DNA from: an uncultured Solirubrobacterales bacterium
GTDB lineage: Bacteria > Actinomycetota > Thermoleophilia > Solirubrobacterales > 70-9
Assembly (NCBI GenBank): GCA_903939845.1
Contig: CAJAIJ010000041.1
Span: 1 to 42,854 of the forward strand
DNA: 42,854 nucleotides
Reading direction: 5' to 3'
Positions 1 through 42,854 of this stretch are shown here, in pieces; the stretch's first letter is position 1; each line of letters begins with the position of its first letter. The notes beneath the pieces were generated by a model that did no database searches, was not told the DNA's origin, and saw only the letters and a list, made by a program, of their open reading frames with translations. The position numbers and the translations under genes are program-made.

Positions 1-284
1 ACTCCCTGCTCGCGGAGCAGGTCGACGATCCTCGGGACCAGGGTCATGTGGGCACCGGACAGGATCGAGATCCCGATCGCGTCGGCGTCCTCCTGGATAA
101 CGGTCTCGGCGATCTGCTCGGGGGTCTGGTGGAGGCCGGTGTAGATGACCTCCATCCCGGAGTCACGAAGGGCCCGGGCGATGATCTTGGCACCCCGGTC
201 GTGGCCGTCGAGGCCGGGCTTGGCGACCACGACCCTGATCTTGCGATCGGCCGGACGGGCCGGTGTTGTCGGGGTGGCCTCCAT
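1..284 (-). CDS. icmB: B12-binding small subunit of acyl-CoA mutase (partial)
   Basis: This is the cobalamin-binding subunit of a two-subunit, coenzyme B12-dependent acyl-CoA mutase; it should hold the cofactor for the catalytic subunit encoded just upstream. The visible N-terminal 94 residues contain GLDGHDRG near residue 22, which carries the DxHxxG motif whose His is the lower axial cobalt ligand. The following strands ([13 protein letters not shown], then [11 protein letters not shown]) fit the flavodoxin-like B12 fold. The ATG lies 8 bases after the large-subunit stop, and GAGG overlapping that stop is a good ribosome site, so the two are co-translated. The gene runs off the left edge of the window; the family is usually about 130-140 residues. 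I name it icmB rather than mcmB only because of the partner's specificity residues; the small subunit alone does not decide it. Confidence 0.88.
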
Positions 285-292
285 CGACCGCC

Positions 293-1975
293 TCAGAAGA
301 CCGGAGTCTCGGTGTAGGTGCCGAAGACGTCCTGAAGGGCGGTGATCATCTCGCCCTCCGTAGCCAGCGCCCTCGAGGCCTCGATGATCGGGTACATCAG
401 GTTCCCCTCGGCCTCGGCCGCCTTCCTGAGGTCATCGAGTCGGGCCTCGACCTCGGAAGAGCTCCGCGCCGCCTTGGTCTTCTCGAGGCGCTCGAGCTGC
501 TTGCCCTCCAGGGCCGGATCGATGTGGAGAATCTCCAACTCTTCTTCATCCTGCTGGTGACGGTTGACACCGACCACGACACGCTGTTCGTCCTCGAGTT
601 CCATCTGGTATCTGAAGGCCGCATCGCCGATCTCACGCTGCGGGTAGTTCTGGCGGATCGCTTCGACCATCCCGCCGAGCTCGTCGATCTTCCGGAAGTA
701 CGCACGGGCATCGGCCTCGAGCTCATCGGTCAGGCTCTCGACGAACCAGGAGCCCCCGAGTGGGTCGACCGTGTTCGCAACACCGGTCTCGTGGCTGATG
801 ATCTGCTGGGTGCGAAGCGCCACCCTGACGGCCTCCTCTGTCGGCAGCGCCAGGGCCTCGTCGAACGAGTTGGTGTGAAGCGACTGGGTTCCGCCCAGGA
901 CACCGGCCAGGGCCTCGATTGCGGTGCGCACGATGTTGTTGAGCGGCTGCTGGGCGGTCAGCGAGACGCCGGCGGTCTGGGTGTGGAACCGGAGCCTCAT
1001 TGCTTCGGGGCGAGTCGCCCCGTAGGTCTCCTTCATCTCGTGGGCCCAGATCCTCCGAGCCGCCCGGTACTTCGCGATCTCCTCGAAGAAGTCGATGTGG
1101 GCGTTGAAGAAGAACGAAAGCCTGGGAGCGAACTCGTCGACATCGAGGCCACGCTCGATCGCGTGTTCGACATAGGTGAAACCGTTCTTGAGGGTGAAGG
1201 CGAGCTCCTGGGCTGCGGTCGCTCCGGCCTCCCTGATGTGGTAGCCCGAGATCGAGATCGGATGCCATTTCGGCATCTCCCTGGTGCAGTACTCGACCAT
1301 GTCGGTGACCAGCCGCATCGCGGGGTCGATCGGGAAACACCACTCCTTCTGGGCGATGTACTCCTTGAGGATGTCGGTCTGGATCGTTCCGGCGAGCTGG
1401 TCGGGACGAAAGCCCTGGCGTTCGGCGACCAGCACATAGAAGGCGAGCAGCATCGCGGCCGGGGCATTGATGGTCATCGAGGTCGAGACCTCGCCCAGCG
1501 GAATCCCCTCGAACAGCCGCTCCATGTCGTCGAGGGTGTCGACCGCGACGCCCTCCCTGCCGACTTCGCCGAGCGAACGGGGGTGATCGGAGTCATAGCC
1601 CATCAGGGTCGGCATATCGAAAGCCGTCGAGAGACCGGTCTGTCCGTGGTCGAGCAGGTACCGGAACCGTTCGTTGGTCTCCTCCACCGTTCCGAAACCG
1701 GCGAACTGGCGCATGGTCCAGGTCCGACCGCGATACATCGACTCGTAAGGGCCCCTCGTGAAGGGGAAAGAGCCAGGCTCCCCGATCCTCACGGCCTCGT
1801 CGCCCTCGAGTTGGTCCGGTCCGTATCGCTCACGGATCGGCCTGCCCGAGATGGTCGAAAACCGGACCGGATCGTCATCGGGAGCAGGGCCGTTGCCGGC
1901 CGCGTGGCCGGGGCTTCCGTCGGCACTGGCCCGGGACTCTTCCCGAGCCTCTCTTTCGGCGGTCTGGCGTTCCAT
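293..1975 (-). CDS. icmA: Acyl-CoA mutase large subunit, isobutyryl-CoA mutase type
   Basis: Catalytic TIM-barrel subunit (560 aa) of a B12-dependent mutase. It lacks the C-terminal B12 domain, which is encoded separately downstream, as in the 566-aa IcmA of Streptomyces. Acyl-CoA site motifs are clear: [13 protein letters not shown] (74-86), [13 protein letters not shown] (241-253, His246) and [15 protein letters not shown]. Two positions decide the substrate. Propionibacterium methylmalonyl-CoA mutase has Tyr89 and Arg207, the latter binding the substrate carboxylate; here the aligned residues are Phe91 and Gln209, the pair known from isobutyryl-CoA mutase. The likely reaction is therefore isobutyryl-CoA to n-butyryl-CoA. 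The first 35 residues are a variable, charged leader. TAGTAT at 1988-1993 is a possible -10 element 12 bases before the ATG. An automated pipeline would probably call this methylmalonyl-CoA mutase. Mutase family is certain; the isobutyryl specificity is inferred from the two residues. Confidence 0.85.
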
Positions 1976-2016
1976 CGGACCGGGCCGATACTAGGGCATG
2001 GCCCCGGGCCGCCGAC

Positions 2017-2781
2017 CTACTGTCGCCGCGTCGTTACGTAGCTTCCGAGCCCTCCCAGCAGGGCGGCGGCGACCACGCTGCCGGCAATCGCGAGGTTCCT
2101 GCCGAGACGGTCGAAGCGCATCACCTGCCAGTCGCGCTCGCGGGCCAATGTGAGGAGCGGTGGGTCGGGATTGACGACGACCGGGTTGCCGACCGCCTCG
2201 AGCATCGGCAGATCGGACATCGAGTCCGAATAGGCCCACGAGGCTTCCAGGTCGAGGCCGCGGTCGGCCGCGAGCGCAGAGATCACCTCGACCTTCCCCT
2301 GTCCGTAGACGAAGGGCCCTTCGATCGAGCCGGTGAAGTGACCGTCGGGGCCGACCTCGTAGGTCGTCCCGACCCCGCCATCGAGTCCGAGGACGCTGGC
2401 CAGGGATTCGACCATCCCGGCACCGGCTGCGCTCACGATCCAGGCTTCGGCCCCCTCGTCCTGGTGCCTGTGCGCCTCGGCGAGGACCGCCGGGTAGACC
2501 CTCGGGAGTATTCCGGCCAGGACCTCTGGCCACATCCTGGCGATCTGGCGCTCGGGCACCCCGGCGACGGTCTCGGTGGCGACTCTCAGGACCTCGAGGG
2601 TCTGTTCATCGGTCGCACCGCGCAGCCGGTAGAGGGCGTGATCGATTCCCCAGTCGAGGATCTGGCGCCGGGTGATGATCCCCCTGCGTCTCGCCACCCT
2701 TGCGAACTCCATGCCCGAGGAGCCCGCCATCAGGGTCTTGTCGAGATCGAAGAATGCTGCCGCGCTGGCGGATTCGTTCAC
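2017..2781 (-). CDS. HAD subfamily IB phosphatase with C-terminal membrane anchor
   Basis: A 254-residue haloacid dehalogenase-fold hydrolase of the SerB-like IB group. Motif I is FFDLDKT (10-16, nucleophile Asp12 and acid/base Asp14), motif II is the Ser in WIVSAAG, motif III the Lys in GQGKVEVI, and motif IV is YSDSMSDLPML. The C-terminus (about 225-247, LAIAGSVVAAALLGGLGSYV) is a hydrophobic segment followed by TTRRQ, so the enzyme is probably tethered to the membrane from the cytosolic side. The frame stays open a further 76 codons upstream, but that part overlaps the thiolase gene and looks like random coding. I chose GTG at 2779-2781, four residues before the conserved core and 6 bases after a TACCCT box. 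The substrate is unknown; relatives act on small phosphomonoesters or lipid phosphates. Confidence 0.8.
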   Translation of the reverse strand: MNESASAAAFFDLDKTLMAGSSGMEFARVARRRGIITRRQILDWGIDHALYRLRGATDEQTLEVLRVATETVAGVPERQIARMWPEVLAGILPRVYPAVLAEAHRHQDEGAEAWIVSAAGAGMVESLASVLGLDGGVGTTYEVGPDGHFTGSIEGPFVYGQGKVEVISALAADRGLDLEASWAYSDSMSDLPMLEAVGNPVVVNPDPPLLTLARERDWQVMRFDRLGRNLAIAGSVVAAALLGGLGSYVTTRRQ

Positions 2782-2851
2782 CGGCCGAGGGTAACGGGCA
2801 TCGAGGTTCGACCCGAAAGGGCCGGACCCTTCGGACCCCGGGTTCGGCTCC

Positions 2852-4027
2852 TCAGACTTCGATGAAGATCGCGTCGCCCTGGCCGCCACCAGAGCAGATA
2901 GCGGCGCAGCCGAGACCGCCGCCTCGCCGCTGGAGTTCCCGCACCAGTGCTCCGATGACCCGGGCGCCGGAGGCACCGATCGGGTGGCCGAGGGCGATGG
3001 CGCCGCCATTCACGTTGATCTTCTCTTCGTCGATGTCGAGCATCTTCGCCGTGTTCAGGGCGACCGACGCGAAGGCTTCGTTGACCTCCCAGAGATCGAC
3101 CTCGGAGGCATCGCGTCCCATTCGCTCGAGGCCGGCCTTGGCCGCGAGGGCAGGAGTCTTGGCCAGGCAGGCGAACTCATCGCCGATCTGGCCGTAGCCC
3201 ACGATCGTGCCGACAACGGTCTTTCCGTTGGCCTCGGCCCATTCGTCCGATGCGAGGACCAGCGCCGCAGCCCCGTCATTGACGCCCGGGGCGTTACCGG
3301 CGGTGTGGGTGGCCGTCTCGCCCCCGATCGCCCGGAGCTTGCCGAGCGACTCGTGAGTCGTTTCGGGCCTGATCGCCTCGTCTTCCTCGACCACCGTGTC
3401 GCCCTTACGGCCCTTGACGGTGACCGGGACGATCTCCTCCGCCAGAACGCCGGCCTGACGGGCCTTCTCGGCCAGCTCGTGAGAGCGGGCGGCGAACCGG
3501 TCCATGTCCTCCCGTTCGATGCCGAGGCTGTTGGAGACTTCGCTCGCTTCGTTGATCATCTGGAGGTGGGTGAAGGGGTTGGTGAGTCCGTCATGGGTCA
3601 TCGAGTCGATCGTCTCGACGTCTCCCATCCGGAATCCGAAACGGGCTCCCGGGAGAAGGTAGGGAGCGTTGCTCATCGACTCCATCCCTCCGGCCACCCC
3701 TACCTCGATGTCACCGGCGCGAACCGCCTGATCGATCAGGCCTGCGGCCCGGAGGCCGGATGCGCAGACCTTGTTCACGGTCTCGGAAGGGACGTTGTTC
3801 GGAATGCCGCCCTTGATCTGGGCCTGACGCGAAGGAATCTGCCCCTGGCCTGCCTGGATCACCTGGCCGAAGCTGACCTGGTCGACCTGGTCTGCAGAGA
3901 CGCCGGCCCTCTCGAGGGCGCCTGCGATCGCAACTCCGCCGAGCTCGGTCGCGTCCACCGAGGCGAGTGAGCCTCCCATCTTTCCGAAGGGCGTTCTGGC
4001 TGTGGAGAGGATGACTGTGCGGGGCAT
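2852..4027 (-). CDS. Thiolase (acetyl-CoA C-acyltransferase)
   Basis: A 391-residue thiolase-superfamily enzyme that either condenses two acetyl-CoA or cleaves 3-ketoacyl-CoA. All catalytic landmarks are present: the nucleophilic Cys in VNKVCASGLRA, the NEAFA loop, the His in GGAIALGHPIGASG, and the C-terminal acid/base Cys in CAAICSGGGQGD. Length is normal. The start is ATG at 4025-4027 (MPRTVILSTARTP), which has AAAGG four bases upstream; an in-frame GTG 13 codons earlier is less likely. It sits head-to-head with pepA and downstream of nothing else on its strand, so it probably has its own promoter in the 141-base gap. With the mutase, MeaB and the acyl-CoA dehydrogenase it forms a short-chain acyl-CoA gene neighbourhood. 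Synthetic versus degradative direction cannot be read from sequence. Confidence 0.9.
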   Translation of the reverse strand: MPRTVILSTARTPFGKMGGSLASVDATELGGVAIAGALERAGVSADQVDQVSFGQVIQAGQGQIPSRQAQIKGGIPNNVPSETVNKVCASGLRAAGLIDQAVRAGDIEVGVAGGMESMSNAPYLLPGARFGFRMGDVETIDSMTHDGLTNPFTHLQMINEASEVSNSLGIEREDMDRFAARSHELAEKARQAGVLAEEIVPVTVKGRKGDTVVEEDEAIRPETTHESLGKLRAIGGETATHTAGNAPGVNDGAAALVLASDEWAEANGKTVVGTIVGYGQIGDEFACLAKTPALAAKAGLERMGRDASEVDLWEVNEAFASVALNTAKMLDIDEEKINVNGGAIALGHPIGASGARVIGALVRELQRRGGGLGCAAICSGGGQGDAIFIEV

Positions 4028-4154
4028 GGCGCCTTTCTCGTAGATCTTGCCGAGGTCCGTAATCACGGCTCCATCGGGCCTGTAGGTCTTTCAGCGGGCC
4101 AAGATACCGGCCCGGAACGTTTTCGGGCACTCCATTCGGGCCGGCGGTCCCGAC

Positions 4155-4160
4155 TAGACT
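4155..4160 (+). promoter_or_regulatory. -10 element of pepA
   Basis: TAGACT lies 8 bases before the pepA ATG, so transcription would begin at or next to the start codon. No convincing -35 box is seen 16-19 bases upstream. No Shine-Dalgarno sequence precedes the ATG, which fits a leaderless transcript. Confidence 0.5.
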
Positions 4161-4168
4161 GACCGTAG

Positions 4169-5602
4169 ATGAGCGTAGATGCCGAAACTGTCGAGATCGA
4201 TCCCGCCGAGTGTTCGGCCGATCTCGTTGCGGTCGGAATGTTCGAGGATGAGGCGATACCGACGCTGGCTACCGGCGCTCCCGGCTCCCGGGATGCCTCC
4301 GGCAAGAAGGGATCGGCCGTCGTGCTCTACCCCTCAGAGGACCGACGGGTCGTGGTGGTCGGTCTCGGCCGACGCGAGGATTTCGGAGTCGAGGAAGCCA
4401 GGGTCGCCGGTGCGACAAGCCAGGAGGCCCTCGTAGGGGTGAACGGCGGATCCCTTGCCTTCGTCCTGCCCGATGAGGGTCCGGCGCCCCGGGTCGCGGC
4501 CGCCCTGGTCGAGGGGGCGATCCTTTCCTCGTTCGATTTCGATCACTTCCGGGAGGGCGAGGGTCGGCTGGAGAAGATCGAGATCCTGGCCCCCGTGGAC
4601 GACGAGACCGATTCGGCCATCCGCTTCAGCCGAGTCTGCTCCAACGCGGCCAACAGAGCCCGACATCTCCAGTCGCTGCCGGCCAACTTCGCCACACCGG
4701 AGTTCCTCGCCGATCGGGCGCGGGAGATAGCCGGGGCCCACCCGGCAGTCGAGGTCGAGGTGCTCGACCGCGAGCAGATCATCGCCGCCGGAATGGGTGG
4801 CCTTGCCGCCGTCTCCTCGGGCGGGCGAGAGGTCGAGCCGAGACTGATCACCCTGAAGTACACAGGTCGGGGTTCGGGCGAAGTGCTCGGGCTGATCGGG
4901 AAGTCGGTCACCTTCGACACCGGCGGGATCTCGATCAAGCCCTCGGCCGACATGCACGAGATGAAGATGGACATGTCCGGCGGCGCCGCCGTTCTCGAGG
5001 CGGTCGCGGCGATCGCCGAGCTGGAGCTCGAGCTCGACCTGATCGCAGTCCTGCCTGCGACCGAGAACGTCCCCTCCGGCACCGCCCTCAAGCCCGGCGA
5101 CGTGATCACCCAGCTGAACGGCAAGACGGTCGAGGTGACCAACACCGATGCCGAGGGCCGGCTGATCCTGGCCGACGCCCTGGTCCACTGCGCACGGCAG
5201 GGTGCGGACCGACTGGTGGACATCGCGACCCTGACCGGGGCCGTCCTGGTCGGCCTCGGTTCGACCTATGCAGCATTGATCTCCGACGACGACGATCTGG
5301 CTGCCGAAGTGACGGCAGCGGCTGAGGAGACCGGGGAGCTGGTCTGGCGACTGCCGCTCCACGAGGAGTACTTCGAGTTGACCAAGGGCGAGATAACGGA
5401 CCTCGTCAATGCTTCGCCCCAGCGCAAGGCCGGCACGATCTACGCCGGCTCGTTCCTCGAGCAGTTCACCGAAGGCAGGCCCTGGGCACACCTCGACATC
5501 GCCGGAACCGCCTGGGGAACTGGCCGTGCCTATTGGGGCAAGGGACCGACCGGCTTCGGCACCCGTCTGCTGGTCGAACTCGCACGGCGTCAGGCCTCCT
5601 GA
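4169..5602 (+). CDS. pepA: Leucyl aminopeptidase (M17)
   Basis: Cytosolic two-metal M17 aminopeptidase, 477 residues, which removes N-terminal residues from peptides. The N-terminal macro-like domain (about 1-150) is divergent, as usual. The catalytic domain carries GKSVTFDTGGISIKPS, which holds the metal-binding Lys and Asp and the second Lys, then EMKMDMSGGAAV and the family signature NTDAEGRL with its Asp, Glu and catalytic Arg. Metal and catalytic residues all look intact. The ATG at 4169 has a TAGACT box 8 bases before it and no ribosome site, so a leaderless message is likely. It is followed after 19 bases by the acyl-CoA dehydrogenase, which has its own -10 box; the two may still be co-transcribed. 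A house-keeping gene with no sign of transfer. Confidence 0.95.
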   Translation: MSVDAETVEIDPAECSADLVAVGMFEDEAIPTLATGAPGSRDASGKKGSAVVLYPSEDRRVVVVGLGRREDFGVEEARVAGATSQEALVGVNGGSLAFVLPDEGPAPRVAAALVEGAILSSFDFDHFREGEGRLEKIEILAPVDDETDSAIRFSRVCSNAANRARHLQSLPANFATPEFLADRAREIAGAHPAVEVEVLDREQIIAAGMGGLAAVSSGGREVEPRLITLKYTGRGSGEVLGLIGKSVTFDTGGISIKPSADMHEMKMDMSGGAAVLEAVAAIAELELELDLIAVLPATENVPSGTALKPGDVITQLNGKTVEVTNTDAEGRLILADALVHCARQGADRLVDIATLTGAVLVGLGSTYAALISDDDDLAAEVTAAAEETGELVWRLPLHEEYFELTKGEITDLVNASPQRKAGTIYAGSFLEQFTEGRPWAHLDIAGTAWGTGRAYWGKGPTGFGTRLLVELARRQAS

Positions 5603-5608
5603 TCCCCC

Positions 5609-5614
5609 TAGGAT
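5609..5614 (+). promoter_or_regulatory. -10 element of acyl-CoA dehydrogenase gene
   Basis: TAGGAT ends 7 bases before the ATG at 5622, in the 19-base gap after pepA. This spacing places the transcription start on the start codon. No ribosome-binding sequence is present. Confidence 0.45.
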
Positions 5615-5621
5615 CACGGCC

Positions 5622-6767
5622 ATGGACTTCGACCTCTCGAACGAACAGCGCCTGATCCAGGAAACAGTCCGGGACTTCGCCCGGTCCGAGGTGGCCCCGG
5701 TGGCCGAGGAACTGGACCGGACCAAGTCCTTTCCTTACGAGATCGTCGCACGGATGTCCGAACTCGGTTTCATGGGTATCCCGTTCCCGGAGGAGTACGG
5801 AGGAGGCGGGGCCGACACCCTCTCCTATGCGATCGCCGTCGAGGAACTCGCCCGGATCGACTCGTCGGTTGCGATCACCGTTGCGGCCAACACCTCGCTC
5901 GGAACCTCGCCGATCTACTACTGGGGAACCGAGGAGCAGAAGCAGGAGTGGCTACCCGACCTCTGCGCCGGAAAGCGCCTCGGTGCCTTCGGACTGACCG
6001 AGCCCGAAGCCGGATCGGATGCGGGCAACACGAAGACCCGGGCAGAGCTCGTCGACGGCGAGTGGGTGATCAACGGGGCCAAGCAGTTCATCACGAACTC
6101 GGGCACCGACATCTCGGGCTGCGTCACGATCACCGCCGTCACCGGCCAGACCGACAGGGGCCCTGAGATCTCGAACCTGATCGTCCCGAACGGGACCCCC
6201 GGCTACGAAGTCGGTGAGCCCTACCGCAAGATGGGGTGGAACGCCTCCGACACCAGACCCCTGGCCTTCGACGACGCCCGGGTTCCCGAGGCCAACCTGC
6301 TGGGTCCCAGAGGCGAAGGCTTCCACCAGTTCCTCCAGATCCTCGACGGCGGACGGATCAGCGTTGCCGCGATGGGCGTAGGCCTGGCCCAGGGGGCCCT
6401 CGACGAGGCGATCAAGTACGCGAAGGAGCGACAGGCTTTCGGCAAGCCGATCTCCAAGTTTCAGGCGATCCAGGCGAAGATCGCCGACCTCTCGTCACAG
6501 ATCGAGGCCGCAAGGCTCCTTACCTGGCGGGCCGCGGTCGAGAAGGACCGCGGCGAGAACTTCAGCCTCACGGCCGCACAGGCCAAGCTGATCACGGGGC
6601 GCCTTGCGGTCCGGGCCAGTGAGGAGGCCGTCCAGATCCACGGCGGCTACGGCTATATCGAGGAATACCCCGTCTGCCGCTTCTACCGCGACGCCAAGAT
6701 CCTGACGATCGGTGAAGGCACCGACGAGGTCCAGCAGATGGTGATCGCCCGGGCCCTGGGCTGCTAG
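5622..6767 (+). CDS. Acyl-CoA dehydrogenase (short/branched-chain type)
   Basis: FAD-dependent alpha,beta-desaturase of acyl-CoA thioesters, 381 residues, passing electrons to electron-transfer flavoprotein. The N-terminal helical domain starts MDFDLSNEQRLIQ. FAD/substrate motifs AFGLTEPEAGSDAG and WVINGAKQFITNSG are clear, followed by QAFGKPISKFQAIQ and the C-terminal QIHGGYGY. The catalytic Glu is in the usual C-terminal place for short-chain members (LTIGEGTDEVQQ). Given the nearby isobutyryl-CoA-type mutase, butyryl-CoA or isobutyryl-CoA is an attractive substrate, but this is an inference from context. The longer open frame starting inside pepA was rejected because the family begins at this ATG. 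The stop codon shares the palindrome CTAG (6764-6767) with the stop of the convergent PRC-barrel gene. Confidence 0.92.
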   Translation: MDFDLSNEQRLIQETVRDFARSEVAPVAEELDRTKSFPYEIVARMSELGFMGIPFPEEYGGGGADTLSYAIAVEELARIDSSVAITVAANTSLGTSPIYYWGTEEQKQEWLPDLCAGKRLGAFGLTEPEAGSDAGNTKTRAELVDGEWVINGAKQFITNSGTDISGCVTITAVTGQTDRGPEISNLIVPNGTPGYEVGEPYRKMGWNASDTRPLAFDDARVPEANLLGPRGEGFHQFLQILDGGRISVAAMGVGLAQGALDEAIKYAKERQAFGKPISKFQAIQAKIADLSSQIEAARLLTWRAAVEKDRGENFSLTAAQAKLITGRLAVRASEEAVQIHGGYGYIEEYPVCRFYRDAKILTIGEGTDEVQQMVIARALGC

Positions 6768-7207
6768 TCGCCCGACCAGGGCCGTGAGGTCTCGGTCTCG
6801 CCGGACCTGGCCGCAATCTCGGCTCCCCTGCCCATCTTTTCCGGGATTCCGTAGTAGTCGAGGACCTGCATCTCCTGATCGCGGGTCAGCGGAATCTCCG
6901 GGTCGATCGCCGGAGCGTCCTTGATCACCTCGCGCTCGTGCGGAACCCAGACCCTCCCGGCAGCGGCTGCGCATTCGCGCATCGAGATCGGGACGGTCTT
7001 GCCGAACCGCCCGAGCTTGACCAAGAGCCAGGCGGGCTTTCCCGACTCGGAATCGACGAACAGTCCCTGGACCTTGGCGACGCTGTGGCCGGAGATGTCG
7101 TCGACCCGGTAGCCGGCCCACTCGGCTACTTCGCTGGCCTCCGGAGCAGGGACCACGGCCGAGCCCCCTCCGGCAGATCCCTGATGGCTCTGTTCAGCTT
7201 CACTCAT
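6764..7207 (-). CDS. PRC-barrel domain protein
   Basis: A 147-residue soluble protein. After a Ser/Gly/Ala-rich leader of about 30 residues comes a PRC-barrel-like beta unit (AGYRVDDISGHSVAKVQGLF through PAWLLVKLGRF and VPISMRECAAAAGRVWVPH), then a helical tail with a DYYGIP segment. PRC barrels occur in RimM and in photosynthetic reaction centre H subunits and usually mediate RNA or protein contacts, so no reaction can be assigned. The ATG at 7205-7207 overlaps the meaB stop in TGATG, and AGGGG six bases upstream is a good ribosome site, so it is translationally coupled to meaB. An alternative GTG lies one codon earlier. A role linked to MeaB is suggested only by the coupling. Confidence 0.7.
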   Translation of the reverse strand: MSEAEQSHQGSAGGGSAVVPAPEASEVAEWAGYRVDDISGHSVAKVQGLFVDSESGKPAWLLVKLGRFGKTVPISMRECAAAAGRVWVPHEREVIKDAPAIDPEIPLTRDQEMQVLDYYGIPEKMGRGAEIAARSGETETSRPWSGD

Positions 7208-8184
7208 CACTTTCCCCTCTCTTCATTCGTAAGTTCGAGCAGCTCGATCGCTGCGGTTGCAGGATCGAGCTCCCGGTCGACCACCCTGGCGACCAGTCGG
7301 GCCGCTTCGGGATCTTCCTCGAGCACGGCCTCCAGCCTACGCCTGAGCCTGACCGCCGCCAGGCCGACCACCTCGTTCCTCAGATTTCTGGCGCGCCGCT
7401 CGGCCAGAGTTCCCTCGTTCTCGATCCAGGCCCGGTGCTCGGCCATCTTGGCCGCGAGCTCGGCCACGCCCTCGCCCCGGGCTGCCTCGGTCCGGAGGAT
7501 CGGCACCCGCCACTCTCCGGCCTGGTGCGACAGCGAGAGGGCGGAGCGGACCTCCCGGACCATGGTGTCGGTCATCGGGTGGTCGGCCTTGTTGACGACG
7601 ATGATGTCCGGGATCTCCATGACGCCGGCCTTCAGCGCCTGAATCGAGTCACCGGAGCCCGGCATCAAGGCCAGAACGATCGTGTCGGCGTGGTCGACGA
7701 TGTCGATCTCACCCTGCCCGACCCCGACGGTCTCGATCAGGACATCGTCCTTGCCCGAGGCGTCCATCGCCAGAACGGCCTGAAGGGCCGCCTCGGAGAG
7801 GCCACCCAGCGCCCCGCGGGAGGCCATCGACCGGATGAAGACACCGCGGTCGAGGAAGTGCTCGGTCAGCCGGATCCGATCACCAAGGAGCGCGCCCTTG
7901 GTGAAGGGGCTGGAGGGATCGATCGAAAGGACGGCGACCTCACGATCCTCCTTCCGCAGCTCGGCCGTAAGGGCGCCGATCAGTGTGCTCTTTCCGACTC
8001 CGGGAGGCCCCGTGAAGCCCGTGATCCTGGCCTTCCCGGTCTTCGGGAACACCTCGCGCACCAAAGCCCAGCCGGCAGGGTCATCGGACTCGATCAGGGT
8101 GATGGCCCTAGCCAGGGACCGCTTGTCGCCGGCCATCAACGACTCGGCGAGCGGAGAGAGTTCGGTTGTCGTCCCGTCGGCCAT
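7207..8184 (-). CDS. meaB: MeaB/ArgK-family GTPase, mutase chaperone
   Basis: G3E-family P-loop GTPase of 325 residues that protects and reloads B12-dependent acyl-CoA mutases, gating cobalamin transfer and preventing inactivation. Motifs in order: GFTGPPGVGKSTL (Walker A), LSIDPSSPFTKGALLGDRIR (switch I region), DDVLIETVGVGQGEIDI (switch II, Glu-Thr-Val-Gly) and VVNKADH (NKxD base recognition). The C-terminal helical region (about 260-325) is the dimerisation arm. The frame remains open for 165 codons upstream, but the family starts near this ATG, and a TAGACT box ends 7 bases before it, indicating a leaderless message. The mutase genes lie 5.2 kb downstream on the same strand, so this is very likely their chaperone. 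It is coupled to the PRC-barrel gene. Confidence 0.92.
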   Translation of the reverse strand: MADGTTTELSPLAESLMAGDKRSLARAITLIESDDPAGWALVREVFPKTGKARITGFTGPPGVGKSTLIGALTAELRKEDREVAVLSIDPSSPFTKGALLGDRIRLTEHFLDRGVFIRSMASRGALGGLSEAALQAVLAMDASGKDDVLIETVGVGQGEIDIVDHADTIVLALMPGSGDSIQALKAGVMEIPDIIVVNKADHPMTDTMVREVRSALSLSHQAGEWRVPILRTEAARGEGVAELAAKMAEHRAWIENEGTLAERRARNLRNEVVGLAAVRLRRRLEAVLEEDPEAARLVARVVDRELDPATAAIELLELTNEERGK

Positions 8185-8191
8185 CGATCCG

Positions 8192-8197
8192 AGTCTA
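8192..8197 (-). promoter_or_regulatory. -10 element of meaB
   Basis: On the minus strand TAGACT ends 7 bases before the meaB ATG, so the predicted transcript is leaderless. This also supports the short form of MeaB over the much longer open frame. Confidence 0.5.
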
Positions 8198-8304
8198 GAA
8201 CCTGGGCCGGAACGGTTCCTCACCTTCGTCTTCGGCCCGACGCTCGCACCCTCACGGTCTCCTGTCCGATCCGGCCCCGTCCGAATAGAGTCCTGCCCCC
8301 GGTA

Positions 8305-8979
8305 ATGGCCAATCACCAGACGGCAAGATCGATCTCTTTCTTCCGGCGAAACGGGATGCTCACGCCCAAATACGCCCGGCTCCTGCTCCGCTACCTCTGG
8401 CGCAGGTTCCTGACGCCATCGGGCTGGCGTTGGAAGACCAACGGACCCGTCTTCTTCGGCCGGGACCTCCAGATCCAGACCGGGCGCGAGGCCTCCATCG
8501 ATTTCGGACGCTTCGTCTGGGTGGGAGACGGGACCAAGATCCGGTGCCATGAAGGGAGGGTCGAGATCGGCCCCAAGACCGTGATCGGACAGGAGTGCAC
8601 GGTCTCGGCCTATCGAAGGGTCCGCATCGGTGCCCAGTGCGTGATTGCCGACCGGGCAATGTTCATCGACTTCGATCACGGGGTCGTGGACGTCGACAGG
8701 CCGATCCGACAGCAGGGGATCTACATGCGGGACGTGGTGGTCGGTTCCAACGTCTGGATCGGATACGGCGCCTGCATCCTCAGAGGGGTGCGGGTCGGCG
8801 ACAACTCGGTGATCGGTACCAACTCCGTCGTCACGAAGGACGTGCCCGCCAACGCGGTCGTAGGAGGGGTTCCGGCCAGGGTCATCCGGATGCGGGACCG
8901 ACCGTCCTCGGTGACCTGGCCCGATCCGGTCGAGCCCGAACCGGGCGATCCGGGCGTCCTGGAGATCCCGGCAGACTGA
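8305..8979 (+). CDS. Hexapeptide-repeat O-acyltransferase
   Basis: A 224-residue left-handed beta-helix acyltransferase of the WbbJ/NodL/CysE superfamily, which transfers an acetyl or other short acyl group to a sugar hydroxyl. The N-terminus (MANHQTARSISFFRRNGML) is basic and amphipathic. Hexapeptide repeats run from about residue 55 to 205, including VEIGPKTVIGQECTVSA, VVVGSNVWIGYGACILRG and the typical ending VIGTNSVVTKDVPANAVVGG. The predicted catalytic His is in the FDHGVVDV loop. A TAGAGT box 13 bases before the ATG is a possible -10. It lies convergent to the GT4 gene; in mycobacteria an acyltransferase of this class (Rv3034c) lies beside the homologous glycosyltransferase and branching-enzyme genes, so modification of a methylated glucan is plausible. 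Confidence 0.82.
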   Translation: MANHQTARSISFFRRNGMLTPKYARLLLRYLWRRFLTPSGWRWKTNGPVFFGRDLQIQTGREASIDFGRFVWVGDGTKIRCHEGRVEIGPKTVIGQECTVSAYRRVRIGAQCVIADRAMFIDFDHGVVDVDRPIRQQGIYMRDVVVGSNVWIGYGACILRGVRVGDNSVIGTNSVVTKDVPANAVVGGVPARVIRMRDRPSSVTWPDPVEPEPGDPGVLEIPAD

Positions 8980-9008
8980 GACCGAGGTCTCGACCGCCTA
9001 GCCCGGCC

Positions 9009-10202
9009 TCAGCTCGGATCGGCGACCGGAAGAAGGCCCCGGTAGAGCTCTTCGGTCTTCACGGCCACGTCGCTCCAGTCGAACCGCCTGATGTGAGCGA
9101 GACCCTCCTGGATCATCGTCTGCCGCAATTCCTCGCTCGAGAGCACCTCGATCGCGGCCTCGGCGAGGTGATCGGGGTCGCTTGCCCGGAACCTGAGTCC
9201 CGCCCCATCGACCGGAACGACCTCCCGCAGGCCTCCGGTGTCGGCCGCTATGCAGGGGCACTCCGACGCCATCGCCTCGAGTGCAACCAGACCGAAGGGC
9301 TCGTAGATGGACGGCACTACGGTCAGGTCGGCGATCCGGTAGAGCGAAGCCAGCACGTCATCGCCAATCCATCCGAGGAAGGTTCCGTGCTCCATCAGGC
9401 CGAGATCCTCGGCGAGGCGATGGAGTTCGGCTTCGTGGGTGCCGGACCCGGCGACCAGGAAGCGGGTGTCGGGCATGGCCTCGATCACCTTCGGCATCGC
9501 CTCCAGGGCGAGCTGGAAGCCCTTCTCGTAGACCAGCCGGCCGATCAGCAGGACGAGCTTCTCGTCGGGCGCCGCGAACTCGGAACGAAGCCTCGTCAGT
9601 TCGGACTCGTCGGCGTCGGGGAGATCGTCAGGGTCGATCCCGTTGTGGATCACCCGGACCTTCTCTTCGTCGGCGCCGAAGATGTCGACGATCTGGTCCC
9701 GCATGAACTCGGAGCAGGCGATGACCCGGTCGGACCGGTTGACGATCCACTTCTCGACCCCGTGGATGTGGGACTGGGGATGCTTGTCAACCCAGCCCTG
9801 GTGCCTTCCGTATTCGGTGGCATGAATCGTGGTGACCAGCGGACAGCGATACCTCCGGGCGAGATGGTCACAGGCCCCGGCCACGAGCCAGTCGTGCCCG
9901 TGGACCAGGTCGAATTCGAATCGGTCGCCGAGCTCGACTCCGGCGGCCAGCATGTCGGAGTTCATCCGCTCTACCCAGGTGACGAACTCGGCCAGATCCA
10001 CCGGGCGCTCCGGTTCGACGATGCGGTGGATCTGGACCCCGCCGACCTCTTCCTCGACCGTGGCCTCCTCCCCGCCTCTGGTCAGAACGTGGACCTCTAC
10101 CCCGAGTTCGACCAGGGCTTCGGAGAGTTTCCGGACGTGCCTGGCAAGGCCTCCCTCGATCAGCGGCGGGTACTCCCAGGAGACGATCAGTATTCGGCTC
10201 AT
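9009..10202 (-). CDS. GT4 glycosyltransferase, Rv3032/glycogen-synthase-like
   Basis: A 397-residue GT-B fold retaining glycosyltransferase. The N-terminal domain has the glycogen-synthase-like ILIVSWEYPPLIEGGLARHV, including the Gly-Gly loop, and HGHDWLVAG; the C-terminal domain has IGRLVYEKGFQ and the nucleotide-sugar motif PSIYEPFGLVALEAMA with both Glu of EX7E. This is the pattern of alpha-1,4-glucan synthases such as mycobacterial Rv3032, which uses UDP- or ADP-glucose. It lies 19 bases downstream of the GH57 branching-enzyme gene on the same strand and is probably co-transcribed, so the pair would build a branched alpha-glucan. AAAAG directly before the ATG is a weak ribosome site. Donor identity and whether the product is glycogen or a methylated polysaccharide cannot be read from sequence. 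Confidence 0.88.
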   Translation of the reverse strand: MSRILIVSWEYPPLIEGGLARHVRKLSEALVELGVEVHVLTRGGEEATVEEEVGGVQIHRIVEPERPVDLAEFVTWVERMNSDMLAAGVELGDRFEFDLVHGHDWLVAGACDHLARRYRCPLVTTIHATEYGRHQGWVDKHPQSHIHGVEKWIVNRSDRVIACSEFMRDQIVDIFGADEEKVRVIHNGIDPDDLPDADESELTRLRSEFAAPDEKLVLLIGRLVYEKGFQLALEAMPKVIEAMPDTRFLVAGSGTHEAELHRLAEDLGLMEHGTFLGWIGDDVLASLYRIADLTVVPSIYEPFGLVALEAMASECPCIAADTGGLREVVPVDGAGLRFRASDPDHLAEAAIEVLSSEELRQTMIQEGLAHIRRFDWSDVAVKTEELYRGLLPVADPS

Positions 10203-10221
10203 CTTTTGACTTGCTGCGGTT

Positions 10222-11643
10222 TCAGGGAACCAGCATCGGTGTGATGTCGAGATCCGGCGCCAGCGAGCGGAGCCGAGGGTCCGGGAATCCGGGCCGATCG
10301 GATTCTATGGCCTCGAAGGCGGCGCTTGCGTGCGAGGTGGCTCGATCGAACGGATAGTCGCCAGCCTGGCCAGTGTGGTCGAGGAAGGCCCAGTCACTGG
10401 ACTGGACCGCCAGGAGCTCCCTGACCGCCCGCTCGCACGCCGACCCTTCGAGTCCCCGTGCGACTGCCCGACAGACGGCGAGTTCGAGACGTCGGGCCCC
10501 GATGACGATGTCTGCCTGGGAAGGAGAGTCCCAGGTGCGGAAGTCCTTGCCCTTTCCCCAGGTCGAGGGCATCAGTTCGGCCTCCCGTGCCTCGGCCAGC
10601 TCTGACGCCCGGCCAAGGGTGACCAGCTCGATCCCTCGGTCGGCAGCCCCGTCCAGCACCGATGCGAGCCAGTCGGGACCTTCCGTCCACCAGTGGCCGA
10701 GCAGCTCCATGTCACAGGCGAACACCATCAGCCCGGCCGAACCCGTTCGGCTGGCCCGGGATGCCAGCCGCTCCGAAACCGAATCGAGGAAGGCCTCTGC
10801 CTGTTCGGCCGCCTTGAGACGCCCGGCCTCCGGATCCCTGGGAGACCCGTCGATCGCGAAGATCTTCATCCCGTTCATGGACTGGGCGTGGAAGTCCGCA
10901 TATCCGGGCCAGGACGGATACCCGCTCAGGTCCCAGAGCCAGGACACCGCTTCCCAGTCGATCGTGAACGCGAGCTGGTCGGGACCGGTTCTCACCGGAG
11001 CAAGCGATTCGTCGCCTCCTTCCCACCGACTCTGGTCGACGCAGAAATGTCGAACACCGTGACGCTCGAGGCGAGCCTCGAGGCCGGGGGAATAGGCGCA
11101 CTCCGGCAACCAGAACCCCCCTTCCCAACCGAACCTCCGGTCGTGGGACGCGATCCCGGTGGCGAGCTGTACGTCTATGCCGCGATCGGTCGCGAGCAGG
11201 GGCAGGACTGCGTGGGTGGCGCTCGACGCAAGCAGCTCGACCCCGCGATCGGCCTGGGCCCTGCGAAACGCGTCCAGCGGCCCGCCCTCGAGGGAGTCGA
11301 GTGAAGCCAGTGCCGATCCGTAACGGTTCAGCTCGGCCTCGGCCGCCTCTCGATAGGGGTCCTCGACCGAACGGAGGTCCTCCTCTGCCGCCTCGATGCG
11401 GTGACGGATGAGGAACTCCCGGAGCCTCCCGGTCACCTCGGAGTCCTCCAGCTGGTCGGCGAGGACGGGCGTGATCGAAACGGTCAGATCCCGGGCCTTC
11501 TCGAGGACCGGGAGGTGCGAACGGCTCACGGCATCGAACAGCCACTCCTCGCCGAAGGGATAAGTCCCGAAGCCCTCGACATAGGGCATGTGGGCATGCA
11601 GGACTATCGCGAGGCGCCCGACGGGAGCGCCCGCCTCAGGCAT
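10222..11643 (-). CDS. GH57 family 1,4-alpha-glucan branching enzyme
   Basis: A 473-residue GH57 protein (DUF1957 type), like Rv3031 of Mycobacterium and the thermophilic GH57 branching enzymes. The N-terminal barrel begins LAIVLHAHMPYVEGFG. The nucleophile Glu is in GGFWLPECAYSPG (about residue 181) and the acid/base Asp in FACDMELLGHWWTEG, both intact. The C-terminal part holds the family-typical SSDWAFLDHTGQAGDYP helical bundle. It should introduce alpha-1,6 branches into a glucan made by the neighbouring GT4 enzyme. Its ATG overlaps the stop of the upstream methyltransferase by 8 bases (ATGCCTGA), so methyltransferase, branching enzyme and glucosyltransferase form one operon in the same order as Rv3030-Rv3031-Rv3032. 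Confidence 0.9.
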   Translation of the reverse strand: MPEAGAPVGRLAIVLHAHMPYVEGFGTYPFGEEWLFDAVSRSHLPVLEKARDLTVSITPVLADQLEDSEVTGRLREFLIRHRIEAAEEDLRSVEDPYREAAEAELNRYGSALASLDSLEGGPLDAFRRAQADRGVELLASSATHAVLPLLATDRGIDVQLATGIASHDRRFGWEGGFWLPECAYSPGLEARLERHGVRHFCVDQSRWEGGDESLAPVRTGPDQLAFTIDWEAVSWLWDLSGYPSWPGYADFHAQSMNGMKIFAIDGSPRDPEAGRLKAAEQAEAFLDSVSERLASRASRTGSAGLMVFACDMELLGHWWTEGPDWLASVLDGAADRGIELVTLGRASELAEAREAELMPSTWGKGKDFRTWDSPSQADIVIGARRLELAVCRAVARGLEGSACERAVRELLAVQSSDWAFLDHTGQAGDYPFDRATSHASAAFEAIESDRPGFPDPRLRSLAPDLDITPMLVP

Positions 11644-12421
11644 GGCAGACCGCGACGAAGTCGAGGGCTCGATCGAGGTCGCCTTTGCGAAGCCTGAAAT
11701 CCGAGGTTCCGATCGCAGGGGTGAACCAGTCGTAGAAGGGCCTGGTCAGACCGAGGGTCGCGTGGACCCGATCCCAACCGACCGAGAGCGCCCTCTCGTG
11801 CCAGGCCAGCTTTCCGGCGTGGAAGAGGCCGAATATCTCGACCCGTTCGAAGTGAGGCTCCAGCAGGGCCCGGAACTCCTCCGGCCTGTATTCCTTCAGG
11901 TGCCAGGGGTTGTCCGACTTCTCGGCACCCTCGGGGGCGAGCGTCAGCAGGTTCGGGGTCGAGATGTAGGAGACGGTGGCCGCGCTCGCGAAGCCCTTCA
12001 GAAGGCGATCGGGATCCTCGATGTGCTCGATGGTCTGGAGGAACACGATCGCGTCCACCGGTCCCTCGAACGCCTCGACCAGCTCCCGTCGGAAGGAAAC
12101 CCGCTTCGAGGAGTACTTCGCCGTCGCGTGGGCGAAGGCCTCCGGGTTTGCGTCCACCCCGACCACCGAGCGGGCGGTCCGCCCCAGGACCTCGGAGCCA
12201 TAGCCCTCGCCGCAGGCGAGATCGGCCACGTCCAGACCGGAAACCCGACGAGCTATCCACTCGTAGACGACGAGGTGACGACGGAACCAGTAGTTCTCCT
12301 CGGGGACGTCCGGAAGCGTTCGCTCGCCGGTCAATTCGAGCGGCGGGACCCCGTCGGGTTGGTTGCTCTGGGTATAGGTATCCGCCAAGGTAGGCGATTC
12401 TTCCCTATCTTTCCCCGCCAT
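11636..12421 (-). CDS. SAM-dependent methyltransferase, Rv3030-like
   Basis: A 261-residue class I methyltransferase. The conserved segment ELTGERTLPDVPEENYWFRRH (residues about 29-49 from this start) closely matches my recollection of the N-terminus of mycobacterial Rv3030, the presumed 6-O-methyltransferase of methylglucose lipopolysaccharide synthesis. The SAM site follows: VADLACGEGYGSEVLG (motif I), VVGVDANPEAF (motif II acidic residue), and FLQTIEHIEDPDRLL. It heads an operon with the GH57 and GT4 genes. The start is uncertain: the ATG at 12419-12421 has GAGGGGG eight bases upstream, a strong ribosome site, but the same CATG also holds the start codon of the divergent methyltransferase. 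An in-frame ATG 16 codons upstream is possible. Confidence 0.85.
   Translation of the reverse strand: MAGKDREESPTLADTYTQSNQPDGVPPLELTGERTLPDVPEENYWFRRHLVVYEWIARRVSGLDVADLACGEGYGSEVLGRTARSVVGVDANPEAFAHATAKYSSKRVSFRRELVEAFEGPVDAIVFLQTIEHIEDPDRLLKGFASAATVSYISTPNLLTLAPEGAEKSDNPWHLKEYRPEEFRALLEPHFERVEIFGLFHAGKLAWHERALSVGWDRVHATLGLTRPFYDWFTPAIGTSDFRLRKGDLDRALDFVAVCHA
12406..12411 (+). promoter_or_regulatory. -10 element of Rv3037c-like methyltransferase gene
   Basis: TATCTT ends 8 bases before the plus-strand ATG at 12420. The element lies inside the first codons of the divergent methyltransferase. No ribosome site precedes the ATG, so a leaderless message is likely. Confidence 0.4.
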
Positions 12422-13340
12422 GCCCGCTTCCCCCTCGGCAACGCCCGAACACATCAAGGACGTAAACACCCGCTACCACGATGCGGCCGCCCATTCCTAT
12501 GACGCCAAGTGGGGAATCGATTTCGGCCCGATCGGTCAAGACCAGGTCGAAGGGAAGCTCCGCAAGGCTTTGGACGGGGACCTGCCCGACACCCTGGGCC
12601 GGGTTCTCGAGATCGGGGCCGGAACCGGTTACTTCTCCCTGAACCTGGCGCTGGCCGGCCGGATCGACTCCCTGACCGCGACAGACATTTCACCGGGAAT
12701 GCTCGAGAGCCTCTCGAAGACGGCGGCGAATCTCGGGATCGAAGTCGAGACCGTGGTGACCGAGGCAGAGGTGCTTCCGTTCGATGACGATTCCTTCGAC
12801 ACGGTGATCGGACATGCCGTCCTCCACCACATCCCGGATCTCGACCGGGCATTCTCGGAGTTCTTCAGGGTGCTCGTTCCGGGCGGAAGGATCGTCTTCT
12901 GTGGCGAGCCATCACGCTACGGAGACAGGGTCGCAGCAGCCCCGAAGCGGATCGGGACCCTCGCCGGGCCAGTCTGGCGCCGACTGGTCGGTGCCTCGGT
13001 CCTCGAGCACACCGAGGAGGAGCTTTGCGACGAGGAGCACTCGCTCGAACCCGAGGTCGACGTCCATGCCTTCGCTCCGGCAGATCTGAGGAAGATCCCG
13101 CCCGGGGCAGGGTTCGAAGAAGTGCACGTGAGCGGCGAAGAGGCTGTCGCAAACCTCTGGGGCTGGAGCATGCGATCGATGGAGTCGACCGCCGTTCCCG
13201 ATTCGATCCCGATCGGTTGGCGCAATTTCGCCTTCAGGAGCTACATCGCATTCCAGAAGGTGGACACTGCCCTGTTGGAACCTCGACTGCCGGCCGAATT
13301 CTTCTACAACCTCCTGCTCTCGGCCCGCAAGCCTTACTGA
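12420..13340 (+). CDS. SAM-dependent methyltransferase, Rv3037c-like
   Basis: A 306-residue class I methyltransferase (Methyltransf_11 type). SAM-binding features: GRVLEIGAGTGYFSLNLA (motif I), LTATDISPGML (motif II), VLPFDDDSFDTVIGHAVLHHI (motifs III-IV) and FRVLVPGGRIVFCGEP. The C-terminal part (VDVHAFAPADLRKI, WRNFAFRSYI, FFYNLLLSARKP) resembles the mycobacterial protein Rv3037c as I recall it, a methyltransferase encoded beside the methylglucose lipopolysaccharide genes. This supports a role in methylating the same polysaccharide, but the acceptor is not established. Its ATG shares CATG with the divergent Rv3030-like gene, and a TATCTT box lies 8 bases upstream. It is convergent with the adenylyl cyclase gene across a 184-base gap in which I see no gene and only a weak 5-bp inverted repeat. 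Confidence 0.82.
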   Translation: MPASPSATPEHIKDVNTRYHDAAAHSYDAKWGIDFGPIGQDQVEGKLRKALDGDLPDTLGRVLEIGAGTGYFSLNLALAGRIDSLTATDISPGMLESLSKTAANLGIEVETVVTEAEVLPFDDDSFDTVIGHAVLHHIPDLDRAFSEFFRVLVPGGRIVFCGEPSRYGDRVAAAPKRIGTLAGPVWRRLVGASVLEHTEEELCDEEHSLEPEVDVHAFAPADLRKIPPGAGFEEVHVSGEEAVANLWGWSMRSMESTAVPDSIPIGWRNFAFRSYIAFQKVDTALLEPRLPAEFFYNLLLSARKPY

Positions 13341-13524
13341 GGACCTGCTCCGAACCCCGCACGGCGGAACGCCCGCGACACCGAAAGGTCAAGGCCTCCA
13401 TGGCGGGATCGGGGATGGCTACGGACCTCGGTTGCCGAACGACTCCCTGACCTCGTGCCCACAGATGGTCCCGTAGGTGCTGGTGAGGTCCTCGCGGCAG
13501 TCCAGAGACTCAGGGACTATCGGT

Positions 13525-14667
13525 TCACTCACTGATGGTCTCGGACCGGCGACGGACCCGGAACAGGCCCACCGCCGAATCGAGTCCCTTGAAGCGGTGC
13601 CTGCCGGCGCCCGAGTAGGAGAAGGCGTCTCCACCGGCCTCGACGGCCTCGGCCGAAGCGAGAACGCTGCCCGGTCGGGCCGCTTCAGTGATCCTGCTGG
13701 CGAGGTTCACGGGGTGGCCGAACCAGTCGCCGGCCTGGGGGATCGCGTTGCCGTGAGCCACACCGACCCGAAGAGCAGGGAGTTCATCGCCGGCCTCCTC
13801 GGCAACCTCGATGAACCTGAGCGCCGCATCGAACATGGCCGCTCCATCCTCGGAGACGAGCATCGCTGCGTCTCCGATCAGCTTGACCAGCTGCACCTCG
13901 GGGTTGCTCACCTCGATCGCGACCGACTCGAGCAACTTGGTGACTGAGCCGATCTTCTCGAGTTCACTTCGCTCTCCCATCCGGGTGAAGCCGACGAGGT
14001 CGGCGAAGCAGACCGAGACCTCGCGGGCCTTGGCGACACCGAGCCAGCCCGGCTCGGCTGCCGCGATGATGTCGCCTCTCATCTGCTCGATGAAATGGGC
14101 CCGGAGAGCGTAGGCAACGGCCTGCTCACTCATCGGCAGAAGCTCCCTCGCCGCGTCCCTCAGGGTGATCGCGGCCTCGAACTCATCGGCATCGGGATCC
14201 ACGATCTCGCTCGCGGCAAGATCCCGGTGTGCCGCGGCTATCCTCGCCGCGCTGCTCCCGACCTGGCGAGTCAGCGCCAGTACGCTCTCGGTCGGGATCC
14301 CTGCCTCCTGGAACATCCTGAGCCTCCTTGCGGCGGCCAGATCGTCCCTTCCGAAAGACCTCTGATCCGGCTCCGGCTTCGGGAAGCCGAGGGCGACGAT
14401 GAGCCTCTGGAAATCGTCGACGGAGAGGCCCGAGTCCTCGGCTATCTCGGTCGGAGTCATGCTCCGGCGCTTCCTGCCCAGGACGAGGTCGGCCGGGATC
14501 AAGGCAAGTCGGTCCGCTGCGGCCTCTGCCTTTATCGCCTTCAGGGGAATGCCCGAAACGATCAGGTACTCGAGCAGCTTGATCCGGGCCTCCCTGGCGT
14601 CGCCCTCGAGACCGTCGAGCAGACCCTCGGCCTCGAAGTCCGGCATCTCTCCGGCCACCTCAGGCAT
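13525..14667 (-). CDS. Class III adenylyl cyclase with Rv1264-like regulatory domain
   Basis: A 380-residue soluble adenylyl cyclase making cAMP from ATP. The N-terminal ~190 residues are helical (LLDGLEGDAREARIKLLEYL, MTPTEIAEDSGLSVDDFQRL) and resemble the pH-responsive autoinhibitory domain of mycobacterial Rv1264. The C-terminal catalytic domain has a complete residue set: VCFADLVGFT (first metal Asp), VKLIGDAAM (adenine-selecting Lys and second metal Asp), GDWFGHPVNLASRI (adenine-selecting Asp, then transition-state Asn and Arg). It should be active as a homodimer. The start at 14667 overlaps the GGT stop by 8 bases (ATGCCTGA); the next ATG, seven codons in, is possible. It is the last gene of the parA-ftsZ-ggt operon. 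The longer frame inside ggt is not credible as coding. Confidence 0.9.
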   Translation of the reverse strand: MPEVAGEMPDFEAEGLLDGLEGDAREARIKLLEYLIVSGIPLKAIKAEAAADRLALIPADLVLGRKRRSMTPTEIAEDSGLSVDDFQRLIVALGFPKPEPDQRSFGRDDLAAARRLRMFQEAGIPTESVLALTRQVGSSAARIAAAHRDLAASEIVDPDADEFEAAITLRDAARELLPMSEQAVAYALRAHFIEQMRGDIIAAAEPGWLGVAKAREVSVCFADLVGFTRMGERSELEKIGSVTKLLESVAIEVSNPEVQLVKLIGDAAMLVSEDGAAMFDAALRFIEVAEEAGDELPALRVGVAHGNAIPQAGDWFGHPVNLASRITEAARPGSVLASAEAVEAGGDAFSYSGAGRHRFKGLDSAVGLFRVRRRSETISE

Positions 14668-16180
14668 ATGCCACCGCCCCGCCCCGGCGCGGGTCTCCGC
14701 CCCCTCCGAACTCCCCTGAATCGGGATCCCGCGTGACGATCTGGACGCCACCGAAGAAGAGGTTCCTCTCGGCCCACTGGAAGACCTCGAAGCCCGATCG
14801 CTCGAGCCTGGCGAGGGCATCAGGGTCGATCCCGGGTTCAGCCTGCAGCAGATCGTTCTCGACATGCACCCGCGGGGCATCGACCGCCTGCTGGGGCGGC
14901 ATCGAATGCGCGAGCAGGTTCACTGTCGTCTGAATCACGGCCGACCGGATCCGGTTGGAACCGGCGCTGCCGAGACCTGCCACCACCCTGCTCCCGTCGG
15001 CAACGAGGGTGGGCGACATCATCGAGCCGATTCGGACTCCCGGCCGGTGACGATGGAACCCGAGAGGGTTGAGATCTTCTTCTCCGAGCATGTTGTTCAG
15101 GTGAATTCCGGTCCCCGGGACGACCATTCCCGAGCCGGTCCCGTTCGAACAGGTTACGGAGGCACAAAGTCCGTCACTGTCGATGGCGGCTAGATGAGTA
15201 GTCGAGCCGAGCCGATCCGGCGATGCCAGGGCCAAATCCAGCGAGGCATCGGAGAGGAACTCGTCGGCGAACGACGGGTCCTCGAGGCGCTCGGCGAACT
15301 CACCTGCTCTCGCCCGATTGGCCATGTCCATCACCTCGACCAGCTCCATCGTTCCGCTTCTCCCGATTCGGTCGAGCAGTGCCAGCGACCTCGCAATCAG
15401 GATTCCCCCGGCCGACGGAGGGGGATTCGTCAGGATTTCGCGACCCTGGAACCGGGCCGTGACCGGGTCTCTCTCGATTACCCGGTAGGCAGCGAGGTCC
15501 TCCCCGGAGAGGATTCCCCCTCGCTCGGTCACGTAGGTCTCGATTACGTCCGCTATCTCTCCTTCGTAGATTCCGGTCGCTCCTTCCTCACCGAGCCTCT
15601 CTAGCGCGACGGCGAGATCGGGAAACCGGAAGAGGTCACCCTCTCCGAGGTATCTGCCTTCCGGTGCGTAAATCGCCCTGGCCTCCGGCGTCGAGGTGTA
15701 GATCGGCTCGAGGATCCGAAGGACATAGGCCTGCTGCCGGTTGAGTGGAGCCCCGTCCCGTGCCAACTGGGCCGCCGGCTGGACCAACTCGGACATCGGT
15801 ACCGATCCGAACCTGCTCAGGGCCGCCTCGAGGCCTGCCGCCATCCCGGGCACCCCGCACGAGGCCGCCCCGGCGTTGAAGACCTGCGTCGTGCTCGAAT
15901 CGAAGTGAACGGGGACCGGCTCGAGCTCTCCGGTGCGGGTATGGCCCCCCATGCCCGGCGCTGCGACGAAGAAGTCGAAGACGACCGGTTCCCCGCCGGC
16001 ACCCCCGACGATCATGAAGCCTCCGGCACCGAGGCCGGTCAAGGCGCTCTCGAGGGTGAAGGATGCCAGCACGGCCGCGACCGCTGCGTCGACTGCATTG
16101 CCGCCATCGGCGAGAACCCGGGCACCAATCTCTGCGGTGGTCGGATGTCCGGCCGCTACTGCGCCTCTGGCGGAGGCCAC
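14660..16180 (-). CDS. Gamma-glutamyltransferase-family Ntn hydrolase, non-canonical substrate site
   Basis: A 506-residue autoprocessing Ntn-hydrolase of the GGT family. The N-terminal nucleophile after self-cleavage would be Thr327 (STTHLAAIDSDG), and GVPGMAAGLEAAL and NPPPSAGG are family-typical. Several residues that bind the glutamyl group in E. coli GGT are altered: Arg114 of DFRE corresponds to Phe71 (DFFVAAPG), Ser463 of RPLSSMSP to Met (RIGSMMSP), and the second Gly of GSPGGSR to Ser (GSAGSNR). A different acyl substrate, as in cephalosporin-acylase-like members, is therefore likely. No signal peptide is visible, unlike secreted GGTs. The start is GTG at 16178-16180, three bases after the ftsZ stop; GAGGAG abuts it, closer than normal. 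It is encoded between ftsZ and the cyclase. Confidence 0.85.
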   Translation of the reverse strand: MASARGAVAAGHPTTAEIGARVLADGGNAVDAAVAAVLASFTLESALTGLGAGGFMIVGGAGGEPVVFDFFVAAPGMGGHTRTGELEPVPVHFDSSTTQVFNAGAASCGVPGMAAGLEAALSRFGSVPMSELVQPAAQLARDGAPLNRQQAYVLRILEPIYTSTPEARAIYAPEGRYLGEGDLFRFPDLAVALERLGEEGATGIYEGEIADVIETYVTERGGILSGEDLAAYRVIERDPVTARFQGREILTNPPPSAGGILIARSLALLDRIGRSGTMELVEVMDMANRARAGEFAERLEDPSFADEFLSDASLDLALASPDRLGSTTHLAAIDSDGLCASVTCSNGTGSGMVVPGTGIHLNNMLGEEDLNPLGFHRHRPGVRIGSMMSPTLVADGSRVVAGLGSAGSNRIRSAVIQTTVNLLAHSMPPQQAVDAPRVHVENDLLQAEPGIDPDALARLERSGFEVFQWAERNLFFGGVQIVTRDPDSGEFGGGGDPRRGGAVAYA

Positions 16181-16183
16181 TCC

Positions 16184-17581
16184 TCAGGCCATGAACTCGG
16201 GGACGTCACCGCCGCCCGAAACCTCGCGGCCCCTCCGGGACCGACGCCCGCCTTCCGGGGAGGCACCGGACTGCTCGGCCCTCGGACGGGAGCCACCGGA
16301 TCGCGAGTCGAATCGGGTTGCAACCACCGTGATCCAGAGCTCATCGCCGAGATCGTCGTCGATGTTGGCCCCGAAGATGATGTTGGCATCCGGGTGGGCG
16401 GCATCACCGACCGCCCTTGCCGCCTCTGACACTTCGATCAGCGAAAGATCGGTGCCACCGGTGATCGAGAGCAGGACCGACCGGGCGCCGTCCATCGGGG
16501 TCTCGAGGAGCGGTGAGGAAATCGCCCTCTCGACCGCGACCATGGCCCTCTCCGAACCCGTTCCCATTCCGATCCCGAGCAGTGCCCTGCCTGAGTCCGA
16601 CATGATCGAACGCACGTCGGCGAAGTCGAGGTTGATGATCGAGGGGAGGGTCACCAGATCGGAGATCCCCTGAACCCCCTGCCTCAGGATGTCGTCCGCA
16701 ACCTGGAATGCGTCGGTCATCGGGGTCGACTGGTCGAGGACCTCGAGAAGCCGGTCGTTCGGAATCACGATCAGAGTGTCGACCTCGCCGGCGAGGGCCT
16801 CGATTCCCTTCTCGGCCGCCTTGGCCCGCCTGGAGCCCTCGAAGCTGAACGGCCTCGTGACGATCCCGACGGTCAGGGCTCCGATGTCGCGCGCTAGCCG
16901 GGCGATCACCGGGGCCGCTCCGGTTCCGGTGCCACCGCCGGCTCCGGCGGCAATGAAGACCATGTCGGCGCCCTTGAGCAACCGCTTGATTCGATCCTGC
17001 TCCTCGAACGCGGCCCGGAAGCCGAGTGAGGGATCAGCTCCTGCACCGAGGCCCCGGGTCTCGTCGCCACCGATGTGGATCGTGTCCTCGGCAAGGCAGA
17101 GCTGGAGGGACTGGAGGTCAGTGTTGACGGCCATGAAGTCGACTCCCGGGACTCCGGCATCGATCATGCGGTTGATCGCGTTGACTCCGCCGCCGCCGAC
17201 TCCGACCACCTTGATCACGGGAGTGTGGGGCAATGCTTCTCCCGAACCGGAACGGGCCGGCCGGGTGGCATCGTCGGAACCACGTCCCCCTGGGCGCTCG
17301 GAGAAGATCTTCTTCAGACGATCCTGGGGGTCGGTTTCCCCCCCATCCTCGCCGTTGCCAGCTTCCGCAGCCGGGGCACTCTCGACGGGGGCCGGAGTCG
17401 CCTCGACCATCGGGTCGAAACGACCGAAACGCCCCGAAGAGGAGGGATCCGAAGCCGGCTCCACCGGCTGTTCCCGGACCTGCTCGACTCCTTCCGGAGC
17501 CTCGCCGGATTCGTCAGAGGTCGAACGGAAGAGGTCCGCCAAGGGGCCCTCCCGCATGCTCGCTCGCTTACGACGAGCCAT
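16184..17581 (-). CDS. ftsZ: Cell division GTPase FtsZ with long N-terminal extension
   Basis: Tubulin-like GTPase forming the division ring, 465 residues. The core starts at about residue 119 ([18 protein letters not shown]); GTP-binding signature [14 protein letters not shown] (213-225), T7-loop catalytic segment [12 protein letters not shown] (316-327), and the C-terminal partner-binding peptide GDVPEFMA are all present. FtsZ proteins normally have about 10-25 residues before the core; this one has 118, acidic and Pro/Ala/Glu-rich, with short basic or amphipathic pieces at GPLADLFRS and DRLKKIFSE. The C-terminal linker by contrast is short and basic (about 30 residues). The ATG at 17581 overlaps parA by 14 bases. 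No dcw genes (murC, ftsQ, ftsA) lie nearby. A shorter start at Met9 is possible but leaves the extension largely intact. Confidence 0.93.
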
Positions 17582-18644
17582 CTTTCAGGATCTCTTCCGC
17601 CAAGTTCCGATAATACGAAGCCGCCCGACTCTCGGGATCGTACTTCAGGACACTAGCGCCTCTTACCGGCGCCTCGGCGAACTTGACCGCCTTCCGGATC
17701 CTCGACTTGAAGACGAGGTCCCCGAAGTTCTCCTCGAGCATGGCCACGGCCTCTCGCGCGTGCAGCGTCCTCGAGTCGAACATCGTCGGCAGTATCCCGG
17801 CGATCCTGACGTCGGGATTGAGGTTGTCCTGAATCATCTTCAGGGTGTTCTGGAGCTGGACCAGGCCTCTCATCGAGAGGTACTCGCACTGGACCGGAAC
17901 TACGACCTTGTTCGACGCCGTCAAGGCATTGATGGTCAAGAGGCCGAGGCTCGGAGGGGTGTCGATGCAGACGTAGTCGTAGTCGCCACGAACCTCTGAC
18001 AGCGCCCGCTCGAGAGAGCGCTCACGGCCGATCTTGGTGCTCATCGCGATCTCGGCACCCGCCAGATCGAGTGAGGCCACCGCGATGTCGATCTCGCAGC
18101 TGTGGATCACCTCTGAGATGGGCAGGTCGTCGACCAGGACGTTGTACATGCTCTTGTCGAGAGTCTCGGGGTCGATCCCCTGGCTCATGGTGAGATTGCC
18201 CTGAGGGTCGAGGTCGATGCAGAGGACCCTGTTGCCCATCTCGGCGAGTGCGACGGCAAGGTTCAGGGTCGAAGTCGTCTTGGCAACTCCTCCCTTCTGG
18301 TTCGCGAGGCTGATCACTTCGGCGAGATCGGTCCCCGGCTCGTTCCCGGACTTCTCGTGGCGTTGCTCCGGCGGATCCTGACGAATGGGGCCGAGCAGTT
18401 CGCTGGCCTTGAGTCGGATCTCGGTCTCCTCCTCTTCGGCGCTCCGTTCTACCCGTGCAAGCTCTTCCTCGACCGGCTCGACCGGGAGGTCGGGGGCCGC
18501 ATCCGGCTGGGACGGAACGGTCTCGACTGCCGGGATGTCGACCGATTCGGGCGCGACCCCTTCGGACTGGGCCGGGGCGTCGATCGCCTGATCGGCGGGA
18601 TCGCTGCTGCTTCGGACTTCTTTCTTGCGGCTGAGGATTCCCAT
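17568..18644 (-). CDS. ParA/MinD-family ATPase with acidic N-terminal extension
   Basis: A 358-residue ParA-family ATPase. The deviant Walker A is [16 protein letters not shown] (residues 115-130), with the signature Lys in KGGVAKT; switch [10 protein letters not shown] and Walker [13 protein letters not shown] follow, and the C-terminus has the usual [19 protein letters not shown] helices. Residues 1-107 form an acidic, Pro/Glu-rich extension ending in a charged coiled-coil-like stretch. No parB lies next to it; instead it overlaps ftsZ by 14 bases, which suggests a role in placing the division ring or coordinating it with the nucleoid, in the manner of MipZ or PomZ. Start: ATG 18644 ([10 protein letters not shown]); the longer open frame upstream overlaps the divergent ATPase gene. 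It could still be the chromosomal ParA. Confidence 0.88.
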
Positions 18645-18738
18645 TTGGGGCGTTATTCGCAGGCTCTGGTCTTTCTCCTCCCCCGGTACGAGTCGTTTCA
18701 CGACGGCCCACGGTGTCCTTTTCCGGTTGAATGGAGCG

Positions 18739-19659
18739 ATGCCGAGTTTCCTCGACAAGAGATTGATCTTCGTGACGGGAAAGGGCGGGGTCGGTAAATC
18801 GACCGTGGCGACCGCTCTCGGGATCAGGGCCTCCCTCGAAGGCAAGCGGACGATTGTCTGTGAGGTCGCGGCCTCGGAGAACACGTCGAGGCTCTTCAGG
18901 CAGGAGGAGGTCGGCTATCGGGAGGTCGAGCTGACCAACGACCTCTGGGCGATCTCGATCGATCCCGACGACTCGATGCGGGAATACGTCCTGCTCCAGC
19001 TCAAGGTCAAGGCCATGCGAGACCTGCTGTTCAAGAGCAGGATGTTCACCTACCTCGCCGAGGCCACTCCGGGACTGAACGAGTTGGTGACCATCGGAAA
19101 GATCTGGGAGCTGACGCAGCTCGACAGGAAGGTCAGACACGGCCGGAAGTACGACCTCGTAATAGTCGACGCTCCGGCGACCGGTCACGGGATCGCTTTT
19201 CTCAAGACGCCCAGGATCTTCGCCAACATCGCCAGGGTCGGCCCGATGTACAGCCAGGCCGTCGAGCTGGACGAGATGATCACCGATCAGGAGCAGACCG
19301 GAGCCATCGTGGTTTCGCTGCCAGAGGAGATGCCGGTGAACGAAACCGCGACGCTCGAGAAGGAGCTGCGCGACTCGGTCGGCGTCTCGGTCGATCGCGT
19401 GATCATGAATGCCGTCTACCCCGAGCGATTCGGGAAAGGTGACCTTCCCGCGATCGAGGGCCTGACGGATTCCGACGAGCCAGAGCTCCACGCGGCCGGG
19501 AGGGCTGCGCTTTCGGAACTGAGACGAACCGAGGCCCAGCAGGAGCAGATCGAGCGTCTCGAGGCTCTGATCTCCACGCCGATGACGACCCTCCCCTTCG
19601 TCTTCGAACCCGAGATAACGCTCGCAGCTGCCCGGATGCTCGGGGAGGCGATCGACTGA
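18739..19659 (+). CDS. ArsA/Get3-like ATPase, BagA-like
   Basis: A 306-residue SIMIBI-class ATPase related to ArsA and Get3. Walker A with signature Lys is FVTGKGGVGKSTVATAL (11-27), and the Walker B region is YDLVIVDAPATGHG. It is the first of two adjacent, overlapping ATPase genes, an arrangement known from mycobacterial Rv3679-Rv3680, which form a heteromeric complex named BagA/BagB (bacterial Get3-like). No arsenite-binding Cys cluster and no Get3 zinc CxxC are present, so neither arsenite efflux nor tail-anchored protein targeting can be assumed. GGAG lies 2 bases before the ATG. It is divergent from parA across 94 bases, where I see a small GTCGT/ACGAC inverted repeat but no clear promoter. 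Confidence 0.85.
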   Translation: MPSFLDKRLIFVTGKGGVGKSTVATALGIRASLEGKRTIVCEVAASENTSRLFRQEEVGYREVELTNDLWAISIDPDDSMREYVLLQLKVKAMRDLLFKSRMFTYLAEATPGLNELVTIGKIWELTQLDRKVRHGRKYDLVIVDAPATGHGIAFLKTPRIFANIARVGPMYSQAVELDEMITDQEQTGAIVVSLPEEMPVNETATLEKELRDSVGVSVDRVIMNAVYPERFGKGDLPAIEGLTDSDEPELHAAGRAALSELRRTEAQQEQIERLEALISTPMTTLPFVFEPEITLAAARMLGEAID

Positions 19660-20801
19660 TGTCGTCGATCGAGGAACTCCTCGCGGGTCGCGACGTCTGC
19701 ATCTGTGCCGGTTCGGGAGGCGTAGGCAAGACGACAACCTCTGCCGCGATCGCCCTCGGTATGGCAGCCCGCGGGAAGAAGGTCTGTGTCCTGACGATCG
19801 ACCCCGCCAAACGGCTTGCCGACTCGCTCGGCCTCGAGGAGCTCGGCAACGAGGCCACCAGGGTCGACCCGGCCCTGCTGGAAGCCAACGGAGTTACCGG
19901 CGAGGGAGAGCTCTGGGCGATGATGCTCGACGCCAAACAGACCTTCGACTCCCTGATCGCCAGACACGCAGAAGATGAGGCAGCCAGGGAGCGGGTGCTC
20001 GACAACAGGATCTACCAGCAGATCTCCAGCGCTCTGGCCGGATCTCAGGAATACATGGCGATGGAGAAGCTGTTCGAGCTTCATTCCGAGGGCCGGTTCG
20101 ACCTGCTCGTCCTCGACACGCCACCCAGCCGCAACGCCCTCGACTTCCTCGATGCCCCCGAACGACTCACCCAGTTCATCGAAGGACGCTCTCTGCAGCT
20201 CTTCCTGAAGCCGACCGGACTGGCCGCCAAGGTTGCCGGCCGGGGTGCCGGGGTGGTCCTCTCGATCCTGAGGCGGATAGTCGGCTTCGACCTGCTGACC
20301 GACCTGTCGGAGTTCTTCACCGCCTTCAGCGGGATGATCGACGGCTTCCAGGAGCGGGCGCGGCGGGTCAACACCCTGTTGAGGAATCCCGATACGACCT
20401 TCGTGATCGTCTGCGGCCCACAGGCAGAGCCGATAGATGAAGCCGTCTTCTTCCACGACAAGCTGGTCGAAAGCGGGATGGGCTTCGGTGGTGCCGTGGT
20501 CAACAGGGTCCGATACAGACTGCTGGCAGATGATGTCGACGAAGCGGGCGTGGTCAGGGATGTCGACTCCGCCATCGGAAACCCTGATCTGGCCGAACGG
20601 ATCGGGAAGACCCTTTCGGAATACCAACACCTGGCCGAGAGGGATGAACAGAACATCTCCAAGCTCTCGACGAAGCTCGGAGGCGATCCCGTCATCCGGA
20701 TCCCCTACCTCGACACCGATGTCCACGATCTCGCCGGCCTCAGCGAGATCAACAGGTTCCTGTTCGCCGACGAGGCGACCAGGATCGAGCTGGCCACCTG
20801 A
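19659..20801 (+). CDS. ArsA/Get3-like ATPase, BagB-like
   Basis: A 380-residue ArsA/Get3-family ATPase, partner of the preceding gene. Walker A is CAGSGGVGKTTTSAAIAL (16-33); note GSGGVGKTT, where the signature Lys of KGGxGKT is replaced by Ser, while the partner has the Lys. Switch I/A-loop is LTIDPAKRLADSLGL, and the Walker B region is FDLLVLDTPPSRNALDFLD. The middle holds a long hydrophobic helical segment (about 180-230, GVVLSILRRIVGFDLLTDLSEFF), typical of ArsA/Get3 client-binding regions. The ATG overlaps the previous stop in TGATG, giving tight coupling. The asymmetry (one subunit with and one without the signature Lys) fits a heterodimer in which the two sites differ. Confidence 0.87.
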   Translation: MSSIEELLAGRDVCICAGSGGVGKTTTSAAIALGMAARGKKVCVLTIDPAKRLADSLGLEELGNEATRVDPALLEANGVTGEGELWAMMLDAKQTFDSLIARHAEDEAARERVLDNRIYQQISSALAGSQEYMAMEKLFELHSEGRFDLLVLDTPPSRNALDFLDAPERLTQFIEGRSLQLFLKPTGLAAKVAGRGAGVVLSILRRIVGFDLLTDLSEFFTAFSGMIDGFQERARRVNTLLRNPDTTFVIVCGPQAEPIDEAVFFHDKLVESGMGFGGAVVNRVRYRLLADDVDEAGVVRDVDSAIGNPDLAERIGKTLSEYQHLAERDEQNISKLSTKLGGDPVIRIPYLDTDVHDLAGLSEINRFLFADEATRIELAT

Positions 20802-20813
20802 GCGAGGGCCGGC

Positions 20814-22649
20814 TCAGGCCCCGCGACGACGCGGGTAGTCCAGCTCCGAGACCTTCCATTCGGTCTCGCCGACCGGGGGAAAGAAGCCCTCGGACCGCCC
20901 GGGCGCCTGGCTGGATGTCCCGGAGGAACGCTCGGCCCGACCCACGGCCGGCCACTCGATCGTGACCCCCTGACGGGTCTCGTCCAGCCAGTCTCGAGAT
21001 CCCTGCTCTGGGTGCGTATGCGTGGGCGTGTGCGTCGGCCTCGAAATGCCACCGGGAGCCGAAACCTTGATCTCTCCGGGTTCAGGTTCAGGTTCGAGCA
21101 GAAGATCCGGCCGATCGCCCGTGAAGTGACCTTCGGCATCCCGCGTGATCCCGAGCGCAGCCTCGATCTCCGGCATCGGCGTCAGAGCCCTGTCGGCCGA
21201 ATCCTCACCCTCGAGGTGCGAAGGAGTCTCGAACACGGGAATGTCGTTCGGGTCGAGCTCTCTCGAAGCGCCTCCGATCGGCGAGTCCTCTCGCGGCCGG
21301 AGCACATGGACCTCCGCGATCGGTCCCTCGTCGACCACTGGATCAGGGAAGTCTCCCCACTCCTGAGCGGATCCCATCTGGCCGATGCTGCCCTCGCCAG
21401 AACCCAGACCTTCAGTGATGAGGATCTCTTCCGCTGTGATGTTGAGATCGGACCCGAATTCGCCGAGCAGTGCCCGTCGGATCATTCCCCTGACTGAATC
21501 CTCGACCCAGGCGGCCAGATATGTGGCCGACTCACCTCTCACCGACGTGACCGAACCGCCCGCGATCAGGGCCTCCTCGAGTTCGAAGGCGGCCTCCATG
21601 CGGTTCCGGACATCCCCCTCCGAGCCATCGTCGAACTCGCCGATCAGGGCTGCCGCCCTGACCGCAGCAGGTGTGTCGATCACCGTCTCACCGGTCACCG
21701 CCGCCCTGACCGCGAGGAGGTGATCGCTGATCGCTTCGATCGGCCCGGACCGCTCGAGGCCGAAGCAGAATCGCTTGATCGCAAAACCCATTCCGGCCGA
21801 ATTGACCGCTCCACGCCCGATCAGGCCGAGAAGCTCATCTGCGAGGTCCACGTCGGACTCGAGCAGCAGGAAGGTGCCGGAGCGAGACGGAGTGGCCCCG
21901 GTCTCGATCTTCCGCCAGGCTCCGTCCCCGACCGGGGCAAAGGCATGCGGGCCCATCCCGATGCAGCCGTCTTTGGCAAGCCTGAGAGCCATCACGAGGT
22001 CGGAGATCCTGCTCAGAGCCTCCCGGGGCGACTCCGGCCCGGAACCCAGGGGAATGGTCGCGAGGCAGGCAGGCTGCCAGGCATTCCTGTCCGTGCCTTC
22101 GCTCGAAATCGCCTCGACCGGAGCTTCGATCGTGCCCGCCCGAACGATCCTCGTGCCGTTGCCGAACTCGACATCGTCGAGGGTCATCTCGAACCCGGCC
22201 AGAGGCACCATCAGGACATCGGCCTCGCGGATGTCGCGGGACTCGACCTCGATCTCGTCGAGGATCGACTCGATCCTCGAAAGGTTCAGGGAGAACTCGG
22301 AGGCACCCTCCCAGAGCTCGGAAATGAAGACCCGGATCATCTCGTCGGCCCTGGCCGCGGGATCGGCCGGAACCGACAGACCCTTCGACTCGAGGAAGGT
22401 CGCCGATACGCCTGCGGCCACGACCGCCCCACTGGCCGGTCCGTAGGACGGCAGAGAACGAACCTCGTCGAAGCGCGACTCCACATAGCCAGCGGTCAGC
22501 GGTACATACCGGTAGAAGTGGGAGCTCTCGCCGTCGTTCTCGGCGACGTCGAACGGGATCTCATCTCCTGTCGCGACCAGAGCCGAGAAGCGGGTAGAGG
22601 TTTCGGCTGCCAGCCGCTTCAGGGACTCTTCGAGGATCTTGTCGCGCAT
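20814..22649 (-). CDS. Large uncharacterised protein with a HEPN-like region
   Basis: A 611-residue protein with no domain I can name securely. Residues about 110-260 (VLMVPLAGFEMTLDDVEFG, REALSRISDLVMALRLAKDG) followed by 285-400 (GFAIKRFCFGLERS, ISDHLLAVRAAVTGE, VRAAALIGEF, WVEDSVRGMIRRALLGEF) follow the order of ApeA-like HEPN proteins. In those, a Y..RS...HGG motif forms the RNase site; here the aligned stretch is FELEEALIAGG, with the Arg and His missing, so any such domain would be catalytically dead. The last ~200 residues are low-complexity, Pro/Glu/Ser-rich, including PTHTPTHTHP. No membrane segment or signal peptide is visible. It follows the HxlR gene by 63 bases on the same strand and is probably co-transcribed. 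The start at 22649 is uncertain; an ATG ten codons upstream has GGAGG abutting it. Confidence 0.7.
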   Translation of the reverse strand: MRDKILEESLKRLAAETSTRFSALVATGDEIPFDVAENDGESSHFYRYVPLTAGYVESRFDEVRSLPSYGPASGAVVAAGVSATFLESKGLSVPADPAARADEMIRVFISELWEGASEFSLNLSRIESILDEIEVESRDIREADVLMVPLAGFEMTLDDVEFGNGTRIVRAGTIEAPVEAISSEGTDRNAWQPACLATIPLGSGPESPREALSRISDLVMALRLAKDGCIGMGPHAFAPVGDGAWRKIETGATPSRSGTFLLLESDVDLADELLGLIGRGAVNSAGMGFAIKRFCFGLERSGPIEAISDHLLAVRAAVTGETVIDTPAAVRAAALIGEFDDGSEGDVRNRMEAAFELEEALIAGGSVTSVRGESATYLAAWVEDSVRGMIRRALLGEFGSDLNITAEEILITEGLGSGEGSIGQMGSAQEWGDFPDPVVDEGPIAEVHVLRPREDSPIGGASRELDPNDIPVFETPSHLEGEDSADRALTPMPEIEAALGITRDAEGHFTGDRPDLLLEPEPEPGEIKVSAPGGISRPTHTPTHTHPEQGSRDWLDETRQGVTIEWPAVGRAERSSGTSSQAPGRSEGFFPPVGETEWKVSELDYPRRRGA

Positions 22650-22712
22650 ACGGCCGGTTTCACCCGACCGGCGTGGCATCCTCCGACTGCACGTTTGCTT
22701 GCAGGATCGGCC

Positions 22713-23045
22713 TCAGGCGAGAGCCGGCTCGACCTCGAGCCACCGGTCGCCGTATGCCCTCATCGCTTCGATCAGGGGGACGAGGTCCCGGCCCTTGTCG
22801 GTGAGCGAATAGATGACCCTCGGTGGCACCTCGGGATAAGTCTGCCGTTCGATCACACCCTCCTCCTCGAGAGTCCTGAGCCGGAGCGAGAGAGTCCTCG
22901 GACTTATGCCTTCCAGCGATCGTTCGAGCTCGCAGAACCTCCGCTCCTCGACCGCCAGGTCCCTGATGACCAGAAGTGTCCACTTGCCCGCGATCACGTC
23001 AGCGGTCCTGCAGACCGGGCAGTCCTGACCAGAATCGGTCTTCAT
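22713..23045 (-). CDS. HxlR-family winged-helix transcription regulator
   Basis: A 110-residue DNA-binding protein. The family N-terminus CPVCRTADVIAGKWTLLVIRDL (split here as CPVC and GKWTLLVIRDL) is followed by the recognition helix region RFCELERSLEGISPRTLSLRL and the wing (YPEVPPRVIYSLTDKG). HxlR proteins are small dimeric repressors or activators that often sense aldehydes, quinones or redox state through the N-terminal Cys; two Cys are present here (CPVC). Its upstream region holds two copies of a 15-bp palindrome, and a third lies in front of the sigma-factor gene, so it is probably autoregulated and controls the HEPN-like gene downstream. The second site may link it to yihY or the sigma gene. 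Confidence 0.9.
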   Translation of the reverse strand: MKTDSGQDCPVCRTADVIAGKWTLLVIRDLAVEERRFCELERSLEGISPRTLSLRLRTLEEEGVIERQTYPEVPPRVIYSLTDKGRDLVPLIEAMRAYGDRWLEVEPALA

Positions 23046-23107
23046 CGGATCACCGGACCGGCTCGCCAGTCGTGGCGGAATTCGGCAGCAGAACGACCAT
23101 GGTCTTA

Positions 23108-23122
23108 CTTTACTAAGTGCAG
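23108..23122. promoter_or_regulatory. Operator site A, imperfect palindrome
   Basis: CTTTACTAAGTGCAG, a 15-bp imperfect palindrome (5 of 7 arm positions pair) upstream of the HxlR gene. Its centre lies 23 bp, about two helical turns, from that of site B. The flank AGCGGT is shared with site C on the other strand, so similarity extends beyond the palindrome. Confidence 0.6.
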
Positions 23123-23130
23123 CGGTGAAA

Positions 23131-23145
23131 CTTCACTTAGTGAAG
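23131..23145. promoter_or_regulatory. Operator site B, perfect palindrome
   Basis: CTTCACTTAGTGAAG is a perfect 7-bp inverted repeat around one T. A second, overlapping repeat (GTGAA-AC-TTCAC, 23125-23136) precedes it. The stop codon of the prepilin peptidase (23137-23139) lies inside the site. It is the best candidate for the HxlR dimer-binding sequence. Confidence 0.65.
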
Positions 23146-23580
23146 CAAGGGCAATGCGGCCGCCAGGAACGGAATCATCCCTGCGGTCAGGAACGGGGCG
23201 AGGGGCAGTGCTACCGACCGCCCGGCCCTTCCCCGGCCGAGAGCGATGATAGTCCCGGCCAGAGTGGCAGCACCCAGGCCCCCGAGCAAGGGAAGCCAGA
23301 CCTCCCACCCCAGGAAGAGGGCCATCACCCCGATCAGCTTCACGTCCCCCATACCGAAGCCTTCCGGCCTGAGTATTGCGAGCGCGGCCAGGGGAAAGAC
23401 GAGGGTCAGGGCGACGATGACGGACTCGAGCGGTCCGACCGAGAACCCGAGGGCGGCGAGCAGCAACGCGACGACGGCGGCCGACCCGGTCAGGAGGTTG
23501 GGAATGCGCCTCCGCCCGATGTCGGTCACCGACGAAATGGCCAGCGTGATGGTCAGGGCTATGGCCGGAGCCGTGTCCAC
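23137..23580 (-). CDS. Minimal type IV prepilin peptidase (A24)
   Basis: A 147-residue polytopic membrane aspartic protease that removes class III signal peptides from pilin-like proteins. It lacks the N-terminal methyltransferase domain of PilD, as in TadV/CpaA. The two catalytic Asp are in SVTDIGRRRIPN (about residue 20) and GFGMGDVKLIG (the GxGD motif, about residue 78). Four to five hydrophobic segments span the rest. The start is GTG at 23578-23580; no good ribosome site is visible and the only nearby ATG is out of frame. A possible substrate, the protein at 29751-30722 with a GQSSVE processing site, is encoded 6 kb away. The stop codon lies within operator site B. Confidence 0.88.
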   Translation of the reverse strand: MDTAPAIALTITLAISSVTDIGRRRIPNLLTGSAAVVALLLAALGFSVGPLESVIVALTLVFPLAALAILRPEGFGMGDVKLIGVMALFLGWEVWLPLLGGLGAATLAGTIIALGRGRAGRSVALPLAPFLTAGMIPFLAAALPLLH

Positions 23581-23677
23581 CCGGTCATGGTCGGGTGCCC
23601 TCGATCACAAAGGGTCGACATGGATCCAGAATCAGGCAAATCGGGCCGGATGGTCCACGGCCGGACCTTCCGGTGAC

Positions 23678-24781
23678 TCAGGTGGATTCGCGGAGCTTCT
23701 GTGCCTCGTTGAGGCTCTGGAGCTTCTTGAGCGACTGATTCTCGATCTGGCGGATCCGCTCACGGGTGACGTTGAAGGTCCGCCCGACCTCATCGAGGGT
23801 CCTCGGATGCTCGCCGCCGAGGCCGTAACGAAGCTCCAGGACCCGTCGCTCGCGGTAGGAGAGGCTCTCGAGAGACTCCTTCAGAGCCTCTTTGGTCAGC
23901 AGGTCGACGGCGCGGTCGAATGGCGACTCGGCCTTCTCGTCGGCGATGAACTGGCCGAATTCGGACTCCTCTTCGTCACCGACGGGCTTCTCGAGGGACA
24001 CCGGTGACTGCGCCGACCGCTTGATCGATTCGACCTCTTCGGGGTCGATCCCGGTCACTTCGGCGATCTCGTCCGGAGTGGGCTCACGACCGAGCTCGGT
24101 CACCAGCTTGCGCTCGGCACGGCCAATCTTGTTGAGCTTCTCCACCACATGGACCGGGATCCTGATCGTCCTGGCCTTGTCGGCCAGGGCACGGGCGATC
24201 GCCTGCCTGATCCACCAGGTCGCATAGGTCGAGAACTTGAAGCCCTTGCGGTAGTCGAACTTCTCGGCGGCGCGAACCAATCCGAGCGTCCCCTCCTGGA
24301 TCAGGTCGAGGAAGGGCAGACCCTGGTTCCGGTAGTTCTTCGCGATCGAGACGACGAGCCGGAGGTTCGATTCGACCATCTTCTGCTTCGCATCGAGATC
24401 GCCGCGTTCGATCCTCTTGGCCAGATCGACCTCTTCCTGAGCGGTCAGCAGTCGGACCTTGCCGATGTCCTTCAGGAAGAGCTGAAGGGAGTCGGTGGTC
24501 ATGTCCGGCTTGAGGTCGAGCGCCTCCTTCTTGCGCCGGCGACCGCGTCGACCGTCGGACCTCTCGGCGTCAGGGGAGACCTTGATCGCGGGATCGACGT
24601 CCTCGACGAGTTCTATCCCCTGCTTCTCGATGTGACCGTAGAGATCCTCGATGTCTGATTCGTCGAGGTCGATCTCGGAAACGGCCGTGGCGATGTCGCC
24701 GAAGGTGAGCACGCCCAGCTGCTGACCTCTGGTGACCAGACCCTTTACTTCTTCGAGTTCCTGTAGTTCGGCTACGAGCAT
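23678..24781 (-). CDS. rpoD: Primary sigma factor (RpoD/SigA)
   Basis: Housekeeping RNA polymerase sigma factor, 367 residues, group 1. Order of regions: an N-terminal 1.1-like segment ([20 protein letters not shown]), a short basic linker ([10 protein letters not shown]), region 1.2 ([21 protein letters not shown]), region 2 ([34 protein letters not shown]), region 3 ([16 protein letters not shown]), and region 4 ([32 protein letters not shown]). The ATG at 24781 has AGGAAAG directly upstream. A promoter with near-consensus boxes lies about 190 bases upstream (24977-25005), giving a long leader; I see a short hairpin in it (24946-24967) but no known riboswitch. Confidence 0.94.
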
Positions 24782-24976
24782 CTTTCCTAATCCAAGTCGT
24801 TTGTGTCGTTTTTTTCTGACTTTTCCTGCCTGCGAACCGGGGATTGCGTCGCGAGAGCGGCCGATTGCCACAACAGGATCGGACACCCGCCGCTGTCCGG
24901 ATTCCGCACCCCCTGCCGGTAGGCCGGGGAGGGATGATGATTTTTCGCTTTCCTGAGAGGGGAAGCGGGTCTCACA

Positions 24977-25005
24977 AGAATAACCGCTTCACTTAGTAAA
25001 GTCAA
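24977..25005 (-). promoter_or_regulatory. Sigma-A-type promoter of rpoD
   Basis: On the minus strand TTGACT (25005-25000) and TATTCT (24982-24977) are separated by exactly 17 bases, close to the sigma-70 consensus and the strongest promoter I see in the window. The predicted start is near 24970, about 190 bases before the rpoD ATG. The spacer is almost wholly occupied by operator site C. Confidence 0.65.
24987..25001. promoter_or_regulatory. Operator site C within the rpoD promoter
   Basis: CTTCACTTAGTAAAG pairs at 6 of 7 arm positions and differs from the perfect site B by one base. It sits between the -35 and -10 boxes of the rpoD promoter and 42 bases before the yihY start, so a bound regulator could affect either gene. 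The rest of the 260-base gap between the two genes shows only small hairpins (24880-24899, 24946-24967). Confidence 0.6.
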
Positions 25006-25043
25006 AATCATGTGCCCCTTCCATCACGCCGGGAAGGTCATCC

Positions 25044-26138
25044 TTGGCCTGCGCTGACTGCGACGAAGAAAGTGCCGGACGGACGGACGGCCAGGTCTCC
25101 GGCCCGGGCAGGCCGATCCACTGGCTGAAGGCCTTCTGGTATCGGGCCTACCGCGAAAACGTGACTGGCCTCTCGGCGATGGTCGCCTACAACCTGTTGC
25201 TTGCCGTTTTCCCGTTCTCGCTCCTCGTCCTCTTCATCTTCAGCCAGGTCCTGAAGGTGGAGGGCATAGAGGCCTCCGTCTATGCCGACCTCCAGAGACT
25301 CTTCCCCTCGGCCAGCGAGAGCACCCTCAGGGACATCCTCGACAGCATCCGGACCAACTCGGCCGCCATCGGCGTCGTCGCGATCGCGGCCTCGATCTGG
25401 ATCGGAGCGTCGTTCTGGGGCGCCATGGACACCGCCTTCTGTCGCATCTACCACGTCAGGTGCCGGGGCTGGTGGGAGCAGAAGCGCTTCTCTCTCGTGA
25501 TGCTCCTGGTCGTGGTCGCCTTCTTCCTGGGCACGGTCATCCTGCCCGCGATCGAGGGCGCCCTTCTGAGGTCCACAGATGGCCTGCCGTTCGGGCTCAA
25601 CGAGGTCCAGAGCATCGATGACTTCGCCCTGTTCGTACTCACACTGAGCCTCAACTTCCTGGTCTGTTCCCTGATCTTCTGGCTGGTCCCCAAAGGTCAC
25701 ATGCCCTGGAGCGCGGTCTGGCCCGGTGCCGTCTTCACCACGGCCGTCTCGGGAATCGCAAACTGGCTGTTCCCGCTCTACCTGAACAACGTTTCGACCC
25801 TCAGCCTCTTCGGCACCACCGCCGCATTCATCCTGATCGCCTTGCTCTGGTTCTACGTGGTCGCCCTGACCCTGCTGGCCGGAGCGGTAATCAACTCACT
25901 TCGTCACGAATACAGGGACACCGGACTCATGCCCTACGGGCTGGGCGTCCCGAAGCCCCGACTCGAACCGACCCGGGCCGAACGGGACAGGGCCCTGCCC
26001 ATGGCCGAGCCCTACCGATCGCTCACCGCCAACGGCAACGGCCATGGCGGCGGAAATGGCAACGGTTCACGCGACCCTGTCGCCTCTGGGGAGCAAGAGT
26101 CTTCGGAATCCGTGACGACGGGCCGCGACGCCGGGTGA
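25044..26138 (+). CDS. YihY/BrkB family membrane protein
   Basis: A 364-residue integral membrane protein of the YihY/virulence-factor BrkB family (once misnamed ribonuclease BN). Landmarks: VTGLSAMVAYNLLLAVFPF near the N-terminus, IWIGASFWGAMDTAFCRIY, and WPGAVFTTAVSGIANWLFPLYL plus LLWFYVVALTLLAGAVIN near the end; six membrane segments are expected. Function in this family is not settled; envelope integrity and transport have been proposed. The tail (about 310-364) is soluble and low-complexity, with an NGNGHGGGNGNGS run. The start is TTG at 25044 with GGGAAGG six bases upstream; no ATG or GTG start fits better. Operator C lies upstream, so HxlR may regulate it. Confidence 0.85.
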   Translation: MACADCDEESAGRTDGQVSGPGRPIHWLKAFWYRAYRENVTGLSAMVAYNLLLAVFPFSLLVLFIFSQVLKVEGIEASVYADLQRLFPSASESTLRDILDSIRTNSAAIGVVAIAASIWIGASFWGAMDTAFCRIYHVRCRGWWEQKRFSLVMLLVVVAFFLGTVILPAIEGALLRSTDGLPFGLNEVQSIDDFALFVLTLSLNFLVCSLIFWLVPKGHMPWSAVWPGAVFTTAVSGIANWLFPLYLNNVSTLSLFGTTAAFILIALLWFYVVALTLLAGAVINSLRHEYRDTGLMPYGLGVPKPRLEPTRAERDRALPMAEPYRSLTANGNGHGGGNGNGSRDPVASGEQESSESVTTGRDAG

Positions 26139-26159
26139 CGGTGTGATGAAGTCCCCTTC

Positions 26160-26783
26160 GTGACGATCGAGATCGAACTGATGCCGGACCCGGTCCGAAG
26201 GGGCATTGCGACCCACGGGCCGATCGAGTGCGCCCAGTCGGCCCGAGTCACCGTCGACCCGGAACTGTTCGAGCGGATCTGGGCCCCTTCGACTCTCGAG
26301 CTGATGGCGAGGTCCTACTGGCGTTTCCTTCGGAGACGATCGCTGGGGGCGATAAGGGTCGGATACGGCCCGGACTCGCGGGAGATTCACCTGTTCACCC
26401 GTCACCTCACTCTGCTCCGGTTCCACGCGCCCCGTTTCCGGACCGGCGAGGACTTCGGGGAGGTCGAGTGGCCGATCGACCGGGGGCTGCTGGTCGCCTC
26501 CGAAGGCGAGGGACAGGGCTTCCTCAAGATGCGGGTCACCCATGGAGCTGCCGATCACCACGAAGGGGAGGAGACCTTCACGGTGACCTCCGAGGTCTCG
26601 AACTTCTACCCGTGGATCAGGGGTTCGGGTTGGTTCGCCCGACTCGGCACCTGGCTCTATTCCCAGACCCAGTTCCGGGTACACGTCTGGATCACCAAGG
26701 GATTCCTGCGATCGCTCGCCGATCTTCCGGCCGAAGTGATCAGGAGAGGCGAAGACCCTGCCGACGCCCCGCGGCCGGACTGA
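26160..26783 (+). CDS. Conserved hypothetical protein
   Basis: A 207-residue protein that I cannot place in a family. It begins MTIEIELMPDPVRRG and has a basic segment SYWRFLRRRSLGAIRVGYG, then a beta-rich middle (EIHLFTRHLTLLRFHAPRF, VEWPIDRGLLVASEGEG) and a C-terminal amphipathic stretch (ARLGTWLYSQTQFRVHVWIT, KGFLRSL). No signal peptide or obvious membrane helix is present. Codon use matches its neighbours. The GTG start follows yihY by 21 bases, so the two are probably one operon. It is convergent with the SDR-like gene (10-base gap). A lipid- or ligand-binding beta-sandwich is possible but I have no motif to support it. Confidence 0.65.
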   Translation: MTIEIELMPDPVRRGIATHGPIECAQSARVTVDPELFERIWAPSTLELMARSYWRFLRRRSLGAIRVGYGPDSREIHLFTRHLTLLRFHAPRFRTGEDFGEVEWPIDRGLLVASEGEGQGFLKMRVTHGAADHHEGEETFTVTSEVSNFYPWIRGSGWFARLGTWLYSQTQFRVHVWITKGFLRSLADLPAEVIRRGEDPADAPRPD

Positions 26784-26792
26784 ATTCAGGCC

Positions 26793-27719
26793 TCAGGCGG
26801 CAGTTTCGAGCTCCCTGACTGCCGCCTCCATGGCCTCGTCCATCGGGATCGGCGTCACGTCGAAGAGCTCCATCCCGGAAGGATCCGTGACCACCGTCTC
26901 GGTCGTCAGGCCCTCGACCAGGGGTCGGGCAACGCCGGTGTCGACCGGTGTGACCAGGCCGATCCAGAGCGATGACAACCTCGGGGTCAATACCGGGACC
27001 CTGATCATCAAAGGGCGGCGCTTGCCCATCGCGTCGGCCATCTCCCCCATCATCCCGCCATAGGTCGTGATGTCGGTCCCGCCGATCTCGACCTCTCTGC
27101 CGGTCCAGGGCCCGACGTCGGCAGCGGCCTCGAGATAGGAGACCACGTCGGTTATCGCGATCGGCTGAGTCCTGATCGTGGTCCATTTCGGCGTGACCAT
27201 CGCCGGCAGGCGGCGGACCAGGTAATAGACGGTCTGGAAGGACTCGCTCCCTCCCCCTAGCACCACGGCCGCCCGGAAGTAGGTAACCGGCACGCCGGTC
27301 GATCCCAAAACCTCGGCCGTCTCGTGACGCGAGCGCAGGTGCCTCGAGCCCCCTACTCCGAGTCCGCCCAGATAGACGATCTGCGACAGGCCGGCGGCAG
27401 CGGCCGCCTCGGCGAAGTTCGAAGCCCCCTCACGGTCGGCCGCTTCGAAATCCCCCGTGTTGCCCCGGCCCATCGAGTGGACGAGATAGTAGGCGGTCGA
27501 AATGCCCGCAAGCGCCGGACCGAGAGTTGCCGGATCGAGGACATCGCCCTTGAGGACCTCACAGCCCGCCTCTTTCAGATCGGAGGCCGCCTCGGGACGC
27601 CTGACCAGACACCGCACCGGCCGTCCGGACGCGGCAAGGCGCTTGGCCAGACGACGGCCGACATACCCGGTCGCCCCGGCGATCAGGACCGGGGTTTCCC
27701 GCTCAGCCGTACCGTCCAC
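26793..27719 (-). CDS. NAD(P)-binding SDR/NmrA-like protein
   Basis: A 308-residue atypical short-chain dehydrogenase. The Rossmann motif GATGYVGRRLAKRL (14-27) and a basic stretch suited to NADP (RCLVRRPEA) are followed by GDVLDPATL, AYYLVHSMG, and IVYLGGLGVGG. The active-site YxxxK Tyr of classical SDRs is not evident; the equivalent area reads HLRSRHETAEVL, so it may bind nucleotide without classical reductase activity, like NmrA or complex I assembly relatives. The GTG at 27719 overlaps glpX by 17 bases, so it is the downstream gene of a glpX operon. Substrate unknown. Confidence 0.8.
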   Translation of the reverse strand: MDGTAERETPVLIAGATGYVGRRLAKRLAASGRPVRCLVRRPEAASDLKEAGCEVLKGDVLDPATLGPALAGISTAYYLVHSMGRGNTGDFEAADREGASNFAEAAAAAGLSQIVYLGGLGVGGSRHLRSRHETAEVLGSTGVPVTYFRAAVVLGGGSESFQTVYYLVRRLPAMVTPKWTTIRTQPIAITDVVSYLEAAADVGPWTGREVEIGGTDITTYGGMMGEMADAMGKRRPLMIRVPVLTPRLSSLWIGLVTPVDTGVARPLVEGLTTETVVTDPSGMELFDVTPIPMDEAMEAAVRELETAA

Positions 27720-28719
27720 CGGTTACTTCCCGGAGCTTGGCCCGGTCGTGACGGGCCTCGATCTTCCTGACCGTTCCGGAGCGCGACCTCATGACCAGCG
27801 ACTCGGTCGTCGAGTAGCCACTGTCGAGGCGCCGAACGCCGTGCAGCAGATCGCCATCGGTCACTCCCGTGGCGGCGAAGAAAACGTCCTGCCCCGACAC
27901 CAGGTCGTTCGACCTGAGGGTCTTGTCGAGGTCGTATCCAGCTTCGATCGCTGCCTCCCGCTCGGTGTCGTTCCTGGGCCAGAGTCTCCCCGCTATCTCG
28001 CCACCGAGACACTTGATGGCTGCGGCGGCGAGGACGCCCTCGGGTGTGCCGCCGATCCCCCAGAGCAGGTCGACACCGGTGTCCTCGGATACCGCCAGCA
28101 GAGCGGCCTGAACGTCACCGTCGGTGATGAACCGGATGTTCGCCCCGACTTCACGGATTTCGGCAACGGTCTCTTCGTGGCGCGGCCGGTCGAGGATGGT
28201 CAGGGTGACGTCCTCGGGGCCACCTCCCTTGCGATCGCCGATTTCCCGGATCACTTCGCCGAGCGGCCGATCGAAGGTAAGGAGGTCGGCGAACTCAGGC
28301 CCGGTCGCCATCTTTTCCATGTAGACGCAGGGTCCGGGATCGAACATCGTGCCCCGTTCGGCCAGTGCGATCACGGCAAGGGCTCCACCGAACCCACGAG
28401 CGGTAAGAGTCGTCCCCTCGAGCGGGTCGACTGCGATATCGACGACCGGAGGACTCCCGTCGCCGATCTGCTCACCGTTGAAGAGCATCGGGGCCTCGTC
28501 CTTCTCCCCTTCGCCGATTACGACCAGACCGTCCATGGGAACCGTGTCGAGGAGCAGCCTCATCGCGTCGACGGCGGCGCCGTCAGCGGCCAGCTTGTCC
28601 CCCCTGCCGACCCAGCGGGAAGCCGCAAGCGCAGCCGACTCGGTGACCCTCACGAGTTCGAGCGCGAGATTGCGGTCCGGCTTGGTTCCGGAACGAACGT
28701 CTTGCGAGATGACCGACAT
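27703..28719 (-). CDS. glpX: Fructose-1,6-bisphosphatase class II (GlpX)
   Basis: A 338-residue class II fructose bisphosphatase, which hydrolyses fructose 1,6-bisphosphate to fructose 6-phosphate in gluconeogenesis. Metal and phosphate sites are seen in VVIGEGEKDEAPML (first metal Asp/Glu), VDPLEGTTLTARG (DPxEGTT motif) and GIGGTPEGVLAAAAIKCLGG, and length fits the family. Actinobacteria typically rely on GlpX as their only FBPase. The ATG at 28719 is the family start; a TATAGC box lies 10 bases upstream on the minus strand and could be its -10. It is divergent from the F420-type oxidoreductase gene across 85 bases. Confidence 0.95.
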   Translation of the reverse strand: MSVISQDVRSGTKPDRNLALELVRVTESAALAASRWVGRGDKLAADGAAVDAMRLLLDTVPMDGLVVIGEGEKDEAPMLFNGEQIGDGSPPVVDIAVDPLEGTTLTARGFGGALAVIALAERGTMFDPGPCVYMEKMATGPEFADLLTFDRPLGEVIREIGDRKGGGPEDVTLTILDRPRHEETVAEIREVGANIRFITDGDVQAALLAVSEDTGVDLLWGIGGTPEGVLAAAAIKCLGGEIAGRLWPRNDTEREAAIEAGYDLDKTLRSNDLVSGQDVFFAATGVTDGDLLHGVRRLDSGYSTTESLVMRSRSGTVRKIEARHDRAKLREVTGGRYG

Positions 28720-28792
28720 CGCCCATGAGGCTATAACGGACGGGGCAGGACCGCACAGCGATCCCTGCAGGCGGAACGGGACGGCCGCGATG

Positions 28793-28798
28793 TAGGCT
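28793..28798 (+). promoter_or_regulatory. -10 element of LLM oxidoreductase gene
   Basis: TAGGCT ends 6 bases before the ATG at 28805 and no ribosome-binding sequence is present, so the message should be leaderless. Confidence 0.45.
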
Positions 28799-28804
28799 CC
28801 CGCG

Positions 28805-29743
28805 ATGGTCGAGAGATGGGGTTTGACGCTTCCCCTGCCGGGTACATCCCTGGCAGACCACAGACCGTTCGTCCAGCAGGCGGAAGCCGAGGGCTATACG
28901 GATCTCTGGACCGGTGAGACCGGCGGTCCGGATGGGTTCACCCCGCTCGCCCTCAGTGCTGCCTGGACCGAGAAGATCCGGCTCGGAACCGGGATCGTCG
29001 GCGTCTTCCAGCGCGGGCCGGCACTCCTCGCCCAGCAGGCCGCCGCCCTCACCGATGCCTCGAAGGGAAGGTTCGTGCTCGGTATCGGGGCGTCCTCGGA
29101 CCGAATGGTCGCGGGCTGGAACGAGATCCCGTTCGAGCGGCCGCTCTCACGAGTCGACAAGACCGTCGACTTCCTCAGGGTCGCGCTCGCAGGCGAGCGG
29201 ACCGACACCGGTTTCAAGCTCGAGACCGCCCCCGCCTTTCCCACCCCGATCGTCCTGGCCGCCCTCAGGGGCAAGATGCTCGCCCTCGCCGTGGACAAGG
29301 CAGACGGCGCATTCACCAACTTCCTTCCCCTCGGGGGCCTGCCGCAGGTCACCGGTCAGATCCAGAATGCAAAGCCCGGTTTCGAACTCCTCTGTCGCTT
29401 CTTCTGCCTGCCCGGCCAGCGTGAGGAAGTCGAGCCTCTGGCCCGGTTCATGTTCTCGTCATACGTGACCGTACCGGTCTATGCCGAGTTCTTCCGGTGG
29501 CTCGGCTACGGCGAGGAGATAGCCCCGATGGTGGCAGCGTGGGAGGAGAAGGACCGCCAGAAAGCGGCCGAACTGGCGCCCTGGGAGCTGATCGAAGACA
29601 CCTTCCTGATCGGTCCATGGGAAGCGATCCGCGAACGCCTCGAGCGTTATGTGGCGGGAGGGATCACCCTCCCGGTGGTCACCCCGATAGTCACCCCGGA
29701 CCGGATGGCCGAGGCGATCTCGGCCCTCGCGCCTCGGAGCTGA
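28805..29743 (+). CDS. Luciferase-like (LLM) F420-type oxidoreductase
   Basis: A 312-residue TIM-barrel protein of the luciferase-like monooxygenase superfamily, in the group that uses coenzyme F420 in actinobacteria. Family features: YTDLWTGETGGPDGFTPLAL, then RLGTGIVGVFQRGPALLAQQAAAL, and RFVLGIGASSDRMVAGWN, followed by a late IGPWEAIRERLERYVAGG segment. The F420 versus FMN choice cannot be decided by eye. The ATG at 28805 comes 6 bases after a TAGGCT box, so the transcript should be leaderless. It faces the pilin-like protein gene with an 8-base gap. Substrate unknown; the nearest family member in the window, at 34002-35048, is only distantly similar. Confidence 0.85.
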   Translation: MVERWGLTLPLPGTSLADHRPFVQQAEAEGYTDLWTGETGGPDGFTPLALSAAWTEKIRLGTGIVGVFQRGPALLAQQAAALTDASKGRFVLGIGASSDRMVAGWNEIPFERPLSRVDKTVDFLRVALAGERTDTGFKLETAPAFPTPIVLAALRGKMLALAVDKADGAFTNFLPLGGLPQVTGQIQNAKPGFELLCRFFCLPGQREEVEPLARFMFSSYVTVPVYAEFFRWLGYGEEIAPMVAAWEEKDRQKAAELAPWELIEDTFLIGPWEAIRERLERYVAGGITLPVVTPIVTPDRMAEAISALAPRS

Positions 29744-29750
29744 ACTTCGG

Positions 29751-30722
29751 TCAACCGGTTCCGGTCGCCTCGGGATCGGACCAGACTCGCTTCAGCCATG
29801 GCGGGGTGATCGGTTCGAAACGGGCCGGGCGGACCAACGGGTCGTGACGCACCGCCTCCAGCGGCACCAGCCTGGCCCTCCCCTTCGGCAGGGCGATCGG
29901 ATGGCGAAGATCCGACGCCGGATCGCCGACGTTGCCGGCATGGCTGCCGCCCTCGACCAGCCACCGCCCGGTCCAGGGACCCCAGCCTCCCGGAGAGTCA
30001 CGACCGAGCAGACGGTCCACGCCGGCCGGTAGGTCCAGCCCGGCATCGGATGGCCAGTTGCCGATCGACCTCGAGTGGTTGTAGCCGGCATGGGAAGAGG
30101 CCCTCTGGGAGACAGTGCCGTCCGGCCCGATCCTGACCTGGGTCGACTCCCAGTCGTGGGGGTGATGGCCCCGGCCCTCCAGCACCGGCACGCCCCGAAA
30201 GGTGGAACTCTCGGGAAAGTAGGCCCAGTAATGGATGTAGAGGTTTCCCTCGGCCGAACCCCCGCACTCGATTCCCTCGAGCCTTCCATCCCGGCAATCG
30301 ATGACCCGGGTGAAGAGGGTCGCGCGGGCGCCGGCGGTCGAGCCGACCAGTCGTTCACCTTCGGGAGGCTCGGCGCAGCCAGGACTTCGGCAGGTCCTGA
30401 AATCGACCGGCATCCCGAGCAGCTCGGACCGGAACGCGATCTCGGGCTCGAACCTTCTGACCAGCGCCGCCACCTCGGCACCGTAATGGTCGATCGAGGC
30501 ACCGTCGGGACAACTGCCGCCGTGTGCCACGGCGCAGAGGATTCCGCGATGGATCGAATGAACCACGGCCGCCGGTGACGGTGTCAGGCCACCCACCGAG
30601 AGGGCAACGAATACTCCCGAGACGAACAGGACAAGACCGACCCACTCGACCGACGACTGGCCGGACTCGCCCCTTCCGGAGACCGACCGACCGGTCTCTC
30701 CGGACCGCTCCTTCGCCACCAT
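29751..30722 (-). CDS. Exported protein: pilin-like N-terminus plus Vps62/NPP1-like HDWE domain
   Basis: A 323-residue protein with a class III (prepilin-type) signal: a charged leader of 21 residues, then G21|QSSVEWVGLVLFVSGVFVAL, with Glu at +5 and one hydrophobic segment, as in TadE/Flp proteins. Outside the membrane lies a Cys-containing region (Cys63, 71, 111, 116, 143, 153, probably disulfide-bonded) and a domain with YIHYWAYFP (162-170), GRGHHPHDWESTQVRIG (183-199), SSHAGYNHS (209-217) and GGSHAGN (258-264). The HDWE core resembles the GHRHDWE signature of NPP1 necrosis-inducing proteins and the HDWE/SHA pattern of Vps62-like proteins, where these residues bind a metal. The function here is unknown. 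A prepilin peptidase is encoded at 23137-23580. Confidence 0.75.
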   Translation of the reverse strand: MVAKERSGETGRSVSGRGESGQSSVEWVGLVLFVSGVFVALSVGGLTPSPAAVVHSIHRGILCAVAHGGSCPDGASIDHYGAEVAALVRRFEPEIAFRSELLGMPVDFRTCRSPGCAEPPEGERLVGSTAGARATLFTRVIDCRDGRLEGIECGGSAEGNLYIHYWAYFPESSTFRGVPVLEGRGHHPHDWESTQVRIGPDGTVSQRASSHAGYNHSRSIGNWPSDAGLDLPAGVDRLLGRDSPGGWGPWTGRWLVEGGSHAGNVGDPASDLRHPIALPKGRARLVPLEAVRHDPLVRPARFEPITPPWLKRVWSDPEATGTG

Positions 30723-30805
30723 GGACGGACCCTTCTGGATAACCGATCACGAGATCCTCTGGAAGCGGAAAGGAATGTCGACGGAAACGACGCCGCCAAC
30801 GCGGC

Positions 30806-30811
30806 TATCTT
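30806..30811 (+). promoter_or_regulatory. -10 element of lapA-like gene
   Basis: TATCTT ends 6 bases before the ATG at 30818, with no ribosome site between them. A leaderless transcript is likely. Confidence 0.45.
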
Positions 30812-30817
30812 CTGGCC

Positions 30818-31072
30818 ATGAGCGATCCAACCAAGGCATCCCGCGACAGTGGCAATTCCGGGGCCGGTTTCGACCTCAAGAAGTGGGGTATCGGAGCCCT
30901 CGTCGTCCTGTTCCTGATCGTCGTCTTCCAGAACGCCCAGGAGGCGAGGATCGATTTCCTCTTCTTCAGCGTGACGATGCCGTTGATCGTCGTCCTGCTG
31001 ATCTCGGCGCTGATCGGCCTCGTGGTCGGTTACGCCCTGGCGGCATGGCGCCGTCGCGGCCCGAAGGGCTGA
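30818..31072 (+). CDS. LapA-like (DUF1049) small membrane protein
   Basis: An 84-residue protein with two hydrophobic helices (GALVVLFLIVVFQNAQEA, about 26-43, and MPLIVVLLISALIGLVVGY, about 54-72) separated by the short ARIDFLFFSVT hairpin, and a basic C-terminus (AWRRRGPKG). This is the layout of the LapA/DUF1049 family, in which FxxQN and the two helices are typical; members assist lipopolysaccharide or envelope assembly in proteobacteria, but the actinobacterial role is unknown. The ATG follows a TATCTT box by 6 bases. It is convergent with pntB, leaving 7 bases between stops. Confidence 0.85.
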   Translation: MSDPTKASRDSGNSGAGFDLKKWGIGALVVLFLIVVFQNAQEARIDFLFFSVTMPLIVVLLISALIGLVVGYALAAWRRRGPKG

Positions 31073-31079
31073 ACCCTTC

Positions 31080-32498
31080 TCAGAGGTTGCCGAGTTCGGA
31101 CACGATCTCGGAGACCGTGGCCTTGGCATCACCGAAGACCATCGCGGTCTTCGGGTGGTAGAAGAGATCGTTGTCGATCCCGGCGAAGCCGGGGCTCATC
31201 GAGCGCTTGAGGACGAGGACCTGCTGGGCCTCGTCGACCTCGATGATCGGCATTCCGTAGATCGGACTCTCCTCGTCAGTCTTGGCCGCCGGGTTGGTCA
31301 CGTCGTTTGCCCCGATCACCACGCAGACGTCGGTCTGGGGTAGCTCGGGATTGATCTCGTCCATCTCGCGAAGCTGCTCGTAAGGCACGTCGGCCTCTGC
31401 GAGCAGGACGTTCATGTGACCGGGCATCCGGCCTGCAACGGGGTGGATCGCGTAGCTCACCTTGACCCCCTTGCTCTCGAGCTCGTCGGCCATCTCCCGG
31501 ACGGCATGCTGAGCCTGGGCGACTGCCAGCCCGTAACCGGGCACGATCACCACTGAATCGGCATAGGCGAGCTGGATCGCGGCATCCTGGGCGTTCATCG
31601 ACCGGTAAGGCCTCTCCTCGCCCGACGCAACAGGGCCTCCCCCTGCCGACCCGAAGCCCGCGAACAGGATGTTCGGAACCGACCGGTTCATCGCATTGGC
31701 CATCTCGAGGGTGAGGATCGTTCCCGAGGAGCCGACCAGCGTGCCGCCGACGATCAGGGCGGTGTTGTCCAGAGCGATGCCGGCCGCAGCGGCAGAGAGA
31801 CCGGTGAAGGCGTTGAGGAGGGAGATCACCACCGGCATGTCGGCGCCTCCGATCGGCATCACGACCATCACCCCCAGAACCGCCGCGCCGACGAGACAGA
31901 GGATGAAGATCGGCTCGTTCAGCTCTCCGGGGCCATTGGAGATCCCGAGGTAGACGCAGGCCGCAATCAGCCCGACGAGGAGGAGAGCGTTGATCACCTG
32001 CTGGCCGGGGACCTTGAGTGGCTGACTCGGAATCAGCTCCTGGAGCTTGCCGAAGGCGACGTTCGAGCCCCAGAAGGAGATCGACCCGATCACCATGGCC
32101 AGCAGCGTGGGGATCAGCTCATCGGCCGGGACCCCGAAATCCTCGACGATCCAGTGGCGATACTCGGCCCAGGCGATCAGGGCGATAGCGCCGCCTCCGA
32201 GGCCGTTGTAGAGGGCGACCATCTGGGGCATCCCGGTCATCTGGACCCGCTTCGAGGCAACCGCCCCGATCGCGGTGCCGACCGCGATCCCGACGATGAT
32301 CACCCACCAGTTGCCGATGCCCTGGAGTGCCAGAGTGGTCGCGACCGCGACCGCCATGCCGATCGCGGCGATGCCATTGCCGCGCCGTGCCGTCGTCGGG
32401 TGGGTGCCGAGACGGATCCCGTAGATGAACAGCGAGAAGCTGAGGATGTACAGGAGTCCGACCGGCGCGGACCCGGGATCGAGGGCGGCAGCAACCAC
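31080..32498 (-). CDS. pntB: NAD(P) transhydrogenase subunit beta
   Basis: A 472-residue subunit of proton-translocating transhydrogenase, which reduces NADP+ with NADH at the expense of the proton gradient. The N-terminal ~270 residues form membrane helices (domain II), and the C-terminal domain III binds NADP(H), with the fingerprint VVIVPGYGLAVAQAQHAV, IHPVAGRMPGHMNVLLAEA and VCVVIGANDVTNPAA. All are standard. The GTG start overlaps the upstream stop by one base (TAGTG), so the three pnt genes are translationally coupled. It is the last gene of the operon. Confidence 0.96.
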   Translation of the reverse strand: MVAAALDPGSAPVGLLYILSFSLFIYGIRLGTHPTTARRGNGIAAIGMAVAVATTLALQGIGNWWVIIVGIAVGTAIGAVASKRVQMTGMPQMVALYNGLGGGAIALIAWAEYRHWIVEDFGVPADELIPTLLAMVIGSISFWGSNVAFGKLQELIPSQPLKVPGQQVINALLLVGLIAACVYLGISNGPGELNEPIFILCLVGAAVLGVMVVMPIGGADMPVVISLLNAFTGLSAAAAGIALDNTALIVGGTLVGSSGTILTLEMANAMNRSVPNILFAGFGSAGGGPVASGEERPYRSMNAQDAAIQLAYADSVVIVPGYGLAVAQAQHAVREMADELESKGVKVSYAIHPVAGRMPGHMNVLLAEADVPYEQLREMDEINPELPQTDVCVVIGANDVTNPAAKTDEESPIYGMPIIEVDEAQQVLVLKRSMSPGFAGIDNDLFYHPKTAMVFGDAKATVSEIVSELGNL

Positions 32499-32809
32499 TA
32501 TTCGTGGTCCTCCCCGGAGTCGGAGCGATTCTTCTTCTTGCCGCCGAACATCTCGAGCATGCGGTCGGTGACCATGAAGCCTCCGACGATGTTGATCGTC
32601 CCGAAGATGATCGCCAGCAGGCCGATCACGTAATCGAGCGGAGCGTCGGCGTAGCCGATCACGATGAGTCCTCCCAGGACCACGATCCCGTGAATCGCGT
32701 TGGTCTGGGACATCAGCGGCGTATGGAGGGTGGCCGGGACCTTCGAGATCACTTCGAAACCGACGAAGGCGGCCAGCACCAGGATCGTAATCTCGGTCAC
32801 CAGATCCAT
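32498..32809 (-). CDS. pntA2: NAD(P) transhydrogenase subunit alpha part 2
   Basis: A 103-residue membrane part of the alpha subunit, separate from the NAD-binding part as in Rhodospirillum and mycobacteria. It carries three hydrophobic helices (TEITILVLAAFVGFEVI, AIHGIVVLGGLIVIGY, YVIGLLAIIFGTINIVGGF) and the family motif TPLMSQTNAIHG. A charged tail follows (GGKKKNRSDSGEDHE). The ATG overlaps the pntA1 stop in TGATG, and the stop overlaps the pntB GTG, so it is coupled on both sides. Confidence 0.95.
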   Translation of the reverse strand: MDLVTEITILVLAAFVGFEVISKVPATLHTPLMSQTNAIHGIVVLGGLIVIGYADAPLDYVIGLLAIIFGTINIVGGFMVTDRMLEMFGGKKKNRSDSGEDHE

Positions 32810-33927
32810 CAGCGGGCCGTCCTCTCTCCTCGTGTCTCGCCTTCGGCCGCTATGCAGGCCGCGTCGAGGATGTCGTCACCGAAATCGATGTTAAGACTGC
32901 CGTCGTCGTCGATCATCAGGTTCAGGAGGTTCTCGACGTTCTTCGAGTAGAGCTGGGATGCATGGCCGGGGAGATCCGACGGCAGGTCGGACGGACCGAT
33001 CACTTTGACTCCGTTTTCGACGACCGTCTGACCCGGCTCGGTCAGCTCGCAGTTACCGCCGGTCTCTGCAGCGAGATCGACGATGACCGATCCCGGGGCC
33101 ATGCCGGCCACGGCCTCGGCCGTGATCAGGGTCGGTGCCGGGCGTCCCGGAATCGCGGCGGTGGTAATCACCACGTCCTGCTTTGCAGCGTTCTCGCCGA
33201 TCGCCTGACGGACCTGTTCGTTCTCCTCTTCGGTCAGGGGACGAGCGTAGCCGCCCTCTCCCTCGGCGTCCGGAATGAAGTCGAGCTCGAGCGGCCTGCC
33301 ACCGAGCGAGGCGATCTGCTCCCAGGCAGCCCTTCGGATGTCGAAACCGGTGACGATCGCTCCGAGCTTCCGGGCCGTGGCGATCGCCTGAAGTCCGGCG
33401 ACCCCGGCTCCCAGCACCAGAACCTTGGCGGGCCTGATCGTCCCTGCGGCCGTCGTCAGCATCCCCCAGAAGCGGCCGGACTCGGTCGCGGCGATCATCG
33501 TCGCCGAGTAGCCCGCAACCGATGCCTGGGACGAGAGGGCATCCATGGCCTGCGCGCGAGTCGTCCTCGGGATCGCCTCCATCGCAAATGCCGTCACGCC
33601 GGCTTCTGCAAGAGCCCGGTTCGATTCGGCCGCGGTCCAGGGCGACAGGTGAGAGATCAGGACCTGTCCCCGATTCATGGACTCGATCGACGAGATCTCG
33701 GGCGAGGAAACGCCTACCAACACATCTGCCGCGAGGACCTCGGACCGGTCGGAGACGGTGGCACCGGCCTCGGTGTAGGCACCGTCGCCATGGCCGGCTT
33801 CGAGTCCGGCCCCGGACTCCACCAGGACCTCGATTCCGTCCCGTCCGGCCAGCGCCCGGACGGAGTCGGGCACCAGGGCTACACGACGCTCTCCGTCCGC
33901 CGTCTCGAGCGGAACCCCGATCTTCAC
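32809..33927 (-). CDS. pntA1: NAD(P) transhydrogenase subunit alpha part 1
   Basis: A 372-residue NAD(H)-binding domain I protein, related to alanine dehydrogenase. Motifs: VKIGVPLETADGERRVAL at the start, AMDALSSQASVAGYSA, the Rossmann signature VLVLGAGVAGLQAIATA, and PGRPAPTLITAEAVAGM. The start is set at GTG 33925-33927, the family-typical N-terminus, with GAGG seven bases upstream; an ATG 14 codons earlier would add an unusual MPLRVPFPRD leader. First gene of the pntA1-pntA2-pntB operon; 74 bases separate it from the LLM gene upstream on the same strand, so the two may share a transcript. Confidence 0.94.
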   Translation of the reverse strand: MKIGVPLETADGERRVALVPDSVRALAGRDGIEVLVESGAGLEAGHGDGAYTEAGATVSDRSEVLAADVLVGVSSPEISSIESMNRGQVLISHLSPWTAAESNRALAEAGVTAFAMEAIPRTTRAQAMDALSSQASVAGYSATMIAATESGRFWGMLTTAAGTIRPAKVLVLGAGVAGLQAIATARKLGAIVTGFDIRRAAWEQIASLGGRPLELDFIPDAEGEGGYARPLTEEENEQVRQAIGENAAKQDVVITTAAIPGRPAPTLITAEAVAGMAPGSVIVDLAAETGGNCELTEPGQTVVENGVKVIGPSDLPSDLPGHASQLYSKNVENLLNLMIDDDGSLNIDFGDDILDAACIAAEGETRGERTAR

Positions 33928-34001
33928 TCCGGAACCTCGATCTCTCGGGAACGGGACCCGCAGAGGCATGGACGGAGTGGACGGGACCCGACCGGCATCG
34001 C

Positions 34002-35048
34002 TCAGCCCGCTATGGCCGCAAGTCTCTCGATCGTGTGCTTCTGCTCGGCCGGATCGGTGTGGACCGGGGTCGCGATCAATCGCGATATTCCGCTTTCACG
34101 GAACTTGGCGAGCCTCTGGACAACTTCTTCTTCGGACCCGATCAGGGAAACCGCATCGACGACCTCGTCGGGGAGTGCCTGGAAGGCAGCTTCCTTCTCA
34201 CCGGCCTGGAATAGCTCCTGGACCTCGTCGGCAACCTCGCCGAAGCCGAATCGATGGGCGAGGTCGACGTAGAAGTTCGTCTTGCGGGATCCCATCCCGC
34301 CGAAGTAGAGGACCAGGCCCATCCGAACCATGTTCCGGGCAGCCTCGGTGTCGCCATCGATCGCGACCTGGACCGACGGTGAGATCTCGAAGTCCTCCCG
34401 GGTCCTGCCGCCCTTCTCGAGTCCGATCTCGATGTGCTCGCCCCAGGCCTCCTCGAACTTGTCGACGCTGAAGAAGATCGGTATCCAGCCATCGGCGATC
34501 TCGGCGGCGATCTCGACCGACTTCCGGCCGATCGCTCCGAGGAAGATCGGGATGTAGTTGCGCTCGGGGTGGAAGTTGAGCTTCAACGACTTGCCCTGGC
34601 CGTCCGGAAGTGGCAACTGGTAATGCTCACCCTGGTGGTCGAGGTTCCCCTCACGAGCGATGATTTCCCGGACCACCTCGACGTACTCCCTGGTCCGACC
34701 CCACGCCTTCGGGTAGGGAACCCCGTACCAGCCCTCGGATACCTGGGGACCGGACGGACCAAAACCGAACAGGAACCGACCGTGAGAGAGCTTGTCGATC
34801 GTGGCCCCGGCCATGGCTGCCGCCGCCGGAGGCCTGGCCGGAACCTGCATGATCGCCGCCCCGAGGTTGATCTTCTCGGTCTGGCCGGCGAGCCACGCGA
34901 GGACACTGACTACGTCGGAACCGTAGGACTCGGCCGCCCAGACCGACTCGAAGCCCTTCTCTTCGGCGAACCGAACCGCTTCGAGTGCGTCGTCCCCTTG
35001 GGGACCGATCCCCCAGTAACCGAGGTAAAGACCTAGCTTGAGCGACAT
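34002..35048 (-). CDS. Luciferase-like (LLM) F420-type oxidoreductase
   Basis: A 348-residue LLM-superfamily enzyme in the F420-dependent group. Features: LGLYLGYWGIGP at the N-terminus, FESVWAAESYGSDVVSVLAW, INLGAAIMQVPARPPAAAAM, and RFLFGFGPSGPQVSEGWYG, which is the typical phosphate-binding part, then YIPIFLGAIGRKSVEIAAEI. The ATG at 35048 lies 8 bases after a TATAGT box on the minus strand, the best -10 element of the leaderless group. It may be co-transcribed with the pnt operon downstream, which makes NADPH; a link through F420/NADPH metabolism is only speculation. Substrate unknown. Confidence 0.87.
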   Translation of the reverse strand: MSLKLGLYLGYWGIGPQGDDALEAVRFAEEKGFESVWAAESYGSDVVSVLAWLAGQTEKINLGAAIMQVPARPPAAAAMAGATIDKLSHGRFLFGFGPSGPQVSEGWYGVPYPKAWGRTREYVEVVREIIAREGNLDHQGEHYQLPLPDGQGKSLKLNFHPERNYIPIFLGAIGRKSVEIAAEIADGWIPIFFSVDKFEEAWGEHIEIGLEKGGRTREDFEISPSVQVAIDGDTEAARNMVRMGLVLYFGGMGSRKTNFYVDLAHRFGFGEVADEVQELFQAGEKEAAFQALPDEVVDAVSLIGSEEEVVQRLAKFRESGISRLIATPVHTDPAEQKHTIERLAAIAG

Positions 35049-35056
35049 GGCCCGGG

Positions 35057-35062
35057 ACTATA
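35057..35062 (-). promoter_or_regulatory. -10 element of LLM oxidoreductase gene (leaderless)
   Basis: On the minus strand TATAGT ends 8 bases before the ATG at 35048, so transcription should begin on the start codon. No clear -35 box is seen. Confidence 0.55.
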
Positions 35063-35111
35063 CCCCCGAGGCGGCGGGGTCGGCGCCGCGCATCAGGTAA
35101 GAATCAGCCGA

Positions 35112-37544
35112 GTGAGCACGCTGACCGAAGAGACGGCCCCCAGGCCAGTCCCCCTGGGGCTCGACGATGCCGAGGCCGCGGCGCGTCTCCGGGAGCTCGG
35201 TCCCGAGCAGCTCCCCGCCTCGCGATCTACGGCCAGCATCGTTGCCGGCAACGTCTTCACCCTCTTCAACGCAATCATCGGGGTCTTCTTCATCCTGATC
35301 CTCTCGCTCGGCCTCTGGGCCGATGCGATCTTCGGATTCATCGCGATCCTGAACACCTGGATCGGCATCCGTCAGGAGTTGAAAGCCAAGGAGGTGCTCG
35401 ATCGCCTGGCCCTGCTGGTGGCACCGCGAGCCCGGACCATCCGGGAAGGGCGCGAGATCGAACTGCTTGCGGGCGAGGTGGTCCCGGGTGATCTGGTCGC
35501 GATCGGTCCGGGCGACCAGCTGGTGGCCGACGGTGTGACCGTCGAGGCCAGGGGCCTCACCCTCGACGAGTCGCTGCTGACCGGTGAGTCAGACGGAGTC
35601 GGGAAGGGGGCCGGGGACGAGCTTCTCTCAGGCTCTTTCGTCACCGCGGGATCCGGGCTCTGCGAGGTGACCGCGGTCCGGGACGAGAGCTACGCAGGTC
35701 GCCTCGTCGGCGAGGCAAGGGCCTTCCGCCACCCACCGGCCCCACTCCAGCAGGAGGTCAACAGGGTCATCGTCGCCTGTACCTGGGCCCTGGTCCCGCT
35801 TGCGGCCCTCCTGATCGGCTCGCTCGCACTTCGAAATACGCCTCTGGTCGAAGCCGCCCAGACGGCCACCGCCGGCCTGATAACCCTGATCCCGGAGGGG
35901 CTCGTCCTGCTGATGAGCGTCACCTTCGCGGTCGCTGCGGTTCGGCTCGCCCGTCGCTCGCTGCTGGTCCAGCAGATGAGTGCGACCGAATCGCTCGCCT
36001 CGGTAGACACCATCTGTGTCGACAAGACCGGGACCCTCACCGACGGCCGCCTCGAGCTGATCGAGGTGCTTCCGGCAGAGGGTTTCGACGTCGAGTCGGC
36101 AAGTCGGTTGCTGGCCGCCTTCGCCGCCTCGGTCGATGCCCGGAACTCGACCCTCGAGGCAATCGCCACGGCCCTTCCGGGCGAGCCGGCACCGGTCCTC
36201 GGTGAGGTTCCGTTCTCCTCGGATTGGAAGTGGAGCGCCCAGACCCTGGACTTGCCGGAGGGCCCGGAGACGGTGGTGATCGGTGCCCCCGACGTCCTCG
36301 TCGAGAGCGGTGCCCTCGTGCTGGATCCGGCCCTCTCCCGGGATCTGGACCGCGAGAGTTCGGCCGGAAGGCGGGTAGTTGCGCTGGCCCGGACGGAGGA
36401 AGACCTGCCCGCGGACCCCGCCCTCGGTCCTCCGGCCGGGATCGAGGCGATGGCGCTGGTGGTTTTCGAAGAGAACCTGCGTGAGGGGGTGGTCGAGACC
36501 CTGGAGCTGATGAGGCGCGAAGAGGTCGACCTCAAGGTGATCTCGGGCGACGGTCAGAAGACGGTGACCGCCGTCGCGAGCCGGGTCGGGATCCCGGTGG
36601 AGGCAGGAGTCATCAATGGATCCGACCTCCCGGACGATCCCGAGGAGCTGGTGGAAGTGGCGCAGGCCAACACGGTCTTCTGCCGTATCAGGCCCGAGCA
36701 GAAGAAGGCCCTGATCGGAGCCCTCGGCGACGCCGGCCGCTACACGGCCATGATCGGTGATGGTGTCAACGACGTGCCGGCCCTGAAGAGGGCCCGGATG
36801 GCGGTCGGCATGGGGTCGGGGAGCCAGATCACACGAAGCGTTTCCGACGTGGTCCTGATGAAGGACGAGTTCGAGCGTTTGCCGGAAGCGATCGCCGAAG
36901 GCCGCCGGATCGCCCGAAACATCCACCGTCTCGGCCGGCTCTACCTGACGAAATCGGTCTATGCCGCTGCTCTGATCCTCCTGGTCTCGGTGCCGGGTTT
37001 CGACTTCCCCTTCCTGCCCCGCCAGCTCACCCTCGCGGCGCTCGTGACGATCGGAATCCCTTCCTTCGTGCTCGCTCTGGCACCGAGCGACGGGCCCCTC
37101 TACCGAGGGCACCTGTTGAGGGCCCTGGGCGCCTTTGCGATCCCGGCCGGGATCGCTACAGCGCTGGCCACGATCTTCTCCTTCGTGATCGTGGAGTCCA
37201 GTGGAACCCTCGAGGAGGGTCGGACCGCAGCAACGACGACTCTCGTCGTCCTCGGTCTCAGCTTCATCCTGCTCCTGGAGCGGGGGCCGGGTCGCGAACA
37301 CATCTCGATCCAGGGTTACATGCTGGCCATGGTCGCTGGCCTGGGTGCACTCTTCGCCGGAATCCTCGCTCTCGACCCTCTGCGTCAGGTCTTCGAGATG
37401 AGCTTCCTCACCGCGGCTCAGTGGTTCTTCGCACTCCTGGCAGCGGCGATCGGACTGACGATCGCGAGCCTGATGTGGAGGATCCCCCTGTTTCAGGAAT
37501 GGGAGTCCCCGACAGAGGATGAGGTCCCGCCCCTCGAGAAGTAG
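35112..37544 (+). CDS. P-type cation ATPase, CtpE-like
   Basis: An 810-residue P-type ATPase. The actuator domain has the TLDESLLTGESD phosphatase loop (150-161); membrane helix M4 holds LITLIPEGLVLLMSVTFA (256-273) with the cation-site PEGL; phosphorylated Asp304 lies in CVDKTGTLTDG, and the hinge is MIGDGVNDVPALKRARMAV. No heavy-metal-binding N-terminal domain or CPC motif is present, so this is not a copper or zinc pump. The LIPEGLVLL segment and overall layout match mycobacterial CtpE, reported to take up calcium. Ten membrane segments are expected. The GTG at 35112 follows a weak TAAGAA box by 8 bases. A strong hairpin lies 45 bases after the stop. The ion is inferred from family only. 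Confidence 0.86.
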   Translation: MSTLTEETAPRPVPLGLDDAEAAARLRELGPEQLPASRSTASIVAGNVFTLFNAIIGVFFILILSLGLWADAIFGFIAILNTWIGIRQELKAKEVLDRLALLVAPRARTIREGREIELLAGEVVPGDLVAIGPGDQLVADGVTVEARGLTLDESLLTGESDGVGKGAGDELLSGSFVTAGSGLCEVTAVRDESYAGRLVGEARAFRHPPAPLQQEVNRVIVACTWALVPLAALLIGSLALRNTPLVEAAQTATAGLITLIPEGLVLLMSVTFAVAAVRLARRSLLVQQMSATESLASVDTICVDKTGTLTDGRLELIEVLPAEGFDVESASRLLAAFAASVDARNSTLEAIATALPGEPAPVLGEVPFSSDWKWSAQTLDLPEGPETVVIGAPDVLVESGALVLDPALSRDLDRESSAGRRVVALARTEEDLPADPALGPPAGIEAMALVVFEENLREGVVETLELMRREEVDLKVISGDGQKTVTAVASRVGIPVEAGVINGSDLPDDPEELVEVAQANTVFCRIRPEQKKALIGALGDAGRYTAMIGDGVNDVPALKRARMAVGMGSGSQITRSVSDVVLMKDEFERLPEAIAEGRRIARNIHRLGRLYLTKSVYAAALILLVSVPGFDFPFLPRQLTLAALVTIGIPSFVLALAPSDGPLYRGHLLRALGAFAIPAGIATALATIFSFVIVESSGTLEEGRTAATTTLVVLGLSFILLLERGPGREHISIQGYMLAMVAGLGALFAGILALDPLRQVFEMSFLTAAQWFFALLAAAIGLTIASLMWRIPLFQEWESPTEDEVPPLEK

Positions 37545-37588
37545 GAAGTAGGGGTTCCACGAGCCGGAGGCACCGGGTGTCGAAACGA

Positions 37589-37629
37589 CCGAGGGCGGGG
37601 TCCGAAACCGTTCCGGACCCCGCCCTCGG
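37589..37629. terminator. Perfect 16-bp hairpin between convergent genes
   Basis: CCGAGGGCGGGGTCCG (37589-37604) is followed by a 9-base loop and its exact complement (37614-37629). It lies 45 bases after the ctpE-like stop and 61 bases after the stop of the convergent thiolase, so it can serve both. No T-tract follows on either strand; termination without a U-run is common in actinobacteria. Confidence 0.75.
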
Positions 37630-37689
37630 GAAACTTCTCGACCCTCCACCGAATCCCGGAGGGCAGCCCCGCCTCGCGGGGCAAGTGGC

Positions 37690-38865
37690 TCAGTTCACCC
37701 GCTCGACGAGCATCGCCTCGCCCTGACCGCCTGCGACGCACATCGTCTCGATGCCGAACTGGTGGTCGTCGGTCTCCATGACGTTCAGGAGCGTGCCCAT
37801 GATCCTCGCACCGGTCATCCCGAACGGGTGGCCGAGAGCGATCGCACCGCCGTGCGTGTTGAGCTTCTCCATCGGAATTCCGACCTCCTCGGAGATCGGG
37901 ATCACCTGAGCTGCGAAGGCCTCGTTCAGCTCGACCGTATCGATGTCCTCGACCTTCATTCCGGCCCTGTCGAGGAGCTTCTGGACCGCCCTGATCGGGG
38001 CGACACCCATGTACTCGGGCTCGTTGCCGGCCGTGGCCGAGGTGATGATCTTTGCCCGCGGAGTGACCCCGAGCTCCTTCGCCTTGGTGTCGCTCATGAT
38101 CAGGACCGCTGCGGCTCCGTCATTGAGCGGGCAGGAGTTGCCTGCGGTGACCCCGCCACCGCCGAACGCCTCGGGGAGCTCGCCGAGCTTCTCGACGGTC
38201 GAGCTGGCCCGCGGGCCGTCGTCCTTCTCGACCACGGTGCCGTCGGGCAGGGTGACCGCGACGATCTCGCGATCGAAGAAACCGCTTTCCTGGGAAGCGA
38301 CTGCCAGCTCCTGGGAACGCTGTGCGTACTCGTCCATGGCCTCGCGACTAACCCCGTACTTGTTGGCTACGTTGACGGCCGTCAGACCCATGTCGATGTA
38401 GGCGTTCGGCTGACCGTCGTTTCCGATCAGCTCCTCGTGCTGATCCTCCTCACCGGCTGCACGGGCCCCCGCTATCTCGCTCCGGGCGTTGAACTGGCTG
38501 ACGAACTCGACTCCGGAGGCGATGTAGACGTCGCCCTCACCGTTCTTGATCGCGTTGGAGGCATGACGGATGGCGTCGAGGCTCGAAGCGCAGTAGCGCG
38601 AGATGGTGACGCCGGTCGTGGCCTGAGTGAGGTGGTTCGAGAGAAGGACGAGGATCCTCGCCAGGTTGTAGGCCTGCTTGCCCTGCGGCATGCCGACCCC
38701 GCAGAAGACTTCTTCGACGGTCTCGGGGGACACCTCGGGGTTCCTCTCGAGGAGCTGGTCGATGACGAAGGCGCCGATGTCGTCGGGCCTCAGCTGAGAG
38801 AGGGAACCTTTGAAGGCGCGTCCGATCGGAGTCCTGAGTGTGTCGACGATCACTGCTTCGGGCAT
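37690..38865 (-). CDS. Thiolase (acetyl-CoA acetyltransferase, FadA-like)
   Basis: A 391-residue thiolase that cleaves 3-ketoacyl-CoA in beta-oxidation. The nucleophilic Cys is in TISRYCASSLDAIRHA, then VELNEAFAAQV, the catalytic His in GGAIALGHPFGMTGAR, and the second Cys in ETMCVAGGQGEAM. It differs clearly from the first thiolase in this window (SRYCASS against NKVCASG), so the two are not recent duplicates; this one fits the degradative, lipid/steroid-type group better. AAGGAG lies nine bases before the ATG. The 122-base gap to the divergent gene holds a possible promoter (TTCACT, 17 bases, TAACGG on the minus strand), which I rate weak. Confidence 0.92.
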   Translation of the reverse strand: MPEAVIVDTLRTPIGRAFKGSLSQLRPDDIGAFVIDQLLERNPEVSPETVEEVFCGVGMPQGKQAYNLARILVLLSNHLTQATTGVTISRYCASSLDAIRHASNAIKNGEGDVYIASGVEFVSQFNARSEIAGARAAGEEDQHEELIGNDGQPNAYIDMGLTAVNVANKYGVSREAMDEYAQRSQELAVASQESGFFDREIVAVTLPDGTVVEKDDGPRASSTVEKLGELPEAFGGGGVTAGNSCPLNDGAAAVLIMSDTKAKELGVTPRAKIITSATAGNEPEYMGVAPIRAVQKLLDRAGMKVEDIDTVELNEAFAAQVIPISEEVGIPMEKLNTHGGAIALGHPFGMTGARIMGTLLNVMETDDHQFGIETMCVAGGQGEAMLVERVN

Positions 38866-38987
38866 TCGGTGCTTCTCCTTGCTCGTTCGTTATGACGATT
38901 GGGGGCCCGGAAAGCTGGATGGGCCGTTACGTGTTTCAGGCAAGTTAGTGAACTCGGCCGAACGGGGACGGGTAGATTCCAGAGACG

Positions 38988-39443
38988 ATGAACCAGCCGA
39001 GACCCACCCAGCCCGGCAGGCCGCCGACCGGCCCCGGTTCCGCCAGACCCCCTCAGGCCTCTTCCACCCCGTCACAGGGCGAAATCGTCAATCGACTCGA
39101 CGGCCAGCGCGGATGGCTCAACGAACTCGACAGATCGCTGAAGAAGCGATCGATCATCGCCCTGATTCTCACCTGTCTGGCAATCGGTGCCGGAGCCGCC
39201 GCCATCTACATCTCCCTGACGAAGAACAGCGACGGCGAACGGATCGACGCACTCGAGACCCGGATCGAGAACCTCGAGGCGGCAGCAGGCGTCGCAGCCG
39301 AACCGAATGATGCGCTGCCCGAGGGTTCGGACCCCGCTACCGGGACCACCCTTCCGGACACCGGGGTCACCCTGCCCGAAACGGTCGTCCCCGGAACGGA
39401 GTCCATCCCCGAGGCCGCCGAGACGACCCCGACGGTCCCCTGA
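38988..39443 (+). CDS. Single-pass membrane protein of unknown function
   Basis: A 151-residue protein I do not recognise. The N-terminal 32 residues are Pro/Gly/Ser-rich and soluble; EIVNRLDGQRGWLNELDRS precedes one membrane helix (SIIALILTCLAIGAGAAAIYI, about 55-75) with a KKR stop-transfer cluster on the cytosolic side, so the C-terminus is outside. Directly after comes a short coiled-coil stretch (RIDALETRIENLEAAA), then a Thr/Pro/Glu-rich, disordered tail with repeated TTLPDTG and TLPET units; LPDTG and LPET resemble sortase signals, but no second hydrophobic helix and basic tail follow, so anchoring by sortase is unlikely. A TAGATT box lies 9 bases before the ATG. The fusion-protein gene follows after 23 bases and is probably co-transcribed. 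Confidence 0.75.
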   Translation: MNQPRPTQPGRPPTGPGSARPPQASSTPSQGEIVNRLDGQRGWLNELDRSLKKRSIIALILTCLAIGAGAAAIYISLTKNSDGERIDALETRIENLEAAAGVAAEPNDALPEGSDPATGTTLPDTGVTLPETVVPGTESIPEAAETTPTVP

Positions 39444-39466
39444 CGAGCGACTCGGACGAGACGGAA

Positions 39467-40867
39467 GTGCCGGTCGAGGAAACACCCCCACCTCCGGAGC
39501 GGATCACCGCCGGCGAGACGGTCAGCTACGGCGAGACCGAACATCCCGGGGTCCGGCTTCTGACCATCGACCGCCCCGAGAAGATGAACGCGATCGGCGC
39601 CGGGGAGGCGGCCGGACTCGAGCGAGCCATCGATGAGTTCCGCCTCGACCCCGATGCCCGGGTTCTGGTGATCACCGGGGCCGGCAGCGATGCCTTCTGC
39701 GCCGGGGCAGACCTCCACGCCGTCGCTGCCACCTCCGGCAAGGGCGAGGCAGCGCCGCTGTTCATCCCTGAAGATCCCGCCAACCCGAAGTCGCCCGAGG
39801 CCGGGAACATCGGTCCGACCCGGATGCACGACCTCTACAAGCCCGTGATCGCCGCGATCAACGGCGTGGCATACGCCGGCGGCCTCGAGTGGGCCTGCTT
39901 CGCACACCTCCGGATTGCCGACCGCCATGCCTCCTTCGGGGTGACCTGTCGCCGCTGGAACGTCGGTCTCGGTGACGGAGGCACCCAGAGACTGCCCAGG
40001 ATCATCGGCCTCGGCCGGGCCCTGGACCTGATCCTCACCGGAAGGGTGATCGGTGCCCAGGAGGCCGAGAGGATCGGACTCGTCAACGAGGTCACCCCGA
40101 GCGGGGCCTGTCTCGACCGGGCACTCGAACTCGCGTCGGCCTTGGCCGACCTCCCCCAGGGTGCGATGAGGACCGACCTCGAGGCGACACTGCGCGGCTC
40201 CGGACTGCCGTTCGAAAGCGGCCTGGAAGTCGAGCGGGAGTGCTTCGATCGCCTGCTGGCCGACCCCGAACTGATCGAGGGCACCAGCCGTTTCCTCGAC
40301 CGTGACCATCCCGACAGGAGGTCCGGTGCTCCGCCCCTCCACCTCCCGGGGAGGGCGTGGTCCTTCGCCCGTCAGGCCCACTCCGGTCAGCGCGATCGTC
40401 TCGGAAGAGACTTCATCGAACATCCGTCCGGAGTGGCCGAACTCTGCTCCGAGATCGGAGATGAGGACGCCTTCGTCGCCGCCTACCTCCACGACACGGT
40501 CGAAAAGGGCGACGCCTCCTTCGACGAAGTCGAAGCGATCTTCGGGCCGCGCGTCAGACAGATGGTCGAAGTGCTGGGCCAGGACGGATCAATCATCGAG
40601 CGCAAGGCCCGTCGGGATGACCATCGATCCCGGGTGGCCGCGAGCGACCCGATCACGATCGCGGTCTACGTGAACGACCGACGGGAGGGCATTCGCGCCC
40701 TGACGGCCCTCGTCGAGGCCGGGTCCGATCCGGCCGGCTTCGGCGCAGACGAGCGGGTCGAACAGTGGCGCGGAGACCTCGCCGCCGTATCGGAGACGGG
40801 CACCGATCCCGCACTTCTCGAGTCCATGCGAGCCGAGCTCGACCGGCTCCAGGCCCTCCTCGGGTGA
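39467..40867 (+). CDS. Crotonase fused to a SpoT/MESH1-like HD domain
   Basis: A 466-residue two-domain protein. Residues about 18-280 are a crotonase (enoyl-CoA hydratase/isomerase): DAFCAGADL and INGVAYAGGLEWACFAHLRIAD give the oxyanion hole and Glu141, but the second catalytic Glu of hydratases is replaced (FGVTCRRWNVGLGDGG). Residues about 296-466 are an HD domain of the RelA/SpoT hydrolase/MESH1 type: ARQAHSGQRDRLGRDFIEHP, AAYLHDTVEKGD (His342, Asp343, Glu346) and VYVNDRREGI (Asp404). Two residues usual in (p)ppGpp hydrolases differ: the Asp after Glu346 is Lys347, and the Asn after Asp404 is Gly408. No stop or in-frame start codon separates the domains. A strong AGGAGG with an out-of-frame GTG sits at the junction (40316-40328). 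The function of the fusion is unknown. Confidence 0.8.
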   Translation: MPVEETPPPPERITAGETVSYGETEHPGVRLLTIDRPEKMNAIGAGEAAGLERAIDEFRLDPDARVLVITGAGSDAFCAGADLHAVAATSGKGEAAPLFIPEDPANPKSPEAGNIGPTRMHDLYKPVIAAINGVAYAGGLEWACFAHLRIADRHASFGVTCRRWNVGLGDGGTQRLPRIIGLGRALDLILTGRVIGAQEAERIGLVNEVTPSGACLDRALELASALADLPQGAMRTDLEATLRGSGLPFESGLEVERECFDRLLADPELIEGTSRFLDRDHPDRRSGAPPLHLPGRAWSFARQAHSGQRDRLGRDFIEHPSGVAELCSEIGDEDAFVAAYLHDTVEKGDASFDEVEAIFGPRVRQMVEVLGQDGSIIERKARRDDHRSRVAASDPITIAVYVNDRREGIRALTALVEAGSDPAGFGADERVEQWRGDLAAVSETGTDPALLESMRAELDRLQALLG

Positions 40868-41113
40868 GGCGGAGGACATCCCCCTCGTCCGGTCGGGCCG
40901 AATGATCACGACTTCGTCACATGTCGGCTGGCCGGGACGTCGAAACAGACGCCATGGAGAGTGGCAGAGAGAGACCGGTTCGCACCGACGAGGTCGGCCG
41001 GGAGGTTCGCACCGGATCGCCCGGTCGTGCTTCGGGCCGTTCGGGAGGCCGGCTCGAGGTCGCAGGAGTGCTGGAGGCGGCCAGGTCGAAGTTCGGTGTG
41101 AAAGGCTTGAGAC

Positions 41114-41512
41114 GTGACCGAACATTCGCATCGGGGCTGGATCGGGAGGCACAAACCGGTTCAGGGAGCCCACGCTCCGAAAGGCATCGTTGGACGTGAG
41201 TTCATCACGACGGTCACCTTTGGCCGCATGGAGGCGGTCAGCCTCGCCCACTCCGTCATCTATCTGGCCCTCCTGATCTCGGCCTTCGCTCTCGGGGGAC
41301 CTCAGCCCTGGACTTTCATATTCGGGCTATCCCACGGCCTGATCTGGATCGGAATGTCACTGGCCAGCGTCACGGCAGTCTGGTTCGGAGTGATCAACCT
41401 CAGGCTCGCCGTGGCTATCGCCCTGCTGGGCTGCATCGCGCCCTTCTTCGGATCGGCGGAATTCATTCGGCAGAACCGGAGCCGCCGCGAAGCCGGGGGG
41501 ACGGAGGCATGA
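41114..41512 (+). CDS. DUF3817-like small membrane protein
   Basis: A 132-residue protein with three hydrophobic helices after a soluble leader: MEAVSLAHSVIYLALLISAFA, FIFGLSHGLIWIGMSLASVT, and LRLAVAIALLGCIAPFFGSA, then a basic tail (RQNRSRREAGG). The EAVSLAH in the first helix, the GLSHGLIW with a membrane His, and the late PFFGSAEF pattern fit the DUF3817 family, whose role is unknown. The GTG at 41114 with GAG nearby is the longest start; a shorter form from ATG 41228 would omit the leader and lacks a ribosome site. Its stop overlaps the amidohydrolase start in ATGA. The 246 bases before it (40868-41113) contain no gene I can support. Confidence 0.65.
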   Translation: MTEHSHRGWIGRHKPVQGAHAPKGIVGREFITTVTFGRMEAVSLAHSVIYLALLISAFALGGPQPWTFIFGLSHGLIWIGMSLASVTAVWFGVINLRLAVAIALLGCIAPFFGSAEFIRQNRSRREAGGTEA

Positions 41513-42783
41513 CCTCGCGCTCCCTGGCAGTCTCCGGGGCCCTGCTCGAGGGCAAGACCACCGACCTGCTCGCGATCGATGGCCTGATCGCCGAGATAGG
41601 ACCGGGACTCGACCTGTCGCGGGCCGAAGAGGTGATCGATGGCACCGACCTGATCCTCGCGCCATCGCTGGTCAACGGCCACACCCATGCCGCGATGGCG
41701 ATCCTCAGAGGCCGTGGCGGGGACCTCCCGCTAGACCGTTGGCTACAGGAGGTGATCTGGCCGATCGAGAAGGGCCTCTCGGGCGAGGACATCTACTGGG
41801 GCACCAGACTGGCCTGCATCGAGATGGCCCGGAACGGGGTCTCCGAGTTCTGGGACATGTACTGGCATTCGCCCGATGCGGCTCGGGCAGTCAGAGACGC
41901 CGGGCTCCGGGTGGTGGCTGGACCGGTCGTCCTCAGCCTCCCGGGTGCCGCAGACCCGGCCAAGGACGAGGCCGCCCTGATCGAGGATCTCGACAGGATC
42001 GGGGAGATGGGGCCGCTGGTCCGACCGGCCATCGCCCCTCACGCGATCTACACGGTCGGTCCGGACCGTCTCCAGCGTCTGGCCGACCTCGCCGCCGAGC
42101 GAAAGCTCCCGATCCACATCCACCTTTCGGAGACAGAAAAAGAAGTAGACGACTGCGTGTCCGAGCACGGCCTGCGTCCGGCTGCCTACATCGATCGGCT
42201 CGGCCTCCTCGGCCCCGAAACCCTGCTCGCTCACGGCGTCTGGCTCGACGATGATGAACTGGATCTGGTCGCCGAACGGGGTGCGACCGTCGTAACCAAC
42301 CCGGTTGCGAACCAGAAGCTGGCGGTCGGTCGAACCTTTCCCCTCCCCCGCGCTCTGGAGGCCGGGGTATCGATCGGACTCGGTACCGATGGCCCGGCAT
42401 CGAACGACTCGCTCGACCCGCTCTCCGACCTCAAGGTCCTTGCTCTCGCCCAGCGAAACGCGGCCAACGACGCGGCCGTCCTGGGATCGGGCGAGGCCTG
42501 GCGGATCGCCACCGGGCAGGCCTCGAACCTGCTTCGCCCCTACCGGCCGCTCGAACCCGGCTCGCCGGCCGACTTCATCCTCCTGAACGGGAAGGCACCT
42601 GAGCTCGCCACCGGGGAGCTCACCTCCAATCTGGTCTTCGCAGCTTCAGGTGCTGCCGTCGACACGCTGGTCGTGGATGGACGGCCGGTGAGCCGCCATC
42701 GCGAGGTGTCGGGGTCGGACGAGGTGCTCGAGAGGGTGTCGGTCATCGACTCCCGTCTCGTCGACGGTTCGGGTCGGGACTAG
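41509..42783 (+). CDS. Amidohydrolase, MTA/SAH deaminase group
   Basis: A 424-residue metal-dependent deaminase of the amidohydrolase superfamily. Sites in order: LVNGHTHAAMAIL (HxH metal ligands), GVSEFWDMYWHSPDA, HAIYTVGPDRL, IHIHLSETEKEVDDC (third His and catalytic Glu), LLAHGVWLDDDELDL (fourth His), and GLGTDGPASNDSLD (metal Asp). This pattern is that of 5'-methylthioadenosine/S-adenosylhomocysteine deaminases (MtaD) and related 5'-deoxyadenosine deaminases. A link to SAM-dependent methylation would suit either the methyltransferases or radical-SAM by-products, but other substrates cannot be excluded. The ATG overlaps the previous gene by four bases (ATGA) with GGAGG just upstream. The stop shares CTAG (42780-42783) with the convergent M23 gene. 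Confidence 0.88.
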   Translation: MTSRSLAVSGALLEGKTTDLLAIDGLIAEIGPGLDLSRAEEVIDGTDLILAPSLVNGHTHAAMAILRGRGGDLPLDRWLQEVIWPIEKGLSGEDIYWGTRLACIEMARNGVSEFWDMYWHSPDAARAVRDAGLRVVAGPVVLSLPGAADPAKDEAALIEDLDRIGEMGPLVRPAIAPHAIYTVGPDRLQRLADLAAERKLPIHIHLSETEKEVDDCVSEHGLRPAAYIDRLGLLGPETLLAHGVWLDDDELDLVAERGATVVTNPVANQKLAVGRTFPLPRALEAGVSIGLGTDGPASNDSLDPLSDLKVLALAQRNAANDAAVLGSGEAWRIATGQASNLLRPYRPLEPGSPADFILLNGKAPELATGELTSNLVFAASGAAVDTLVVDGRPVSRHREVSGSDEVLERVSVIDSRLVDGSGRD

Positions 42784-42854
42784 AGGTAGCCCATCGGGTC
42801 CTGGGCGGCCCCGTTTATCCGAACTTCGAAGTGGAGGTGGGGCCCTGTGCTGCT
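42780..42854 (-). CDS. M23 family metallopeptidase (C-terminal fragment)
   Basis: The last 24 codons of a gene entering from the right edge. The text STGPHLHFEVRING followed by DPMGYL is the characteristic end of a LytM/M23 endopeptidase domain, with the HxH zinc/catalytic motif, so the protein should cut peptidoglycan cross-bridges or be a degenerate activator of such enzymes. The rest lies outside the window. The stop is on the shared CTAG palindrome. Confidence 0.85.
   Translation of the reverse strand, partial: SSTGPHLHFEVRINGAAQDPMGYL

What the first reader, a model, noticed from the sequence alone, without database searches (positions are those of the whole stretch)
39467..40867. Crotonase fused to a SpoT/MESH1-like HD hydrolase domain
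One frame of 466 codons encodes both domains. The HD part keeps His319, His342, Asp343, Glu346 and Asp404 but has Lys347 and Gly408 where (p)ppGpp hydrolases have Asp and Asn, so substrate may have changed. A CoA-enzyme joined to a nucleotide-phosphate hydrolase could link acyl-CoA status to alarmone or NADPH turnover. I know of no described protein with this layout.
Basis: partly seen in the sequence, partly recalled or inferred. Interest (0 to 1): 0.7.

Follow-up and report, generated by a model that had tools for sequence, protein, structure and literature searches.

The report
Crotonase fused to altered SpoT-like hydrolase
One genus of uncultured bacteria makes a single protein that joins a fatty-acid (CoA) enzyme to a relative of the alarm-signal hydrolase SpoT/MESH1 whose guanine-binding residues are gone, which suggests that this hydrolase domain now handles something other than the alarm signal, perhaps CoA itself.

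Summary
It is not an assembly error: 13 of 18 genomes of the genus carry it, the other 12 at 52-59% identity, with a conserved linker. No fusion was seen outside the genus in 232 order, 399 class and 396 phylum genomes. Two same-genus genomes hold an HD-only gene in the same slot; trees favour one fusion, then loss of the crotonase half there. In 26 of 32 family genomes outside the genus the HD is a separate gene. All 15 HDs of the genus keep the metal site and Glu81, but all lost Arg44, Asp82 (Lys in 14) and Asn148. The lysine sits where MESH1's inactivating D66K does. (p)ppGpp hydrolysis is therefore unlikely. I think the HD was retargeted to a non-guanine 3'-phosphate ligand, most plausibly CoA; MESH1 was reported in 2026 to be a CoA 3'-phosphatase. 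A non-catalytic sensor is the main rival. New variant of a known kind.

The parts
39467..40867 (+). Crotonase-HD fusion gene, 466 aa
39545..40315 (+). EchA5-like crotonase domain (residues 27-283); Glu141 kept, Cys161 at the FGxxE position
40316..40348 (+). Linker (residues 284-294) with Pro290, Leu291 and Pro294 in 13 of 13 fusions
40349..40864 (+). HD_4 (SpoT/MESH1-type) domain; His319, His342, Asp343, Asp404 and Glu346 kept; Asp310, Lys347 and Gly408 in place of Arg44, Asp82 and Asn148
38988..39443 (+). Small protein, by reading one membrane segment then a coiled coil; upstream neighbour found in 12 of 12 other fusion loci and in both HD-only loci
37690..38865 (-). Acetyl-CoA acyltransferase (thiolase), divergent neighbour; found in 12 of 12 other fusion loci and in both HD-only loci
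41114..41512 (+). Small membrane protein, weak DUF3817 match (below cut-off); found downstream in 7 of 12 other fusion loci, within the short flank held
41509..42783 (+). Amidohydrolase; best NCBIfam models are N-ethylammeline chlorohydrolase and adenosine-type deaminases, all below their cut-offs; found downstream in 6 of 12 other fusion loci, within the short flank held

Best explanation
A genuine two-domain protein of one Solirubrobacterales genus, formed when a crotonase gene was joined in frame to a small SpoT/MESH1-like HD gene that is resident at this locus in the family. Shown: the fusion, its restriction to the genus in the samples searched, the intact metal-site residues, and the loss of three residues tied to guanine binding and the ED motif. 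Favoured by the trees: one fusion, then loss of the crotonase half in one sub-lineage. Inferred: the HD is no longer a (p)ppGpp hydrolase and has been retargeted to a 3'-phosphorylated adenine nucleotide, most plausibly the CoA or acyl-CoA handled by the attached crotonase, which it would trim at the 3'-phosphate (to dephospho-CoA) or, if catalytically dead, bind as an on-board sensor.
For: One frame in 13 of 18 genus genomes, conserved linker. His53, His77, Asp78, Glu81 and Asp144 (RelSeq numbers) kept in 15 of 15 HDs, but Arg44 0 of 15, Asp82 0 of 15 and Asn148 0 of 15; 27 separate HDs of other genera keep Arg44 in 24, Asp82 in 14 and Asn148 in 18. Arg44 and Asn148 contact guanine in RelSeq, and R44Q is cited there as abolishing hydrolysis (PMC13299517, two passages read). 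MESH1 removes the 3'-phosphate of CoA and of acyl-CoAs, and its authors suggest that bacterial SAH/SpoT may do the same (PMC13221220, abstract and two sections read). Covalent joining to a CoA enzyme is the genomic hint that this one does. Purifying selection on the HD and its presence without a crotonase in two genomes argue for a function of its own.
Against: The Lys at the Asp82 site equals D66K, described as catalytically inactive in MESH1 (alignment with 5vxa and 3nr1), so hydrolysis is not assured. There is no direct evidence for CoA: fusion does not prove a shared ligand, no CoA-binding feature was tested in the HD, and G007 and G016 show that the HD does not need this crotonase. The crotonase half itself lacks the second Glu, so its own reaction is unknown. 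Lys at this site also occurs in 5 of 27 separate HDs of the family that keep Arg44 and Asn148, so that change is not specific to the fusion. Loss of guanine contacts would equally fit another adenine nucleotide such as (p)ppApp or 3',5'-ADP.
Confidence: 0.42

Rival explanations
1. The HD is a non-catalytic (pseudo-enzyme) metal- and nucleotide-binding domain that regulates or scaffolds the crotonase.
For: Lys at the Asp82 site reproduces the inactive MESH1 D66K, which still bound NADPH in its crystal; three active-site residues gone in 15 of 15; the HD evolves faster than the crotonase in the same 7 pairs.
Against: The metal-ligand positions and Glu81 are invariant in 15 of 15 HDs that are as little as 36% identical to the window's; two genomes keep the HD without this crotonase to regulate.
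Confidence: 0.28
2. It is an NADPH 2'-phosphatase like MESH1 and XccSAH, tying redox to beta-oxidation.
For: MESH1 and a bacterial SAH are reported to hydrolyse NADPH (PMC9765508, passages read); a pntB (NAD(P) transhydrogenase beta) gene lies about 7 kb away in the window.
Against: D66K inactivates MESH1; XccSAH is a poor NADPH phosphatase (kcat/Km about 360 per M per s); another group saw little or no NADPH hydrolysis by Mesh1 enzymes under its conditions (PMC7644958, passages read). Whether the pntB linkage is conserved was not tested.
Confidence: 0.12
3. It is still an alarmone hydrolase, of (p)ppGpp or of the adenine alarmones (p)ppApp.
For: Family membership: HD_4 in 15 of 15; nearest solved structures by sequence are Rel and MESH1. 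Loss of guanine contacts does not exclude (p)ppApp.
Against: Arg44, Asp82 and Asn148 all lost in 15 of 15, while canonical Rel with an intact site is present in the genus.
Confidence: 0.14
4. Assembly or sequencing artefact joining two genes.
For: An AGGAGG at 40316-40321 followed by an out-of-frame GTG at 40326 looks like a start signal at the junction.
Confidence: 0.02

Closest known systems
Small alarmone hydrolases (SAH; MESH1 / Mesh1-L group), HD_4
   Same: HD_4 by profile, metal-ligand positions and Glu81; best PDB hits by sequence are Rel 6s2t for the alignment and MESH1 5vxa for the window HD
   Different: Fused C-terminal to a crotonase; Arg44, Asp82 and Asn148 replaced in 15 of 15 genus HDs. 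[quoted passage not shown] the word 'enoyl' does not occur in its main text.
EchA5 / PRK08259-like crotonases
   Same: Best PDB hits 3qka, 4qfe and 4z0m, which share the CRRW...DGGT stretch; best NCBIfam PRK08259 at 234 bits, under its 273 cut-off
   Different: Carries an HD domain; groups with unfused copies in G099, G223 and G055
MESH1 as CoA 3'-phosphatase (PMC13221220)
   Same: Same domain family; a CoA ligand would explain the crotonase partner
   Different: The CoA link here is inferred from the fusion only; the Lys at the Asp66 site differs from active MESH1

Membership tests
SpoT/MESH1-type HD (Pfam HD_4) | Profile match above the curated cut-off | tested here: met
   50.1 bits against 27.2 for the window HD; HD_4 reported at E up to 0.01 in 15 of 15 members
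SpoT/MESH1-type HD (Pfam HD_4) | Metal ligands His53, His77, Asp78, Asp144 | tested here: met
   15 of 15 each; their role is recalled, with Asp78-Mn2+ seen
(p)ppGpp hydrolase / small alarmone hydrolase | ED motif (Glu81-Asp82) | tested here: not met
   Glu81 15 of 15; Asp82 0 of 15, Lys 14 and His 1
(p)ppGpp hydrolase / small alarmone hydrolase | Guanine-contacting Arg44 and Asn148 | tested here: not met
   Arg44 0 of 15, Asn148 0 of 15; role from PMC13299517
(p)ppGpp hydrolase / small alarmone hydrolase | Mn2+-dependent hydrolysis of (p)ppGpp | not testable with these tools
   Needs protein
Crotonase superfamily | ECH_1 profile | tested here: met
   139 bits against 27
Enoyl-CoA hydratase (two catalytic Glu, recalled as Glu144 and Glu164 of the rat enzyme) | Both Glu present | tested here: not met
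   First Glu (Glu141) 13 of 13; Cys161 at the FGxxE position in 13 of 13. Of the other order crotonases fetched, 19 of 19 distinct readable ones outside this clade have Glu there; L023, L025, L028 and L178 were not readable at that place
CoA 3'-phosphatase | Release of phosphate from CoA giving dephospho-CoA | not testable with these tools
   Needs an assay; inferred from the fusion only

The most novel reading that the evidence does not exclude
A bacterial MESH1-like HD that has abandoned alarmones and acts on the 3'-phosphate of CoA or acyl-CoA, physically tied to the crotonase that uses those CoA esters, so that one protein both processes an acyl-CoA and marks or retires its CoA carrier as dephospho-CoA. 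It would be genomic evidence for the bacterial CoA-phosphatase role that the 2026 MESH1 paper leaves for future work.
Probability: 0.22. Interest if true: 0.82.

Novelty: new variant of a known kind. Interest (0 to 1): 0.58.

Why it matters
Substrates of SpoT/MESH1-type HD domains outside alarmone metabolism are an open question: NADPH was proposed and contested, and CoA was reported for MESH1 in 2026. A natural fusion to a CoA enzyme, with natural separate-gene relatives that differ at Arg44, Asp82 and Asn148, gives a ready panel to test which residues choose guanine, NADPH or CoA. It also shows a natural lysine, in 14 of 15 HDs of the genus, at the site of the laboratory-made inactive D66K.

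Tried and rejected
Artefact of assembly: rejected on 12 further genomes. A separate origin of the window's fusion: disfavoured, because its crotonase is sister to that of G008 inside the fused clade (98/95), its HD is sister to the HD-only genes (100/99), and the linker is shared; a later transfer of crotonase plus linker into an HD-only line is not formally excluded, the base of the genus HD clade is unresolved and no species tree was built. Internal start for the HD: none before Val323. Fusion elsewhere: none seen. These used a profile of the whole fusion with E-value cut-offs of 1e-60 or 1e-78 and scored only the best 7 or 4 candidates a genome, so an unrelated crotonase-HD fusion could be missed; class and phylum were sampled. 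The first genome-contig scan with a single HD found nothing; the second, by alignment, rests on one peptide pattern and kept 80 of 273 relatives. AlphaFold model: HD confident (ten-residue means 79-96 from residue 301), crotonase half poor (many under 50), mean 62.5, so domain contacts cannot be read. Foldseek: the 50 rows shown were crotonases. Neighbours of the unfused crotonases of G099 and G223 could not be read reliably by longest-ORF choice. G004, G011 and G015 stay unresolved: G015 has an HD tail with Gly at the Asn148 place at a contig start; at E 1e-40 the amidohydrolase is not found in G004 and G015 and only a 33% match in G011. Downstream synteny is not universal: G006 (L009) has an ORF that reads like an ABC-transporter ATPase there.

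Rows dropped: from the crotonase tree repeat copies of loci, the partial or unreadable L023, L025, L028 and L178, the short piece of L014, and also L169 and L171; from the separate HDs, hits that I judged by eye to be Rel or Rel fragments, and those weaker than about 1e-20.

Full report
Observation. The frame window:39467-40867 (+) is 466 codons from a GTG to a stop. Pfam places ECH_1 at residues 27-282 (139 bits) and HD_4 at 297-371 (48 bits, cut-off 27.2). The only in-frame start codon between 40310 and 40460 is that of Val323 at 40433, so a whole HD cannot be translated alone here.

Reality of the fusion. In a search of 61 genomes (the window's own, 17 of the same genus, the rest of the same family and order) 12 others of the genus carry a one-frame homologue (L002-L013), 52-59% identical to the window (A1). 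Census of the genus, 18 genomes: 13 fused; 2 (G007, G016) with an HD-only gene of about 190 codons in the same slot (in G016 the gene is cut by the contig end); G015 only an HD tail at a contig start; G004 and G011 no such HD found. The thiolase and the small coiled-coil gene lie upstream in 12 of 12 other fusion loci; the small membrane gene follows in 7 and the amidohydrolase in 6 of those 12, within the 1.5 kb or less held downstream. With a fusion profile none was seen outside the genus among 232 genomes of the order, 399 sampled from the class and 396 sampled from the phylum; these totals include genus members.

Origin. Of the 32 genomes of the family outside the genus, 26, in 9 of 11 genera, have a separate HD gene at E about 1e-20 or better. 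I fetched 27 such loci, picked by eye as not being Rel or Rel fragments. Fourteen of 27 have the same amidohydrolase within a few kb, 11 of 27 have an MBL-fold (Lactamase_B_2) hydrolase gene just upstream on the same strand, and 4 of 27 have the thiolase; several loci are cut by contig ends. So the HD is a resident gene of this locus, to which the crotonase was added. The HD tree (42 rows) makes the genus HDs one clade (100/100) with the window's HD sister to the two HD-only genes (100/99); deeper order inside the genus is open. The crotonase tree (33 rows) makes the fused crotonases one clade (99/98) next to unfused copies in G099, G223 and G055 (96/92), with the window sister to G008 (98/95); the program warned of long branches among other rows. 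With the shared linker (Pro290, Leu291, Pro294 in 13 of 13) this favours one fusion and a later loss of the crotonase half in the G007/G016 line. No crotonase match of G007 or G016 is in the list, which ends near E 6e-23; both assemblies are 87% complete.

Active sites. In an alignment of 124 HDs the 15 of the genus keep RelSeq His53, His77, Asp78, Glu81 and Asp144 in 15 of 15, but Arg44 is Gly (9) or Asp (6), Asp82 is Lys (14) or His (1), and Asn148 is Gly (13) or Ser (2). Separate HDs of other family genera: Arg44 24 of 27, Asp82 14 of 27, Asn148 18 of 27. Canonical Rel HDs of the same genus: Arg44 and Asp82 13 of 13, Asn148 12 of 12 resolved. In a pattern scan blind to the residue after the Glu, of the 80 loci kept (of 273) 68 of 69 outside the genus have Asp and one has Lys, against Lys in 11 of 11 inside it. 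RelSeq Arg44 and Asn148 bind the guanine, and R44Q is cited as abolishing hydrolysis (PMC13299517, passages). The Lys aligns with D66K of MESH1: the window HD reads HDTVEK like 5vxa, while 3nr1 reads HDTVED, and D66K is described as catalytically inactive (PMC9894426, passage). Against an inert domain stand the invariant metal site and dN/dS of 0.14-0.31 in 8 pairs. The crotonase keeps the first Glu (Glu141) but has Cys161 at the FGxxE position in 13 of 13 fusions, in the three unfused kin, and in the three EchA5-like PDB chains aligned; 19 of 19 distinct readable crotonases of the order outside this clade have Glu. That these are the two catalytic glutamates of enoyl-CoA hydratase is recalled.

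Mechanism. MESH1 was reported in 2026 to dephosphorylate CoA at the 3' position and to accept acyl-CoAs, and its authors say bacterial SAH/SpoT may do likewise (PMC13221220, abstract and two sections). CoA, unlike ppGpp, has adenine and a 3'-monophosphate, and it is the handle of crotonase substrates. A domain that has lost its guanine contacts, kept its metal site and been joined to a crotonase is best explained as retargeted to such a ligand. Whether it hydrolyses it or only senses it cannot be decided here; the lysine argues for sensing, the conserved metal site for catalysis. The neighbouring amidohydrolase resembles N-ethylammeline chlorohydrolase and adenosine-type deaminase models below their cut-offs, which fits adenine chemistry only weakly. 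NADPH as a MESH1 substrate is contested: one study saw little or no hydrolysis under its conditions (PMC7644958, passages).

Literature. Three searches for a crotonase or enoyl-CoA hydratase joined to a SpoT-type or ppGpp-hydrolase domain found no paper on it (none; two papers, unrelated by their listing; none). The library is open-access only, so absence in print is not shown. Novelty is of architecture and active site, within a known domain family.

Noticed in passing
window:31083-32498 (-): NAD(P) transhydrogenase beta subunit (PNTB, 599 bits), about 7 kb from the fusion; conservation of the linkage was not tested.
   Followed up: no
window:40316-40328: AGGAGG followed by a GTG in another frame exactly at the domain junction; possibly a relic of the separate HD gene's start, not tested in relatives.
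   Followed up: partly
L178:5612-6508 (-) and 10 further family loci: MBL-fold (Lactamase_B_2, distantly like RNase Z and cyclic-nucleotide phosphodiesterase) gene directly upstream of the separate HD gene in 11 of 27 loci, where the crotonase domain stands in this genus.
   Followed up: partly
L014:743-2130: The unfused crotonase of G055 is split over two frames in this assembly.
   Followed up: no
L008:342-752 (+): Short ORF downstream of the G014 fusion that reads like a PIN-domain (VapC-type) protein; motif recalled, no search made.
   Followed up: no
L137:6001-6534 (+): Hyphomicrobium small HD with the same Lys at the Asp82 site but, by reading, Arg44 and Asn148 kept.
   Followed up: partly
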